Part shown: one piece after another, positions 1 through 50,263 of the stretch
Layout of the letters: each line of letters begins with the position of its first letter
How positions within the stretch are numbered: the first letter of the stretch is position 1
DNA from: a virus
IMG/VR virus record: IMGVR_UViG_3300010354_000131
Coordinates: 1 to 50,263 of that record
Direction: 5' to 3' (one strand)
Length of the DNA stretch: 50,263 nucleotides
The notes under the pieces: generated by a model
What the model was told of the DNA's origin: nothing
What the model saw: only the letters and a program-made list of their open reading frames with translations
Databases searched by the model: none
Program-made: the position numbers and the translations under genes

Positions 1-103
1 CTGGTGCGGGTGGTTCAACTGGTGCGGGTGGTTCAACTGGTGCGGGTGGTTCAACTGGTGCGGGTGGTTCAACTGGTGCGGGTGGTTCAACTGGTGCGGG
101 TGG
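1..103. repeat. 18-bp tandem repeat encoding PPAPVE hexapeptides
   Basis: Five complete copies of the 18-bp unit ctggtgcgggtggttcaa fill positions 1-90, and a truncated copy runs to about 103. The copies are identical, unlike the diverged repeats elsewhere in the gene, which points to recent expansion or slippage. On the minus strand the unit encodes Pro-Pro-Ala-Pro-Val-Glu, an extended linker of the kind that spans cell walls. The array touches the window edge, so its full copy number is unknown. Confidence 0.95.
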
Positions 104-1705
104 AGTAGGAGCTGGAGCAGGCGCTGGCTCAGGAACGGCATTAATTATTGATTGTGCTTGTGAGATTATTGTAGGTGCAGTAGTTACTTTTTCCACTGCA
201 GTTGAAACAATTGCAAGATTTGCTACTTTTGAATTTAATTCTGTATTAGCTGTTGTTAATGCAGTTACGGTATTTTGCGAAACAGTTGCAATAGGTGCAA
301 TAACTGTATTTATGTTTGCTGTATTTGTTGCAACAACTGTTGTAATTGCTGAGTTTAATGTAGCAATTTGTGCGTTTGCTGTATCAATTGCTGCCAATAC
401 TGTTGCATTATCTGGATCAGGTGTAGGAGTAAAGGCTGGTCCTTGACTTATTGTCCCATTAAATCCAGGACCTGAATTAGTATCAATAATAGGTGTTATT
501 GCTCCGCCTGCTGTTTCTCTTATATTAAATCTAGCACCATTTGGTATTGGTCCAGTAACATTAACATCTGCCTGCCATGCTCCATTAGATGGATTAACGT
601 CTGCGTTAAATCTAACTTGAGTCATTTGTGTCTCGGCGGTAGTTAAAGGATAAACTCTAAGATCCCAAGCAACACTCAGTGTATTAGTAGTTGTTGAGTA
701 TGTGATTCCAGACCCATTACTCCATGTAGTCCAGTCCCAGCCTGCTATAGATATAGAAGGAGCATTAGGTGTAGTGTGATATGTTCCACCTTCATTTACC
801 CCAAAAGTAATTGTTGCATTAGAACCTACAAAAACATTGTTATATGTTACTCCACCCATCTGTAAATTAAAGGGAAGGTTCATTCGAACGCCAGCGTCAT
901 CGACATTAGATAAAACATTTGTAGTTGTGCCGATAGTTGCTGCAAGGGCGTTGACTGCGTCTTGAGCGTTATTAATTGCTACGTTTGCTTGAGTTAATTG
1001 TGTTTGAGCCTCTGTCCGTGCAGGAGCTACCGCCGCTACTGCCGTGGTTGCTGCCGTTATTGCAGTGTTTGCCTCCTGTATTTGAGTATTTGCATTTTGT
1101 ATAGCGGTAGATGCTGTTTGTGCTTGTGCCGCCTCTGTTGAAACTGCTGTTGCTACCTCTGCAACTGTAGTAAGAGGTGTTGTTGACAAAGTGTTGGATG
1201 CTGATAAAACTGTCTCTGTTGCGGCTGTTACTACTGTAGTTGCTGATTCAACTGCTGTTTGAGCAGCTGCTACCTCTGTATTTGCTGTTGTTGCATTTAC
1301 AGGAATTGCCTCAACTGCTGTTGTTACTGCCGTTACCGCCGATGTTACATTGCTAACTACTGTTGTTGCTTCTGCCACAACCGTTGATGTATTTGCAACT
1401 TCTGCAACTGCTGCTACGGCTGCAGCTACCGCTGTGTTTGCTTGAGCAACTTCTGTATTAGATGTTGTCACAGCCTGTACCGCTGTTGCTGTTGTAGAAG
1501 TGGCTGTCTCTGATGCTGCCACTGCTTGTGCTACTTCTGTAGTTGCGGTGGCAAGAGCTGTGTTAACTGCTTGTTGTGCGGGGCTTACTACAACCTGCTC
1601 TGAAGGCGCTGGAGGCTCATTAGCATTGGCAAAATTAGGACTAAAAAGGAAAAGCCAGCCAATTACAAAAAGGCTGGTTAAAAAGTACTTTAACTTTCTA
1701 GTCAA
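1..1705 (-). CDS. Secreted Ala/Thr-rich repetitive surface protein (3' end outside window)
   Basis: The frame stays open from a TTG at 1705 to the left edge (568 codons), so the C-terminus is missing. A GGAG eight bases upstream of the TTG supports this start. Residues 1-29 look like a signal peptide: basic MTRKLKY, a hydrophobic stretch, then a cleavage-like ANA. Residues about 30-260 are Ala/Thr/Val/Gln-rich, with imperfect repeats of the type ANTEVA, likely helical or coiled. Residues about 270-400 (around NLPFNLQMGGVTYNNVFVGS) look like a compact beta domain resembling NIDO-like extracellular starts. More Ala/Thr repeats follow, then Pro-rich PPAPVE hexapeptides from about residue 535. 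I infer an exported or cell-surface protein; a virion fibre is the alternative. A secreted protein is unusual beside phage stress and nuclease genes. Confidence 0.75.
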   Translation of the reverse strand, partial: MTRKLKYFLTSLFVIGWLFLFSPNFANANEPPAPSEQVVVSPAQQAVNTALATATTEVAQAVAASETATSTTATAVQAVTTSNTEVAQANTAVAAAVAAVAEVANTSTVVAEATTVVSNVTSAVTAVTTAVEAIPVNATTANTEVAAAQTAVESATTVVTAATETVLSASNTLSTTPLTTVAEVATAVSTEAAQAQTASTAIQNANTQIQEANTAITAATTAVAAVAPARTEAQTQLTQANVAINNAQDAVNALAATIGTTTNVLSNVDDAGVRMNLPFNLQMGGVTYNNVFVGSNATITFGVNEGGTYHTTPNAPSISIAGWDWTTWSNGSGITYSTTTNTLSVAWDLRVYPLTTAETQMTQVRFNADVNPSNGAWQADVNVTGPIPNGARFNIRETAGGAITPIIDTNSGPGFNGTISQGPAFTPTPDPDNATVLAAIDTANAQIATLNSAITTVVATNTANINTVIAPIATVSQNTVTALTTANTELNSKVANLAIVSTAVEKVTTAPTIISQAQSIINAVPEPAPAPAPTPPAPVEPPAPVEPPAPVEPPAPVEPPAPVEPPAP

Positions 1706-1748
1706 CTAGGTATCTCCTGAGTAATGCAATATCTTTGCTTACTTATTA

Positions 1749-1757
1749 ATTATATCA
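1749..1757 (-). promoter_or_regulatory. Extended -10 promoter (TGATATAAT) for the secreted protein gene
   Basis: On the minus strand the gap holds TGATATAAT: a perfect TATAAT with the extended TGn. No convincing -35 is seen. The predicted start, near 1742, gives a leader of about 36 nt with a GGAG ribosome site before the TTG start. The same nine bases recur upstream of the hsp20, recA and ssDNA-binding genes. Confidence 0.6.
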
Positions 1758-1786
1758 TGCAAAACGTAATAAATTAGATTAGTTAA

Positions 1787-1972
1787 CTACTTTGAGTTAT
1801 CTGTTTTATAAAATCCATTACCCTTAAACTGTATTCCAAACGGTGTGAAGTGTCTTTGTAATCTTTTACCGCAACTTACACATAGATAGCTAGGTTCAAC
1901 TGAGGTTATAGATCTTTCTTTAGATACTATCTTGTCTGGAGAACAGTCACACTTGTACTCGTATATTGGCAT
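1787..1972 (-). CDS. FmdB-type zinc ribbon protein
   Basis: A 61-residue protein starting MPIYEYKC, with Cys pairs CDC and CVSC about 23 residues apart and the ER motif between them. This is the layout of the FmdB/CxxC_CxxC putative regulatory zinc ribbon family. The family's biochemical role is not settled; small DNA- or RNA-binding regulator is the usual guess. Its ATG overlaps the stop of the upstream thermonuclease as TAATG, so the two are translationally coupled. The C-terminus (NGFYKTDNSK) matches the short tails of family members. Confidence 0.8.
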   Translation of the reverse strand: MPIYEYKCDCSPDKIVSKERSITSVEPSYLCVSCGKRLQRHFTPFGIQFKGNGFYKTDNSK

Positions 1973-2379
1973 TACTTACCGCTCTTTTTTCTCTTCTCTG
2001 CAAGGGCTGGGAAGTCTTTAACCTTAGTTTCACCCATGTATCCCCAAGCATAGCCATCATCAATCATCATTTCATTAACAGACTTTGTGTTTCCATTAAC
2101 ATATACCCAGCCTAAAATTCTTCCATACTTTTCAGACGAATCTGGCTTTTCTGTTTTTATAACAATCTCTGTAGCATCTTTTAAGCTTTTCTTAAGGTAC
2201 TCTTTTGATTCAATCCCTAAAGTTTTTTCAAATTTATCTGTTGTTCTAGATTCTGGGGTATCAATTCCAGCTAACCTAACTCTTTGAGAATACGATATGC
2301 TAAAACCTAGATCTATATCGACATCTATGGTATCTCCATCTACGACATTAGTAATCTTTTTAATACGATACTCGTACAT
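1972..2379 (-). CDS. Thermonuclease (staphylococcal nuclease-like, TNase domain)
   Basis: A 135-residue SNase-fold nuclease that would hydrolyse DNA or RNA phosphodiesters in a calcium-dependent way. Visible active-site pieces are DGDTIDVDID (metal-binding Asp), VRLAGIDTPES (Arg and Glu) and EKYGRILGWV (second Arg), in the family order. I place the start at the ATG at 2379 because AAGGAG lies just upstream. A longer frame from 2415 exists, but its first 12 residues come from the structured leader. There is no signal peptide, so it acts inside the cell; host DNA or RNA breakdown is a plausible role. The ribosome site can pair into a hairpin (see 2384-2480), suggesting translational control. 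Confidence 0.9.
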   Translation of the reverse strand: MYEYRIKKITNVVDGDTIDVDIDLGFSISYSQRVRLAGIDTPESRTTDKFEKTLGIESKEYLKKSLKDATEIVIKTEKPDSSEKYGRILGWVYVNGNTKSVNEMMIDDGYAWGYMGETKVKDFPALAEKRKKSGK

Positions 2380-2383
2380 AACT

Positions 2384-2480
2384 CTCCTTAAATTAAAGGA
2401 GCAGTTTATACACATGCTCAGGTGTATCCACGGGTAGCGACCCGCATAGTCTGCGACTCCCCAGTGACGGGGGGCAGACT
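2384..2480 (-). ncRNA. Structured leader: four hairpins ahead of the thermonuclease gene
   Basis: Four consecutive inverted repeats fill this unusually GC-rich stretch. H1 (2448-2480) pairs AGTCTGC with GCAGACT and has an inner CCCC/GGGG. H2 (2431-2444) pairs CGGGT with ACCCG. H3 (2408-2427) pairs ATACAC with GTGTAT. H4 (2384-2401) pairs CTCCTT with AAGGAG, hiding the ribosome site of the thermonuclease. A TATAAT lies directly upstream at 2484. It may be a 5' untranslated regulatory element or a small RNA. I recognise no known riboswitch class in it. Confidence 0.6.
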
Positions 2481-2483
2481 ACT

Positions 2484-2489
2484 ATTATA
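2484..2489 (-). promoter_or_regulatory. Putative -10 (TATAAT) upstream of the structured leader
   Basis: A perfect TATAAT sits between the hsp20 stop and hairpin H1. The region upstream is A/T-rich with no good -35 and no extended TG. The predicted start, about 2477, would fall within the 5' arm of H1. Confidence 0.4.
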
Positions 2490-2493
2490 CTAT

Positions 2494-2913
2494 TTATTTG
2501 ATTTTAATTGTTTTTGGCTTTTTGTCTTCAGGTACAATTTTTTCAACCGTAACAGACAAAAGTCCATTTTTTAACTCAGCAGAGGTGACTTCCATATACT
2601 CACCAAGCGCAAATGTGCGTGTGAATTTACGGGCAGCAATTCCTTTATGAATTGCCTCACCAGAATCTTCTACAGAAACCTCTCCCTTAATAACAAGGGT
2701 TCCGTTATCTACAGATACATCAACGTCCTTTTTGTCAAAGCCAGCCAAAGCTAGGTCGACACGAAATACGTCATCCTCTACCTTTACAATATTGTAAGGT
2801 GGGTATGATTGATGTGATGCTGTTGTGTGTACTGAGTTTAGGCGATCAAACATATCGTTGAAGCCAATAAAAAATGGATCCTTAAAAAGATCCAATGTAA
2901 AATGTGTTACCAT
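2494..2913 (-). CDS. Small heat shock protein, Hsp20/alpha-crystallin family
   Basis: A 139-residue ATP-independent holdase of IbpA type. The alpha-crystallin domain spans about residues 38-130: YPPYNIVKVEDD at its start, LALAGFDKKDVDV in the middle, GIAARKFTRTFAL, and the family signature LKNGLLSV near the end. The C-terminal KTIKIK carries the I-x-I/V-type anchor. AAAGGAGG lies seven bases before the ATG, a near-perfect ribosome site that suggests high expression. The gene has its own promoter and a 5' hairpin leader. Phage Hsp20 genes are known mainly from cyanophage T4-like viruses; here it probably protects virion assembly or host proteins late in infection. Confidence 0.92.
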   Translation of the reverse strand: MVTHFTLDLFKDPFFIGFNDMFDRLNSVHTTASHQSYPPYNIVKVEDDVFRVDLALAGFDKKDVDVSVDNGTLVIKGEVSVEDSGEAIHKGIAARKFTRTFALGEYMEVTSAELKNGLLSVTVEKIVPEDKKPKTIKIK

Positions 2914-2940
2914 TTTATTCCTCCTTTAAGCGAATAAATT

Positions 2941-2974
2941 AATATATGGGCCCCTTGTGGCGACCCATATATAT
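2941..2974 (-). promoter_or_regulatory. 5' hairpin of the hsp20 mRNA leader
   Basis: The inverted repeat ATATATGGG / CCCATATAT encloses a GTCGCCACAAGGGGC loop region with an inner GCC/GGC pairing. It begins about five bases after the promoter -10, so the hairpin would form at or very near the mRNA 5' end. Its GGGTCGCCAC matches GGGTCGCTAC in hairpin H2 of the thermonuclease leader. A role in 5'-end protection is an inference. Confidence 0.55.
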
Positions 2975-3002
2975 TATATCAAAAAAACTATTTGTTTGCC
3001 AA
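2973..3002 (-). promoter_or_regulatory. Promoter for hsp20
   Basis: On the minus strand TTGGCA (2997-3002; five of six -35 consensus bases) and TATAAT (2973-2978) are 18 bp apart, with TG at the extended -10 position. The predicted start is about 2966-2968, at the base of the leader hairpin. The -35 overlaps a CCAATT/AATTGG inverted repeat at the end of the upstream gene, which may act as a weak terminator. Confidence 0.65.
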
Positions 3003-3185
3003 TTAAAAAATTGGCTTGTTTTTTTCCTTCATCTTTTCTGCATCTGCTTCAGACGCATAAAGAGCTCTTACCTGTGCCATAGCCGCTGTTTCTCCAGCGT
3101 GGCAACCTACCAGCTCACCAGTGTCTTGCTTAACTACTGCGTAGCCAGTACAACCAGCCACATTTCTTTTTACTTCCCAAGGCAT
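3003..3185 (-). CDS. Small conserved phage protein with GCTGYAVVK / ALYASE motifs
   Basis: A 60-residue protein. The pattern W-V-K-R-N-V-A-G-C-x-G-Y-A-V-V-K, then GELVGCH, then Q-V-R-A-L-Y-A-S-E, resembles a short module I associate with actinobacteriophage head proteins such as capsid proteases; I cannot verify that here. Two Cys and one His are conserved-looking. The C-terminus is lysine-rich. No enzyme motif is seen. It sits just downstream of a 109-residue unknown gene with a good TAGGAGG ribosome site before the ATG. Function unknown; a small virion or assembly accessory is possible. Confidence 0.7.
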   Translation of the reverse strand: MPWEVKRNVAGCTGYAVVKQDTGELVGCHAGETAAMAQVRALYASEADAEKMKEKNKPIF

Positions 3186-3194
3186 TGTATCCTC

Positions 3195-3524
3195 CTAGTT
3201 ATTTGGAACGTCAGGCATGTCTATGTCGACAAGCCCCATTTCTTTTGCTAAAATTTTTCCTTCTTCAGATAAATGAAATGTTGCCTGAAGATTTTCGTCA
3301 TACTCGACCTGCAATAGATCTAGTTCATAAAGCCTCATTAAAGACTTATCAACATACTCATGGTGCGCTTCCCAAAGTTGTGGAGCAACCTCTTTTGCCT
3401 TTTCTTGAATAGCAAATATGAACTCGCCATTTTCATCTAGGCCTTCCATGGTAATAGCACCAATTTCAAGATAGTGCTGAAGTTCCTGGTTCTGCATGTC
3501 TTCCTCGTCCATTTCATCTCCCAT
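3195..3524 (-). CDS. Hypothetical acidic protein (109 aa)
   Basis: Not recognised. The N-terminus is strongly acidic (GDEMDEEDMQNQE), and the rest is predicted mostly helical. The last 50 residues (LMRLYELDLLQVEYDENL, then FHLSEEGKILAKEMG) look like a winged-helix end, with a wing followed by a final helix. The ATG at 3524 has only a distant GGAG. A better-placed GGGAG precedes the internal ATG at 3512 (MDEEDM), so the protein may be 105 residues. It lies immediately downstream of the tRNA. Confidence 0.65.
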   Translation of the reverse strand: MGDEMDEEDMQNQELQHYLEIGAITMEGLDENGEFIFAIQEKAKEVAPQLWEAHHEYVDKSLMRLYELDLLQVEYDENLQATFHLSEEGKILAKEMGLVDIDMPDVPNN

Positions 3525-3546
3525 AAATAAATTATACTCCTATTTG

Positions 3547-3620
3547 TGCAACAGGTAGGACTTGAACCTACGATTACCGAATTATGAGTTCGGGGCTTTA
3601 ACCAACTAAGCTACTGTTGC
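3547..3620 (-). tRNA. tRNA with CAU anticodon (elongator Met or Ile2)
   Basis: A complete cloverleaf reads on the minus strand. The acceptor stem GCAACAG/CTGTTGC is perfect, with discriminator A. The D arm is GCTT...AAGC, the anticodon stem CCGAA/TTCGG has loop CTCATAA (anticodon CAT at 3584-3586), and the T arm GTAGG/CCTAC has loop TTCAAGT. CCA is not encoded. The G1-C72 pair argues against initiator tRNA. The TTCAAGT loop is like bacterial tRNA-Ile2, which reads AUA after lysidine modification, so Ile2 is a real alternative to Met; AUA codons are frequent in this AT-rich genome. Confidence 0.93.
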
Positions 3621-3627
3621 CAGTAGT

Positions 3628-3879
3628 CTATTGTAAGCTGCCGTCCTCATTTTTGTCAATAGTAGTTTCTACTATTTGTTGGACATATTCAGAAAAATGT
3701 TTTCTTACGCTGCCCATTGGCCTTTTCCCATAAGATTTCCAAAGTCTTTTATATTCTAAAATATTTGAAAATGTAGTGGGGCAAACCATGATCCCATTAT
3801 ATTCTTTTAGTGTGGTTGGAAGCGGGACATGCTTTCCACAACATTTACACTCTTTTGCTTTTTCCTGATATATGCTCAT
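3628..3879 (-). CDS. Small Cys-containing protein downstream of terL
   Basis: An 83-residue protein with an N-terminal CKCCGKHVPLPTT and a single further Cys in VCPTTF, suggesting a small zinc-binding knuckle. The rest is basic and helical (EYKRLWKSYGKRPMGSVRKHF). Its ATG overlaps the terL stop by four bases (ATGA), so it is made with the terminase. No known family is recognised. A DNA- or RNA-binding accessory to packaging is possible, but this rests on position only. Confidence 0.7.
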   Translation of the reverse strand: MSIYQEKAKECKCCGKHVPLPTTLKEYNGIMVCPTTFSNILEYKRLWKSYGKRPMGSVRKHFSEYVQQIVETTIDKNEDGSLQ

Positions 3880-5666
3880 ATTATTTCCATTCCATCTAGT
3901 GCATCTGACAACTGCTGTGGCATTCTTGGCGCCCTTATCATGTTAGTCACAATAGTCTTATTCTCTTCTTCTCTATCCCACTTTAAAGAATCGTAGGTGT
4001 GTATAGTAACTTCTTCATTATTTGTCCGCCTTGTTCTGCTTATTGAATTATAAATAGATCCACAGACAGCGTCAGCAAGGTCCTTGGATCCCTTTCTTGG
4101 GTGGTCAACTTTATCTCTCATAATTTTTAATTGTAGTAATTCATCAATAAGAAGGGGTATGTGTGGACCAGTTAATCTGTCTTCAGATACAATCATCGCC
4201 ATATCATCATAATGTTTTTTTGCAACAGACAGCGTCTCTGTATTAATTCCATATTGTTTTAACTGCTGCATCATATCGTGAGAGTTCCATCTATCGAAGG
4301 TACATAGTCTAACATTAAAGCCAGCGCTTCTTAAAGACAATATGTAATCTTTTACTTCTGTAAAGTCTACCGACTTGTCTGCTGTTGGAGTCCAATATCT
4401 TACTGCATCTACTTCAACAATAGGGGCTGGCTGAGAGTATGTATCTGTCACCTTAACGTTAACCCATCTTTGAACATGCGCCATAGAAACAGCACAATGG
4501 TCATGCTTTTGTGCAAGGTCTACGTGTATAAAATATTCTTTGTCTGGGTCTGCTGCAAACCAAGATTCAAATCTTCCAAATTCATCTACCGCCAAAGCCA
4601 TGTTGTTAAAAGCTTTTTCAATTTTTTCTCTGGACTTAAAGAATGCATCAATTGCTTCTGGTGGCATGCATGCAAATCTGCCTAGCGCATCTGGCGCATC
4701 TCTGTAGAATGCAACTTTAAAGTCATCAATACTTCTGGTAGGATTAACTTCCCATGTAGGTCTCTTTAAGGCATATACCTTCGGATACTTATAAGAAACA
4801 ATGTGATCTTCTTCCCACTCAATATCAAACTCGTTGCCATCTGTGCCATCTGGCAGGTTCTCATCTAGCTTAAAATGGTGTGTTCTAACCACGGTTTCTT
4901 TTTCAGCTATAACGTCAGCATATCTCTGTTGAATATAGTCATTCTTATATCTAGGAAAAGATAGCAATATTACCTTACCGAAATCTGGGAAACGAGAGTC
5001 TACTGATCCTCTATACATTTCATATATTGCGCTACCAGTCTTTGCCTGCTCGTGACCAGTTGTATTTTCAATGCTGAATCCAGAGATTTCGTCAAGGATA
5101 ACTACAATTACGTTATATCCTTCCCAGGCTTCTCTTTCTGAGTGGCCAGAGTGTACTGTAATATTTTTATTAAATTTAATTTCTGATGCTTTTTCGCTAT
5201 ACTTTCCTACAAACCAAGGAGACTTATCTATGCGGGTTCTAAATCCTTTGAAGAAAACGTTGCTAGCCTGTTGAGCGTTAATAGCAATATTGATAATATC
5301 TATTGAGTCTCCAGGTGGTTTTCCGTAATAAGATGCTGGGTCTTTAAGGCATAGCAGTAGATAAACTATATACGATACTGCAATTGTAGAGCAATAATCT
5401 TTGCCAGAGCCTTTGCCCAGTTGGGCAATAACTTCGCTGGCAGTCTGCTTAAACTTTCTTCTTCCCTCTTCTTCGCCAAATAGCTTTATAAGTGTTGCTT
5501 CTTTATAAATTTGAGAGCTTTTTTCAATTAGAGTATACTGATATTCTGACAACTCTGGTAAGCCCAAGTACTGTGGGCTTTTAACAAAAGTTCTTAAATC
5601 AACAGGCTTCTCGTCGAATTCTTCTCCGTCGAGCATGTCAATAATGTCAGAAAAATTAAACTCCAT
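3876..5666 (-). CDS. terL: Terminase large subunit (TerL)
   Basis: A 596-residue DNA-packaging motor. The N-terminal ATPase has a Walker A-like QLGKGSGKD near residue 85 and a Walker B VIVVILDEISG near residue 190. The C-terminal RNase H-like nuclease starts at FIHVDLAQKHDHCA (first catalytic Asp, about residue 385). It has a middle TFDRWNS motif and a late DLADAVCGSIYNS that supplies another acidic metal ligand. The length is typical of the family. It powers DNA translocation into the prohead and cuts concatemers. It overlaps the small subunit by 11 bases. Its distance from the portal is unusual. Confidence 0.95.
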   Translation of the reverse strand: MEFNFSDIIDMLDGEEFDEKPVDLRTFVKSPQYLGLPELSEYQYTLIEKSSQIYKEATLIKLFGEEEGRRKFKQTASEVIAQLGKGSGKDYCSTIAVSYIVYLLLCLKDPASYYGKPPGDSIDIINIAINAQQASNVFFKGFRTRIDKSPWFVGKYSEKASEIKFNKNITVHSGHSEREAWEGYNVIVVILDEISGFSIENTTGHEQAKTGSAIYEMYRGSVDSRFPDFGKVILLSFPRYKNDYIQQRYADVIAEKETVVRTHHFKLDENLPDGTDGNEFDIEWEEDHIVSYKYPKVYALKRPTWEVNPTRSIDDFKVAFYRDAPDALGRFACMPPEAIDAFFKSREKIEKAFNNMALAVDEFGRFESWFAADPDKEYFIHVDLAQKHDHCAVSMAHVQRWVNVKVTDTYSQPAPIVEVDAVRYWTPTADKSVDFTEVKDYILSLRSAGFNVRLCTFDRWNSHDMMQQLKQYGINTETLSVAKKHYDDMAMIVSEDRLTGPHIPLLIDELLQLKIMRDKVDHPRKGSKDLADAVCGSIYNSISRTRRTNNEEVTIHTYDSLKWDREEENKTIVTNMIRAPRMPQQLSDALDGMEII

Positions 5667-6216
5667 CTTCCTTTACATTTCTTAATATAGTGACGTTACT
5701 CTCCATGACAACGCCTTCAGTCTCATTAGTTACCTGAGAAAGTCTCTTCATAATTTGATTTCTTACCTCTGGATATTCAGCAGAGATATCTCTTAATATA
5801 TTAATTAGAATATCTTGCTTTCTTTCTGTCTCAGCAATTTGTTCCGCCAACTCAACATTATCCAATAGACCAACCTCTTGTAGCATGCCGATTCTCTTGG
5901 TCTCAATGTCTGCTATAAGCTTTAGGGCGGTAGCCTTAACATTTAGTTGCCCAGCCTGATCTGCGTCCTCTACGGTCTTCCAGGCCTCTTTAATGAGCAT
6001 TGCGTAATGCTGGTCAGCACCAGAGATTGCCTCCTTGGCCCTGTCTCTAGAAGCCGTGTCATTTTTAACTACGTCTTTCCACTCATCAATTAACTCAACA
6101 ACCTCTGCACGTTTAAATCCAGTGATTGTGGCAATTTGTGTTGGGGTGCTACCCTTTAGTAATTCTGATACAACCGTATTCATACGGTCATAATGGTCTG
6201 CTAATTCAATTTCCAT
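5656..6216 (-). CDS. terS: Putative terminase small subunit
   Basis: A 186-residue, mostly helical protein. Residues about 8-50 form an HTH-like segment (VSELLKGSTPTQIATITGFK, then RAEVVELIDEW) suited to recognising a packaging site. Residues 60-150 are long helices with coiled-coil character, as in the oligomerisation domains of small terminases. The 11-base overlap with the large subunit and the gene order are the main support. Sequence alone would not exclude another HTH regulator. Confidence 0.75.
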   Translation of the reverse strand: MEIELADHYDRMNTVVSELLKGSTPTQIATITGFKRAEVVELIDEWKDVVKNDTASRDRAKEAISGADQHYAMLIKEAWKTVEDADQAGQLNVKATALKLIADIETKRIGMLQEVGLLDNVELAEQIAETERKQDILINILRDISAEYPEVRNQIMKRLSQVTNETEGVVMESNVTILRNVKEDGV

Positions 6217-6233
6217 AGATAACCATTATACTT

Positions 6234-6575
6234 CTAGTCGACTGAAATAGCAACCTGAGATCTAGCTATTTTATATAGAACCAAATATCCTATAAGGTCA
6301 TCTATGTCATTATCTCCTGCAAAGCCTTGGTTGTTCTTTACTCTATTTAGTTTATCGTCAATGCGGACCTTTAATTGCTCTGTTGAGTCCGCCGTTGAAA
6401 ATATTCTAGCAGGCTCTAGGGCTGAGTTTCCATATGATATATTCTTTTCAATTAACATATGTGCTATTTCATGACAGGCTGACCATATTTTACTGCCTGC
6501 TGGAGCACCAACTGACCTTAAATATAAGTCACTGCAATTAAACTCTTTTACATCTTCAAATACTGGTTTTAACAT
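6234..6575 (-). CDS. DUF1599/Nmad1-like nucleotide-modification-associated protein
   Basis: A 113-residue protein. It carries IEKNISYGNSALEP, ARIFSTAD, LKVRIDDKLNRVKN and IDDLIGYLVLYKIA in order, which match the conserved run of the DUF1599 (nucleotide modification associated domain 1) family. The family is all-helical and linked by comparative genomics to phage nucleotide or base modification. Its exact reaction is not established. A HEIAH string at residues about 36-40 looks like a zinc-protease motif but lies within the family's helical N-terminal part. Its ATG overlaps the stop of a small HTH gene (TAATG). Confidence 0.75.
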   Translation of the reverse strand: MLKPVFEDVKEFNCSDLYLRSVGAPAGSKIWSACHEIAHMLIEKNISYGNSALEPARIFSTADSTEQLKVRIDDKLNRVKNNQGFAGDNDIDDLIGYLVLYKIARSQVAISVD

Positions 6576-6721
6576 TACCGCCTCCTTATTAGTTCAAACT
6601 TCTCTAAGTATCTCTGTATAGTCATAGCAGAAACCTTACACTCAAATGCAATTTCTGTCACAGTTTTCTTTTGAACTATATATCTTCTATATAGCCAATC
6701 CTTGCTTTGATACAATTTCAT
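6575..6721 (-). CDS. Small helix-turn-helix protein (48 aa)
   Basis: This frame encodes 48 residues starting MKLYQSKDWLYRRYIV. The segment KKTVTEIAFECKVSAMTIQR reads as helix-turn-helix, with a recognition helix around SAMTIQRYLEKF, like the small homeodomain-like HTH proteins common in phages. The start overlaps the upstream stop by ATGA, and the stop overlaps the next gene by TAATG. AAGGAGG at its 3' end is the ribosome site of the downstream gene. It could be a DNA-binding regulator or a packaging accessory near terS. Confidence 0.75.
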   Translation of the reverse strand: MKLYQSKDWLYRRYIVQKKTVTEIAFECKVSAMTIQRYLEKFELIRRR

Positions 6722-6876
6722 ATTGACATCCAACCTTCATACTCAGCATCTGGATTATCTATATGCCATTGATTCATCATTTTATTTTGTTTTTTCCAAT
6801 CCATATTATGTGACTCAAGGCCGCAGCTTCCACATGGTCCAGGACCTAGATCTACATACACATGTTCACACATCAT
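6718..6876 (-). CDS. Small zinc-binding protein (52 aa)
   Basis: The frame starts at tandem ATGs (6876 and 6873) and encodes MMCEHVYVDLGPGPCGSCG, then a Trp-containing helical part ending NPDAEYEGWMSI. Cys3, His5 and the CGSC pair could bind one zinc ion. It ends in an ATGA overlap with the HTH gene, so it belongs to the same operon. GGAAAA upstream is only a weak ribosome site. Function unknown; the compact zinc/Trp layout suggests nucleic-acid or protein binding. Confidence 0.7.
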   Translation of the reverse strand: MMCEHVYVDLGPGPCGSCGLESHNMDWKKQNKMMNQWHIDNPDAEYEGWMSI

Positions 6877-6888
6877 ACAATTTTCCTA

Positions 6889-7641
6889 TTACTTTTTTCT
6901 CATAACAATATTTATAACATCATGCCCGATAATATCATATGTATAAGCTTTTACTCCACTAACATAAGTTAAATCATAATTCTTATTTATATAATTTAAA
7001 AATGATACTGGTTGTTCTTGCCCTAACTCTATTACAATAAGAGGACACCTTAAAGTATTTTCACTAAAACCCTCAAAAGCAAACTTTTCATGGTTTTCAA
7101 TATCTATTTTAATAAAGTCTGGGGTTTCATCATAAATTTCTTTTAAAGCTTTTACATGAACTGTTTCAGATAGATACTTTGTACCATTTTCATAAACTCC
7201 AGAGCCAGGCTCATCGCTTATTCTTGATCCACCAATATTAAATGGCAAAATATGAATATTTGTATCTTTGGTTTCATTTGAAAGGCCAAAATTGTGCATT
7301 ACTATTGGGGCTACATCTGTATAATCATTTAACTTTCTGCCTTCTTCATAGGCATCAACCAATCTTTTAATTGGTTCAAACGCTATAACGGATCCAGTTG
7401 GCCCAGCCAATCTAGCCATTACTTCTGCAAAGTATCCTGTATTTGAACCGATATCTAAACATTTCCAGCCAGGCTTGATATTCTGAATCATAAAATTTGT
7501 TAGCTCGTCATCCCAGACGCCTTGAGTTCTAAAACAGTGCTGCACATACTTATCATCTTCGTCACCAGCATAAGTATAAAAGCTATCTAGGACCTTATAA
7601 TAATTACCTTTAATGTCTTTATATTTTGGAGATATATTCAT
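6889..7641 (-). CDS. FkbM-family SAM-dependent methyltransferase
   Basis: A 250-residue Rossmann-fold methyltransferase. The SAM-binding loop is CLDIGSNTGYFAEVMARL (about residue 60), followed by VIAFEPIKRLVDAYEEG (ribose-contacting acid). The FkbM signature DFIKIDIENHEKFAFEGF is near residue 170, and LIVIELGQE follows. Family members O-methylate sugars and small metabolites. The gene overlaps a RuvC-like resolvase by four bases, in an otherwise DNA-metabolism operon. Its target here could be a glycan, a modified nucleotide or a host surface sugar; the sequence cannot decide. Confidence 0.88.
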   Translation of the reverse strand: MNISPKYKDIKGNYYKVLDSFYTYAGDEDDKYVQHCFRTQGVWDDELTNFMIQNIKPGWKCLDIGSNTGYFAEVMARLAGPTGSVIAFEPIKRLVDAYEEGRKLNDYTDVAPIVMHNFGLSNETKDTNIHILPFNIGGSRISDEPGSGVYENGTKYLSETVHVKALKEIYDETPDFIKIDIENHEKFAFEGFSENTLRCPLIVIELGQEQPVSFLNYINKNYDLTYVSGVKAYTYDIIGHDVINIVMRKK

Positions 7642-8204
7642 CTTTCTGTCAACACCCTGTTCGAATAATGTGCAATGCCAAATGCATCTGCAACGTCAAA
7701 ATCATCTAATGATAGACCGTATTTATTATTAAAATAATCAACAGTCCTTTGTTTACGCATATTGCGTAGTTGTGTTTTATACCATGAATCAGCATAACCT
7801 GGATTCTTTAGTCTTATAGCAGCCTTTTCATCTTTAGTAGGATTTTTATTTCCTATATATGCCTGCCAAGATGATGGGGATATTGTTATTACCTGCGCTC
7901 CTGTAGACATAAGCTCAGCAATAACCACGCCATAAACATAAGACAATTTTATCACAGCATCTGGCGATCTGACAAGTATTGCTCCTTCTACAGCAATATA
8001 ATCTGATTTTAATTCTTCAAGCATTGCGTGGGTTTTAACCTTTGCATCATGAATTTTTTCATATATATTAGCACCAACAAACTCTATTTTACCCCATTTA
8101 AGAGGCTTATCGTTTTCCATTAGACAGAAGGCCACTGAGTTGGTTGAGGCATCTATGCCTAGAACTCTTGAGGCTTTAGTTTTTACTAGGTCAGCTAATT
8201 TCAT
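7638..8204 (-). CDS. RuvC-like Holliday junction resolvase
   Basis: A 188-residue RNase H-fold nuclease. The acidic residues are placed as in RuvC: Asp in VLGIDASTNSVAF (about residue 17), Glu in YIAVEGAILVR (about 73), and the C-terminal pair in DDFDVADAFGIAHY (about 168-172). Its role would be cutting Holliday junctions or branched packaging intermediates. Actinophages commonly carry such a gene near primase and recA. It overlaps the methyltransferase downstream and the zinc-finger gene upstream. A second, unrelated resolvase-like protein occurs at 9789-10100. Confidence 0.85.
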   Translation of the reverse strand: MKLADLVKTKASRVLGIDASTNSVAFCLMENDKPLKWGKIEFVGANIYEKIHDAKVKTHAMLEELKSDYIAVEGAILVRSPDAVIKLSYVYGVVIAELMSTGAQVITISPSSWQAYIGNKNPTKDEKAAIRLKNPGYADSWYKTQLRNMRKQRTVDYFNNKYGLSLDDFDVADAFGIAHYSNRVLTER

Positions 8205-8469
8205 TTATTCTCCCTAGCATTTTATTTCTATTTTCTAAATTAATTCTTTTTTGACATGCTGAACAAACTTCTGATTCATTATATCTACTAAGCACACCCT
8301 TACACTTTAAACATTCTCGCCTTGCACCGTTTCTAATTGCCTTTTTTTCATAATACTTTTCCATAATTCTACGATTTGTTGCAACACGGCAGCATTCATC
8401 AGTGCAATACTTTTGATTATGTGTTTTAGCTTCAAACTCTTTAGCACATTCTTTATTAGCGCAGATCAT
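8191..8469 (-). CDS. Double zinc-finger protein (92 aa)
   Basis: Two Cys clusters are visible. Residues 3-27 hold CANKEC and KYCTDECC, like the small zinc fingers found beside HNH nucleases. Residues 53-73 hold CLKCKG and CSACQKR. The linker is strongly basic (RIMEKYYEKKAIRNGARR). This looks like a nucleic-acid-binding protein. It starts in a TAATG overlap with the Fe-S nuclease and overlaps the RuvC-like gene by 14 bases, so all three are translated together. No catalytic motif is seen. Confidence 0.75.
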   Translation of the reverse strand: MICANKECAKEFEAKTHNQKYCTDECCRVATNRRIMEKYYEKKAIRNGARRECLKCKGVLSRYNESEVCSACQKRINLENRNKMLGRINEIS

Positions 8470-9242
8470 TATTTTACGACCTCATAGGCAGATATCTGAA
8501 CCTCGCCAAGTGGACCGTCCCAGCATTCTTTCTTAACTGGACAATTTTTACAAGAATAAGTAGACTTTGTAAATGGTCTCATAGGAAGTCCACCATCTTT
8601 AAAGTTATCATAAACTTCACACATCCAAACAAACAAGTCCTCTATAATTTGTTTATTTTTTTCATTCAAGACAATAGGTATTAAAAGTATTTCTTGCGTA
8701 TTTTTATTTTCATATAAGAAGAATCCTTCTTTTGCTTTTCTCAATTTCATATATGTAAGCAGCTGAAGAAGGTGGTTTGGAGAAGGAGACATAGTAGACT
8801 GTCTGGCATCCCAGACCTCCTGCTTTGCCGTTTTGATTTCCCCGATTACCTCTTCACCTTCCCAGTCTAATACAAGATCAATAAATCCCCTGATAGGTGG
8901 ATAATCATTTTTAATTTCAAGTTCTTCGTGACGCATAACTCCCATTTTGGCCACAAGCTTCTGGATTCTTTCGTGAGCTTGAGTACCTTGTGCCATATTA
9001 GCAACAGCAATTGCATCATTGTTATCAATAAACATTACCCCGCTAAAAGCTAAATACCAATACCTAGGACAATTTCCATGCCCGTATCCCAAAAGGCTGG
9101 GGCTAAAAGAATTCTTAGTCGTGACTTGATCGCCACGCTTAGTGTCTAAATATGCATCATTTAACATTTTAGCAAATGACTCTGTGTCAAACTTACCAAG
9201 AGACTTCTTAAACTTTAAATTACTTACAATTTCTCTACCCAT
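8469..9242 (-). CDS. Cas4/RecB-like PD-(D/E)XK exonuclease with Fe-S cluster
   Basis: A 257-residue nuclease. The PD-(D/E)XK core is visible as RGFIDLVLDWEGEEVIGEIK (Asp, then E-x-K, about residues 120-140), followed by HLLQLLTYMK supplying the conserved Gln. One Cys in GNCPRYWYLAF and a C-terminal CKNCPVKKEC give the four-Cys layout of the [4Fe-4S] cluster in Cas4 and AddB-like nucleases. It probably resects DNA ends for RecA- or annealing-based recombination. No CRISPR array or cas1/cas2 is present, so this is a phage recombination nuclease rather than an adaptation protein. Confidence 0.87.
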   Translation of the reverse strand: MGREIVSNLKFKKSLGKFDTESFAKMLNDAYLDTKRGDQVTTKNSFSPSLLGYGHGNCPRYWYLAFSGVMFIDNNDAIAVANMAQGTQAHERIQKLVAKMGVMRHEELEIKNDYPPIRGFIDLVLDWEGEEVIGEIKTAKQEVWDARQSTMSPSPNHLLQLLTYMKLRKAKEGFFLYENKNTQEILLIPIVLNEKNKQIIEDLFVWMCEVYDNFKDGGLPMRPFTKSTYSCKNCPVKKECWDGPLGEVQISAYEVVK

Positions 9243-9580
9243 TATGAATTATACCTAACGACATACTTAAGTGCATCTACAAGTTTGTCTATGGACTCCT
9301 TTGCTGAGTAATAAATATTCTTCTTGTTATTGTTTACTGTTCCAGCCTTATCTTTTGCAACTGTTGAATAGTGAGATGCTAGCATGGCAAATTTAGTAGA
9401 CATTGCTTGAAGCTCTATAATTAAATACGGGGCTTTAGAAGACGGCACATCTGGATTCATTAATAGCTTTACAACAATAGCCAAGGCTTTATCTAACTGA
9501 TCATCTTTCATGTACTCATGAAGATCATTAAATTCTGTTATTGAGCTAATAAGCTCAAGCGTATTTTTATCCTCTGCCAT
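9242..9580 (-). CDS. Hypothetical helical protein (112 aa)
   Basis: Not recognised. It is predicted almost entirely helical, with three or four helices (TLELISSITEFNDLHEYM, LDKALAIVVKLLM, YLIIELQAMSTKFAMLASHY, ESIDKLVDALKYVVRY). It has no Cys or catalytic-looking acids. The ATG overlaps upstream small genes, and the stop overlaps the Fe-S nuclease start. Its constant place beside a recombination nuclease suggests an accessory or annealing partner, but that is position-based inference only. Confidence 0.75.
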   Translation of the reverse strand: MAEDKNTLELISSITEFNDLHEYMKDDQLDKALAIVVKLLMNPDVPSSKAPYLIIELQAMSTKFAMLASHYSTVAKDKAGTVNNNKKNIYYSAKESIDKLVDALKYVVRYNS

Positions 9581-9671
9581 TTTTCATTCCTTTATCTATT
9601 TTGTCTATGAATAAACCTAAACCGTATCCAGCAACAAAACCTAACATTAGTCCTAATAGAAAAGTTGTCAT
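9567..9671 (-). CDS. Small membrane protein (about 34 aa)
   Basis: A short frame that reads as a hydrophobic N-terminal helix with small-residue spacing (FLLGLMLGFVAGYGLGLF) followed by a charged tail (IDKIDKGMKNGRG). That is the shape of a single-pass membrane peptide. The start appears to overlap the stop of the preceding small gene as TAATG. If that junction is not used, the internal ATG at 9647 gives a 26-residue version with AGGA upstream. Coordinates of the first few codons may be off by a base. Function unknown. Confidence 0.45.
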   Translation of the reverse strand: MTTFLLGLMLGFVAGYGLGLFIDKIDKGMKNGRG

Positions 9672-9802
9672 TACTTAGCCTTAGTCTGCTTTGTCTTGTA
9701 TGGGCCAAGATCCGCCTTTACGGTGCCGTCTTTTCTAAGCCTGACAATTCTGCCATTCTTAATAACTGTTTCATTAAAAGGTATCTTGTTATTTGACCCC
9801 AT
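9671..9802 (-). CDS. Small basic protein (about 43 aa)
   Basis: The frame begins MGSNNKIPFNETVIKNGRIV and ends in a lysine-rich tail (KTKQTKAK). GGAGG lies seven bases before the ATG, a strong ribosome site inside the 3' end of the resolvase-like gene. The compact basic composition suggests nucleic-acid binding. No family is recognised. The 3' junction with the next small gene is a stop/start overlap, and its exact base is uncertain by one. Confidence 0.5.
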   Translation of the reverse strand: MGSNNKIPFNETVIKNGRIVRLRKDGTVKADLGPYKTKQTKAK

Positions 9803-10100
9803 TATTATCCTCCCAAAATTGGATCAGTTCTTCTAGAACCGCCCATTCAATAATTCCAAGTCTTACCTTAGAATCTTCTCCTATTATAATCTTAAGTGCT
9901 GGATGCATATCCCTGCTAACCTTAAAAGTATCCGTACAAATCTTTGACCACACTGGTTTGTTTAATGTAAATGATGCAGAAGCTTCTTTATAGTCTACAA
10001 GGAACTGCTTCCATTTAGCGTCACCTTTTTGATAGTCTCCACGCCCACTATTTTTTTGAGCCTTTGCACCATCACGCTTTACTTCAGATCTTTCCGACAT
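9789..10100 (-). CDS. Putative PD-(D/E)XK Holliday junction resolvase-like nuclease
   Basis: A 103-residue protein. Residues about 3-35 (SERSEVKRDGAKAQKNSGRG, then KGDAKW) and the following FLVDYKEASASFTL match the layout of Hjc-like phage resolvases: an early Glu, a Ser-Gly-x-Gly loop, a Gly-Asp, then acid-x-Lys and a Phe-Thr-Leu strand. The C-terminal VRLGIIEWAVLEELI fits the final strand and helix. It would cleave branched DNA. It overlaps the recA-linked zinc gene. The assignment is from motif spacing only; the alternative is an uncharacterised DNA-binding protein. Confidence 0.6.
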   Translation of the reverse strand: MSERSEVKRDGAKAQKNSGRGDYQKGDAKWKQFLVDYKEASASFTLNKPVWSKICTDTFKVSRDMHPALKIIIGEDSKVRLGIIEWAVLEELIQFWEDNNGVK

Positions 10101-10288
10101 TACCCCACCACAAAAGAATTTTTATGACCATCTGGACATTCCCAAGATATGGTTCTATCTGTTGCATTCCAAAAGTATTCTTCGGAGTCCTTATCACATT
10201 TACCACATGGTTTTTTGCCACCCATTTTTTCTAATTCTGGAGGCATAACTTTTTCTGGTTTAGATATAAACTCATTTAAATTTGGCAC
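10100..10288 (-). CDS. Small zinc-ribbon protein downstream of recA
   Basis: About 62 residues starting from a GTG at 10288. An AAAGGAG just before the GTG, inside the recA 3' end, decides the start; a longer TTG frame from 10312 has no such site. CGKC and a later single Cys with His (WECPDGHKN) form a zinc-ribbon-like pair separated by a Trp/aromatic strand region. It overlaps recA by 17 bases and abuts the resolvase-like gene. Probably a small nucleic-acid-binding accessory; function not known. Confidence 0.7.
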   Translation of the reverse strand: MPNLNEFISKPEKVMPPELEKMGGKKPCGKCDKDSEEYFWNATDRTISWECPDGHKNSFVVG

Positions 10289-11279
10289 TGATCTCCTTTT
10301 GGAGTTTCTCAACTACCTTTGGGTTATCACGTAAATACTGAACAGCTTTGGCTCTTCCCTGCAATCTTTCTCCATCAACCGTATACCATGCTCCGCCCTT
10401 TTCTATTGCCCCACACATTTCGGCAACGTCTAAAGTTTCTCCTATAAGATCTATGCCAAGAACATCTCCCTGATAATAGAAATCATATTGTCCAGATAAA
10501 TTTGGTGGACCAACCTTATTATAGTCAATAATCCAGTTTACTGGGCGTCCGACACGTTGTTCAATAATCTTGTCGCCAACCTTAACGCCAGCCTTGATAG
10601 CATTAGCCTCAGCTTCTGAAGACCATAGTTTAATAACTGTAGAGGAGAAGAATTTAACTGCCATCCCGCCTGTTGGGATATGGCTTGCATGCATCGATCC
10701 GAACTGATTACGTTGTTGAGAGATAAGGACAAGAAGCGTATTCTTGTTTGCATAGTTAAGCATTTTAACTGCATGTGTCATATCCTTTGCTTCTGCTCCG
10801 ATTTGCTTAGTGTCTTGCAAATCTTTCATTTCATTTCCATCTTTTTCAAAATAGATGGCTGGTAGTAATGCTGAAATAGAATCAACTACAATCATGTCTA
10901 CCTCTGCATCCATTAATTTAGTTGCAACATCTACCATGTCGTTAACTGTTTTTGCTGGAGAGTAGATTAGCTTTTCAGAATCTACCCCTAACAATTCTGC
11001 CCATGCTGGATCATATGAATGCTCTGCATCAATCCAAGCACACGTCTTTCCTTCTTTTTGCGCCAGCGCAATCATCTGTAAACAGAAAGAAGATTTTCCA
11101 GCAGACTTATTTCCCCAAACCAAGATCTGCCTGCCGTAGGCTAGCCCACCTTTTAATGCTAGATTTAAACCTATGCTTGGTGTAGGCTGCTTGTCTACAT
11201 GAACATCTACTGCTGACTGTACTCTTGCTCTAGTTTTTGGGTCTAGCTTTGCTAATATATCATCTAATACGATTTCCAT
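10272..11279 (-). CDS. recA: RecA recombinase
   Basis: A 335-residue RecA homologue that forms ATP-dependent filaments on ssDNA and drives strand exchange. Walker A is VWGNKSAGKSSFCLQM (about residue 55), Walker B is VDMIVVDSISALLP (about 137), and the L2/signature region is LISQQRNQFG then HIPTGGMAVKFFSS (about 190-210). The C-terminus is short and lysine-rich, not the long acidic tail of bacterial RecA. It has its own extended -10 promoter upstream and is followed by zinc and nuclease genes, so it heads a recombination operon. Confidence 0.96.
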   Translation of the reverse strand: MEIVLDDILAKLDPKTRARVQSAVDVHVDKQPTPSIGLNLALKGGLAYGRQILVWGNKSAGKSSFCLQMIALAQKEGKTCAWIDAEHSYDPAWAELLGVDSEKLIYSPAKTVNDMVDVATKLMDAEVDMIVVDSISALLPAIYFEKDGNEMKDLQDTKQIGAEAKDMTHAVKMLNYANKNTLLVLISQQRNQFGSMHASHIPTGGMAVKFFSSTVIKLWSSEAEANAIKAGVKVGDKIIEQRVGRPVNWIIDYNKVGPPNLSGQYDFYYQGDVLGIDLIGETLDVAEMCGAIEKGGAWYTVDGERLQGRAKAVQYLRDNPKVVEKLQKEISAKFK

Positions 11280-11302
11280 TATACTCTTTCTTCTATCTAC
11301 TA

Positions 11303-11311
11303 ATTATATCA
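11303..11311 (-). promoter_or_regulatory. Extended -10 promoter for recA
   Basis: The minus strand reads TGATATAAT here, the same nine bases as upstream of three other genes. A poor -35 (TTCACG, four of six) lies 17 bp upstream, inside the mazG 3' end. The predicted start near 11296 leaves about 17 nt of leader before the recA ATG. Confidence 0.55.
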
Positions 11312-11659
11312 TTAAAATAGGTTGCCGTGAAGCCTTGGACGTTCTTTATTTTTATTTATTTTAGCCTCTAAAATTTCATCAAGGCTGTGAAGAATTTGAT
11401 CTTCATTACGCATCGCTGCATATACATCTAACAATCTAATAATAACGTCTGCCATTTCTTCAACAATAGCTTCGCTACCCTTTGATTTTCTAATTGCTTC
11501 TAGTACTTCAGTAATTTCTGAATGTACAAGTGCAAGCTTGTTTCCAACTTTGTCATGAGAATATTCTCCATCCCAAAACCCCTTTTCTTTTGCTGTTTCG
11601 TGCAATAGTGCGGCTAGTGCATCTAGTCCGTACTCTAATAAATTATCACTCTGACTCAA
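11312..11659 (-). CDS. MazG-like nucleotide pyrophosphohydrolase
   Basis: A 115-residue all-helical MazG-type enzyme, which hydrolyses nucleoside triphosphates to monophosphate and pyrophosphate. The metal-binding acids appear as LALVHSEITEVLEA (E-x-x-E) and IVEEMADVIIRLLD (E-x-x-D), the family's signature pair. A basic C-terminus (KINKNKERPRLHG) follows. In phages such enzymes adjust (p)ppGpp or clean modified dNTPs during replication. It overlaps an unknown 67-residue gene and lies between dnaE and recA. Confidence 0.88.
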   Translation of the reverse strand: MSQSDNLLEYGLDALAALLHETAKEKGFWDGEYSHDKVGNKLALVHSEITEVLEAIRKSKGSEAIVEEMADVIIRLLDVYAAMRNEDQILHSLDEILEAKINKNKERPRLHGNLF

Positions 11660-11849
11660 TTTTATTCCTCAAGCTGAAAGTAAATGATGGGCCGTTCTCA
11701 TCATAATCAATAACTAACTCTTTTTCTGTTTCCCCAGCATCTAAAAATCTTAGAGTTGGAACAGTAATTTTTCCTTGCTCCTCCAATATGGCAATCAAAA
11801 CTTTATTCATGCTTATTGAAGTAATTAGGCCTTCGATATTCTCTGTCAT
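11646..11849 (-). CDS. Hypothetical protein (67 aa)
   Basis: Not recognised. Predicted helix at the N-terminus (NIEGLITSISMNKVLIAILEE, split by a turn) followed by beta strands (KITVPTLRFLD, KELVIDYDENG, SFTFSLRN). It overlaps dnaE by four bases (ATGA) and mazG by 14 bases. Tight coupling to the polymerase hints at a replication accessory, but no motif supports a specific role. Confidence 0.7.
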   Translation of the reverse strand: MTENIEGLITSISMNKVLIAILEEQGKITVPTLRFLDAGETEKELVIDYDENGPSFTFSLRNKIESE

Positions 11850-14800
11850 TTTATTTCCTTAACCATCAGGGTTCCATCGTCTAATTTAGAAAGTATTACC
11901 TGACATTTCATTCCCTCACGCATTTTTGCTAGGGCAATTTTATACAAGCTAGAAAAAACAATTGCTCTGGTAAGCACCTTGTCTTTGTCGGACATTACAA
12001 TATGGGCCATAGTCTTACCTGCTTTAGTTTTATATGGAGTAAAGTTAACGACCATATGCTCTTTCTCAGCAATGTCGTATTCTTTTCTATAAAGATATTC
12101 TACAAACGCATCCTTAGATTCTGGATTAATATCGCCAACCTTTACGTAGCTTGCAATTCTATTATCTCCAACCAAAATAAAGTACATCTGTCCTGGCTCA
12201 ATAGTTGTTTGTTCGTTGTGAAATAGTCCAATAGATCCAGTTTCATCAACCAATTCAACCCTTGCCCAGCCATTACCACGTTTAATTGACTTAACCATAC
12301 CAAACATTACGAAAGATCCTAGATCGTCAAACTCGGATATCGGTCTTGCCTGCGCCTTAATTCTTGGAGGAAGATCTAAACTAAATGTAGGAATTCCTAA
12401 GAATTCGTAGTAGTTATCCTTTTCTTTACCACTTCTTTCATTGTCATCAAAAGCAGCACCGCCAATAGCATTAAGAGCAGATACAGCCCTACTATTAATC
12501 CCGCTCCCCTTTTTTGAAGCCTTCTCAATGAAGTCATTATAATTTTTATACGGCCTCTTCTCTATAATTTTATTTGCAATGCTGTCGGAAATAAACTTAA
12601 CCTCGCCCAATCCAAATCTAATTGCTTCTTTTTGTAAAGAGAAATATACATCTGATTCATTAACATGTGGCAACAATACTTTAAGCCCAAGCCGCTTTGC
12701 CTCAATTAAGTATTCTGTTCTGGCGTCTTTGTCTCCTTCGTTTTTAAGTATCGAGAATATAAACTCCAAAGGATAATAACACTTAAGCCAAGCGGTATAA
12801 TAAGAAAGCATAGAGTAAGCAACAGCGTGAGACCTGTTGAACGAGTATCCAGCGTGGGCTTCGAAGTCGTGCCAGAGGTGTTGTGCTTGTTTCTTAGATA
12901 TGTTCTTCTCAGCGCCTTCAATAAATTTGTCTTTAAATTGATCAAATTCTTTAGCATCTTTCTTTTTACCAATAATCTTTCTGACCTTATCTGCTTCAGA
13001 CCAAGTCATTCCGCCAAGGTGTACGCAGGCCTGCATAACCTGTTCTTGATAAATAATAACTCCATATGTGTTTTCAGTAAATGGTTTCATAATTGGATGA
13101 ACATATTGAACAGCTTCGTCTCCACGCTTTCTTTTAATATAAGAAGCTCCAACAGTATTCATTGCTCCTGGTCTAACCAAAGCGTTTGAAGCAACTAAAT
13201 CTTCAAACTTATCAACACCCATCTTAATTAAAAGATTAGTATATGGTGTTGCTTCAGCCTGGAACACGCCCTTAGTGTATCCTTCACCAAGCATCTTGTA
13301 AACTTTGGGATCGTCAAGCGGTAGACTAGATAAATTAATTTCTTTTCCAGTTCTATCCTTAATAGATTTTAAAGTATCTGAAATCACAGATAAAGTTTTA
13401 AGTCCTAGTGCATCAAGCTTAATAAGCCCAATGTCTGCGACTGTGTCCATGTCATATGCAACCACTGGGATTCTTCCAGATACCTTATCTTGTGTATCTT
13501 CTCTAGACTCAATAGGAGCAAATTTTCTAATGTCATCTTTTGCAACAACTACACCAGCAGCATGGACTCCAACGTTTCTAATTTTTCCACGTAGTCTTTC
13601 TGCAAGCCATGTTACCTCTGGGTATTTAACCCTAAACTCTTTTGTATTTGGAGATTCCATGTAGTCTTCAAATGTATCTATCTGCTTCATTGCACGATTA
13701 ACGTCAGACAAAGGGACCATAAATACACGAGCAGCATCTCTAATCACACCTTTGTCTTTAAAATAAGTAAATGTAGAGATAGAGGCGACATGCTTAAACT
13801 TCTTCTTTAAATAATCTTTTACCTCTTTACGACGACGGTCTTCAAAATCTGTGTCAATATCGGGAAAGTCATTACGCTCAGGATTAATAAATCTAAAAAA
13901 CAGTAAATCATATTCTATAGGATCTACATCTGTAATACCAAGGGAATAGCAAACCAACGATCCTGCAGCAGAACCACGTCCTGGGCCTACAAGTATGCTG
14001 TTGTCCTTTGCCCAGTTAACCATATCGGCCACAACCAAGAAATATGAAGCAAAGCTTTTATCCTTAATTACAGATAGCTCCTCTTTAAGCCTATCAATAT
14101 AGACCTCATCCTTGTCCAGGTTTAGCCTTTTAAGGCCCTCAAAGGCCATCTCAGACAGTTTCTCGTCCGCATTGGTCTTAGGCACTGGGAGAAGATCTAA
14201 ACCCCTGTTAAAATCGTATTCTGAGACTTTATTGGCTATCTCCATTGTGTTCTCATATATATCAGTCCTGGATATGCCAGCCTTATTAAAGTCAGCCTCA
14301 ATTTCAGACCTGCTTTGAATAAATAAATTATAGTCTTTAAATGATATTTTTCGGTCTGGGTATAGATAATCAAATCTATCTAGCATATCCTTCATTTGAC
14401 GAGACATTTCAAAGTCAGCCTCTTTGTCAGACTTAGGAGAGGTTGATAAAATAAGCATTGCCTCTTCTAGGATACGATCTTCTTCTTTAGCAAAATGGGC
14501 GTCACCTGTTGCCACCGCCTTAATTCCTAACTCATCTGCTAGTTCTAAGAGCTTGGAGTTTGTTTCTGGCGGATTATGAGATTGTACCTCAACATAAAAA
14601 TCTTCGCCAAAGATTTTAACAAAATCTTTAAGAAGAAGTTTGGCTTCCGAAAAGTTTCCTTTTTCAATAGCCTTACTAATAATTCCATTAAGGCATCCAG
14701 AAAGAACAATAATACCTTCTGCATATTCTCTTAGGACCTCCCTATCAATACGGGGCTTGTGATAAAAACCTTCATTCCAAGCAAGCTCCTGTAAGATGTT

Positions 14801-15112
14801 TATATTTTCAAGACCCTTTTTATTCTTAGCTAATAAAATTATATGGTTGTAAGCCTGAATTGACTTATCTGTTTTAGAGGAACGATCAAATCTATCTGTA
14901 GGAGATATGTACGCTTCAACTCCAAGTATTGGCTTTATTCCTTGTTCCGCACAAGCGATTTGCATTTCACGATGAGAACCTAAAGTTCCATGATCTGTAA
15001 TTGCTAAAGCCGTCTGTCCTGCATCTTTTGCAGCTTTTACAAGTTCGGCTGGGGAGTTAAGGCCATCCATGACTGAATAGTAACTATGCACATGTAAATG
15101 TGTGAATGACAC
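11846..15112 (-). CDS. dnaE: DNA polymerase III alpha subunit (DnaE) with PHP domain
   Basis: A 1088-residue C-family replicative polymerase. The PHP domain (residues 1 to about 280) keeps the metal-site residues HLHVHS, ITDHG, GVEAY, YNHIILL, LSGCLNG, VEVQSH and GDAHF. The polymerase core shows GPGRGSAAGSLV and FPDIDTDFED with the two catalytic Asp (about 425), then IKLDALGLKTLSVI with the third. An HhH region and a C-terminal OB-like domain (SFVMFGMVKSIKRGNGWARV) follow. The start is GTG at 15112. No separate proofreading exonuclease is present, so PHP may proofread, as known for mycobacterial DnaE1. It overlaps the small gene downstream. Confidence 0.96.
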   Translation of the reverse strand: MSFTHLHVHSYYSVMDGLNSPAELVKAAKDAGQTALAITDHGTLGSHREMQIACAEQGIKPILGVEAYISPTDRFDRSSKTDKSIQAYNHIILLAKNKKGLENINILQELAWNEGFYHKPRIDREVLREYAEGIIVLSGCLNGIISKAIEKGNFSEAKLLLKDFVKIFGEDFYVEVQSHNPPETNSKLLELADELGIKAVATGDAHFAKEEDRILEEAMLILSTSPKSDKEADFEMSRQMKDMLDRFDYLYPDRKISFKDYNLFIQSRSEIEADFNKAGISRTDIYENTMEIANKVSEYDFNRGLDLLPVPKTNADEKLSEMAFEGLKRLNLDKDEVYIDRLKEELSVIKDKSFASYFLVVADMVNWAKDNSILVGPGRGSAAGSLVCYSLGITDVDPIEYDLLFFRFINPERNDFPDIDTDFEDRRRKEVKDYLKKKFKHVASISTFTYFKDKGVIRDAARVFMVPLSDVNRAMKQIDTFEDYMESPNTKEFRVKYPEVTWLAERLRGKIRNVGVHAAGVVVAKDDIRKFAPIESREDTQDKVSGRIPVVAYDMDTVADIGLIKLDALGLKTLSVISDTLKSIKDRTGKEINLSSLPLDDPKVYKMLGEGYTKGVFQAEATPYTNLLIKMGVDKFEDLVASNALVRPGAMNTVGASYIKRKRGDEAVQYVHPIMKPFTENTYGVIIYQEQVMQACVHLGGMTWSEADKVRKIIGKKKDAKEFDQFKDKFIEGAEKNISKKQAQHLWHDFEAHAGYSFNRSHAVAYSMLSYYTAWLKCYYPLEFIFSILKNEGDKDARTEYLIEAKRLGLKVLLPHVNESDVYFSLQKEAIRFGLGEVKFISDSIANKIIEKRPYKNYNDFIEKASKKGSGINSRAVSALNAIGGAAFDDNERSGKEKDNYYEFLGIPTFSLDLPPRIKAQARPISEFDDLGSFVMFGMVKSIKRGNGWARVELVDETGSIGLFHNEQTTIEPGQMYFILVGDNRIASYVKVGDINPESKDAFVEYLYRKEYDIAEKEHMVVNFTPYKTKAGKTMAHIVMSDKDKVLTRAIVFSSLYKIALAKMREGMKCQVILSKLDDGTLMVKEIK

Positions 15113-15137
15113 TTAACTCTCCGCCTTTACTTTTATA

Positions 15138-15806
15138 TTACCAGTCTACACTACTGGACGTAGTTGAAGACTGCTCTTCATTGTTGCCTTGACCCATATA
15201 AAAAGCTTCTTGCTCTGAATATGGAACATGACGAACTGCAGTTTTCTCAAGGTCAAACAATTCGAGTCCTGAGAAATCGAAAGGAGTTTCATCCTTTGCG
15301 AGTGGGATAATTGTGTAACTGGTATCTGTCTTTGTACCGTTACGCTTAATTCTCCACATGAGGTTTGTGATGCTTCCCATTTCACCAGCATATTCAATTA
15401 AGGTAGGTGTAATTGTTTTACCGCTAGTACCTTGGGATAGGATTGCAACATATGGCTCTTCTTTACCATCATCGACAAGTACATTAATATATAGGCGAGT
15501 CCTAGCCTTCCAGCCAGCCTTTGGATCCTTGCGATGTTGTTCGTTTGCCCAGTCACGACCTTCTGACTCCATTGTGTCTAAGGCCTTCTTACGATAGTCT
15601 TTTGGATTGACATGCTCTAAAGCAATAAATCCACAACCACGGGCTTGATCGTAATTTGGTGAATCTGGATCAAGCTCTTGAAGGAAGCGAACTTTAATGC
15701 TCTCTCCATCTTCAAGTTTAAACCAGCGACCCTTGTTCTCGTCGCCGCTATATGTTGGCTTATCTAAAGCCTTGTTTAGGTCTTTTAGACCCTTTACTAT
15801 ACTCAT
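15138..15806 (-). CDS. Putative ssDNA-binding protein
   Basis: A 222-residue protein of mixed strands in its core (RWFKLEDGESIKVRFLQEL, RLYINVLVDDGKEEPYVAIL, SYTIIPL), consistent with an OB fold. The disordered, Ser/Thr-rich C-terminus with Glu and a final VDW is like the protein-interaction tails of phage single-strand binding proteins. It lies between primase and dnaE and has its own promoter, suggesting high expression. It resembles gp32- or gp2.5-type proteins by layout only, and no direct signature is seen. Another replication accessory is possible. Confidence 0.55.
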   Translation of the reverse strand: MSIVKGLKDLNKALDKPTYSGDENKGRWFKLEDGESIKVRFLQELDPDSPNYDQARGCGFIALEHVNPKDYRKKALDTMESEGRDWANEQHRKDPKAGWKARTRLYINVLVDDGKEEPYVAILSQGTSGKTITPTLIEYAGEMGSITNLMWRIKRNGTKTDTSYTIIPLAKDETPFDFSGLELFDLEKTAVRHVPYSEQEAFYMGQGNNEEQSSTTSSSVDW

Positions 15807-15851
15807 TTATTCTCCTCGTTATTTGATGGTATATATCCATCTGTATTTTTC

Positions 15852-15860
15852 ATTATATCA
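15852..15860 (-). promoter_or_regulatory. Extended -10 promoter for the ssDNA-binding gene
   Basis: TGATATAAT on the minus strand, overlapping the primase stop. No clear -35. The predicted start near 15845 gives a leader of about 40 nt ending in GAGGAG before the ATG at 15806. Confidence 0.55.
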
Positions 15861-16856
15861 TGAACTCCAGGATCTGTATTCTAGATCTGATACAGCATTT
15901 TTTATACAAGTTTTTATTTCCTCATCGGTCATATCGCCTGCATCTTTTGCACCATGTGGGTATATCTTACCATATTCATACGAACCCCACAAGAGGTCCT
16001 TGAATTTTAGTTTATTGGCTATGCTCTTACCTAAGTCTCTGCCAGCCAAATCTGCGTCTGTTAAAATAGTTATTTTATTAAAATGTCTATTTAACAAGTG
16101 GTGTTGCTCTGAAGATAAAAATCCTCCAAGCGTGGCAACCACGTTTGGGAATCCAGCCTGATGCACACGGATTGCATCGAAGCTAGACTCGACTATAATC
16201 ACATGGTCACCAATTTTTTTGGCCCTGTGAATATTAAATAAGGTTTTGCTCTTTGGAAGGTTAGTGCTATTCTTAAACTCTTTACCTTCAATAGATCTGC
16301 CAACTATACCAATTGGTAAACCATCTGGACTATGTACTGGCACAGTTACCATATTCATATTTTCGGAGTATCCTAAGTAAAAATAATCTATTCCATCTGA
16401 GTTTATTCCACGAGACTTAAAATACTCAATTGCTTTAGGATTATTAAGTAAGCCGCTATTAAGCTTTACTAACGTATCTTCAGGAAACTGTTCAAATATT
16501 GGGCGATCTTCCATTGCTTCAGCCAGCAGCTCGTCAAAGTTTTCCATAACTTCTGTTTCTTTAGTGGCAATAAATCGCATTGCCTCAAAGTCATTTTTAT
16601 TTGCAACTCTTTTAACTAGTTCTTGAAGTGTGCCAGATTCTCCACAAGATGGGTTAAAGCATATGAATGCACCCTTTTCTCTGCTTACGCTAAAGCTTGG
16701 CGTATGCCTATTAGAGTGAAATGGGCAGTATGAAAGAAAGTCGTTACCAGTTTCTCCAGCAATATCTAACCCTATTGATTTTAGGATTGATTTGATATGT
16801 GCTGGCGTATAATGCGTGGTATCGATTTCCCTTGTGTTATACCCTCTAATTGCCAT
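15858..16856 (-). CDS. DNA primase (DnaG-type, zinc and Toprim domains)
   Basis: About 332 residues from the ATG at 16856 (MAIRGYNTREIDTT). A longer frame begins at 16907 but overlaps the upstream gene by 127 bases and adds no conserved sequence. The zinc domain is CPFHSNRHTPSFSV with CFNPSC (residues about 40-70). The Toprim domain has VIIVESSFDAIRVH (Glu) and ILTDADLAGRDLG (Asp-x-Asp). It synthesises RNA primers and works with the DnaB-like helicase encoded two genes upstream. It is shorter than bacterial DnaG, lacking the C-terminal helicase-binding domain. Confidence 0.92.
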   Translation of the reverse strand: MAIRGYNTREIDTTHYTPAHIKSILKSIGLDIAGETGNDFLSYCPFHSNRHTPSFSVSREKGAFICFNPSCGESGTLQELVKRVANKNDFEAMRFIATKETEVMENFDELLAEAMEDRPIFEQFPEDTLVKLNSGLLNNPKAIEYFKSRGINSDGIDYFYLGYSENMNMVTVPVHSPDGLPIGIVGRSIEGKEFKNSTNLPKSKTLFNIHRAKKIGDHVIIVESSFDAIRVHQAGFPNVVATLGGFLSSEQHHLLNRHFNKITILTDADLAGRDLGKSIANKLKFKDLLWGSYEYGKIYPHGAKDAGDMTDEEIKTCIKNAVSDLEYRSWSS

Positions 16857-17083
16857 GCCTTCTTCTTTCCGACATAAACTCCATGGATACTCATTAAGAA
16901 TTTCCATGTCTCGCCTGTGAATTCTACCGAAAATGCAGGGTCTATGTCAAGCACCCGAACATATCCTTTTCCACGCATGTCCTGTGTTAGCAGGTTTTCA
17001 TACTGTGGCCTCATGCTTATTAGGCGTGAGTTATCATCAAACTGTACCTCAATTTGAAATCTTTTAATTTTTCGATGAGTCAT
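16781..17083 (-). CDS. Hypothetical protein between helicase and primase (100 aa)
   Basis: Not recognised. Beta-rich N-terminal half (KIKRFQIEVQFDDNSRLISM, GYVRVLDIDPAFSVEFTG) and a basic C-terminal half (YVGKKKAWQLEG, GKSIPRIIRQH). It overlaps the helicase by 20 bases and the primase by about 76 bases, which implies tight co-translation. A helicase-primase adaptor is a reasonable guess from position, since the primase lacks the usual C-terminal helicase-binding domain. No sequence evidence proves this. Confidence 0.7.
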   Translation of the reverse strand: MTHRKIKRFQIEVQFDDNSRLISMRPQYENLLTQDMRGKGYVRVLDIDPAFSVEFTGETWKFLMSIHGVYVGKKKAWQLEGITQGKSIPRIIRQHISNQS

Positions 17084-18314
17084 TATTTAATTCTGGAAGG
17101 TTCTCATAAATCGGGGTAATGACACCACGATTTATATCCCAGTCTAGATAAAAATCAAAATCTTGACCGTGACGGTTTTTTCTTGAAACAACCTCAATCA
17201 TATTGGTTCCTGGATATCTATGAATAGCCATAGCCATATCAGCATCATATTCAATAGCCTTTGACCAAGCTACTTGGCTCATCATTGGAGGGTTTTCTTG
17301 ATCTGAAATATCATCTGCTGTGGCAGCAGTAATATCAATTACTGGTATATTGTTTGATACTGCTAACAATTTAAATTCACGAGAAATATTACGGTTACGC
17401 TCTACTTCAGAATGACTTCTCTTATTATCATTAAAAAGTTGATGATAATCTAAAATAACCAAATCTGGCTTATGTTGGTCTATCTTTCCCTGAATTGTTG
17501 CAGGCGTTACTTCTGCTGTACCTTCATTAGATACTAAAATAAAACTATTCTTTCCAGCAAACCTTTTTGTACCCCACGCCCTAAAGTCATCTATGCTAAT
17601 ATCACCTTTAGAAAAATCACTTGCACGAAATAGTCCAGAGCCAAGCATGGTATAAATACGATCACGCATATTCTCTGGAGACATTTCAAGGGATACAATC
17701 ATTGGCTTAAACCCTTGCTCCCAAGCCTTACATGCAAGATAAGAAGTAAACCAAGTCTTACCACGCCCTGGCCAACCAATGGCAACAATTAAATGCCCTG
17801 GTGCCATACCAGTTGGATATGCTTTATCAATAGCATCGAATCCTGTAAGAATTCCTGGACTTCCACCCATTGCTGCTGAGCGTTCTTTAACAGAAAGAAA
17901 ATGGTTTTCTGCAGCCTGAACATCTGTAACGTCTACGTCTCTAACATTATTTGTAAACTTACTTAGCCCAGCAAGCTTACTTTGCATATCTGCAAGCACA
18001 CGGGCTGCTGCATCTTCTTTTAGGGCAGATCCAGATTGAATAATAATAGACTTTAGTTTACTAGAAAGATATTCATTCTTAAGTTTATCTAGATAGTATC
18101 CTGTTTCACCCTTAGTTTGTGCTGGTTCAAAATCTTTAAATCTTTCGACAAGGATGCCAACTTCTGGTACTGCCTTAAACTTATAGTAATAAGACTTTAG
18201 GCTTTCCCATATGTCTTTATGCGATGTAAATATATCATCAACATTATCGGCAAGCAGTGTGCTTATGTCTTTATTCTTGCATACTGCAGATATTAACTCT
18301 GCTTCTGTATTCAT
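17064..18314 (-). CDS. Replicative DNA helicase (DnaB-like)
   Basis: A 416-residue hexameric SF4 helicase. Residues 1 to about 120 form a short helical N-terminal domain. The RecA-like motor has Walker A VAIGWPGRGKTWFTSYLA (about residue 180), VSLEMSPENMRDRIY, Walker B PDLVILDYHQLFND (about 280), the RNRNISREFKLLA helix, then ITAATADD and MSQVAWSKAIEYDADM. It unwinds DNA 5'-3' at the fork. It overlaps upstream and downstream genes, forming a helicase-linker-primase set. Confidence 0.93.
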   Translation of the reverse strand: MNTEAELISAVCKNKDISTLLADNVDDIFTSHKDIWESLKSYYYKFKAVPEVGILVERFKDFEPAQTKGETGYYLDKLKNEYLSSKLKSIIIQSGSALKEDAAARVLADMQSKLAGLSKFTNNVRDVDVTDVQAAENHFLSVKERSAAMGGSPGILTGFDAIDKAYPTGMAPGHLIVAIGWPGRGKTWFTSYLACKAWEQGFKPMIVSLEMSPENMRDRIYTMLGSGLFRASDFSKGDISIDDFRAWGTKRFAGKNSFILVSNEGTAEVTPATIQGKIDQHKPDLVILDYHQLFNDNKRSHSEVERNRNISREFKLLAVSNNIPVIDITAATADDISDQENPPMMSQVAWSKAIEYDADMAMAIHRYPGTNMIEVVSRKNRHGQDFDFYLDWDINRGVITPIYENLPELNNDSSKN

Positions 18315-18631
18315 TCTGCTCCGCCTTCTACAAGCTTCTTAGTCGCCTCCCTGAGAGTACGACGGTTTTTAATATCTTTTTCAATCTCTATCTTTAAATA
18401 ATCAATCTTGTCAAAATTATAGAAAAAGAAGTTTAATGGATGACCAGACTTGTTAGTTTTAAAGTAATATATCAAAAGCTCCTTAGCCCTATCAAACCCT
18501 ACACTATCTATTACGTCTTGCATGGCCCACTTTTCACGAAACTTATTTATGCGTGGCTTTTTATTATATCGCTCTTTATATAGCGACTCATATAGGCCAA
18601 TCAAAATGTATGGCTCTTTCTCATTTGCCAC
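18311..18631 (-). CDS. Hypothetical protein, possible helicase loader (106 aa)
   Basis: Not recognised with certainty. All-helical and strongly charged, with YILIGLYESLYKERYNKKPR, a WAMQDVIDSVGFDRAKELLI helix pair and an aromatic FFFYNFDKIDYLK stretch. It ends four bases into the helicase gene (ATGA). Helicase loaders of phages are often small, helical and encoded immediately before the helicase, as here. That makes a loader role plausible, but it is inference from position and size. Confidence 0.65.
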   Translation of the reverse strand: MANEKEPYILIGLYESLYKERYNKKPRINKFREKWAMQDVIDSVGFDRAKELLIYYFKTNKSGHPLNFFFYNFDKIDYLKIEIEKDIKNRRTLREATKKLVEGGAE

Positions 18632-18824
18632 CGCTAAGTTCCTTTTCTACTTCACGAGTTTTTTCAATTAACTTTTCTTCTACAAACTTATATACTCTTT
18701 CAGTAGCCGTAGTTGCAGTTTCGCCAGATCTAACATCATCCTCTACGCCTATACCAATCTTAATACTTTCATAGTTGCCTAGGTTTCTAGTAAAGGAAAG
18801 GTCTACCTTAACTCTAGTTGTCAT
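18621..18824 (-). CDS. Hypothetical protein (67 aa)
   Basis: An amphipathic N-terminal strand pair (KVDLSFTRNLGNYESIKIGI) precedes a helical, charged C-terminus (ERVYKFVEEKLIEKTREVEK). The FTRNLGNYES motif looks conserved-like, and I have an impression of similar small proteins in other phage replication modules, without a name. It overlaps the next gene by 11 bases and starts in an ATGA overlap with a small zinc-finger gene. Function unknown. Confidence 0.68.
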   Translation of the reverse strand: MTTRVKVDLSFTRNLGNYESIKIGIGVEDDVRSGETATTATERVYKFVEEKLIEKTREVEKELSGGK

Positions 18825-18934
18825 TTATGTTCCGCCTTTTTATGCCTAGTTAAAGTTTCGTGAGCAAATATGCCCCAACGAACTTCTATTTGCTTGCCAC
18901 ATATCTCACAGATAACTGACTTGCCTTTTTCCAC
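18821..18934 (-). CDS. C2H2-type zinc-finger peptide (37 aa)
   Basis: A 37-residue frame from a GTG at 18934, which overlaps the stop of the upstream gene as TAGTG and ends in an ATGA overlap. AAGG lies seven bases upstream. The whole protein is a single C2H2-like finger: CEIC, 12 to 13 residues with a central Trp, then HETLTRHKKAEH providing the His ligands. This layout is rare in bacteria but is seen in small phage proteins. A DNA- or RNA-binding role is likely from the fold. Confidence 0.7.
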   Translation of the reverse strand: MEKGKSVICEICGKQIEVRWGIFAHETLTRHKKAEHK

Positions 18935-19416
18935 TACTCCGCCTTCCACACGGGGACAAACCTTCCGTCCACGGTCTTAGTATACAATATTAAATTGTGT
19001 TTGAGAAGAGCCTGTAATTCTGAGCGTGAAGGAAGATCCCTTGTGCGCCCAGCATCAATAATATACTGATGTATGTCCAATATGTCCGATTCGCTAAGCA
19101 TATACCTAGACCATTCGCTATCTGGATTACTAATTGGATAAACCTTTTGAGGTTTCTTTATCTTGCCCTGCAGGATATATTCCTCTATTGTTACCCTATG
19201 TCTATTTAAAACTTTTCCAGCTTCTATAAGACTATAAGCTTTTTCCATATTTTTTTCTACTTCGGAATAAGAATATAGTATTCTTTTTTTGTCTGGATAG
19301 CACCAAGCAATTAGTTCGTCTTTTGCACGACTTACCTTTATTACCTTATGAATCTTTTGGTTCAAAAAGAAATAGAGGAATTTCTTGCGTAGTCCCTGTC
19401 TGTTTTTTCTAGCCAT
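18934..19416 (-). CDS. Helix-turn-helix DNA-binding protein (160 aa)
   Basis: The N-terminal 45 residues are very basic (ARKNRQGLRKKFLYFFLNQK). Residues about 60-95 read as a MerR/excisionase-like HTH with a wing (AYSLIEAGKVLNRHRVTIEE then YILQGKIKKPQKVYPI). The C-terminal part is helical, with ESDILDIHQYIIDAGR. It sits near the promoter-proximal end of the replication operon, so it could be an early regulator or an origin-binding protein. No target site was identified. It overlaps the zinc-ribbon gene upstream by 55 bases if that gene keeps its full C-terminus. Confidence 0.72.
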   Translation of the reverse strand: MARKNRQGLRKKFLYFFLNQKIHKVIKVSRAKDELIAWCYPDKKRILYSYSEVEKNMEKAYSLIEAGKVLNRHRVTIEEYILQGKIKKPQKVYPISNPDSEWSRYMLSESDILDIHQYIIDAGRTRDLPSRSELQALLKHNLILYTKTVDGRFVPVWKAE

Positions 19417-19547
19417 TTTCCAAACGCATTCGTTTCTTTATTGATCATCCATCGCTTACCGCAAAGAATGCAGAACAATTCAGTGTGTAGTTTTTGAGAG
19501 AATACTCTATCAACAAAAACTCTACCGTTACATCTTTGACATTTCAT
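19362..19547 (-). CDS. Small zinc-ribbon protein (61 aa)
   Basis: I start it at the ATG at 19547, which overlaps the metallophosphoesterase stop as TGATG. The frame then reads MKCQRCNGRVFVDRVF followed by LFCILCGKRW: two CxxC knuckles 20 residues apart, a rubredoxin/zinc-ribbon layout. The longer frame from 19580 adds 11 residues with no ribosome site. The tail is charged. It probably binds nucleic acid; the real function is unknown. Confidence 0.72.
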   Translation of the reverse strand: MKCQRCNGRVFVDRVFSQKLHTELFCILCGKRWMINKETNAFGKWLEKTDRDYARNSSISF

Positions 19548-20353
19548 CATAGCGAGAATAGTTTTCCATCTACAACGCATGTATAGTTTGGAGATATGTG
19601 AACCATCTGAATATGTGGATACTTGCCATTTTCAATGTGAGCAATAGCGAATCCCTTTTGCCAATCGTGGTGGGTTGTATACTTCATTCCATCACTCTTT
19701 TCGTCACACATATGCCCAATCTCATATCCTCGAAGGGTCTCTCCCTTACCGTTGTTTCTAAGCTCATATGTTACCATATGTGAAGCAATTCTGTGAGAAT
19801 GTCCTCTAATCAAAGAAACTTGCATATCTTCCATGTCTTTTCTTACTGCACCGCCTGCTGCAATCGACATACCATGGTGTACATGGATATCTCCAAATCT
19901 TTTCTTAGGCAACTCATTATAATAAATATAATCATATCCCAAAGAATCTAACTTCCAAAGCATCTCTGGGGTCACTGCCTTCACATAGTCTGGCAACTTG
20001 GCATCTACATAATTAAAAATTCTTATATCATGATTTCCAAGCGCTGAGAAAAGCTGTGCATCTTTACCAGCAACTTTTCTATTTCTTTCATAAAATTCTC
20101 TAGCACCTTTAGCCTCATGCTCCATAAGTGGAACAATCATTTGCCCATTTTCGTCTTTATGCATTCTCAAAAATTCTGCAGAGCGACCTTCTGTATACTT
20201 ACTGTAGCATGCCTGATCGTCTGTGTCTCCAAGAATATCAACAACATCTGGTTTAAACCACTTCATAACCTTAAACCACAATTCAATGGCCTTATCGTCT
20301 TGATATGGATACTGCTGATCTGACGATAGCATCCACTTTAAATCGTTTGTCAT
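19547..20353 (-). CDS. Metallophosphoesterase (calcineurin-like)
   Basis: A 268-residue two-metal phosphoesterase. The motifs come in order: SSDQQYPYQD (a D-x-Q variant of D-x-H), VDILGDTDDQ, ALGNHDIRIF, VHHGMS and RGHSHRIASH. The substrate cannot be read from sequence; phage members act on phosphodiesters, tRNA ends or nucleotides. It is the first gene after the strong promoter at 20407-20434 and the leader hairpin, so it heads the replication operon. AAGGAA is the ribosome site, directly after the hairpin's U-tract. Confidence 0.9.
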   Translation of the reverse strand: MTNDLKWMLSSDQQYPYQDDKAIELWFKVMKWFKPDVVDILGDTDDQACYSKYTEGRSAEFLRMHKDENGQMIVPLMEHEAKGAREFYERNRKVAGKDAQLFSALGNHDIRIFNYVDAKLPDYVKAVTPEMLWKLDSLGYDYIYYNELPKKRFGDIHVHHGMSIAAGGAVRKDMEDMQVSLIRGHSHRIASHMVTYELRNNGKGETLRGYEIGHMCDEKSDGMKYTTHHDWQKGFAIAHIENGKYPHIQMVHISPNYTCVVDGKLFSL

Positions 20354-20368
20354 TTAAATTCCTTGCGT

Positions 20369-20392
20369 AAAAAAAGTCACGAAGTCGTGACT
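20369..20392 (-). terminator. Intrinsic terminator/attenuator hairpin in the replication operon leader
   Basis: On the minus strand AGTCACG-ACTT-CGTGACT folds into a perfect 7-bp stem directly followed by TTTTTT, a textbook rho-independent terminator. It stops readthrough from the tail-accessory operon. However, the promoter at 20407-20434 lies upstream of it, so transcripts of the replication operon must also pass it. Confidence 0.85.
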
Positions 20393-20406
20393 TAAAGGTT
20401 AAACAA

Positions 20407-20434
20407 ATTGTAGCATATAAAACTAGGCTGTCAA
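20407..20434 (-). promoter_or_regulatory. Strong sigma70-type promoter for the replication operon
   Basis: A perfect TTGACA (20429-20434), a 16-bp spacer, then TGC and TACAAT (20407-20412; extended -10). This is the best promoter match in the window. The predicted start near 20400 gives a leader of about 47 nt that contains the terminator-like hairpin at 20369-20392. The -35 overlaps the last codons of the upstream gene. Confidence 0.8.
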
Positions 20435-20892
20435 GCCCCCTGAATTGCTATGTAGCTAATGTAGTAGCTTCCTCCAGGACCAGTTTTTGGCACTGGACAC
20501 ATTACTGAAAATCCATCTGTACCTACAGTTGTTGTAACAATAGATGCTGAGGGAAGATCTAGACCTTTTGCAATGTAAGCTTCGGCGGTTTTTGATGATA
20601 TTCTTGTAGATATAATTACTGTTGGTGTTACAGAAAAGTTACTTCCCTCTGGAAATTTAATTACGTTTATGTTTGTTTGTCCAGCGGTTAGGCTATATGC
20701 TGTTCCAGAAGCTCTTGCAATAATCTTGTAGGGAATAACTGGAGTTACTGTACCGCTATTTCCAGTTCCAGATCCAGTTACCGTTGTTGCTCCAGTTCCA
20801 AATTGAGGTACCTGAGCTTTTAAAATATTAAAAGAGGTTTCTAATTCGCTGAGTTTAGCAGCATCAATTGGTTCTCCGTCAACAAATGGCAT
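20431..20892 (-). CDS. Small tail- or fibre-associated protein (153 aa)
   Basis: Starts MPFVDGEPIDAAKLSELETS, a helical opening that often anchors tail proteins. A Gly/Thr/Ser/Pro-rich linker follows (FGTGATTVTGSGTGNSGTV). The C-terminal half is beta-rich (YKIIARASGTAYSLT, TPTVIISTR, GSYYISYIAIQGA), like a small receptor-binding or decoration domain. It is the last gene of the tail-accessory operon before the terminator and overlaps the upstream gene by one base. Function is inferred from layout. Confidence 0.6.
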   Translation of the reverse strand: MPFVDGEPIDAAKLSELETSFNILKAQVPQFGTGATTVTGSGTGNSGTVTPVIPYKIIARASGTAYSLTAGQTNINVIKFPEGSNFSVTPTVIISTRISSKTAEAYIAKGLDLPSASIVTTTVGTDGFSVMCPVPKTGPGGSYYISYIAIQGA

Positions 20893-21296
20893 TATAGTTT
20901 TTCTCCTAAATCGTGTGCTGAAACTTCCGTCTCAGATACTTCTATCACTTTAGACCTGTCTAAACCATATCTAGTAAAAGAATCTGGGTCCACAACATGC
21001 CTTAGTTTATTTTGTGATACTAGATATATTCTACCATCGGCTATATTCTTGATCAAGGTTCCGTCCCTAAACCCAAGCTTGCCAGCCAATTTAAATCCAG
21101 ACAAGGCACTCTCGGTTGCATCTACCGTAGTAAATGACCAAGAGTCTGCTGCCCTGCTAGAAATTAATTTGTATCTTTTGCCATCTTTAATCCAGTAGGT
21201 ATCTTTGTCTGTTTTTACAGCAATACCTGAAGGAAAATTAGTTGGCGAGGTTATCGAGCTTTTCTGAATAGGCTTCCGCCAGTTCAACCTTAGCAT
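20892..21296 (-). CDS. Protein with DGTLIK...IYLV...KLRHV surface repeats (134 aa)
   Basis: Two related segments are visible: SGIAVKTDKDTYWIKDGKRY (about residues 23-42) and DGTLIKNIADGRIYLVSQNK (about 78-97), the second followed by LRHVVDPDSFTRYGLDRSKV. Similar DGTLI...VYLI-NGKRR repeats occur in secreted actinobacterial and chloroflexal proteins, from memory and unverified. The first 20 residues overlap the coiled-coil gene upstream by 59 bases and may not be translated. It may be a tail component that contacts the cell surface. Confidence 0.6.
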   Translation of the reverse strand: MLRLNWRKPIQKSSITSPTNFPSGIAVKTDKDTYWIKDGKRYKLISSRAADSWSFTTVDATESALSGFKLAGKLGFRDGTLIKNIADGRIYLVSQNKLRHVVDPDSFTRYGLDRSKVIEVSETEVSAHDLGEKL

Positions 21297-21441
21297 CTTT
21301 TTCTTTCTTTGCGTTATCTATTTGCTCTAATGCTCTTGTATAATCTGCACGTAAAATAGCAATTTGAGTCTCATAGTTTGAAACTAGTTCGCCCATTCTT
21401 TGCTGAAGTGCCATTATAACTAATTCGGCTTTATCGGCCAT
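21238..21441 (-). CDS. Small coiled-coil protein (67 aa)
   Basis: A nearly continuous helix with heptad-like hydrophobic spacing (ELVIMALQQRMGELVSNYET then QIAILRADYTRALEQIDNAK), likely a parallel coiled coil. No Cys and no enzyme motif. It lies between another coiled-coil gene and a surface-repeat gene, all downstream of the glycosyltransferase. It could be a structural spacer or an assembly chaperone of the tail tip. Function unknown. Confidence 0.65.
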   Translation of the reverse strand: MADKAELVIMALQQRMGELVSNYETQIAILRADYTRALEQIDNAKKEKDAKVELAEAYSEKLDNLAN

Positions 21442-21453
21442 ATTGATTTCCTA

Positions 21454-21684
21454 CTATTCTGTTACTTCTGGAGTCAAAGAATCTCTTTCTTCAACGAGTG
21501 CTGCTCTCTTTGCAGTTGCTGCTGCAATTCTAGTATTAATATTAGATACTTGCCCAGCATCTGCGTTAGCAGTTGCCTGAATCTCTAATAGGTCAAGTTG
21601 CAATCCATAAAGCCCATAATCAACGGACTTAATGTGCTGGTTTACTATTCCAAGCTTTTCTTCATTTGTTAGTTCAATTGTCAT
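21454..21684 (-). CDS. Small coiled-coil protein (76 aa)
   Basis: Helical and acidic, with Ala-rich heptads (DYGLYGLQLDLLEIQATANA, then NINTRIAAATAKRAALVEER). It has a good AAGGAGG ribosome site before the ATG. It resembles the neighbouring 67-residue gene in composition but not closely in sequence. A role as an oligomerisation or assembly factor is inferred from the coiled-coil pattern only. Confidence 0.65.
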   Translation of the reverse strand: MTIELTNEEKLGIVNQHIKSVDYGLYGLQLDLLEIQATANADAGQVSNINTRIAAATAKRAALVEERDSLTPEVTE

Positions 21685-21701
21685 ATTAACCTCCTTCCCT
21701 A

Positions 21702-22607
21702 TTATACCACTGGATACACTTTTTTCAAAGCAAAATCTATACCAGCAAATACTTGATATTCTTCTAGGCTTCTGGCTGAGCCTAATGCATACTCTCCAAC
21801 TACCTTATTTTCTATAATTCTAGCCAGCTCGTACTTTGATTTAATATCTATATCCCTAATTAGATTAGGAAAATCTTGTCCTACTTGCCTTCTCTGATTA
21901 TTTTTACCCTTAGCCTCATCGTAGTATAAGTGATATATGTTTTGTTTTTTTGGAAGGAGCAAGTCATATCCGTGGGTGTATAGCCTTATAGCAGTAAGTA
22001 TCTCTTCTGCCCAAAAGTACATATCTTTATTTGGCTTAATAGATGCAATTCCTCCATCTGAAAATATAGAGCCACCAGAGACAGATCTAGTAAAAATGTT
22101 ATTAGTTGGATTGGCGACTGCACGTTGATGCGGAATATAGTCTCCGTCCATAAAGCTGAGGTCTTGAATAAAGTCTGTATAAGAAACATTTGTCTTATCG
22201 TTTAAAATATTAAGGCCATCTTCATTGTATTCATATGCTCCAGGATAACAAGAGATTACTGGGTTTAGCCCTATATTTTTATAAAAATTGTAATTTTCAA
22301 TTAATGACTCATCCCATCCTTCCTCGAAACGTGTGTGTGAATCAATTTGTAAATAATAGTCTTCTCCATCATATAGCTCATTGGCAATATGTCTTGAGGT
22401 CCCCTGCCCTAAATTATTTGGAGCCTCGCTAACCTCAATACGCACATTATTTAAATTAGGAACATTTATATCATTATCTTTATAATAAGAAAGATGTACC
22501 CCAAAATTTATATCATTATTTCCAGAGCTTTTATACATAGCGTCACGAATTGTTCTGCCGAGCTCATAGTCATGATAGGATGGAATTTGAACAAATACCG
22601 AAGCCAT
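21702..22607 (-). CDS. GlcNAc-type glycosyltransferase (PF11397-like)
   Basis: About 301 residues from the ATG at 22607, which overlaps the upstream stop as TAATG; a GTG two codons earlier is less likely. The fold opens with VFVQIPSYHDYELGRTIRDA. The nucleotide-sugar metal motif is YYLQIDSHTRFEEGWD (D-S-H, about residue 95). Later come GGSIFSDGGIASIKPNKDMYF and IRLYTHGYDLLLP. These fit the eukaryote-like GlcNAc transferase family also found in phages. It probably glycosylates a virion protein or a host surface component; its place beside tail genes favours the virion. Confidence 0.85.
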   Translation of the reverse strand: MASVFVQIPSYHDYELGRTIRDAMYKSSGNNDINFGVHLSYYKDNDINVPNLNNVRIEVSEAPNNLGQGTSRHIANELYDGEDYYLQIDSHTRFEEGWDESLIENYNFYKNIGLNPVISCYPGAYEYNEDGLNILNDKTNVSYTDFIQDLSFMDGDYIPHQRAVANPTNNIFTRSVSGGSIFSDGGIASIKPNKDMYFWAEEILTAIRLYTHGYDLLLPKKQNIYHLYYDEAKGKNNQRRQVGQDFPNLIRDIDIKSKYELARIIENKVVGEYALGSARSLEEYQVFAGIDFALKKVYPVV

Positions 22608-22885
22608 TACCACTTACCTATCGGACATGAGGCATGCTTAATTTTTGTTTTCATGGCCATAAAGCATCCACATTTTTTGCATTGTTTTGTCATATTAATT
22701 AATTCTGGACATGACAAACAAATAGAATATCTCTGATCTGCGACCTCTTCTTCAATACGCATATCTGGATTTAACATGTCCCAAGGTCTTGCATCCCTGT
22801 CTACTTCTGAAATAGGGCTGGATGCTTGCTCAAGCTCTTGTTGCTTCTTTTCTTTGTATAGCTCCCACTTAGTTTTTTCTGTCAT
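22607..22885 (-). CDS. DUF6171-like zinc protein (92 aa)
   Basis: The C-terminal half has the pattern RYSICLSCPELINMTKQCKK, CGCFMAMKTK, then CPIGKW: five or six Cys in the order of the DUF6171 family seen in cyanophage and other T4-like genomes. The N-terminal half is charged and disordered, with a DARPWDMLNP motif. It immediately precedes the glycosyltransferase (TAATG), a pairing that may be functional. The family's activity is unknown. Confidence 0.8.
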   Translation of the reverse strand: MTEKTKWELYKEKKQQELEQASSPISEVDRDARPWDMLNPDMRIEEEVADQRYSICLSCPELINMTKQCKKCGCFMAMKTKIKHASCPIGKW

Positions 22886-23274
22886 TCCATTTCTCCTGGC
22901 AATATAAATTCTCCATTAATATACTTCCATCCTGGAATAATATATTCTGCATACTTATCTGCTTCTGTATATCCTACGGCTCTCGCATTTGATAGCAATA
23001 TAGAATATATCATTTCGTCACAAGCTAGGGTTTCAACCACCTCGTTATTTTTAATAAGATCAACATAGTACTCTTCTCCATCTTGTGGAATGCTGGACTC
23101 TCTAAATTCTTCTACGGTTTCCATAAAATCGGAGAACCATCTATCTGTAGCCATGGTTTCTACAACCTCAGAATCAATAATAAATGCCAGCGGCTTTCCG
23201 CCCTCGATGTTATTGTCTACCCGATTTTGTTTTACGCCTGGAGTAGACCAATTTACCTCACTATATCTAATCAT
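22882..23274 (-). CDS. Hypothetical protein with an internal duplication (130 aa)
   Basis: Two related units are visible: AFIIDSEVVETMATDRWFSD (about residues 30-49) and VDLIKNNEVVETLACDEMIY (about 71-90). Each is a beta hairpin followed by a helix. No family is recognised. The gene starts at the ATG at 23274 without a ribosome site, which fits the leaderless transcript predicted from 23281-23309. It overlaps the DUF6171-like gene by four bases. Being first in the glycosyltransferase operon, it may be an acceptor or partner; that is a guess. Confidence 0.7.
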   Translation of the reverse strand: MIRYSEVNWSTPGVKQNRVDNNIEGGKPLAFIIDSEVVETMATDRWFSDFMETVEEFRESSIPQDGEEYYVDLIKNNEVVETLACDEMIYSILLSNARAVGYTEADKYAEYIIPGWKYINGEFILPGEME

Positions 23275-23280
23275 ATCAAT

Positions 23281-23309
23281 ATTGTATCATTTCAGGACAA
23301 TTCTGTAAA
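23281..23309 (-). promoter_or_regulatory. Promoter with predicted leaderless start
   Basis: TTTACA (23304-23309; five of six), a 17-bp spacer ending in TGA, then TACAAT (23281-23286). Six bases then separate the -10 from the ATG at 23274-23272, so the predicted +1 is the A of the start codon. No ribosome site exists upstream, which fits leaderless translation. Confidence 0.7.
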
Positions 23310-23316
23310 GAGTATA

Positions 23317-26300
23317 TTAAATATAACATATAGTTCTAGTTCCAGCGCTATTTGAAGTTGCAGCGCATTGCCCAACAAATCCACATACGGACCAGTTGGC
23401 ACTTGATGAGTTATTTACGTCAAATGTATTACAGTTCCACCTTTGAATTTTATTTACAGTTGGGCAGCAGGAGCCTGAAGTAGTTCCACTTAACGATCCA
23501 CTTCTAGCAGAACCAGTTGGACAACACTGGGGGGAATAGTGATATGAACCATAGTCTGTGTAAACACATGTACATGACGTAGTAGTTGTAGTAGTTGTAG
23601 TAGTTGTAGTACATGTTGGAGGAGTTGAAGCTGATGGGTATGATCCAGTATTATTATAAGAACACACTATTCTATATTGATTACATACCACTGCAGATTC
23701 ATCAGAATTTGCAATATATTGTTCATCTGGCAACTGATTACTATAATAATTAATAGAACAATACCATCTGGAAACTGGTGTTACGTATCCGCATCTTCCG
23801 TCGGTAAACACATATGAGCCATATGTTACAGTTGGGGCGCAGGCCGACTCACTGTAATCATAGCTGCTTCCATCCCAATTACCACCTGTAAGAATTTTTC
23901 TTCTATAATATGTTGTAGTTATATCTCTGTTATATGTTCCAGAGCATTCATAAGTAGTGCTTGAATACCATACTTCACATGGACCGTATGTTGTTGTTAT
24001 AGGTGGAGTATAGCTAATTGTGCTTTCAGCATAAGTTCCTGTTGGGAATCCATTGCTATCTAACGGACCATTGTAAACTCTTAATAAAATAGTTGCGCTA
24101 GCTCCAGAATAAACCCTAAACAAAGACCCGCCATTTGTTTGATTAGTAGATGTTTCAGTTGTTCCATAATCAGTATAGCTTGCAACACCTGTTTGAGTTA
24201 CCGTACAAGAAAATGATGATTGATTTGTTGAAGTCCAACTTACTGTTACAGTAACAAGCTGGGAGCTTGTAGTAGAGGGTGCAGATGCAGATAAAGAGGT
24301 AATAGTAGGATTTGCTATCTGTGCCCTAGTTCCAGTAACTCCACTAGACCAAGCGGATACCCCTGAACTGTTTCTAGCTCTTACGTAATAAGTTCTACTT
24401 GAGCCAGATCCTATGCCTGTATCTAAATACGATGTGTTATTTCCTGGAGTAAAATCTGGAGTGTCTGAAGGTGATGGCGTAACCCCGTACCAAAGTTCGT
24501 AACTAGTTGCTCCAGATACGGCATTCCATGTTAAAAGAACTCCGTCTGTTCTAGTTGTTGTAGCAGAAAGCCCAGTTGGAGTTGAAGGTGCGGAGCCTAT
24601 AGTTATTGTTCTAGTTCTAGTTCCTCTAGAAGTATCTCCCTGTGGAATTGTATAAAGTGTTGCTGTATATGTTCCAGTATTACTATATTGATGTGTAACT
24701 GATGAAAAAGATGGGTTAACTGTATTTGTAGAATGATTTATTGTTTCAGGTGTGGTCCCATCTCCAAAATCAATTATGTATGATCTAGGATATGATGAAT
24801 AGCCAGATGGATATGATACCGCTGAACCAGAAAATGTAACTGTTAATGGAGATGCTCCAGTTGTTGGAGTTGCATTTAATGTTGGAACTGTTGATGGTGC
24901 TACCTCAACTACTGCTCCAGCATCCCCTACTGCATATATAGAGTTTGCTCCCAAGTCTACGTTTCCAGTAAAAAATCTTCTTGTTCCTGTTGAGGTTGCT
25001 GCTGTACTTAATCTAAACTCATATTGATATCTTGCTTTTCCGCCATCCCATGTAGGTCCAGAAGCAAATGCGTCGGCATTTATAAATACTCTATACCTAA
25101 CTGTAGCAGTTGTTCCATTTAATGTTACCGAATATGGTGTGTTTAAATCAAGGGGCCAGTCTGTAGATGAAATTAGAGCCCCTGTATCAGATCTATAATA
25201 ATTACCATTTTGCGTATTATATATTCTGGGCTCAAGCCTATAACTTGTTGAGGCGCTAGCATCTGCAACGGTTAAATAAAAATTTAAAAATCCATCTGAA
25301 ATTATTCTAGGTGCAGAAAATACATAACTTGGACTTGTAGCCGTACCTAGTTGATCTGGTAATAAGCTGTTATCTAAAACAGTTTCTCCACGCTCATCTC
25401 TAACAGATACTGATGTTATTGCAGGTTGATCTCCGCTTGTTGCATAAAGGCTTACAGGATTGTTATAATGATCTGTGTTGGAATTTGCCATTACCAATTC
25501 AGCAATAATATACTCTCCAGGATTTAAAGGATTTGTTCCCACGCTAAGCTGGCTATCTATTTCCCAAATGTCCGTAGTGCCTGTAGATATTTGAAAAGTA
25601 GAGTCATAAGATCCTGCTACAGTATCGTAACCATTATCAATATATATTGATTTTAATAATGTTCCTCCTGGAGACTTACTAGTATTTCTCCACCATTTTA
25701 ACATTGCTGGACTAGCTGAGCCATAAAGATATGGCCTTATCCACCATCCCCATCGGACCTTGGCATTTATTTGTAATATATCAAGATTAGAAAATCCACT
25801 TTGCCCAGAAAGTACTAGTGTGGTTTGTACTGCAGGTCTTCTCTTAATAACCTTAATTGGTGGTGAATATAATTCTGATGAACCAGAAGAGTTTGTAGCA
25901 GTTAGTTCATAAAAAATATAATATCCATCTGCAAGGTCTCTATTTTCTTGTGTTGTTGTTGCAAAATCTATGGTGTCATTTCCAGATAGTGTAAATCTTG
26001 TACCGTTTCCACTTCCATCTACAGCACAGCGTATTCTTCTACCAGATACAGTTGTAGGCTCTGCTGGCAAAAATGATCCGTCGTTTCCCCACAACTTTAA
26101 TATCGTTCCGCCAGTATCAGAACTTGCAAATAATTGTGGGCTTGTAGCAACAGATCCATTATATCCGCCAAGTCTTATATTTATAGGATCATTAGGGTCT
26201 GGTGCTGGATAATCTTTTGGCCACATAACAATCCAACCATTTATTGTTTTTGCAAAAACTTTGGTTGCCGACTTCCATCCTTCAGATGTTTTTGCCCATA

Positions 26301-26355
26301 CTTTTTTAGCGTTTGTTGACCAGGTGCTAGTTCCTATTTTAGCGTATATTGGCAT
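23317..26355 (-). CDS. Large tail fibre/adhesin with PKD and FN3-like domains and Cys-rich C-terminus
   Basis: 1012 residues, start MPIYAKIGTSTWSTNAKKVW. The N-terminal 70 residues have short W-rich repeats (KVWAKTSEGWK, KVFAKTINGWI). Many beta-sandwich segments follow. A PKD-like domain has YIIDFGDGTTPE and SSVTHQYSNTGTYTATLY. A fibronectin-III-like domain has LLTWNAVSGATSYELWYG and YYVRARNSSGVSAWSS. The last 220 residues are rich in Cys (more than 20) and contain 11 consecutive Thr at 23578-23610. It is probably a host-binding tail fibre. It follows the central tail protein gene at eight bases and ends just upstream of a new promoter. Confidence 0.82.
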   Translation of the reverse strand: MPIYAKIGTSTWSTNAKKVWAKTSEGWKSATKVFAKTINGWIVMWPKDYPAPDPNDPINIRLGGYNGSVATSPQLFASSDTGGTILKLWGNDGSFLPAEPTTVSGRRIRCAVDGSGNGTRFTLSGNDTIDFATTTQENRDLADGYYIFYELTATNSSGSSELYSPPIKVIKRRPAVQTTLVLSGQSGFSNLDILQINAKVRWGWWIRPYLYGSASPAMLKWWRNTSKSPGGTLLKSIYIDNGYDTVAGSYDSTFQISTGTTDIWEIDSQLSVGTNPLNPGEYIIAELVMANSNTDHYNNPVSLYATSGDQPAITSVSVRDERGETVLDNSLLPDQLGTATSPSYVFSAPRIISDGFLNFYLTVADASASTSYRLEPRIYNTQNGNYYRSDTGALISSTDWPLDLNTPYSVTLNGTTATVRYRVFINADAFASGPTWDGGKARYQYEFRLSTAATSTGTRRFFTGNVDLGANSIYAVGDAGAVVEVAPSTVPTLNATPTTGASPLTVTFSGSAVSYPSGYSSYPRSYIIDFGDGTTPETINHSTNTVNPSFSSVTHQYSNTGTYTATLYTIPQGDTSRGTRTRTITIGSAPSTPTGLSATTTRTDGVLLTWNAVSGATSYELWYGVTPSPSDTPDFTPGNNTSYLDTGIGSGSSRTYYVRARNSSGVSAWSSGVTGTRAQIANPTITSLSASAPSTTSSQLVTVTVSWTSTNQSSFSCTVTQTGVASYTDYGTTETSTNQTNGGSLFRVYSGASATILLRVYNGPLDSNGFPTGTYAESTISYTPPITTTYGPCEVWYSSTTYECSGTYNRDITTTYYRRKILTGGNWDGSSYDYSESACAPTVTYGSYVFTDGRCGYVTPVSRWYCSINYYSNQLPDEQYIANSDESAVVCNQYRIVCSYNNTGSYPSASTPPTCTTTTTTTTTTTSCTCVYTDYGSYHYSPQCCPTGSARSGSLSGTTSGSCCPTVNKIQRWNCNTFDVNNSSSANWSVCGFVGQCAATSNSAGTRTICYI
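23578..23610. repeat. 9-bp microsatellite encoding a Thr run
   Basis: The unit ACTACAACT is repeated about 3.7 times on the minus strand, coding for 11 consecutive Thr flanked by Cys. Such a tract can change length by slippage in units of three residues without breaking the frame, so it may give variable linker length in the fibre tip. Confidence 0.85.
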
Positions 26356-26363
26356 TTATGTTC

Positions 26364-29252
26364 CTAGTATGTAATAAAGATGTCGCCAACATATCCCGTT
26401 GTGGAAGATGGAGTTGATGTTGTTTGTTTAATATAAATATTTCTTACATAAGCTCCAGTTGTACCACTTGGATATAACAATGGGGCTCCTCTTCTTAATC
26501 TCATTCTTCCTTCTACTGTTATGTATGGTCCTGTTGGGGCAACAGTTGAAGTTCCTACGCTTGCGCTTGTGTCTCCAAGATATAAGCCTTCTGTAAATTT
26601 TAAAGAAGATTTTGTATTAGAAAATATTGCAGACTGTGTTCCTCCAGCTATAATTTCTGTATACCCAGATGCAGTAGTGCTTTCTAGTCTAAGCATTGTA
26701 TTTGAAGAGATTTTTCCATTTGCTAATGTCAGTATTGGTGTAAAATTTTGATTTCCTGATATAGATGTTGCCCCACCAGTTATTCCGTCATTTGATTCAT
26801 TTAAGTCAGAATCGCTTGCTATTGTTAGTCCACTTGATGTAAATGTATCAGAAACAGTAATTAATGCTCCACCAATACTACCGCCAGTAATGCTTGGAGC
26901 TGAAAGCGATATATTAGAAAATACTGTTCCATTAAAAAATGCATCTCCACCAGAAGTAAGCCTAAAATTCTTTGCTGATATTCCGCCAGTATTTAAATTA
27001 ATTGCAAGTCCTGTGGTTGAAAAATCTGATCCATCTGCAGTACCAGTATGAGATCCGCCTTTAATAATACCAGTTGTTATTTTACCACCATCAATTGTGG
27101 TAACGTTACTCATATCAGTTTTAGCAAGTCCAGCCACGTCTGTTGCAGATGCATATCCAGTAATTACGGCTGATTTCATTATAACCGTTCCGTCTGCTCT
27201 TACGTAGAAATTAGCATTTGTATCTCTTGCTCCACCTGCCCAGAACACAATATCTGTTGCAGCATTTGTATTTGGGGTTGCAATTCCAGCAGTATATGAA
27301 GTACTTGTAAGTCTAATTTGTGCATTAGATGAATCTAGAGTAACTGTACCATTATTTGAAGTTTTATTTATTGTACTGGAGTTTACATTCCAGCCACCTA
27401 TGTTTGCGCTTGCTGTAGTAAGAAGACCAGTAGAACCATCAATTGTTGTTATACCATTTGTGGTTGATGAATTAAATGTAAGGCCTAAATTATTTAATAT
27501 ATATCCAGCACCGTTTAATGCACCTTGTGGGGTAAGAATACCAGAGTATAGAGATCCACCAGATGCAATAGATACATTTCCGCTAAATGTGCCCTGCCTT
27601 GCTGTAATATTTCCATCTACCGCAAATGTGTTTCCATCCCATTGCAAGTAGTTGCTTGTGCTTCCACCAACCTTTAAACGTGCACTATTTGAAGCATTAA
27701 TGTACCAATAGTTGCTTGCATCAAAGTATAATCCTTTATTTGTAGAAACTCCACCAACTCCAACACCGAACTGGAATGGTCCACCCGATATATAGTTAGA
27801 TACCGATGGGGTTCCTGTAACAGTTACATCTGGTCCAGATACGTATGAAGTAGACGTATTATTATATTCATCATAGGTAGCAACAGCAATTTTGTACGTT
27901 GCCCCTATTGCAAGTCCACCTAGCCTATACGTAGTACCAGGCCCTGGAGAATCTACATAAGAAAAAGTTGTATTATTATCATTACTAAATCTAATTCTGT
28001 ATCCACGAATTCCTCCGCCAGTTACTGCTGGCCAAGATATGTCTGCGTATGCATTAAATCCTAAATATCCACTAGTATCTATGCCGCTAGTAATAGAAAC
28101 AGATGTAACGTCTGCTGGCCCAGCATTATCTACTACAACTGGGCTTGTTGGTTCAACTTGAACTGCGGCTCCATATTCAGCAAAAGATCCTAGGTTGTCT
28201 GAGAATCTAGCACGTACCCAGCGCTTATTTGTATTAGGTACAATTACTACGGCTGGGTTAGTAGAACCAGAAAATATTTTTGCATATCCTGTGGTTGGTG
28301 CTGTAGTGGCTGACGATTCAATTTCTTCAATTTCTATTTTGTCAAAGGTGGCATTTGTTGGAGTTGTATACGAAACGCTATACCCATTGCTTATTGGCGT
28401 TGCTGTAATGGCTGCCGCTGGAAGATTATTAACATATGCAGTTGCAGGAAATGTAACTTCAGAACTTTCATTTCCGTAAATATTTACAGTTTTTACAGAT
28501 CCACTAAATGATGTTTGTGGAACTCCAAATCCTGCTCTGTTTTGAGACAAACTAAGTGCAAATGATTGTGAGGAGCTGCCTGGAACTCCTGGAACATCGT
28601 ATACTTTTGATACACCGCCTGCTGTAAGGGTTACCTTATAATAACTAAAAAATTCTTCAGATGAGTTATGTGTAAATGGTAAAGTAAAGTTTGTGCCTAC
28701 CCACGCTGGAGCTAGTCCAGTAGGCAGTGTGTTTGGAATTAATTTTGGTGTTTCAAATTGTGCTGTGCTAAAATCTGACTCAGATCCGTCTACTGCAACT
28801 ACAGTTAATTTAACACTATGTGCTCTAGGAGGAACTGCAACCCTTATTGTTCCAGCTGATTTTAAAGATCCAACAACTCTATATGGAGATCCAATTAGCG
28901 TTTCATCCTTTACATATACGTTTATTCGATCAAATGCTTTTGTATATGCCTGTCCAGCTGCATCTAATCCATTCCAGGTAATATTTAATATTCCGTTAAA
29001 ATAAGTAAGATCTGTATTTAAAAATTTAGGTGGAGCTAAAGTTGGTATATCTGCAGTAGTAAATCTATACTTTGGAGAAAAATCACTAGTAGTTCCATCG
29101 GCATAAACCCATTGAAAAGTAATATAATGTGGAGTATCAATTTTTAAGTCAACAGCTTTAAAATTAAAATAATCTTTATTAGAGTCTGGTTGCTGAACAA
29201 CCTGAATATCTGCTGGGTTATTTGCTCCTGTGGCTTTAACTAGATCTGACAT
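26364..29252 (-). CDS. Central tail fibre / tail tip protein
   Basis: 962 residues. The N-terminal half holds several fibronectin-like beta domains (NITWNGLDAAGQAYTKAFDR, SVKLTVVAVDGSESDFSTA, GYRIRFSNDNNTTFSY). The C-terminal half has repetitive segments typical of trimeric phage fibres: FAVDGNITARQGTFSGNVS, then GGWNVNSSTINKTSNNG, NFYVRADGTVIMKSAVITG, IDGGKITTGIIKGG. Its N-terminal part (SDLVKATGANNPADIQVVQQ) likely docks to the tail tip. The two fibre genes may form different tip proteins. The stop/start with the gene upstream overlaps by one base. Confidence 0.8.
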   Translation of the reverse strand: MSDLVKATGANNPADIQVVQQPDSNKDYFNFKAVDLKIDTPHYITFQWVYADGTTSDFSPKYRFTTADIPTLAPPKFLNTDLTYFNGILNITWNGLDAAGQAYTKAFDRINVYVKDETLIGSPYRVVGSLKSAGTIRVAVPPRAHSVKLTVVAVDGSESDFSTAQFETPKLIPNTLPTGLAPAWVGTNFTLPFTHNSSEEFFSYYKVTLTAGGVSKVYDVPGVPGSSSQSFALSLSQNRAGFGVPQTSFSGSVKTVNIYGNESSEVTFPATAYVNNLPAAAITATPISNGYSVSYTTPTNATFDKIEIEEIESSATTAPTTGYAKIFSGSTNPAVVIVPNTNKRWVRARFSDNLGSFAEYGAAVQVEPTSPVVVDNAGPADVTSVSITSGIDTSGYLGFNAYADISWPAVTGGGIRGYRIRFSNDNNTTFSYVDSPGPGTTYRLGGLAIGATYKIAVATYDEYNNTSTSYVSGPDVTVTGTPSVSNYISGGPFQFGVGVGGVSTNKGLYFDASNYWYINASNSARLKVGGSTSNYLQWDGNTFAVDGNITARQGTFSGNVSIASGGSLYSGILTPQGALNGAGYILNNLGLTFNSSTTNGITTIDGSTGLLTTASANIGGWNVNSSTINKTSNNGTVTLDSSNAQIRLTSTSYTAGIATPNTNAATDIVFWAGGARDTNANFYVRADGTVIMKSAVITGYASATDVAGLAKTDMSNVTTIDGGKITTGIIKGGSHTGTADGSDFSTTGLAINLNTGGISAKNFRLTSGGDAFFNGTVFSNISLSAPSITGGSIGGALITVSDTFTSSGLTIASDSDLNESNDGITGGATSISGNQNFTPILTLANGKISSNTMLRLESTTASGYTEIIAGGTQSAIFSNTKSSLKFTEGLYLGDTSASVGTSTVAPTGPYITVEGRMRLRRGAPLLYPSGTTGAYVRNIYIKQTTSTPSSTTGYVGDIFITY

Positions 29253-30172
29253 TAGAAGCCTAACTGCATCTTATATTCTATATCGACCTGTCTACCAGAA
29301 GTTTTATAAATAATATCTCCCCCAGTTAAAACTGATCTGCTTATTAATCCGTATGATGGGTCAAACGTGTCCTCGTCATTTATTCTAAGGCCATCAAAAT
29401 ATACAGTAGTAGTTCCGCCTGCATTAGCAGTTATTTCTATACCAAGCTTTATAATATTTGAAAAGTCTGGTGGAGTTGCTGAAGTATTTGAAAATAAAGA
29501 CTCTAATGAAATAGATTGAATTTTATCTGGTGTAGACCCCATAGCTTCTGGCGTAAAGTCTACATAACAATATTGTGTTGCTGAACTATAGAATTTTACT
29601 CTAATTTTAGAAATATTATTGTCTTCTTTTTTATAGGCTAAAGATAGACTATCCTTTATACTGTATCCAGATAAATCAAAGTTATTTAATGCAACCAAAT
29701 ACTCTTTTGATGTAGAGGCTGGCGCTTGAAAGAAAACCATATTCTCGCCAATCTTTGAAGTAAATGTATCTGAATTTATTCTAAGTCCAGGATTATAACC
29801 ATTAGAGTCTTCCCATAAAATATTATTTTCAAATGATGTTATAAATTTACTATCGTACTTAACCTGTGAAGCTCGTCCAGATGGATATAGCCCAACTTCT
29901 GAAATTACTCCTGCAACGTCCTGTGGAATAGTTCCTTGAAAAATAGCAATATATGAAAACACTGGGTCGCCATCAATATCTGTTCCAGTCTGAGAAATGT
30001 CTATACTTCCTAAAGTTATAGGGACCCTATAAAATTCAAATGCTAGCTTCGTGTCATTACCCTTTGAATTAGGAGCAGCGTTTCCAATTCCCAAAGCCAA
30101 TTCTTTACTTGTAAAATCAGCATTTCCTGCTAAATAAGAAACAAGGAATCTCTTACCAAATTTTGTTATCAT
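29252..30172 (-). CDS. Minor tail protein (306 aa)
   Basis: Beta-rich with a helical N-terminus (TKFGKRFLVSYLAGNADFTS). The segment SYIAIFQGTIPQDVAGVISE followed by VGLYPSG resembles baseplate/tail-tip proteins that describe a tail-fibre base. A carbohydrate-module-like middle (SGYSIKDSLSLAYKK, IRVKFYSSATQYCYVDF, TTVYFDGLRIND) looks like a jelly-roll sandwich that could bind glycans. It lies between two tail genes, with four-base and one-base overlaps. Structural role is clear from context; the binding role is inferred. Confidence 0.7.
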   Translation of the reverse strand: MITKFGKRFLVSYLAGNADFTSKELALGIGNAAPNSKGNDTKLAFEFYRVPITLGSIDISQTGTDIDGDPVFSYIAIFQGTIPQDVAGVISEVGLYPSGRASQVKYDSKFITSFENNILWEDSNGYNPGLRINSDTFTSKIGENMVFFQAPASTSKEYLVALNNFDLSGYSIKDSLSLAYKKEDNNISKIRVKFYSSATQYCYVDFTPEAMGSTPDKIQSISLESLFSNTSATPPDFSNIIKLGIEITANAGGTTTVYFDGLRINDEDTFDPSYGLISRSVLTGGDIIYKTSGRQVDIEYKMQLGF

Positions 30173-30588
30173 GTTAAAGTTATCCTCGCATTCATTCCTT
30201 TTAATTCAACTCCGCTTGAGTTTTTAATTTTTACTACAACTGTTGCTGTTGGAACTCCAGATGCGCTGTATACAACTTGATTTGAAACAATAGATATGTC
30301 TGAAAGCTGTGGAACACGTTTAGTTTTTGCAGTTGTACTATCGTCATCATCACCTTTATTAGAATCATTATCTTTTACTGTAAAGGAAACAAGATCGTCT
30401 AGCTCAACTTCTTCGTCTTCTAGATATAATGGAGAAAGATAAAGTGCTGTTAAAGAGTTACCCGCAAGTTCACGACCTATGGACGGATCTAGATCAGATG
30501 CTTCCTTTGAAGTAGAGTAATACCCAATTCTGCCACCAGACGTAAGTCCAGTTTTAGATATTCTAGGTTTTTTAGGTGTGGTTGCCAT
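30169..30588 (-). CDS. Small tail-associated protein (139 aa)
   Basis: Basic N-terminus (TTPKKPRISKTGLTSGG), a middle with LAGNSLTALYLSPLYLEDEE, an acidic linker (DNDSNKGDDDD) and a beta-rich C-terminus (QVVYSASGVPTATVVVKIKN, ELKGMNARITLT) like a small Ig-type sandwich. It overlaps the next tail gene by four bases. No family is recognised; its role within the tail tip is inferred from its position. Confidence 0.65.
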   Translation of the reverse strand: MATTPKKPRISKTGLTSGGRIGYYSTSKEASDLDPSIGRELAGNSLTALYLSPLYLEDEEVELDDLVSFTVKDNDSNKGDDDDSTTAKTKRVPQLSDISIVSNQVVYSASGVPTATVVVKIKNSSGVELKGMNARITLT

Positions 30589-30608
30589 TTTTTTATTATA
30601 CCATTTAG

Positions 30609-32363
30609 TTAACTATAAATAGATCTAGCCGAAATGGTAGTAGATAACCCCCCATCAAATGAATTATCAACGTTTGTAATAACAAATTTCTGTGTTCCGT
30701 CTAGGTTATTTTTTGGATAGTTAATTGTTATTACATCACCAGGCTCTAATACTGGATTTCCAAATACTTCCATAGAGATGGACAATTGTTGCTTAGACCA
30801 TTGATTTTTAATCCAAGTAAATAATGATTTTGCGTCTCCTTCATTTTGAATCCAAGTAGATTCAAATGAGGCTGGCTCAAGATTTGTAAACTCATTTGTT
30901 GTAGACTCAGTATATTCATGCTGTCCAGTTATGCTCACAAAATCACCTATGACATAAAAACTATGAGCTCCAGATTGTAATGGTATAAATGTACCAGCGT
31001 TATTAATTACAAATATCTCAGCCCCATGGTTAGTTAATCTAGATCCTAAAACTTCAGCAAACTTATTAACACCCACTGTTGCATATTTTGGTATGCCAGC
31101 GGTCTGTGCATAATTAACTTTAACACGCCTTAACTCTCTAGCTACTGTGCCAAACTCTTCTATGTATGCATTTTTTACAGCTGGGGTTCCAGAGCTATTA
31201 ATTAATTTCTCTCCATATGCAAAACTTAATGTCTTTGATCCATAGTGTCCAGTATATATATCTGATATTAAAAACCCGTTATATTGAGATTCTTCTAATG
31301 GAATGGCATATATATAGTCGAAGCTTATTTTAGTTAACGATGAAAATAAAGACATACTGGAGGTTACTGGTATGGCCTTCTCAAGAGGGCCATCTTTTAC
31401 GTTTGTTGAGTATTCGTCTACTGCGGATATTTTAAATCCATTAATATACACATCTATAATAGTTTGCGTTGCAGACCTTTTAACTTTTATATCTAACTTA
31501 TATGATGATGACTGAATAACTCCGCCATATAGTTTGCCAGCCTTGCCTTCTTGGCTATCTGTTAGCTTTTTTCTATTTCCATCAACACATTTAAAAATTT
31601 TAACCGCCTGATCTTTTGTATCTCCAAAAGATGAGTCTGTTTTAATCTCTATAAAGTATCCAGTTTTTCCTTGGTTACTGGTAAAAAATCCTAGACCGCC
31701 AGCAGAAACAGGAGCTTTTGTAACACTGTCAAAGAAGAATCCTGCGCCGAAAGAATAGTGTGAATAAGACGTAGGTATGTTAACATTCTTTTCAATTAAA
31801 GATATTGATCCTTTATCCTTATCTGGATTGCTAACTGATAAAAGAGACCTTGAAACTGTCCTAATTCCAGCAGCTGCAAATGAGCTACCAGTTGGAACAG
31901 ATTCTCCAGAGTTTCCTAAATCTGGGGAATTAGTTGGATTTGAACCATCTGAAACAGATGCTACATTTGCTGCCTTCGGCATTGTAAATGGGAAATATTT
32001 ATATTCTCCATAAGTACCAGAACCGTTTGCAAGAGAGTGTGCTCTTATTCTCAAACAATATGTTTTTCCTGCAGTCAATCCGCTAATTGTTCCTAGATTA
32101 ATATTTTCTGTAAAAGGGAAAAGAGTATAAGATGCACTTGATGCCTGTATATACTGTGGCAAAGATAGAAGAGTTGTCATGTCTGCAACCGCCCCTGTAT
32201 AGGATCCTGGATTTGCGTCTGGTGGTAATACCAACCAAACCGCTTCTGTTTCAGATGATGTTGTAACTGTCATCCATGGAATCTCTAGGCTTGCTGGATT
32301 AACTGCTGTTGGAGAAGTGTATCCCCCATCCCATTCATACCATAATGGCAACTGTGGACTCAT
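30609..32363 (-). CDS. Minor tail protein (about 584 aa)
   Basis: Start placed at the ATG at 32363 (MSPQLPLWYEWDGG), which overlaps the upstream stop as ATGA; a longer frame from 32384 exists. It contains beta domains (ASYTLFPFTENINLGTISG, GKTYCLRIRAHSL), a laminin/concanavalin-like middle (SFGAGFFFDSVTKAPVSAGG, GYFIEIKTDSSFGD, IDVYINGFKISAVDEY) and a C-terminal FVITNVDNSFDGGLSTTISA that resembles the end of phage tail-hub proteins. It probably forms the tail tip with the neighbouring gene. Confidence 0.72.
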   Translation of the reverse strand: MSPQLPLWYEWDGGYTSPTAVNPASLEIPWMTVTTSSETEAVWLVLPPDANPGSYTGAVADMTTLLSLPQYIQASSASYTLFPFTENINLGTISGLTAGKTYCLRIRAHSLANGSGTYGEYKYFPFTMPKAANVASVSDGSNPTNSPDLGNSGESVPTGSSFAAAGIRTVSRSLLSVSNPDKDKGSISLIEKNVNIPTSYSHYSFGAGFFFDSVTKAPVSAGGLGFFTSNQGKTGYFIEIKTDSSFGDTKDQAVKIFKCVDGNRKKLTDSQEGKAGKLYGGVIQSSSYKLDIKVKRSATQTIIDVYINGFKISAVDEYSTNVKDGPLEKAIPVTSSMSLFSSLTKISFDYIYAIPLEESQYNGFLISDIYTGHYGSKTLSFAYGEKLINSSGTPAVKNAYIEEFGTVARELRRVKVNYAQTAGIPKYATVGVNKFAEVLGSRLTNHGAEIFVINNAGTFIPLQSGAHSFYVIGDFVSITGQHEYTESTTNEFTNLEPASFESTWIQNEGDAKSLFTWIKNQWSKQQLSISMEVFGNPVLEPGDVITINYPKNNLDGTQKFVITNVDNSFDGGLSTTISARSIYS

Positions 32364-34282
32364 GGTTTCCAAACCACCTTCCATTCATTCCAAGAATTAA
32401 CTATACTCTCGGCTGCGGCATAGTGATCAACAATCTTTGTTCCAAATGCCCCTCTTTGTTTAATTTTATACTTACCACTTGGCTTAAAGTTTTCTGAACC
32501 AGATACTGCAAGACCACGGTATTTAAGCTCATCCCCTTGTGCTTTAATATCAATATATTGCCAAGTATTTGTTGAGTCTAAATACTGGAATTGAATTGCT
32601 TCGTACTCTATAATCTCAGCATCTATAACTAAATACCCACTATATGAATATAAGGTTGTTCCTAATTCTTCTATATTTAAAACTGATGGACTCATAAAAA
32701 TATATGATCCTGCGTTAGAAGATGCTGGAAGATCTCTGTCTAAGGCAAATGCTCCTAAGAAGTATGGATCTGATCTCCATAAATCTCCAGAGCTTTGATC
32801 ATAGCTGGAAGTAGAAACGCTATTCCAAAATACTTTAACTTGATTTGCAGATGCAAGCTCATCCTTGGATAGAGATAAAATATTAGATAAATTTGATCCA
32901 GATGTTTCGCTTCTAAAATCCCAATTAGATGTTGCAGACGAGTCAAACAAATACTCTCTTGTATAAAAATTTAAAACATTATTGTATGAGAATACTGCCG
33001 TCATTTGAGAATCCCTACATATCTCTTGAAGAGCTTCCCATACAGTTTTATTATTTTCTGTCCACCAATATTGTGGAGAAAATATAGACTTATCTGGCTC
33101 CGATGATGACTTGCTATAAATTCTATAGTTAGTAAATCCTACTCCGTCTAGCAGTCTTCTAATAATTGCCGTTGCTGAATACCCTTCACATAATATCCCT
33201 GGGCTAAAAATTTCTTGCAATACTTTTGCTCCGTCAAGTGCAACTAGAGAGATGTCTCCATATTCAGATATGGACCATGTGTCTAAGAAAAAAGTACCTT
33301 GCTCTAATAGATCATATGCTCCCTTAGAATCAGACTTTGCTCCACCAGAATTATATAATTTAATATATGGATTAATTTGTGCTTTTTTGTATAGATAAAC
33401 TTTGCCTGAATTAAATGCTTGAGTTTTATCAAATGCGGTGACGGTTCTATCTGATTCATATGAGACAAGTGACATTGCCAATGAGTTTGCAGAAATTCTT
33501 CCTACTGGTAGAAGATCTTCTGTGCTTGTTGAAGATTCTTTTGCAATTGAAAAATTAACCACTCTATCTGATATATCGATATACCATCTTGGAGAAAGTT
33601 CAATTAAGCCAGTATATTTTCCAGAAACTCCAGACGTTGTAATTTTTGTACTGGTTAAACTAACTGGAGGGGCGACTGTAGATGGTTGAGTGGTTGACCA
33701 TGAAGTTCCATTATAATAAATTGTTACTGTTCCAGCATTATAGTTTTTGCTGCCACTTGTTGTAAATGGAACAATGTCTGCGCTTGTACCTGTAGCAAGT
33801 TGTGATCCATTTCCAAATATAGTCCAAGTAGAGGGGGTTGAATGAGATAGCTCAAATCTAGCAACTATCTTATTTGTTAAAATAGTCTTAGGGTATGTAA
33901 TCGTAACATCTAAACCTAACCCAATTCCAGATACATAATACTTATAATAAGTATCTGCTCCTGGATAATATAGCCTAAAGTCTTTTGAATAATCTGTTGT
34001 CTTGGGGTCTCTATATGATGATGTAGCAATATCTCCAGATATGGCGTATTTAATTCCAGCCCCATATGGTCTAAATGGTTTCACTATAGAATCTATAGGA
34101 AATAGTTTTTTAAATGGGGTATATGAATTTCCAGAGGAATCTGTCTTGGTAATATCCGCTCCAGTAACTACCACATTATCTACTAAAGAGTTCATATTAT
34201 ACTCAATAGTACAGTATTGATCCAGGGTTGTGGATACAGACTGCTCTAGGGCATTCTTAGCTGCTGAGGTTAAAGGAATCAT
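32360..34282 (-). CDS. Minor tail / tail-hub protein (640 aa)
   Basis: A long beta-rich protein. The N-terminus (MIPLTSAAKNALEQSVSTTL) is helical, then alternating sheets (WYIDISDRVVNFSIAKESST, GDISLVALDGAKVLQEIF) match siphovirus tail-hub architecture. A helical segment (GYSATAIIRRLLDGVGFTNY, KTVWEALQEICRDSQMTAVF) is like the region of gp27/hub proteins that recruits enzymes. The C-terminus ends VVWKP at an ATGA overlap. The two minor tail genes and the distal protein form one set just downstream of the tape measure. Confidence 0.74.
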   Translation of the reverse strand: MIPLTSAAKNALEQSVSTTLDQYCTIEYNMNSLVDNVVVTGADITKTDSSGNSYTPFKKLFPIDSIVKPFRPYGAGIKYAISGDIATSSYRDPKTTDYSKDFRLYYPGADTYYKYYVSGIGLGLDVTITYPKTILTNKIVARFELSHSTPSTWTIFGNGSQLATGTSADIVPFTTSGSKNYNAGTVTIYYNGTSWSTTQPSTVAPPVSLTSTKITTSGVSGKYTGLIELSPRWYIDISDRVVNFSIAKESSTSTEDLLPVGRISANSLAMSLVSYESDRTVTAFDKTQAFNSGKVYLYKKAQINPYIKLYNSGGAKSDSKGAYDLLEQGTFFLDTWSISEYGDISLVALDGAKVLQEIFSPGILCEGYSATAIIRRLLDGVGFTNYRIYSKSSSEPDKSIFSPQYWWTENNKTVWEALQEICRDSQMTAVFSYNNVLNFYTREYLFDSSATSNWDFRSETSGSNLSNILSLSKDELASANQVKVFWNSVSTSSYDQSSGDLWRSDPYFLGAFALDRDLPASSNAGSYIFMSPSVLNIEELGTTLYSYSGYLVIDAEIIEYEAIQFQYLDSTNTWQYIDIKAQGDELKYRGLAVSGSENFKPSGKYKIKQRGAFGTKIVDHYAAAESIVNSWNEWKVVWKP

Positions 34283-34752
34283 TAGACCTCATCCAGTGAT
34301 AGGGACACGTTCCAATGCGGCTGTAAGCCTCTTTTAACAACCGTAAAGCTACAGGATGAGATAACCACAGCATAGGCCTCAAAACCCGCTGTAGACTGAT
34401 CTAGGCCCGTTTTAGCCAGGTTTACCCTTATGTTAAAGCTCTGCTTTCCTTCGTCTCCATAATAGAAGGCTCTAAGGTCTTCAGCACCCCATCCTCCATC
34501 TACAGTAAGGTCTCTATATGAAGGCAGCATATCCCAAGAAAGCTGGAATTTTCTTTTATCAGCAATATGGTTTTTTCTTAGCGTTCCGTTAGATGTTCTA
34601 ACGACCTTTTCAATTCTTTCTGTGGATAATTCCAGGGCTTGTCTATTATGCTCAGTTATCTTATTCCATGTTTTAACAGTTCCAGCTGGGGTTGCCAAAA
34701 GATCCTTTGCCTCTATTAAAAGGATAGACCCTCTAGGTAAAAACATTGCCAT
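34282..34752 (-). CDS. Distal tail protein-like (156 aa)
   Basis: A beta-sandwich protein, start MAMFLPRGSILLIEAKDLLA, with KNHIADKRKFQLSWDMLPSY, TVDGGWGAEDLRAFYYGDEG and QPHWNVSLSLDEV at its end. The place directly after the tape measure gene and the size suggest a distal tail (Dit-like) or tail-tip connector protein. One-base overlaps bind it to both neighbours. No single signature is decisive. Confidence 0.65.
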   Translation of the reverse strand: MAMFLPRGSILLIEAKDLLATPAGTVKTWNKITEHNRQALELSTERIEKVVRTSNGTLRKNHIADKRKFQLSWDMLPSYRDLTVDGGWGAEDLRAFYYGDEGKQSFNIRVNLAKTGLDQSTAGFEAYAVVISSCSFTVVKRGLQPHWNVSLSLDEV

Positions 34753-37700
34753 TAGTAAACACCACCCCCAAAGGTTCTGACTCTTCCTTCTTTAGCACCA
34801 ATTAAAGCCAGCTCGGCCTTGAATGCTTTAATTATATCATTTGTAGTTACGTTTGTGCCATTTAAATCAATATCAATATTATAAACATTATTATTATATG
34901 AACTATTTACTGAGCCTGGGGTAACTGAACTTACAACTCCTGCACCTATATCATATTTAGGCCCAATTAAATTATTAGGAATTATCTGTCCTCCAGATGA
35001 AGGAATAAATAATTCTGGGCCACGCTCTCCAACTAAGTATGGTTGAGAGCTAGTCATTCCAGATACTCCAGATACTGCACGTTTGATATATCCGCCCATT
35101 GCTTTTCTTACTGCCCTAGGATTATTTAATCTAGAATCAAATCCTGTTTTTACATTATAGGTGGTTCCGTTTATGTTAAACTGTTCTCCAGCTTGTAACT
35201 CTTGAGATCTTATTACTAGCTCACGAGCATTATCTTTAAGGCTTCCATCTGGATTAAAGAATCCCTTAGACTTCATTTCTGCAGCAGAACCAGTGTCTAA
35301 ATACTTATTATACTTTCCACTATTTAAAGCTTTTGTTAAATCTTCAACAGTTATTGATTTTCCTCCAGGACCCCCCTTAGCCAAAATATTATAAATATCT
35401 GATAAAGTATTATATGGTCCCTTACCCATAACAGAAGTTGCATAGTCAGTCATTCCCTTAGACACTTCTTTAATTTCTTTTAGTGCGGATCCTTCTGGAA
35501 CTACACCCGCTGGTATTTTACCCCTACCGCCGACTCTTCTCAAATACTCTTCATTTGTTTTACCAGTTATAAAGTTTCCTTCTGCATCCTTTTTATAGTC
35601 ATAGATAGGATTATTATTTTTATCTTTTTTACCTGTATCTGTTCTTTCTAAAAATTGTCCATATGATGCTAGAACTTTTGGATCAGATTTAGCTGCAGTA
35701 GCAATAGAATTAAGTGCATTTGCAAAAGCTATCTTAAAATCTGATTTTTGAGCTTCGGTAGCTTTTTCATTAGAGGCTATAACTTGTAGCTTAGCTGCAT
35801 TAGTAATCATAGAGCCTAACTCATTAATTGTCTTTATAGTTGTTCCGATACCAGCAGCTTTACTTTGGCTAGATTGAATTGCATTATTAACCTTATCTTT
35901 ATATGCGGCATCCTTATCTAGCAAGGCTTGTTGCTTTTCCTCTTCTTTAGCCGCAACAGCATCTATATTATTTTCAGCTTTCTTTAATGCAGCTTCTTTT
36001 TGAATTTGTTGAATTCTAATTTGTGCCGCTGCTGCAGCATCTTTATCTCCACGAGCAACAGCTGACTGCAATTCAAGCTTAGCCTGCTGTATCTCTAACT
36101 CTGCATTCTCCTTATCAAATGTTTCTCTTAAAGCTTTTTTCTTGGCATCGGCACGTTCTCTAATTGCTTTTATTTCATTTTGAATATTTTTAATTGCTGC
36201 TTTGCTTAAACCAGATGCATCAATACTATTTTGCTTACCAGCTTTATTAGCCTTGTCATAATCTATTTGTAACTGGTTAAGTGCGGCACGAGCTTCTTCC
36301 AGGCCCTTAACTGTGCCCTTTGAAGAAAGAGCATCAATAGCTGCTGTATCTAACCCAGTCATAAATGTTGCTAGTGCTTCAGCCTGTGCAGAACTTATCT
36401 GAGAAAGATCAGTTTTTACTCCTTGCAATACTAATCTCCATTTAGCGTACATTCCACCAATTGTATCTGAACTATTTAATATAGCTGCAAATTCTGGTCT
36501 CTGTGCCTTTAATACCTCTAGTGTTTCTTTACCTAATTCGTTGTTTTTTATACCAGACTTTGTCATTCTTTCAAATTGCATGGCAACTGCTTGAGACTCA
36601 GTTATTATTTTACCCGTAGCATCTTTTGTGCCGATCAAAGATTTTACTGCTGACTCTAAAGAGCTTATTGCTGTATCAACATTTGAAGCAAACGCCGAAG
36701 GATCTATACTTGAAACATCTTTTATATTTTTAGCTAGGTTTTCCATTACAAATCCAGCTGCCGACCCTTGATCAGTTATTCCATTAAACGCCCTTGTTGT
36801 AATTGCTGAGACTCCCATGCCAGCCTTGTCAGATGCCTCAATTAATGCATAAATTAAATTAGTAGCCTCTTCTACGCTCTGTCCGCTTGCAACCATTTGA
36901 GCCTTTAAATTTGAAGCCAGATCGTTTACCTTATTAGAGTCGATAGTATTAAATGTAGATATAAGCTCTGGCATATCTGTTTTAACACGCTCTTTAAGCT
37001 CTCTTAACTGTTGAATTGTTAAAGTAAGTCCAGTAACTCCAGAAGATGTATATGACTCAAAGTACGCTTTGGCTTTATCTGCTGCTAACTTTTGTTCTTC
37101 ACGTAAAGATTTTATTTTATCTGTTAAAGATACGTAAGTTATACCAGCTTCTTTAGCACTTTTTTCAGTAATGCCAAATAAGTTTGTTTGTTCACGTTTT
37201 GTTTCAGCAATTTCTTTTCTCCAGTCAAAAAACTTTTTGACTACAAATCCAAGTATTGTTAATATTGCTCCTGGAATAGACCATGATTTTAAGAACATTC
37301 CAATATTTTTTACAACGCCCAATACTCCGCCTGCAGATTTTATAAGAACTCCCATTTTTGAAATTATCTGAACCACGGACTTAATCATTTGAGGAAGGAA
37401 TCCTCCAGCGATAGACCCTATTAGAGAACCAGTTTGTCCACCAATTGCACCACCTACAGCGCCGCCACCAATTGATCCAGCTAATCCACCAATCATTCCA
37501 GTTCCCATAATTCTTCTTGGGGCTGGTCCTGGAAGTAAATCTCCGCCTTGATAGTTTAATGGAGATGATGCTTGACCTGGCCACATTCCCTGCATTCTAA
37601 GAGCAGTAATTGGTCCACCACCACGGTTATATCCTGGAACCATACCTCCAGAATTCATTCCAATTATTCCGCCACGATTTCTCTTAGGCAGTCTTGCTAA

Positions 37701-40700
37701 AGCTCCAGAAGCTGCTCTTCCCGCTGGAAGCAACATAGGTAAATTTCTAGCTGCACCAGCAAGTACAGTTCTTACTCCTGGAAACATTCCTTGAATTTTT
37801 TTAGAGACTTGAGGCATTTTTCTTTTAGCAACTATTGATGCTATAAGTGTGCTTGCACGATTTGTTCTTTGAGGAAAGAATCTGTCGCTTGTGCCTCTTC
37901 TAGGATTATATACTCTGGCCTCCCCAGGTTTTTTTAATGCATTTAGTCCAGCAATTGCCTCTGGATTTCCAGACTTAACTACTGCATCTGCAATTTCATC
38001 ACCAATTATTGCTGCTCTTAACTTTCCTTTAGATTCATCTGCAGTATCTGCTAAAAATTTTGCGCCTTTTGCTTTTTCTAAACGTAGTCTATCTACTATT
38101 TGCTTATCAATAGATTGAGCAAATCCAATTCTTTGATCCATTGGGATACCCATATCTGTCATCATTGCTTCGTATGCAATCATTGGATCATGTGTTACTA
38201 TGCCTCTTGCAAATTTTGGATCTGCCACTGGCTTGCCCTCTAAATACATTATGGCCTTATCAATATCTAAATTGCCGCTATTAGTACCTTGATTAAAGAA
38301 CTTATGGTATCCAGCAAAAAATGAACTAGAAATTTTTGTTCTTGAGTCATTTACTTGTGAAGGATCAAGCCCAAAGGTGTTCATAATTTGTGCCTTTTCA
38401 TGACTTGTCATACCTGAAGACATTATTGCATCTGTTAAATGAGCCAACTCTCTTCCACTATATCTTGATTTAATTGCTGATGATGAGCCAAAATTATACA
38501 TAGGCCCAGAAGAACCCTGACCATTAATAGCTTGTAGTAATGGAAGGTTTTGTTTTGTTGACTCTGCATTTACAACAAACTCTCCTGGTGTGAGCATTGC
38601 TGGAACAACATCTGCATTTACATTAGGTCCAGGAACAATATTTCCATCGTTCATTGTATATACATATCCGCCAGAGTTCATCTTTTTTGGAATTGTTGTT
38701 TCAATATTATATCCTGCGCCAGATGTTCTTACTCCCAATACTCCAGCTACTCTATTTATAAAATCTCTTGTCTTTCCTTTTTTGAAAAGCTCTCTCATAT
38801 TAGATTTACCTGCAGGATCAACTACTGGCTGATTTAATGTTGGAACCATTGTTGGATTTATTGTTCTTCCCATAGAAGTTGCTTGTGCCTGTACTGATGA
38901 AGCAATCATTCTTTCTGTTTCTAGGTTAAGGGCAATAATTTTAGCCCTGGCTGCCTCAACAGTAATTTTTCCTGCACGAAGTTCTGCAACAATTAGGGCT
39001 GATTCTCTAGCAGCATTATCTGTCAATTTAGATACGACTGGAAGAATGTCGTCAAACTGAGTCATAAATTCTTTATTAACTGTGCCAGTTGCAACAATAG
39101 TTTTCTTTAATTGTTCTATTTCTGCCTTTGATTGCATTCCAAGAGTAGCCATCATAGCATGCCATCTTGCTGCCTCTCCTGCAACAACTCCTGTTGAAAC
39201 TCCCTGAACATTAGTTAATCCAGAAACATTTGGCAAAGGATCGTTCATATAAATTTGAGGGCTTTGACCAATCTTTTGATTTACTGGGCCAGATCCTGGA
39301 ACCATTCCAAATATTGTTTGTGATAGCCTTTGCTCTTCTGTCATGCCAGCTCTTGCAACCATATGTGTACTTGATCTAGATCCGTATGGCCCAGCTAAAG
39401 GATGATTAGGGTTTACAACTCTTCCGCCTGCCCCCATAATTAAATTTCCACCCATTGTAGATACTGCTGGGCTTACACCAATTGCTCCAGATTTTGCTTT
39501 TGATTCAAGGACTGCAAATTCATCAATTAGGTTTCTTAGGGCTTGTTGTAATACTGCCGCTGCTTTAGCGTCACTATAAAATGTTTGCTCTACAAGTTTG
39601 CCAGCTTTTTCTGCAGCTAGCATTTCTGGAGTTAGATATTTCCATCCTTCTCCACCTTTAAAGAATGCTTTCATATGGAATATTCCCTTTAGAATATATC
39701 CAAAGAAGTTAGCCAGAACACCAGTTAACATAATAAATGGACCAATTACTGCTGTAACTCCGCCTAATAGTGCCATAACTTGCTTTACTGGTCCAGGAAG
39801 ATTATTTGCAAATTGTAGTACCTTATCTATAACTTGTATAAGGGTTGTATTAATTGTTAAAAATTGCTCTCCGACTTCTGCAAGAGATGCCTTCAGGCTT
39901 TCTAGCGCTCTGCGATATTTACCAGATGCTGATTCTGTAACTGCAGATAACTCTCGACCAGCTACAGCGGCAAGATCGTCTGATGAGGCTTTCATTAAAT
40001 CTAATACCTTTAATGTTTGGCTTCCCTGTCTTCCTAGGTTTTCAAATAATGCGTTAAGTCTTGAGAATTGAAATTTACCAAATAGCTGCTCGATTGCCTG
40101 CTGTTTTTGTAATGGATCTAATGAGTCCAGTGCTCCTTGAAGAGCCATAAGAGTTCCAGTTAAATTTCCAGCATTATTATTAACTATTCCTAGTAAGTCT
40201 ATACCAAGGGTTTTAAATTTTCCTACAGCAACATCTGTTGGGTTAATCAAAGATGCAAGTGCGGACTTTAGAGCATTTGCTCCTTCTGATGCATTAATTC
40301 CGCCTTCACGCATAGCAGTTAAGTAAAGTGCAAGATCTTGTACGCTTCCGCCCAACCCTTGAATAACTGGACCAGCTTTTGGAATTGCTTCTACTAAGTC
40401 ATTAAGAGTTGTAGATGTCTGGTTTTCAACTGCGTTAAGGAAGTTAATAGATTCAGATAGCTGATCTGTGTTTTGTTTAAATGCTGATTGAATTGCAAGA
40501 GTTGCCTTCATAGCCTCTTGTCTATCTACTTCACCAAGAACTGCAAGTCTTGTAGTTTCTTTAATTGAGCCTAAAAGCTCATCTCCAGTTTTTCCAGTTG
40601 CTGCAATATCTGCAGCCAGCCCAATTGTTTCTTTAAAGCTAACACCCATAGCAGCAGAAATTTCTTTTGCTGTCTGAGAGACTTCTTTTCTTACTCTTCC

Positions 40701-41390
40701 TAGCTCATCCGCAGAGGTTCCAGCAACATCGCCGTAAACCTTTGTAAGACGAACAAGTTCTTGATCTGCTTGTCTAAATGCATCTGCTGCTGCTTTACCA
40801 AATGCTGCAAGAGGTACCGTCAAACCTACTGTTAACTGACGACCAGCCCACTGGGTATTTTTACCCCAGTTAATAAGTTGTCCAGCACCATCTTGGATAA
40901 CCTTATTCATAATCTGCAATTCTTGTCGTGCAATTGCAGTCTTATTCTTTACCTCATTGAGACCTCTTGGAACATGCACATTGAACTGCATAAGTCCTTG
41001 TGCATTTCTGCCTAGTGGTTGAAGGACAGCATTTTGTAATGCTACCTGTTGTTTTGCAAGGTCTCTTATTACTCCGCCAGTGCCTCGTGCATGCTCTCTA
41101 AACGTATTAAAGTATTGGTTTAACTTTAACTTTCCGCCATCTAAGTTTTTACCAAACTTTTCTACGTCTGATTGTAGGCTTACAAAGTGTGTTGAGAATT
41201 GACCAGTGCTTCTTAGTGTGTCAGAAAAAGACCTATTCATTACGGCAATTTGATTTGCCAACATCTTGTTAGAGTTGGCTAATTGCTCTTGTAATTTAGA
41301 TAAGCTTGATGTAACCTTATGCACATCGGCAATAAGGGCTGAGAAGTCGGCATTAGCGACTATGCGTGTACTGATTGTTTCGTCAGCCAT
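34752..41390 (-). CDS. Tape measure protein (2212 aa)
   Basis: Sets tail length and occupies the tail lumen. The N-terminal 160 residues are helical and coiled (FSALIADVHKVTSSLSKLQE). Residues about 190-460 match phage minor tail/tape measure domains (LADIAATGKTGDELLGSIKE, INFLNAVENQTSTTLNDLVE, YLTAMREGGINASEGANALK). Hydrophobic segments at about 535-570 and 1330-1390 and a Gly-zipper run at about 1290-1340 could insert in membranes. A long charged helix (about 1700-1850) follows. The C-terminal YLVGERGPELFIPSSGGQII is a common tape measure ending. No peptidase or lysozyme motif is seen. Confidence 0.93.
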   Translation of the reverse strand: MADETISTRIVANADFSALIADVHKVTSSLSKLQEQLANSNKMLANQIAVMNRSFSDTLRSTGQFSTHFVSLQSDVEKFGKNLDGGKLKLNQYFNTFREHARGTGGVIRDLAKQQVALQNAVLQPLGRNAQGLMQFNVHVPRGLNEVKNKTAIARQELQIMNKVIQDGAGQLINWGKNTQWAGRQLTVGLTVPLAAFGKAAADAFRQADQELVRLTKVYGDVAGTSADELGRVRKEVSQTAKEISAAMGVSFKETIGLAADIAATGKTGDELLGSIKETTRLAVLGEVDRQEAMKATLAIQSAFKQNTDQLSESINFLNAVENQTSTTLNDLVEAIPKAGPVIQGLGGSVQDLALYLTAMREGGINASEGANALKSALASLINPTDVAVGKFKTLGIDLLGIVNNNAGNLTGTLMALQGALDSLDPLQKQQAIEQLFGKFQFSRLNALFENLGRQGSQTLKVLDLMKASSDDLAAVAGRELSAVTESASGKYRRALESLKASLAEVGEQFLTINTTLIQVIDKVLQFANNLPGPVKQVMALLGGVTAVIGPFIMLTGVLANFFGYILKGIFHMKAFFKGGEGWKYLTPEMLAAEKAGKLVEQTFYSDAKAAAVLQQALRNLIDEFAVLESKAKSGAIGVSPAVSTMGGNLIMGAGGRVVNPNHPLAGPYGSRSSTHMVARAGMTEEQRLSQTIFGMVPGSGPVNQKIGQSPQIYMNDPLPNVSGLTNVQGVSTGVVAGEAARWHAMMATLGMQSKAEIEQLKKTIVATGTVNKEFMTQFDDILPVVSKLTDNAARESALIVAELRAGKITVEAARAKIIALNLETERMIASSVQAQATSMGRTINPTMVPTLNQPVVDPAGKSNMRELFKKGKTRDFINRVAGVLGVRTSGAGYNIETTIPKKMNSGGYVYTMNDGNIVPGPNVNADVVPAMLTPGEFVVNAESTKQNLPLLQAINGQGSSGPMYNFGSSSAIKSRYSGRELAHLTDAIMSSGMTSHEKAQIMNTFGLDPSQVNDSRTKISSSFFAGYHKFFNQGTNSGNLDIDKAIMYLEGKPVADPKFARGIVTHDPMIAYEAMMTDMGIPMDQRIGFAQSIDKQIVDRLRLEKAKGAKFLADTADESKGKLRAAIIGDEIADAVVKSGNPEAIAGLNALKKPGEARVYNPRRGTSDRFFPQRTNRASTLIASIVAKRKMPQVSKKIQGMFPGVRTVLAGAARNLPMLLPAGRAASGALARLPKRNRGGIIGMNSGGMVPGYNRGGGPITALRMQGMWPGQASSPLNYQGGDLLPGPAPRRIMGTGMIGGLAGSIGGGAVGGAIGGQTGSLIGSIAGGFLPQMIKSVVQIISKMGVLIKSAGGVLGVVKNIGMFLKSWSIPGAILTILGFVVKKFFDWRKEIAETKREQTNLFGITEKSAKEAGITYVSLTDKIKSLREEQKLAADKAKAYFESYTSSGVTGLTLTIQQLRELKERVKTDMPELISTFNTIDSNKVNDLASNLKAQMVASGQSVEEATNLIYALIEASDKAGMGVSAITTRAFNGITDQGSAAGFVMENLAKNIKDVSSIDPSAFASNVDTAISSLESAVKSLIGTKDATGKIITESQAVAMQFERMTKSGIKNNELGKETLEVLKAQRPEFAAILNSSDTIGGMYAKWRLVLQGVKTDLSQISSAQAEALATFMTGLDTAAIDALSSKGTVKGLEEARAALNQLQIDYDKANKAGKQNSIDASGLSKAAIKNIQNEIKAIRERADAKKKALRETFDKENAELEIQQAKLELQSAVARGDKDAAAAAQIRIQQIQKEAALKKAENNIDAVAAKEEEKQQALLDKDAAYKDKVNNAIQSSQSKAAGIGTTIKTINELGSMITNAAKLQVIASNEKATEAQKSDFKIAFANALNSIATAAKSDPKVLASYGQFLERTDTGKKDKNNNPIYDYKKDAEGNFITGKTNEEYLRRVGGRGKIPAGVVPEGSALKEIKEVSKGMTDYATSVMGKGPYNTLSDIYNILAKGGPGGKSITVEDLTKALNSGKYNKYLDTGSAAEMKSKGFFNPDGSLKDNARELVIRSQELQAGEQFNINGTTYNVKTGFDSRLNNPRAVRKAMGGYIKRAVSGVSGMTSSQPYLVGERGPELFIPSSGGQIIPNNLIGPKYDIGAGVVSSVTPGSVNSSYNNNVYNIDIDLNGTNVTTNDIIKAFKAELALIGAKEGRVRTFGGGVY

Positions 41391-41400
41391 TTATCTCAAA

Positions 41401-42065
41401 TTACTCCTTAGAATATCCTAGACCTGCTCCAATTCCAAAACCAGCTTGGGCTGCGAAATTGCCTTGCAGTGAAACCACATCGTTGCTAGTAGCATTTATA
41501 CCTGCTGCTTTCAACTGTATGTCTTCGAAACTAGGACCTCCTTTTTTATCTTCTTCATATTCACCTATATCTACTCCCTTTAAAGATGCTTGGAACTTTC
41601 TTGCGTCATGTTCCTTTTTCTTCAAAGCCTGGAAAGTATTTATAAGTTCTGGCATTGATAAATTTTCTTCAAGTTCATCGTAATTTCTCCAATGTCCTAG
41701 AAGAAAAAGTTCTCCTTCTAAAGCGGCTAAATCTAGTTCTGACCAGCCAGAACCGCTGCCGCTAGTAGGTTTGGGTCGTCAAGTTTAATTCCTCCGCAAA
41801 CTTCAAGGATGCGGTTCATTGTTGGAACATCTAGAGCATCTTCAAATGCATCTCTATCCGCTACCAATTCTGGTAGTTGCTTTTCTAGTGCAATTGCACA
41901 AGCATCAATAAGGATAGTAAGTGTCTCATCTTCATTTTGTGATGCACCTGTCTTTTGAATTGCTGTCATGAACTTACGAAGTTCTTTAATAGATAGCGGC
42001 TTTAGCTTTGCTGTTTGTCCGTTTTGTAGCTGTATTTCTTCTACATCATATACTGTTGTTGCCAA
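41401..42065 (-). CDS. Tail assembly chaperone G-T (-1 frameshift product, about 221 aa)
   Basis: Translation of gene G to codon 99, then a -1 slip at the CCCAAAC heptamer (41769-41775), continues in the frame that ends at 41401. The joined sequence past the slip begins PTSGSGSGWSELDLAALEGE, then FLLGHWRNYDELEENLSMPE, and ends GAGLGYSKE. The WxxL and LGHW pattern is typical of the T part of such proteins. The known mechanism in lambda and many siphoviruses uses a minor G-T form to recruit the tape measure protein to G-coated tail subunits. The frame at 41401-41655 has an internal ATG but is not a separate gene. Confidence 0.85.
41733..42065 (-). CDS. Tail assembly chaperone G (110 aa)
   Basis: Starts at TTG with AGGAGG six bases upstream. 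Helical after a beta start: VEEIQLQNGQTAKLKPLSIK, ELRKFMTAIQKTG, then LTILIDACAIALEKQLPELV and NRILEVCGGIKLDDPNLLAA. This is the usual layout of siphovirus G-type chaperones, which bind major tail protein and the tape measure during assembly. It sits between major tail and tape measure genes, as expected. The zero frame ends at TAG, 12 codons after the slippery site. Confidence 0.88.
   Translation of the reverse strand: MATTVYDVEEIQLQNGQTAKLKPLSIKELRKFMTAIQKTGASQNEDETLTILIDACAIALEKQLPELVADRDAFEDALDVPTMNRILEVCGGIKLDDPNLLAAAVLAGQN
41769..41775 (-). promoter_or_regulatory. -1 programmed frameshift site (CCCAAAC)
   Basis: The minus strand reads C CCA AAC in the G reading frame: a perfect X-XXY-YYZ heptamer. 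CCA at 41774-41772 is in frame with the start at 42065 (97 codons). After the slip the next codon is CCT at 41769. No strong downstream pseudoknot is evident by eye; AGCGGCAGCGG nearby may help pausing. Confidence 0.85.
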
Positions 42066-42094
42066 TTTAATCCTCCTAGGATCTAGTCATAATC

Positions 42095-42123
42095 ATTATA
42101 CTAAATAGAATCTCCTAATACAA
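42095..42123 (-). promoter_or_regulatory. Promoter upstream of tail chaperone G
   Basis: TTGTAT (42118-42123; three of six), a 17-bp spacer, then TATAAT (42095-42100). It lies directly downstream of the terminator-like hairpin of the major tail gene. The predicted start near 42088 leaves about 22 nt to the TTG start, including AGGAGG. Confidence 0.55.
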
Positions 42124-42130
42124 GCAGAAA

Positions 42131-42150
42131 GCCCCCAATTTCTTGGGGGC
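42131..42150 (-). terminator. Terminator-like hairpin after the major tail gene
   Basis: GCCCCCAA-GAAA-TTGGGGGC forms an 8-bp stem with a stable GAAA tetraloop on the minus strand, 20 bases past the gene stop. Only a short TTTCTGCTTG follows, so termination may be partial, or the hairpin may protect the abundant mRNA from 3' decay. Confidence 0.7.
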
Positions 42151-42170
42151 CTCCATAATTAATTACTTAA

Positions 42171-42899
42171 TTATACTGCCAATACACGGTCAATAATCTT
42201 ACCGTACTCTTGTCCTTCATAGCCGCTCATAGCGGTTGGAAGAAGACGGAATGTTACTGGGAATGTAGTTGGGGCTGATCTTGCCAATGTGAACTGTGAC
42301 TGTTGTACAGAAAGAACACGACGTGCATAATATACACGCTCTACGCTAGATCCTGATGTAGTTGGAGCTTGTCCAACTGCAATTAGTTGACGCTCTGTTG
42401 GAGCAATACCAAGAGCACCAGCAGCCAAACCAAGAGTATTTTTCTCATTGGTTGTTCCTGGTGTACCTGTTTTAATAATTGTATTATTTTGTGAAATTGC
42501 TGTGTTGTTAGCTGGATCGTCTGGCTGACCGAAAATAACTAGAACGTTTTCTAGAGTACCTTCTGACATTTCAGTTGCGATCATAACCTCCATAGCAGAC
42601 TTGAACAGCTTAGCTGTATCAAGCAACTGGTCAACAGTTACTGAATCGTATGTTGGATTGTATGTAATCTGCAAACCGTTGTTTGTAAAACCTACGTTTC
42701 TGTAATAGAAAGTACCAGAATCTTTTGCGTTAAGGGTATCTGTGTATGATACGCTTGTTGCAAATGCTCCTGCGTTGGTTGTACCTGGTTCTGAGTTTTC
42801 GTATGTAGCGTATCCTGATGTTGTTGAATCAATGTTTGAAATAAACAACGGAGATGCACCTACGAGAATGTTTTTAGCATTACCTGCGTTTTGTGCCAT
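42171..42899 (-). CDS. Major tail protein (tail tube, 242 aa)
   Basis: Compact beta-rich protein typical of siphovirus tube subunits. N-terminal AKNILVGASPLFISNIDSTT is followed by DSGTFYYRNVGFTNNGLQIT, an extended loop, then helical DQLLDTAKLFKSAMEVMIAT. The C-terminal part has QLIAVGQAPTTSGSSVERVY, SQFTLARSAPTTFPVTFRLL and GKIIDRVLAV. It has its own promoter with a long leader and a strong 3' hairpin, which fit the high copy number of tube protein. Its place between the tail terminator and chaperone genes is canonical. Confidence 0.9.
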   Translation of the reverse strand: MAQNAGNAKNILVGASPLFISNIDSTTSGYATYENSEPGTTNAGAFATSVSYTDTLNAKDSGTFYYRNVGFTNNGLQITYNPTYDSVTVDQLLDTAKLFKSAMEVMIATEMSEGTLENVLVIFGQPDDPANNTAISQNNTIIKTGTPGTTNEKNTLGLAAGALGIAPTERQLIAVGQAPTTSGSSVERVYYARRVLSVQQSQFTLARSAPTTFPVTFRLLPTAMSGYEGQEYGKIIDRVLAV

Positions 42900-42992
42900 A
42901 TTGTGTTTCCACCTCCTGGAATTCTTAAAATATTAAGTTGTTAAATTTTAAATCTTAAAATCTTGGCTGGCTAGGCCTTTCCTCTTGGTATA

Positions 42993-43022
42993 AGTTTATT
43001 GTATTTCGGGTAAAAAGGCAAA
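42993..43022 (-). promoter_or_regulatory. Putative promoter of the major tail gene
   Basis: On the minus strand TTGCCT (43016-43021) is followed after 17 bp by TAAACT (42993-42998; four of six). A TACAAT at 42998-43003 is a better -10 but sits only 12 bp from the TTGCCT. The 12-mer TTTGCCTTTTTA here is repeated at 48664-48675, upstream of the protease gene. Leader about 90 nt, A/T-rich. Confidence 0.45.
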
Positions 43023-43024
43023 CC

Positions 43025-43537
43025 CTAGAGGAACCTGCCCTGACCATCTGTTATTCTGGAATATTTGATCTCTAATATGACCTCTGCTGAAAAAAAGCCC
43101 TGAAGCTCTTCAGAGGGCGCTGTTGGGGATATATCAGCCACCCATATAGTATGGAATTTAAACTTATCTGATAAATCGTCCCATTTATTTATATCTCTTG
43201 CAGACTCGTCCATTCTTCTAAACTCGTCTGTCATATAATTTCTAATCTCATTAATCTCTGATATATCGGTTGAGTAAAGGGTAAATAATATTTGCTCACA
43301 ACAGATTAGCCAGTTATCTTCATAGGACATGCCAATCTTATCATAGACAATATGCTTCTTCCCGCTCAAGAATTGATTCATCTCGGCTGCCTGTTGGACT
43401 GGAATAATTGGAACAATATTCTCATTCAGATTATCACTCCAGTAATCGTTTTCATCAAATATGTTTCTTGTATATAGCTGATTCCAAAGGTACTTTCTTA
43501 GTTCCAGCATAGCGTCTAGTTTGTAGTTTGCTGTCAT
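43025..43537 (-). CDS. Tail terminator-like protein (170 aa)
   Basis: Helical start (LDAMLELRKYLWNQLYTRNI), then mixed alpha/beta with IGMSYEDNWLICCEQILFTL, IRNYMTDEFRRMDESARDIN and GFFSAEVILEIKYSR. The layout, a helix then strands for a hexameric ring, and the place between a gp10-like neck protein and the major tail gene support a tail terminator that caps the tube. Overlaps the upstream gene by four bases. The family is too diverse to be sure from motifs alone. Confidence 0.7.
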   Translation of the reverse strand: MTANYKLDAMLELRKYLWNQLYTRNIFDENDYWSDNLNENIVPIIPVQQAAEMNQFLSGKKHIVYDKIGMSYEDNWLICCEQILFTLYSTDISEINEIRNYMTDEFRRMDESARDINKWDDLSDKFKFHTIWVADISPTAPSEELQGFFSAEVILEIKYSRITDGQGRFL

Positions 43538-44316
43538 AATGCACCTCCAAATGCTAATGATAATTCTGAGTCCGCCTGCGCCCTAATTGTATTAGGAGTA
43601 AAACTATATTGAACCTTTTTAATATTTGAAGGAACACTGAGTGCTTTAGTCATGCTTGAGTTAAATAGTCTTTGAAAGCCAGACTTTCTAATTGAAGAAT
43701 TTACTAGCTGGCCACTAAAAAATCTAGAATGTGCCAATCCAAATTGGTTTCTTGCTGCCGATCCGCCAGGACGTTTTACTGTAACCGCAGCACCCTTTGG
43801 CATAAAGACAACTTCTCCATCATATTCAAAAACTAATCTATCTGCATTTTTTGGCCTAATAACTAATGGATTACCTTGTTCCATTATTTCTGCCTTATTT
43901 ACAAACATATGTCTACGACGGCTTGTTGTTGACGGTACAAGTGATCGTGAGGGCTTAAATTCATAATTTACCCTAAAAGATAATCCTTCTTCAGATATTT
44001 TGTTTAACTTAAATAGTCTTGCTGACTTGTTTCCAGCCTTCTTCCATTCGTATACGTGATGCAAAGATTTGGGTCTTGTTCTTGCTAAAGCATCTATGTA
44101 CTCTCCAAAGTCTTTATCTATCTGCTCAAATATCACTGTTGTAAAAGCGTGTTTAAATTGTTTATTAGTAGTAAGTTTTGATATGACAGAAGCGCTGTAA
44201 TAGACATATGCTGATACCTGTGCAACCGTACTATCTTTTAACACACCATTACGATTGCCGTACATTAGTCTTTCAAGACCACTAGATGCCTGAACCAGAA
44301 GATTACTATTGTCCAA
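43534..44316 (-). CDS. HK97 gp10-like neck / tail-completion protein (260 aa)
   Basis: Helical N-terminus (SSGLERLMYGNRNGVLKDS, VSAYVYYSASVISKL). The middle has YEWKKAGNKSARLFKLNKIS and LSFRVNYEFKPSRSLVP, and the segment RPKNADRLVFEYDGEVVFMP looks like a strand. The gene order (adaptor, closure, this, terminator) matches the HK97-type neck operon. It likely links connector and tail tube. A basic C-terminus supports contact with DNA or partners. Confidence 0.7.
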   Translation of the reverse strand: MDNSNLLVQASSGLERLMYGNRNGVLKDSTVAQVSAYVYYSASVISKLTTNKQFKHAFTTVIFEQIDKDFGEYIDALARTRPKSLHHVYEWKKAGNKSARLFKLNKISEEGLSFRVNYEFKPSRSLVPSTTSRRRHMFVNKAEIMEQGNPLVIRPKNADRLVFEYDGEVVFMPKGAAVTVKRPGGSAARNQFGLAHSRFFSGQLVNSSIRKSGFQRLFNSSMTKALSVPSNIKKVQYSFTPNTIRAQADSELSLAFGGAL

Positions 44317-44734
44317 TTTGCTGATTCTCCGATCTCTTCATAGATGAGTTATATCCAATGACTCTTCCAAACGGATCTGTAATTGGTGTTGTTCCCATTA
44401 CTTCAAAAACTGTTGGAGTCTCTGTTGGAAAATTAATTTCTGTCCAAATAGGGTTGCCTTCTTGATCACATATATTAGTAACTTTTTCTCTAGTAATTAA
44501 TCTATCTGTAGTTCTTACTTGAATAATTTGATCATTTATATACTTGTTGCTAAATATTTGTTTGTCGCTAGACCTTGTTGTTGCCGAGTTGCTAATTACG
44601 CCTTTAGCGTGACAACTAATTGTTTTATAGTAGTTCCAGTCCTTTTTTATAGCCCCAGTATCTGGGTCTTGAATGTCATATTGTCTATAAACATCCAACC
44701 TCATTGATAGTACTGAATCAACAAGGTTATTCAT
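44306..44734 (-). CDS. Head closure protein (142 aa)
   Basis: SPP1 gp16/HK97-like closure candidate: a small beta-barrel with SMRLDVYRQYDIQDPDTGAI, KKDWNYYKTISCHAKG, INDQIIQVRTTDRLITREKV and TPTVFEVMGTTPITDPFG. Opening with V-D-V-Y-R and a barrel of about 100 residues is characteristic. The place between adaptor and gp10-like genes agrees. It overlaps the adaptor by one base and the next gene by 11 bases. Confidence 0.72.
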   Translation of the reverse strand: MNNLVDSVLSMRLDVYRQYDIQDPDTGAIKKDWNYYKTISCHAKGVISNSATTRSSDKQIFSNKYINDQIIQVRTTDRLITREKVTNICDQEGNPIWTEINFPTETPTVFEVMGTTPITDPFGRVIGYNSSMKRSENQQIGQ

Positions 44735-45711
44735 TAGAGTAACATCACCTGTGAAACTACATAGTCTGCTAGCAGTTGATCTGCATATAGATTACCAGTC
44801 CCAGATGATACTCCACCAGCATATTCGAAATCCCAGTCAAATGTGGATATCTTCTTTATGTACTTATTTTTCCAGGTTATGTCTTTTGAGAAATAATCTT
44901 TCATTAATTCTATACATGCCAATTCAACATCGTCTGGCACTTCTTCGTATCCAAATCGTGCAAAAACCTGGTATCTATCTCCCTGTTTGAATGCTGATCC
45001 GCTATCATGAATGCTAGGCGGAACCATACCGTTTGCAGTGTAAATGGTATTATCTATAACAGAGGATCTATCTATTCTTATTCCAAATCCATTTTCTGTA
45101 ATGTTTAATCCGCTGCTCCAGTTGCTAATTTTAGGTGTGGCAAGATTATCTAGTAGCAGAGAATCGTTTAAATATAGTCTATGCAATTGAATAATTTTAG
45201 CATTAAGAATTAATGTATCGGAGTCTGTGCCATGAGCTAGATGAGTCTCATCGTATGGATAAAATTTTTGCCCAGTATGACTTTCTATTACTTTACGTGC
45301 ATATCTTTCGGCTAATACTAATTGAGAATATGACTTATAATTAGGATCTGATCTATCCCCGCCAAACTCTAGCTCTTCTCTTGTTTGCTCTAAATCAGTG
45401 TATGGCTTTATTACATAAAGGTTATGCTCTCTAGTTTGAGCTAATCCTGTTATAGTATAAGACCAAACCAGCTTTAAATCTTTTGTTTTTGAAACTAGAG
45501 CGGTTGGAAGAAATACTTGATAAACACCAACCTCTGTTTCAAGCTTTTCTGAAGATAGTGTTGCTTGTATCATTGTAGGCGAAACAGGAGTAACTGGGTC
45601 ATTTGTTATATCATAGACTGTTACTGTTGGAAGGTTATCAGAGTCTTGCTCTTCACCTCTCCAATAAATTTTATGCTTTACTGGTGCTGTTGATCCTACA
45701 TAAATTTCCAT
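44734..45711 (-). CDS. Head-tail adaptor protein with N-terminal Ig-like domain (325 aa)
   Basis: Residues 1-110 are beta-rich (YVGSTAPVKHKIYWRGEEQD, LKLVWSYTITGLAQTREHNL), probably an Ig-like add-on. Residues about 120-325 resemble gp6/gp15-type connectors: YKSYSQLVLAERYARKVIES (ring helix), SGLNITENGFGIRIDRSSV, VPDDVELACIELMKDYFS, and KKISTFDWDFEYAG near the C-terminus. It would dock below the portal. The extra N-terminal domain is longer than usual adaptors and may decorate the connector region. Confidence 0.72.
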   Translation of the reverse strand: MEIYVGSTAPVKHKIYWRGEEQDSDNLPTVTVYDITNDPVTPVSPTMIQATLSSEKLETEVGVYQVFLPTALVSKTKDLKLVWSYTITGLAQTREHNLYVIKPYTDLEQTREELEFGGDRSDPNYKSYSQLVLAERYARKVIESHTGQKFYPYDETHLAHGTDSDTLILNAKIIQLHRLYLNDSLLLDNLATPKISNWSSGLNITENGFGIRIDRSSVIDNTIYTANGMVPPSIHDSGSAFKQGDRYQVFARFGYEEVPDDVELACIELMKDYFSKDITWKNKYIKKISTFDWDFEYAGGVSSGTGNLYADQLLADYVVSQVMLL

Positions 45712-45725
45712 AGTGTAGGTTTAAA

Positions 45726-46127
45726 TTAGTTGTAATACTCCTGAACTTCTTTTGGAGTTGCCAATCTAAAACCTTCCTCCTTGTCAAAAATTTCTTGAGC
45801 GTCATCTTTGCCCATTGCTACAAACGGGTGCTCTTTTGTAAAAGTAACTCCCATAATATCATATCTAAAATTATCTCTGGTCATTCTGACCAATACTGTG
45901 TCTTCTGGTTGTTCTGCTTTTGGATCAAACTTAGGTAATACCTCTGTGTCCATATTTTCTAATTCCTCTTCGATTTGCTTAATGGTCTTGCTATATACAG
46001 ACCAGGTTACGCCCTCTTCGGCAAGAGCTGCGATTATGTCGGCCTTATTCTTTAAGCCCTGTGTTTCAACTGCAAAATCTTCTGCAATCTTTTTTAGTTC
46101 AGATATCTTTAATGTCTCAAATGACAC
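45726..46127 (-). CDS. Small head protein with SAP/HeH-like N-terminus (133 aa)
   Basis: GTG start with GGAG upstream. Residues 1-40 (SFETLKISELKKIAEDFAVE, then NKADIIAALAEEG) match the two-helix SAP/HeH type often found in phage head and DNA-binding proteins. The C-terminal part (TVLVRMTRDNFRYDIMGVTF, HPFVAMGKDDAQEIFDKEEG) is beta-rich, in the style of head decoration or spike proteins. It lies just after the capsid gene and has its own promoter. A decoration or capsid-DNA role is plausible. Confidence 0.65.
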   Translation of the reverse strand: MSFETLKISELKKIAEDFAVETQGLKNKADIIAALAEEGVTWSVYSKTIKQIEEELENMDTEVLPKFDPKAEQPEDTVLVRMTRDNFRYDIMGVTFTKEHPFVAMGKDDAQEIFDKEEGFRLATPKEVQEYYN

Positions 46128-46154
46128 AATAATCTCCTCATTCTACTCAAATCA

Positions 46155-46183
46155 ATTATAGCATTACTAAATTAAAATGAAAA
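46155..46183 (-). promoter_or_regulatory. Promoter downstream of the capsid terminator
   Basis: TTTTCA (46178-46183; four of six), a 17-bp spacer ending TGC, then a perfect TATAAT (46155-46160; extended -10). Predicted start near 46148, leader about 20 nt with GAGGAG before the GTG at 46127. It restarts transcription after the capsid hairpin. Confidence 0.65.
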
Positions 46184-46209
46184 GCCCCCCAAAAATTAAT
46201 TTAGGGGGC
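46180..46209 (-). terminator. Terminator hairpin after the major capsid gene
   Basis: GCCCCC pairs with GGGGGC, and an A/T inner part (AAATT/AATTT) extends the stem. On the minus strand TTTTCATTTT follows. It is a good intrinsic terminator and mRNA 3' stabiliser, 26 bases beyond the capsid stop. The -35 of the next promoter overlaps its U-tract. Confidence 0.82.
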
Positions 46210-46235
46210 CTTCAATGGGATCTAAATCCTAATAA

Positions 46236-47294
46236 TTAGGAAGCGACCTTAACGTTCTTTACAACGACCCAAGCGTCTGCTTGTTCGATCTGGACGCCAA
46301 CACGAGTAAACATTGTGTACTCAATTGAGTCCTTACGTGGCCAGAAGAAGCGGTAAACTGTTACGTCACGCTTGATACCAATAACTACGTTATTTGGGAA
46401 TGTCAAGTGGACGTCACCGTGTGAACCTGATGCTCCTGAGTGATCTCCAGTTTGTGCTTCTGGAAGTAGTGGAACTTCAACAATTGGAATACCAAATGCG
46501 AATGGTGCCACATATCCTGCTGGACCGCCTAGAGGCTGTACGCCTTGTCCACGGATTACGCTTGAAGCGATATCTTGTGGGTTAGCTGATCCATCTGCAC
46601 CAAGTAGTGATGCTGTGTATAGATAATCCTGAATCAAGTTTGAACCTGAAAGGAATCTAAGGTCAGAACGACGTTGCTTGTACTTACGTGGCATAGCCTT
46701 AAGTGCTGAGTTGAATACTGCACGGGAGATATTAGCTCCTGCTGCATCAACTACACGACCTGTTGACTTTGCCTTCTTTACTACACCGTCAAATGCCTTG
46801 TACAGGTTATCACCTGTAAGAGCAGTATTTCCGTTAAGGACTACGTCCTCAATGTCGTTTCCTGCCTGTGTTGCCATAAGTCTGGCAATATGATCTTCGA
46901 GATCAGCACCTTCAATATTGTCTTCTAGAGACTCAGTTGAAAGTTCCCAATCTAGGCGAAGCTTCTTAGTTGTAAGAGAGATCTTTGAGAAAGTAACTGC
47001 TGCGTTTGACGCATCGTTATCTCCTTCAGTTGCGAGTTTCATAAGTTTCTCGCCGACTGACATACGATCAATCTCAGTTGTGTCTGCTCTCATGCGGACT
47101 GTACGTGCGACCTTACCAATTACGGTTGCGTCGAACATGTAGTCTAGAAAGCGAGCTGATTGTTCTGGGTTAAGCAAACCGCCGTTTCCGTTTTCGGAAC
47201 CACGGTGTACTCCAGCTCCACCTGTAGTGGATGCAAAAGTACCTGTAGCAGTTGTACCTGCTGCAATTGCTTTTTCTAATGTTTCATTGCTCAT
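46236..47294 (-). CDS. Major capsid protein (HK97 fold)
   Basis: A 352-residue capsid subunit. The N-terminus (NETLEKAIAAGTTATGTFAS) is flexible and may be trimmed or serve as a short delta-like region. LLNPEQSARFLDYMFDATVI starts the conserved part. The E-loop and spine are around LSTESLEDNIEGADLEDHIA and IEDVVLNGNTALTGDN. A-domain strands include RRSDLRFLSGSNLIQDYLYT and FAFGIPIVEVPLLPEA. The C-terminal HLTFPNNVVIGIKRDVTVYR is typical of actinophage HK97-like capsids. Located between protease and neck genes, with a strong 3' hairpin for stability. Confidence 0.92.
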   Translation of the reverse strand: MSNETLEKAIAAGTTATGTFASTTGGAGVHRGSENGNGGLLNPEQSARFLDYMFDATVIGKVARTVRMRADTTEIDRMSVGEKLMKLATEGDNDASNAAVTFSKISLTTKKLRLDWELSTESLEDNIEGADLEDHIARLMATQAGNDIEDVVLNGNTALTGDNLYKAFDGVVKKAKSTGRVVDAAGANISRAVFNSALKAMPRKYKQRRSDLRFLSGSNLIQDYLYTASLLGADGSANPQDIASSVIRGQGVQPLGGPAGYVAPFAFGIPIVEVPLLPEAQTGDHSGASGSHGDVHLTFPNNVVIGIKRDVTVYRFFWPRKDSIEYTMFTRVGVQIEQADAWVVVKNVKVAS

Positions 47295-47315
47295 TTATAT
47301 TTCACCTACCTTTTT

Positions 47316-48638
47316 TTAGTTAAAAATTTCGTTTACGGAACCGAGGAAAGAACCGTTCCACTTTGATTTCTTGATTGTTACTTCCTGAGACCCGCCAAGG
47401 TCTGAGGACTTCTTAATTGCAGTCTCTGATTCTACTGCGTCGACACGCTTTTCTACACCATCAATCGTGTTTTTGATGTCTTGTACAGCACTTGAAAGTG
47501 CTGCGTGTTGCTCTGCCAATTCTGAAATTCGAACATCTACGCTCTTGCTGAAAGTCTCAACTGTATCTTTAATAGCTGTAACTTGTGCGGCATTAGCTTC
47601 TGAAGCCTTATTTAGTGTGTCTGAGAAAAAGCCCTTAAGATCGACTAGCATCTTTGCAAAATCAGGTTCATCAACCATAACTTCTGATACGTCGGCTGCT
47701 TTTTCTAGAACTTCGGCAGAAGCGTCTGCTGCTGCTTCTGCAGGAGCTTCTTCAACAGCTGGTGCTTCCTCTACGGGAGCAACTGCTGCTGTGTCTTCTA
47801 CGGCTGCTTCTGCTACTGCTTCTGCAACTACGTTTTCTGTATTATCTGACACTTCTTTACCTCCTTCTATGTCTGCCTGTTTTGCAATTTGTGTTTCAGG
47901 CATGGACAATCTTGATTTTTTATGTAAATCAAGAATCTTATCTATTTCTTTTGCTTTGTTAATATCATTTGACTCTACCCATCCAATTAATGTTGCAGGT
48001 TTTCCTGTAACTGGGGAATCATATGATGCATCTGTTGAGATGAATACTGAATCGCTGTCTGCACAATAAAAAATATTTTCAGTTGCGATCTCTGCTGCCA
48101 TTCCTTTAAATACTAGCTGACCATTTCTTTTCGAAATAGACAAAATATTACAGAGCTCGTTTGCTGGTGAATCAACGATAGAAAGTTCCATCAATGAATA
48201 GTCTTTAATAAATCTTACACTCTTACCTGTTGCTTTATTGACTTCATTTTCTGAATCAATAATTTTTCCGCCGATTGAGAATCCTTGAAGAGTTCCGTCC
48301 AAAACTTTCTCCCAAGTATCCTGTGCGCCCTTTGAAATATAAGCGTCTACATAAACTCCATTAAAAAATTCTTTTGTTGCTGGATCATAATATGTTTCTG
48401 GTTTAAAAGAAACAACTTTGCCTACTGCAACTGGTTGATGCATCTCACGAAGATTTCCACGGAAATTTTCAAATGCCTTTAAGCTTGCTTCAGCCGTAAC
48501 AACATCTCCAGTTTGGTCAACATTGTCTAATGTTGCAAATCCTGAAACTGTTCTTTTTTCACGATTAACTTTGGTGAATGGGATCGACAGTGTAATGTCG
48601 TCGCCATTAGAAGACCAAAGAGATTTCTCAATATTCAT
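47316..48638 (-). CDS. Prohead protease fused to a scaffold-like C-terminus (440 aa)
   Basis: Residues 1 to about 170 are a U35/S78-type prohead protease: SGFATLDNVDQTGDVV, catalytic His in LREMHQPVAVGKVVSF, GFSIGGKI, and catalytic-Ser candidates in LMELSIVDSPANELC. Residues about 255-330 are Ala/Glu-rich and disordered (EAAADASAEVLEKAADVSEV). Residues about 340-415 are coiled (QVTAIKDTVETFSKSVDVR, DGVEKRVDAVESET), as in scaffold proteins. It likely nucleates prohead assembly, then digests itself and the scaffold. No ribosome site precedes its ATG, in line with a leaderless mRNA. Confidence 0.9.
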   Translation of the reverse strand: MNIEKSLWSSNGDDITLSIPFTKVNREKRTVSGFATLDNVDQTGDVVTAEASLKAFENFRGNLREMHQPVAVGKVVSFKPETYYDPATKEFFNGVYVDAYISKGAQDTWEKVLDGTLQGFSIGGKIIDSENEVNKATGKSVRFIKDYSLMELSIVDSPANELCNILSISKRNGQLVFKGMAAEIATENIFYCADSDSVFISTDASYDSPVTGKPATLIGWVESNDINKAKEIDKILDLHKKSRLSMPETQIAKQADIEGGKEVSDNTENVVAEAVAEAAVEDTAAVAPVEEAPAVEEAPAEAAADASAEVLEKAADVSEVMVDEPDFAKMLVDLKGFFSDTLNKASEANAAQVTAIKDTVETFSKSVDVRISELAEQHAALSSAVQDIKNTIDGVEKRVDAVESETAIKKSSDLGGSQEVTIKKSKWNGSFLGSVNEIFN

Positions 48639-48645
48639 ATGCTTA

Positions 48646-48674
48646 ATTATATTTATCTATACATAAAAAGGCAA
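48646..48674 (-). promoter_or_regulatory. Promoter with predicted leaderless start for the protease gene
   Basis: TTGCCT (48669-48674; four of six), a 17-bp spacer, then a perfect TATAAT (48646-48651). Seven bases later comes the ATG at 48638, so +1 is at or one base before the start codon. No ribosome site is present. The 12-mer TTTGCCTTTTTA spanning the -35 is shared with the major tail gene. Confidence 0.65.
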
Positions 48675-48691
48675 ATACTGGTTGAGCAGGG

Positions 48692-50263
48692 TTAGTCGAC
48701 TTGTCTTCCATCTCCCTGAGCATTTCGGCCTTCCCCCGACATATCTGGTGAATTTGCCGATCTTTCGGAATCTCTATTTCTAGTCTTTCCTGCCTGTGCC
48801 CTTACTTCAGCCTGTTGTTGTGGCTTTAATTCGACTACTTTATCCCCGCCGTCAAGCGGAACCATGCCCATTCTAATTCTAACTTCATTTGGAGTAATTA
48901 CCTGCATTCTTAAATATCTCTCGTCTATCTTAGATTGGGTATCCTCGTCGGTCAATGTGAGCTCATTAAATTTAAGTAATAGAGCATCTGTCATTTCTTC
49001 AATTATTTTATTTAACTTCTTTTCCAAATTCATTTGAGCTGGACGACAAACTTGCTCTCTAAATGTCTTGTCGGCATCTCTTGCTACCGCTAAATTAACT
49101 CCTTCTGGAGTTCCAATTTTATTAATTGGTACACGGTGAGATAATAGAATTTCGTCTCTATTAGATTTACGATACACATTAAATGAAGACTCTTGAGTTC
49201 CTGCCTCAATTGGCTCCATCTTAAATTCAACCTTGGCGTCTGGTGAATCTGGTGGAAGCGGAATATATAGAGATCTATGGTTCTTGCCTCTTAGTCCTAC
49301 CTGGAAGAATTCTAGTAACTTACGCTCAGATTCTGGAGATAGCTTAGCACCCTTTACTGTGATAATATATCTTGGAACCGCCTTATTTTCAAAGTAGTCT
49401 AGGTTATACTTACCAGCAAACTCGTTTCCAGCCATAGCATTTGAAGAAGCTACGATATCTGGAATACCATAATAGTTATTTGTTGGTGTATATTTCTTTA
49501 GGTGAATAATTTCATTTGGACGCTCTAGTCCGCCATCAATTGGATTCTCTGTTTCTTGATCTCCGAAGTTACGGAAGAATACAGCCTTTCCATAAAGCAG
49601 TTGAATAAAGCCGTCACGCAAGCGACGCACACGCATAGTCTTTGCTGGGATATGTCCAATATATCCAATTTTTCCAGCAGAGGTTCTACCAATTTCAAGG
49701 TATCCGTTTCCAGTAGCCTCTACATCTGTGTAGGCTTTAATTAAAGTTTCTGTGAATGTTTCTTCTTCGTTACATTCCTCTAACCAATCATAAAGATCTT
49801 GACGTAGTCTATTAAGCTTTCTACGTGCTCTGTCTAACTGCTTATCGTCTGTAATATTATCAAATGCTTCTTGTGTCTTTCTTGTCTCGACAAAGTCATG
49901 TCCGAGACCTACGATGTTAGAAACCTTTGCATTAATTGCTGCATAGTTATATGGAGAAATTTCGTAAATGGTAGAAAGATAATCTAAGTTATATGGTGGC
50001 TCAATAAGATCAAACATTGCATAGCCAGTAATAGCTTGTGCAAGTAGGTTCTGTTGTGTTTCAGTTCCTTCGATTCCCTGGAATCTCTTTTGTAGTTCTC
50101 TATTCATCTTTCGGCGGAATGATGAGCCTAGACCTGAAACCTTAGTTAAATCTTCGCCTTCAATCTTAAACGGATCTGTTGTTGTTGACTCTACTGGAGT
50201 ATTAAACTTCATCCAGTCTGCAACGTTAGATATGCTAACCTCGTTAGAGCTATTTTCTTCTTC
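48692..50263 (-). CDS. Portal protein (5' end outside window)
   Basis: The frame is open to the right edge (524 codons). The ATG at 50212 has no ribosome site and lies inside a run that reads NEVSISNVADWMKFNTP, so the true start is probably beyond the window. Portal features: QKRFQGIEGTETQQNLLAQA, DLIEPPYNLDYLSTIYEISP, YTDVEATGNGYLEIGRTSAG, HLKKYTPTNNYYGIPDIVAS, LEFFQVGLRGKNHRSLYIPL and HRVPINKIGTPEGVNLAVAR. It forms the dodecameric DNA entry ring. The C-terminus is disordered (RDSERSANSPDMSGEGRN). It is followed by the protease, as in HK97-like head operons. Confidence 0.92.
   Translation of the reverse strand, partial: EEENSSNEVSISNVADWMKFNTPVESTTTDPFKIEGEDLTKVSGLGSSFRRKMNRELQKRFQGIEGTETQQNLLAQAITGYAMFDLIEPPYNLDYLSTIYEISPYNYAAINAKVSNIVGLGHDFVETRKTQEAFDNITDDKQLDRARRKLNRLRQDLYDWLEECNEEETFTETLIKAYTDVEATGNGYLEIGRTSAGKIGYIGHIPAKTMRVRRLRDGFIQLLYGKAVFFRNFGDQETENPIDGGLERPNEIIHLKKYTPTNNYYGIPDIVASSNAMAGNEFAGKYNLDYFENKAVPRYIITVKGAKLSPESERKLLEFFQVGLRGKNHRSLYIPLPPDSPDAKVEFKMEPIEAGTQESSFNVYRKSNRDEILLSHRVPINKIGTPEGVNLAVARDADKTFREQVCRPAQMNLEKKLNKIIEEMTDALLLKFNELTLTDEDTQSKIDERYLRMQVITPNEVRIRMGMVPLDGGDKVVELKPQQQAEVRAQAGKTRNRDSERSANSPDMSGEGRNAQGDGRQVD

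Follow-up and report, generated by a model that had tools for sequence, protein, structure and literature searches.

We describe element D, a short RNA element that compensatory changes in its two interlocked helices mark as an H-type pseudoknot, and that, within the collections searched, forms a very widespread phage family for which we found no earlier description. It came to light in the leader of a thermonuclease gene on the minus strand of a viral contig (the window, meaning the whole 50,263-nt stretch that was analysed), where it is the last structured part before the ribosome binding site.

The intergenic stretch of about 100 nt between the Hsp20 and thermonuclease genes of the window has a strong predicted fold (z -3.6 to -4.3). 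An earlier note, made from the letters of the DNA, had described four adjacent inverted repeats at 2384-2480, and all four lie on the minus strand at those positions and appear in the predicted fold; the 131-nt leader stretch reaches -46.3 kcal/mol against -30.5 ± 3.7 in dinucleotide shuffles (z -4.32), with 0 of 200 shuffles as good. The last repeat (2401-2384) can indeed hide the AAGGAG at 2389-2384, as the note had it. As drawn, however, its third and fourth repeats are not the conserved structure, because stem 2 of D takes bases of the fourth, and the third is itself stem 1 of D. Comparison with relatives instead resolves the leader into a predicted promoter, hairpin A at the 5' terminus, hairpins B and C as optional modules, and pseudoknot D placed 19-20 nt before the start codon (Table 1). 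Hairpin A is built from an outer stem CTGC/GCAG, an inner stem CCCC/GGGG, a conserved loop GTCACT and a bulge AGTC.

Table 1. Features of the thermonuclease leader and flanking genes, in positions of the window
Feature	Position	Strand	Basis or remark
Upstream gene, Hsp20 small heat-shock protein	2494..2913	-	phrog_432, E 2e-40
Promoter -10 box TATAAT	2484..2489	-	6 nt before hairpin A CTGC in 91/94 relatives
Predicted transcript start	near 2478-2477	-	from -10 box position
Hairpin A, predicted transcript 5' terminus	2446..2482	-	folded alone, z -3.97; nearly invariant core
Hairpin B, GCGGGTCGCTACCCGT, optional module	2430..2445	-	both-sided changes at 5/7 pairs
Element D, H-type pseudoknot	2399..2427	-	both stems covary
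D stem 1	2427-2422 with 2413-2408	-	third repeat of the earlier note
D stem 2	GAGCA 2419-2415 with TGCTC 2403-2399	-	covariation
D loop 3 end AAAC	2407-2404	-	
Alternative hairpin CTCCTTTAATTTAAGGAG over ribosome site	2384..2401	-	strength not conserved
Ribosome binding site AAGGAG	2384..2389	-	sequence
Thermonuclease start codon ATG	2379-2377	-	19 nt past D, downstream of every hairpin
Thermonuclease-family gene	1972..2379	-	phrog_452 endonuclease, E 4e-49

Relatives begin at the position of the ATG at 2379-2377, with MFEYR or MYEYR. A longer reading frame from 2415 was rejected: its start falls inside a loop of D, at a codon whose middle letter is A, T or C in relatives. Elsewhere in the window, at 2940-2978 (-), the Hsp20 gene has its own strong promoter, TTGGCA-18-TATAAT, with a 5'-terminal hairpin directly after it, and its leader shows a weak likeness to freshwater-2 RNA (RF02980; 20.1 bits, E 1.4). 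Toward the contig end, 1-1710 (-) holds a long repetitive sequence rich in Ala, Thr and Val, perhaps a tail or surface protein.

The protein search gave 80 close nuclease loci, about 35 of which carry the same leader and the remainder of which (most of L034-L080) lack it; the leader sample itself, 94 distinct leaders, comes from a separate scan for hairpin A. In 91 of these 94, exactly 6 nt separate the TATAAT box from the downstream CTGC of hairpin A, even where the upstream gene is different, and because this spacing is fixed the RNA is predicted to begin with hairpin A. Behind it stands hairpin B in 68 leaders (assigned by spacing), hairpin C in 7, both in 14 and neither in 2, so that B is replaced or joined by C in some relatives. 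Element D always follows the hairpins, in 3 leaders as a variant outside the search pattern, and ends 18-24 nt, mostly 19-20 nt, from the called start. The gene behind the leader is a thermonuclease in 71 cases and an FmdB-like zinc-ribbon gene in 12, the others being different or uncalled. With only 71 of 94 leaders preceding a thermonuclease, and many nuclease relatives lacking the leader, the tie between leader and nuclease supposed in the earlier note does not hold.

Comparison of homologous leaders, which the note had suggested, revealed a conserved, structured leader with compensatory changes. Across 37 leaders, 94% of cells are paired, against 39-47% in slid controls, and 50 cells carry both-sided changes, against 22 ± 3 in shuffles; in helix 1 of hairpin A such changes occur at 2 pairs. 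At one locus (L005, upstream of 3001) the stop codon of Hsp20 runs straight into the end of D: the leader, D included, is missing as far as the final bases ahead of the ribosome site, through either natural loss or an assembly artefact.

Element D follows the 27-nt motif NNNC-CU-RRRYA-W-GNNN-n-AAAC-URYYY. Its conserved letters are the CU of the first loop (L1), an A-U last pair in stem 2, a one-base A/U linker and the AAAC that precedes the 3' strand of stem 2; an A-rich third loop of this kind is a feature of some pseudoknots. Stem 2 is near-constant within leaders and variable elsewhere (GAGCA/UGCUC, AAGCA/UGCUU, AGGCA/UGCCU, GGACA/UGUCC, GGCCA/UGGCC, GGGUA/UACCC and others), its letters being partly set by the search pattern, which required GAGCA and TGCTC, and the variants were taken from further copies nearby on the contigs retrieved. 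In 62 diverse, fully paired copies, a set selected for pairing, 130 cells show both-sided changes against 32 ± 4.5 in shuffles, and slid controls are 27-41% paired. Another 447 matches were picked by their loop letters only, with no demand for pairing, and there a stem 1 of 3-4 pairs is found in 234 of the 244 with a full stem 2 and in 38 of the 203 without.

Searched against Rfam at the gathering threshold, the whole window returns tRNA only and nothing on the leader, and at E values up to 10 the leader region has no plausible match to A, B, C or D, which bears out the earlier statement that it fits no known riboswitch class. Among 12 viral and 18 genome loci, most of them bearing D, no Rfam match falls on D, and no account of it turned up in searches of open-access texts, whether by sequence letters or by theme.

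The exact D pattern occurs in at least 119 stretches of viral contigs, and all 144 of the 144 matches listed there have a stem 1 of at least 3 pairs; in genome contigs it occurs in at least 116 stretches, with stem 1 present in 84 of the 118 matches listed and the rest chance-like. These collection counts, like the total of more than 100 viral contigs with D, are lower bounds, and many of the loci belong to related freshwater phages. Thirty virus records hold 63 D matches, 1-5 copies each, against 0 for the reversed pattern; the window has a single copy. Matches that lie outside annotated genes were found in named phages of Staphylococcus, Lactobacillus, Anoxybacillus, Bacillus, Arthrobacter, Mycobacterium, Rhizobium, Paracoccus, Synechococcus, Nostoc, Microcystis and Moorella, and D is also present in crAss-like and other gut phages. 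Copies of D stand as spacers in two arrays with CRISPR-like repeats (L371 (-), near 3421-3444, and L424:212), consistent with D being carried by invaders.

A blast search of E. coli genomes gave no convincing copy, a weak test since stem 1 varies. Matches in Vibrio phages lie inside annotated coding sequence and look like chance, and those in Pseudomonas genome contigs likewise appear to be chance matches in coding sequence. Several D-type copies per locus, some with a covarying stem 2 or altered loops, are seen in L116, L121, L162 and L375; those of L375 lie among tRNA genes, and the contig of L162 also has a tmRNA match.

The placement of D in genomes is far from uniform. A same-strand gene ends within 150 nt upstream of it in 219 of 274 cases, against 25 for the opposite strand, and the distance from stop codon to D peaks sharply at 5-9 nt, with almost none at 0-4 nt. 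By a simple gene caller, the median spacing is 13 nt to the upstream gene and 60 nt to the downstream gene, and D falls at convergent ends 35 times versus 19 times at divergent starts. A tRNA lies 5-14 nt downstream of 18 copies and upstream of 1 (control 5/1500). Of the 20 tRNA cases, 14 concern tRNA-Asp, and since these come largely from freshwater phage contigs that look alike, they are not independent; in unrelated Arthrobacter and Nostoc phages, D again stands about 4-5 nt ahead of a tRNA. Hammerhead cores are found downstream of 8 copies and upstream of 0 (control 14/5000), namely in L329 (two), L356, L381 (two), L402, L410 and L087. Stem III of the hammerhead abuts D in most of these, and by our reading of the sequences cleavage would fall 6-8 nt past D in most. 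In at least 6 phages, among them phages of Staphylococcus, Lactobacillus and Bacillus, and D6E, D sits between portal or minor-head genes and the scaffold and capsid genes. Three bacterial contigs have a DUF2800 RNA (RF02960) 1-2 nt past D (L343:5432-5592, L365:2824-2981 (-) and L433:1691-1849 (-)), the L343 copy of D having a weak stem 1; by analogy with hammerheads and tRNAs, this RNA may be self-cleaving or processed.

What these contexts have in common is a stable knot that bounds a segment of RNA. The explanation that we favour, plausible if still short of probable, is that D serves as an exonuclease roadblock delimiting phage RNA segments. D would be mechanically stable, with an A-rich third loop that can sit in the groove of stem 1, and would mark the edge of a segment by halting exoribonucleases there. 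If a cut is made a few nucleotides past D, by a hammerhead or, ahead of a tRNA, by RNase P, the upstream message would come to end in D, and the remaining 3' tail of about 5-9 nt would be too short for a 3'-5' exonuclease to grip; such enzymes are expected to be resisted by a stable structure with a short tail. When it sits in the nuclease leader, D may act with the 5'-terminal hairpin A to shield or insulate the message's 5' portion and to separate the ribosome site from RNA lying upstream, and a strong competing hairpin over that site may additionally tune translation. D is on the 5' side in leaders, where a pure 3'-cap model does not fit, and neither the leader family nor most operon copies have a known cut site separating D from the gene that follows. 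It is conceivable, though we are more doubtful of this broader claim, that bacterial viruses use D generally as a cap for RNA ends, one that forms stable 3' ends when placed after a stop codon and ahead of a cut by RNase P, a hammerhead or something else, and that the nuclease leader has put to use again as a 5' insulator.

Were D a device for 5' ends only, hairpin A and D would shield the downstream message from 5'-end-dependent decay, and in late operons stable messages for scaffold and capsid would have D as their new 5' boundary. The position of hairpin A at the predicted transcript start (91/94) and of D directly before scaffold and capsid genes in unrelated phages would suit such a role, as would RNase J, the obvious 5'-3' enzyme, which is above cut-off in 30 of 49 D-bearing genomes against 8 of 31 chance-match genomes, an association that is confounded by ancestry and not strict. 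Yet the hammerhead and tRNA cases leave D on the upstream cleavage product, and D keeps close to the upstream stop codon, not to the downstream start, so we consider a purely 5' role unlikely. Because RNase J passes the cut-off in only 30 of the 49, blocking it cannot be the whole story, and we rejected it as the sole target of D, many D-bearing genomes being without it. The sharp 5-nt lower limit of the stop-to-D spacing raises another reading, that D, 5-9 nt past the stop, acts on termination, read-through, recycling or re-initiation; frameshift and read-through pseudoknots have this same spacing. No consistent open extension frame follows, however, with an immediate second stop in 14 of 125 cases and most extensions short, and D also occurs without a nearby stop codon, for example in leaders. 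We accordingly set aside a stop-codon read-through or frameshift pseudoknot and judge a ribosome-linked role in general improbable.

The earlier note had suggested, from the hidden ribosome site, that a nuclease whose early expression harms the host would benefit from translational control. Elaborated as a switch, this would have the CTCC/GGAG hairpin hide the site and the formation of D open it, perhaps with a ligand or protein. The two structures are mutually exclusive, because bases 2401-2399 are used by both the hairpin and stem 2 of D; most called leaders have D 18-22 nt from the start, and the hairpin is strong in several relatives and in the window, where its 6 bp and -7.6 kcal/mol place it among the stronger ones. 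The predicted hairpin does cover the site in the window, but among 60 distinct leaders the hairpin ranges from 0 to -8.9 kcal/mol (median -3.5), and the conserved pairing of the ribosome site that would be looked for in a sequestering leader or RNA thermometer was not found in them. The hairpin is not what selection has kept; it could tune translation where it is strong, as is possible in some relatives. Moreover, downstream genes vary and the same D precedes tRNAs and ribozymes, where no ribosome site is involved, which makes a switch quite unlikely. Control of a toxic nuclease cannot be the general role of D, because D mostly occurs outside such leaders, after stop codons and before tRNAs or hammerheads. 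A metabolite riboswitch is unlikely, since the downstream partner differs from case to case (tRNAs, ribozymes, capsid, nuclease and other genes). An RNA that, in the manner of the put sites of phage HK022, acts on RNA polymerase to bring about processive antitermination would need no particular downstream gene and could stand near promoters and before untranslated tRNAs, as D does, but it would not be expected to keep tight spacing to stop codons and cleavage sites, and we regard it as very improbable.

Among known RNAs, DUF2800 RNA adjoins D in three loci, and freshwater-2 RNA weakly resembles the Hsp20 leader next door, and neither matches A, B, C or D. The pseudoknot in the mRNA leader of T4/T2 gene 32 is also of H type and upstream of a ribosome site in a phage message, but it autoregulates a single gene, whereas D, with conserved loop letters of its own, stands before or after many genes, tRNAs and ribozymes. 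Type III toxin-antitoxin RNAs (ToxI, CptI) are, like D, short H-type pseudoknots, and they occur in phages and their hosts (PMC4627078, PMC5772629). They differ in acting beside their toxin gene, whereas in the contexts examined D is found mostly as single copies at gene ends, and no ToxN-like gene was noticed among its annotated neighbours.

The roadblock reading brings D close to two other systems. The 3' end of MALAT1 is a triple helix followed by a tRNA-like RNA cut by RNase P, and it shares with D a stable A-rich tertiary element just upstream of an RNase P cut; its fold is another one, and D is found in bacterial viruses, where its protection is putative. The xrRNAs are compact pseudoknots that halt exonucleases, as D putatively does, but the known examples come from RNA viruses that infect eukaryotes, and they block 5'-3' enzymes; we know of no sequence likeness between them and D. 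If it is borne out, a pseudoknot without an Rfam match, whose fixed loop letters are common to phages of Firmicutes, Actinobacteria, Cyanobacteria, Alphaproteobacteria and others, would allow phages to define, with one small structure, where messages end and how neighbouring genes such as portal and capsid are balanced, and would suggest a role for phage hammerheads in making capped 3' ends. D would then play the part in bacterial viruses that MALAT1-type 3' triplexes and xrRNAs play elsewhere.
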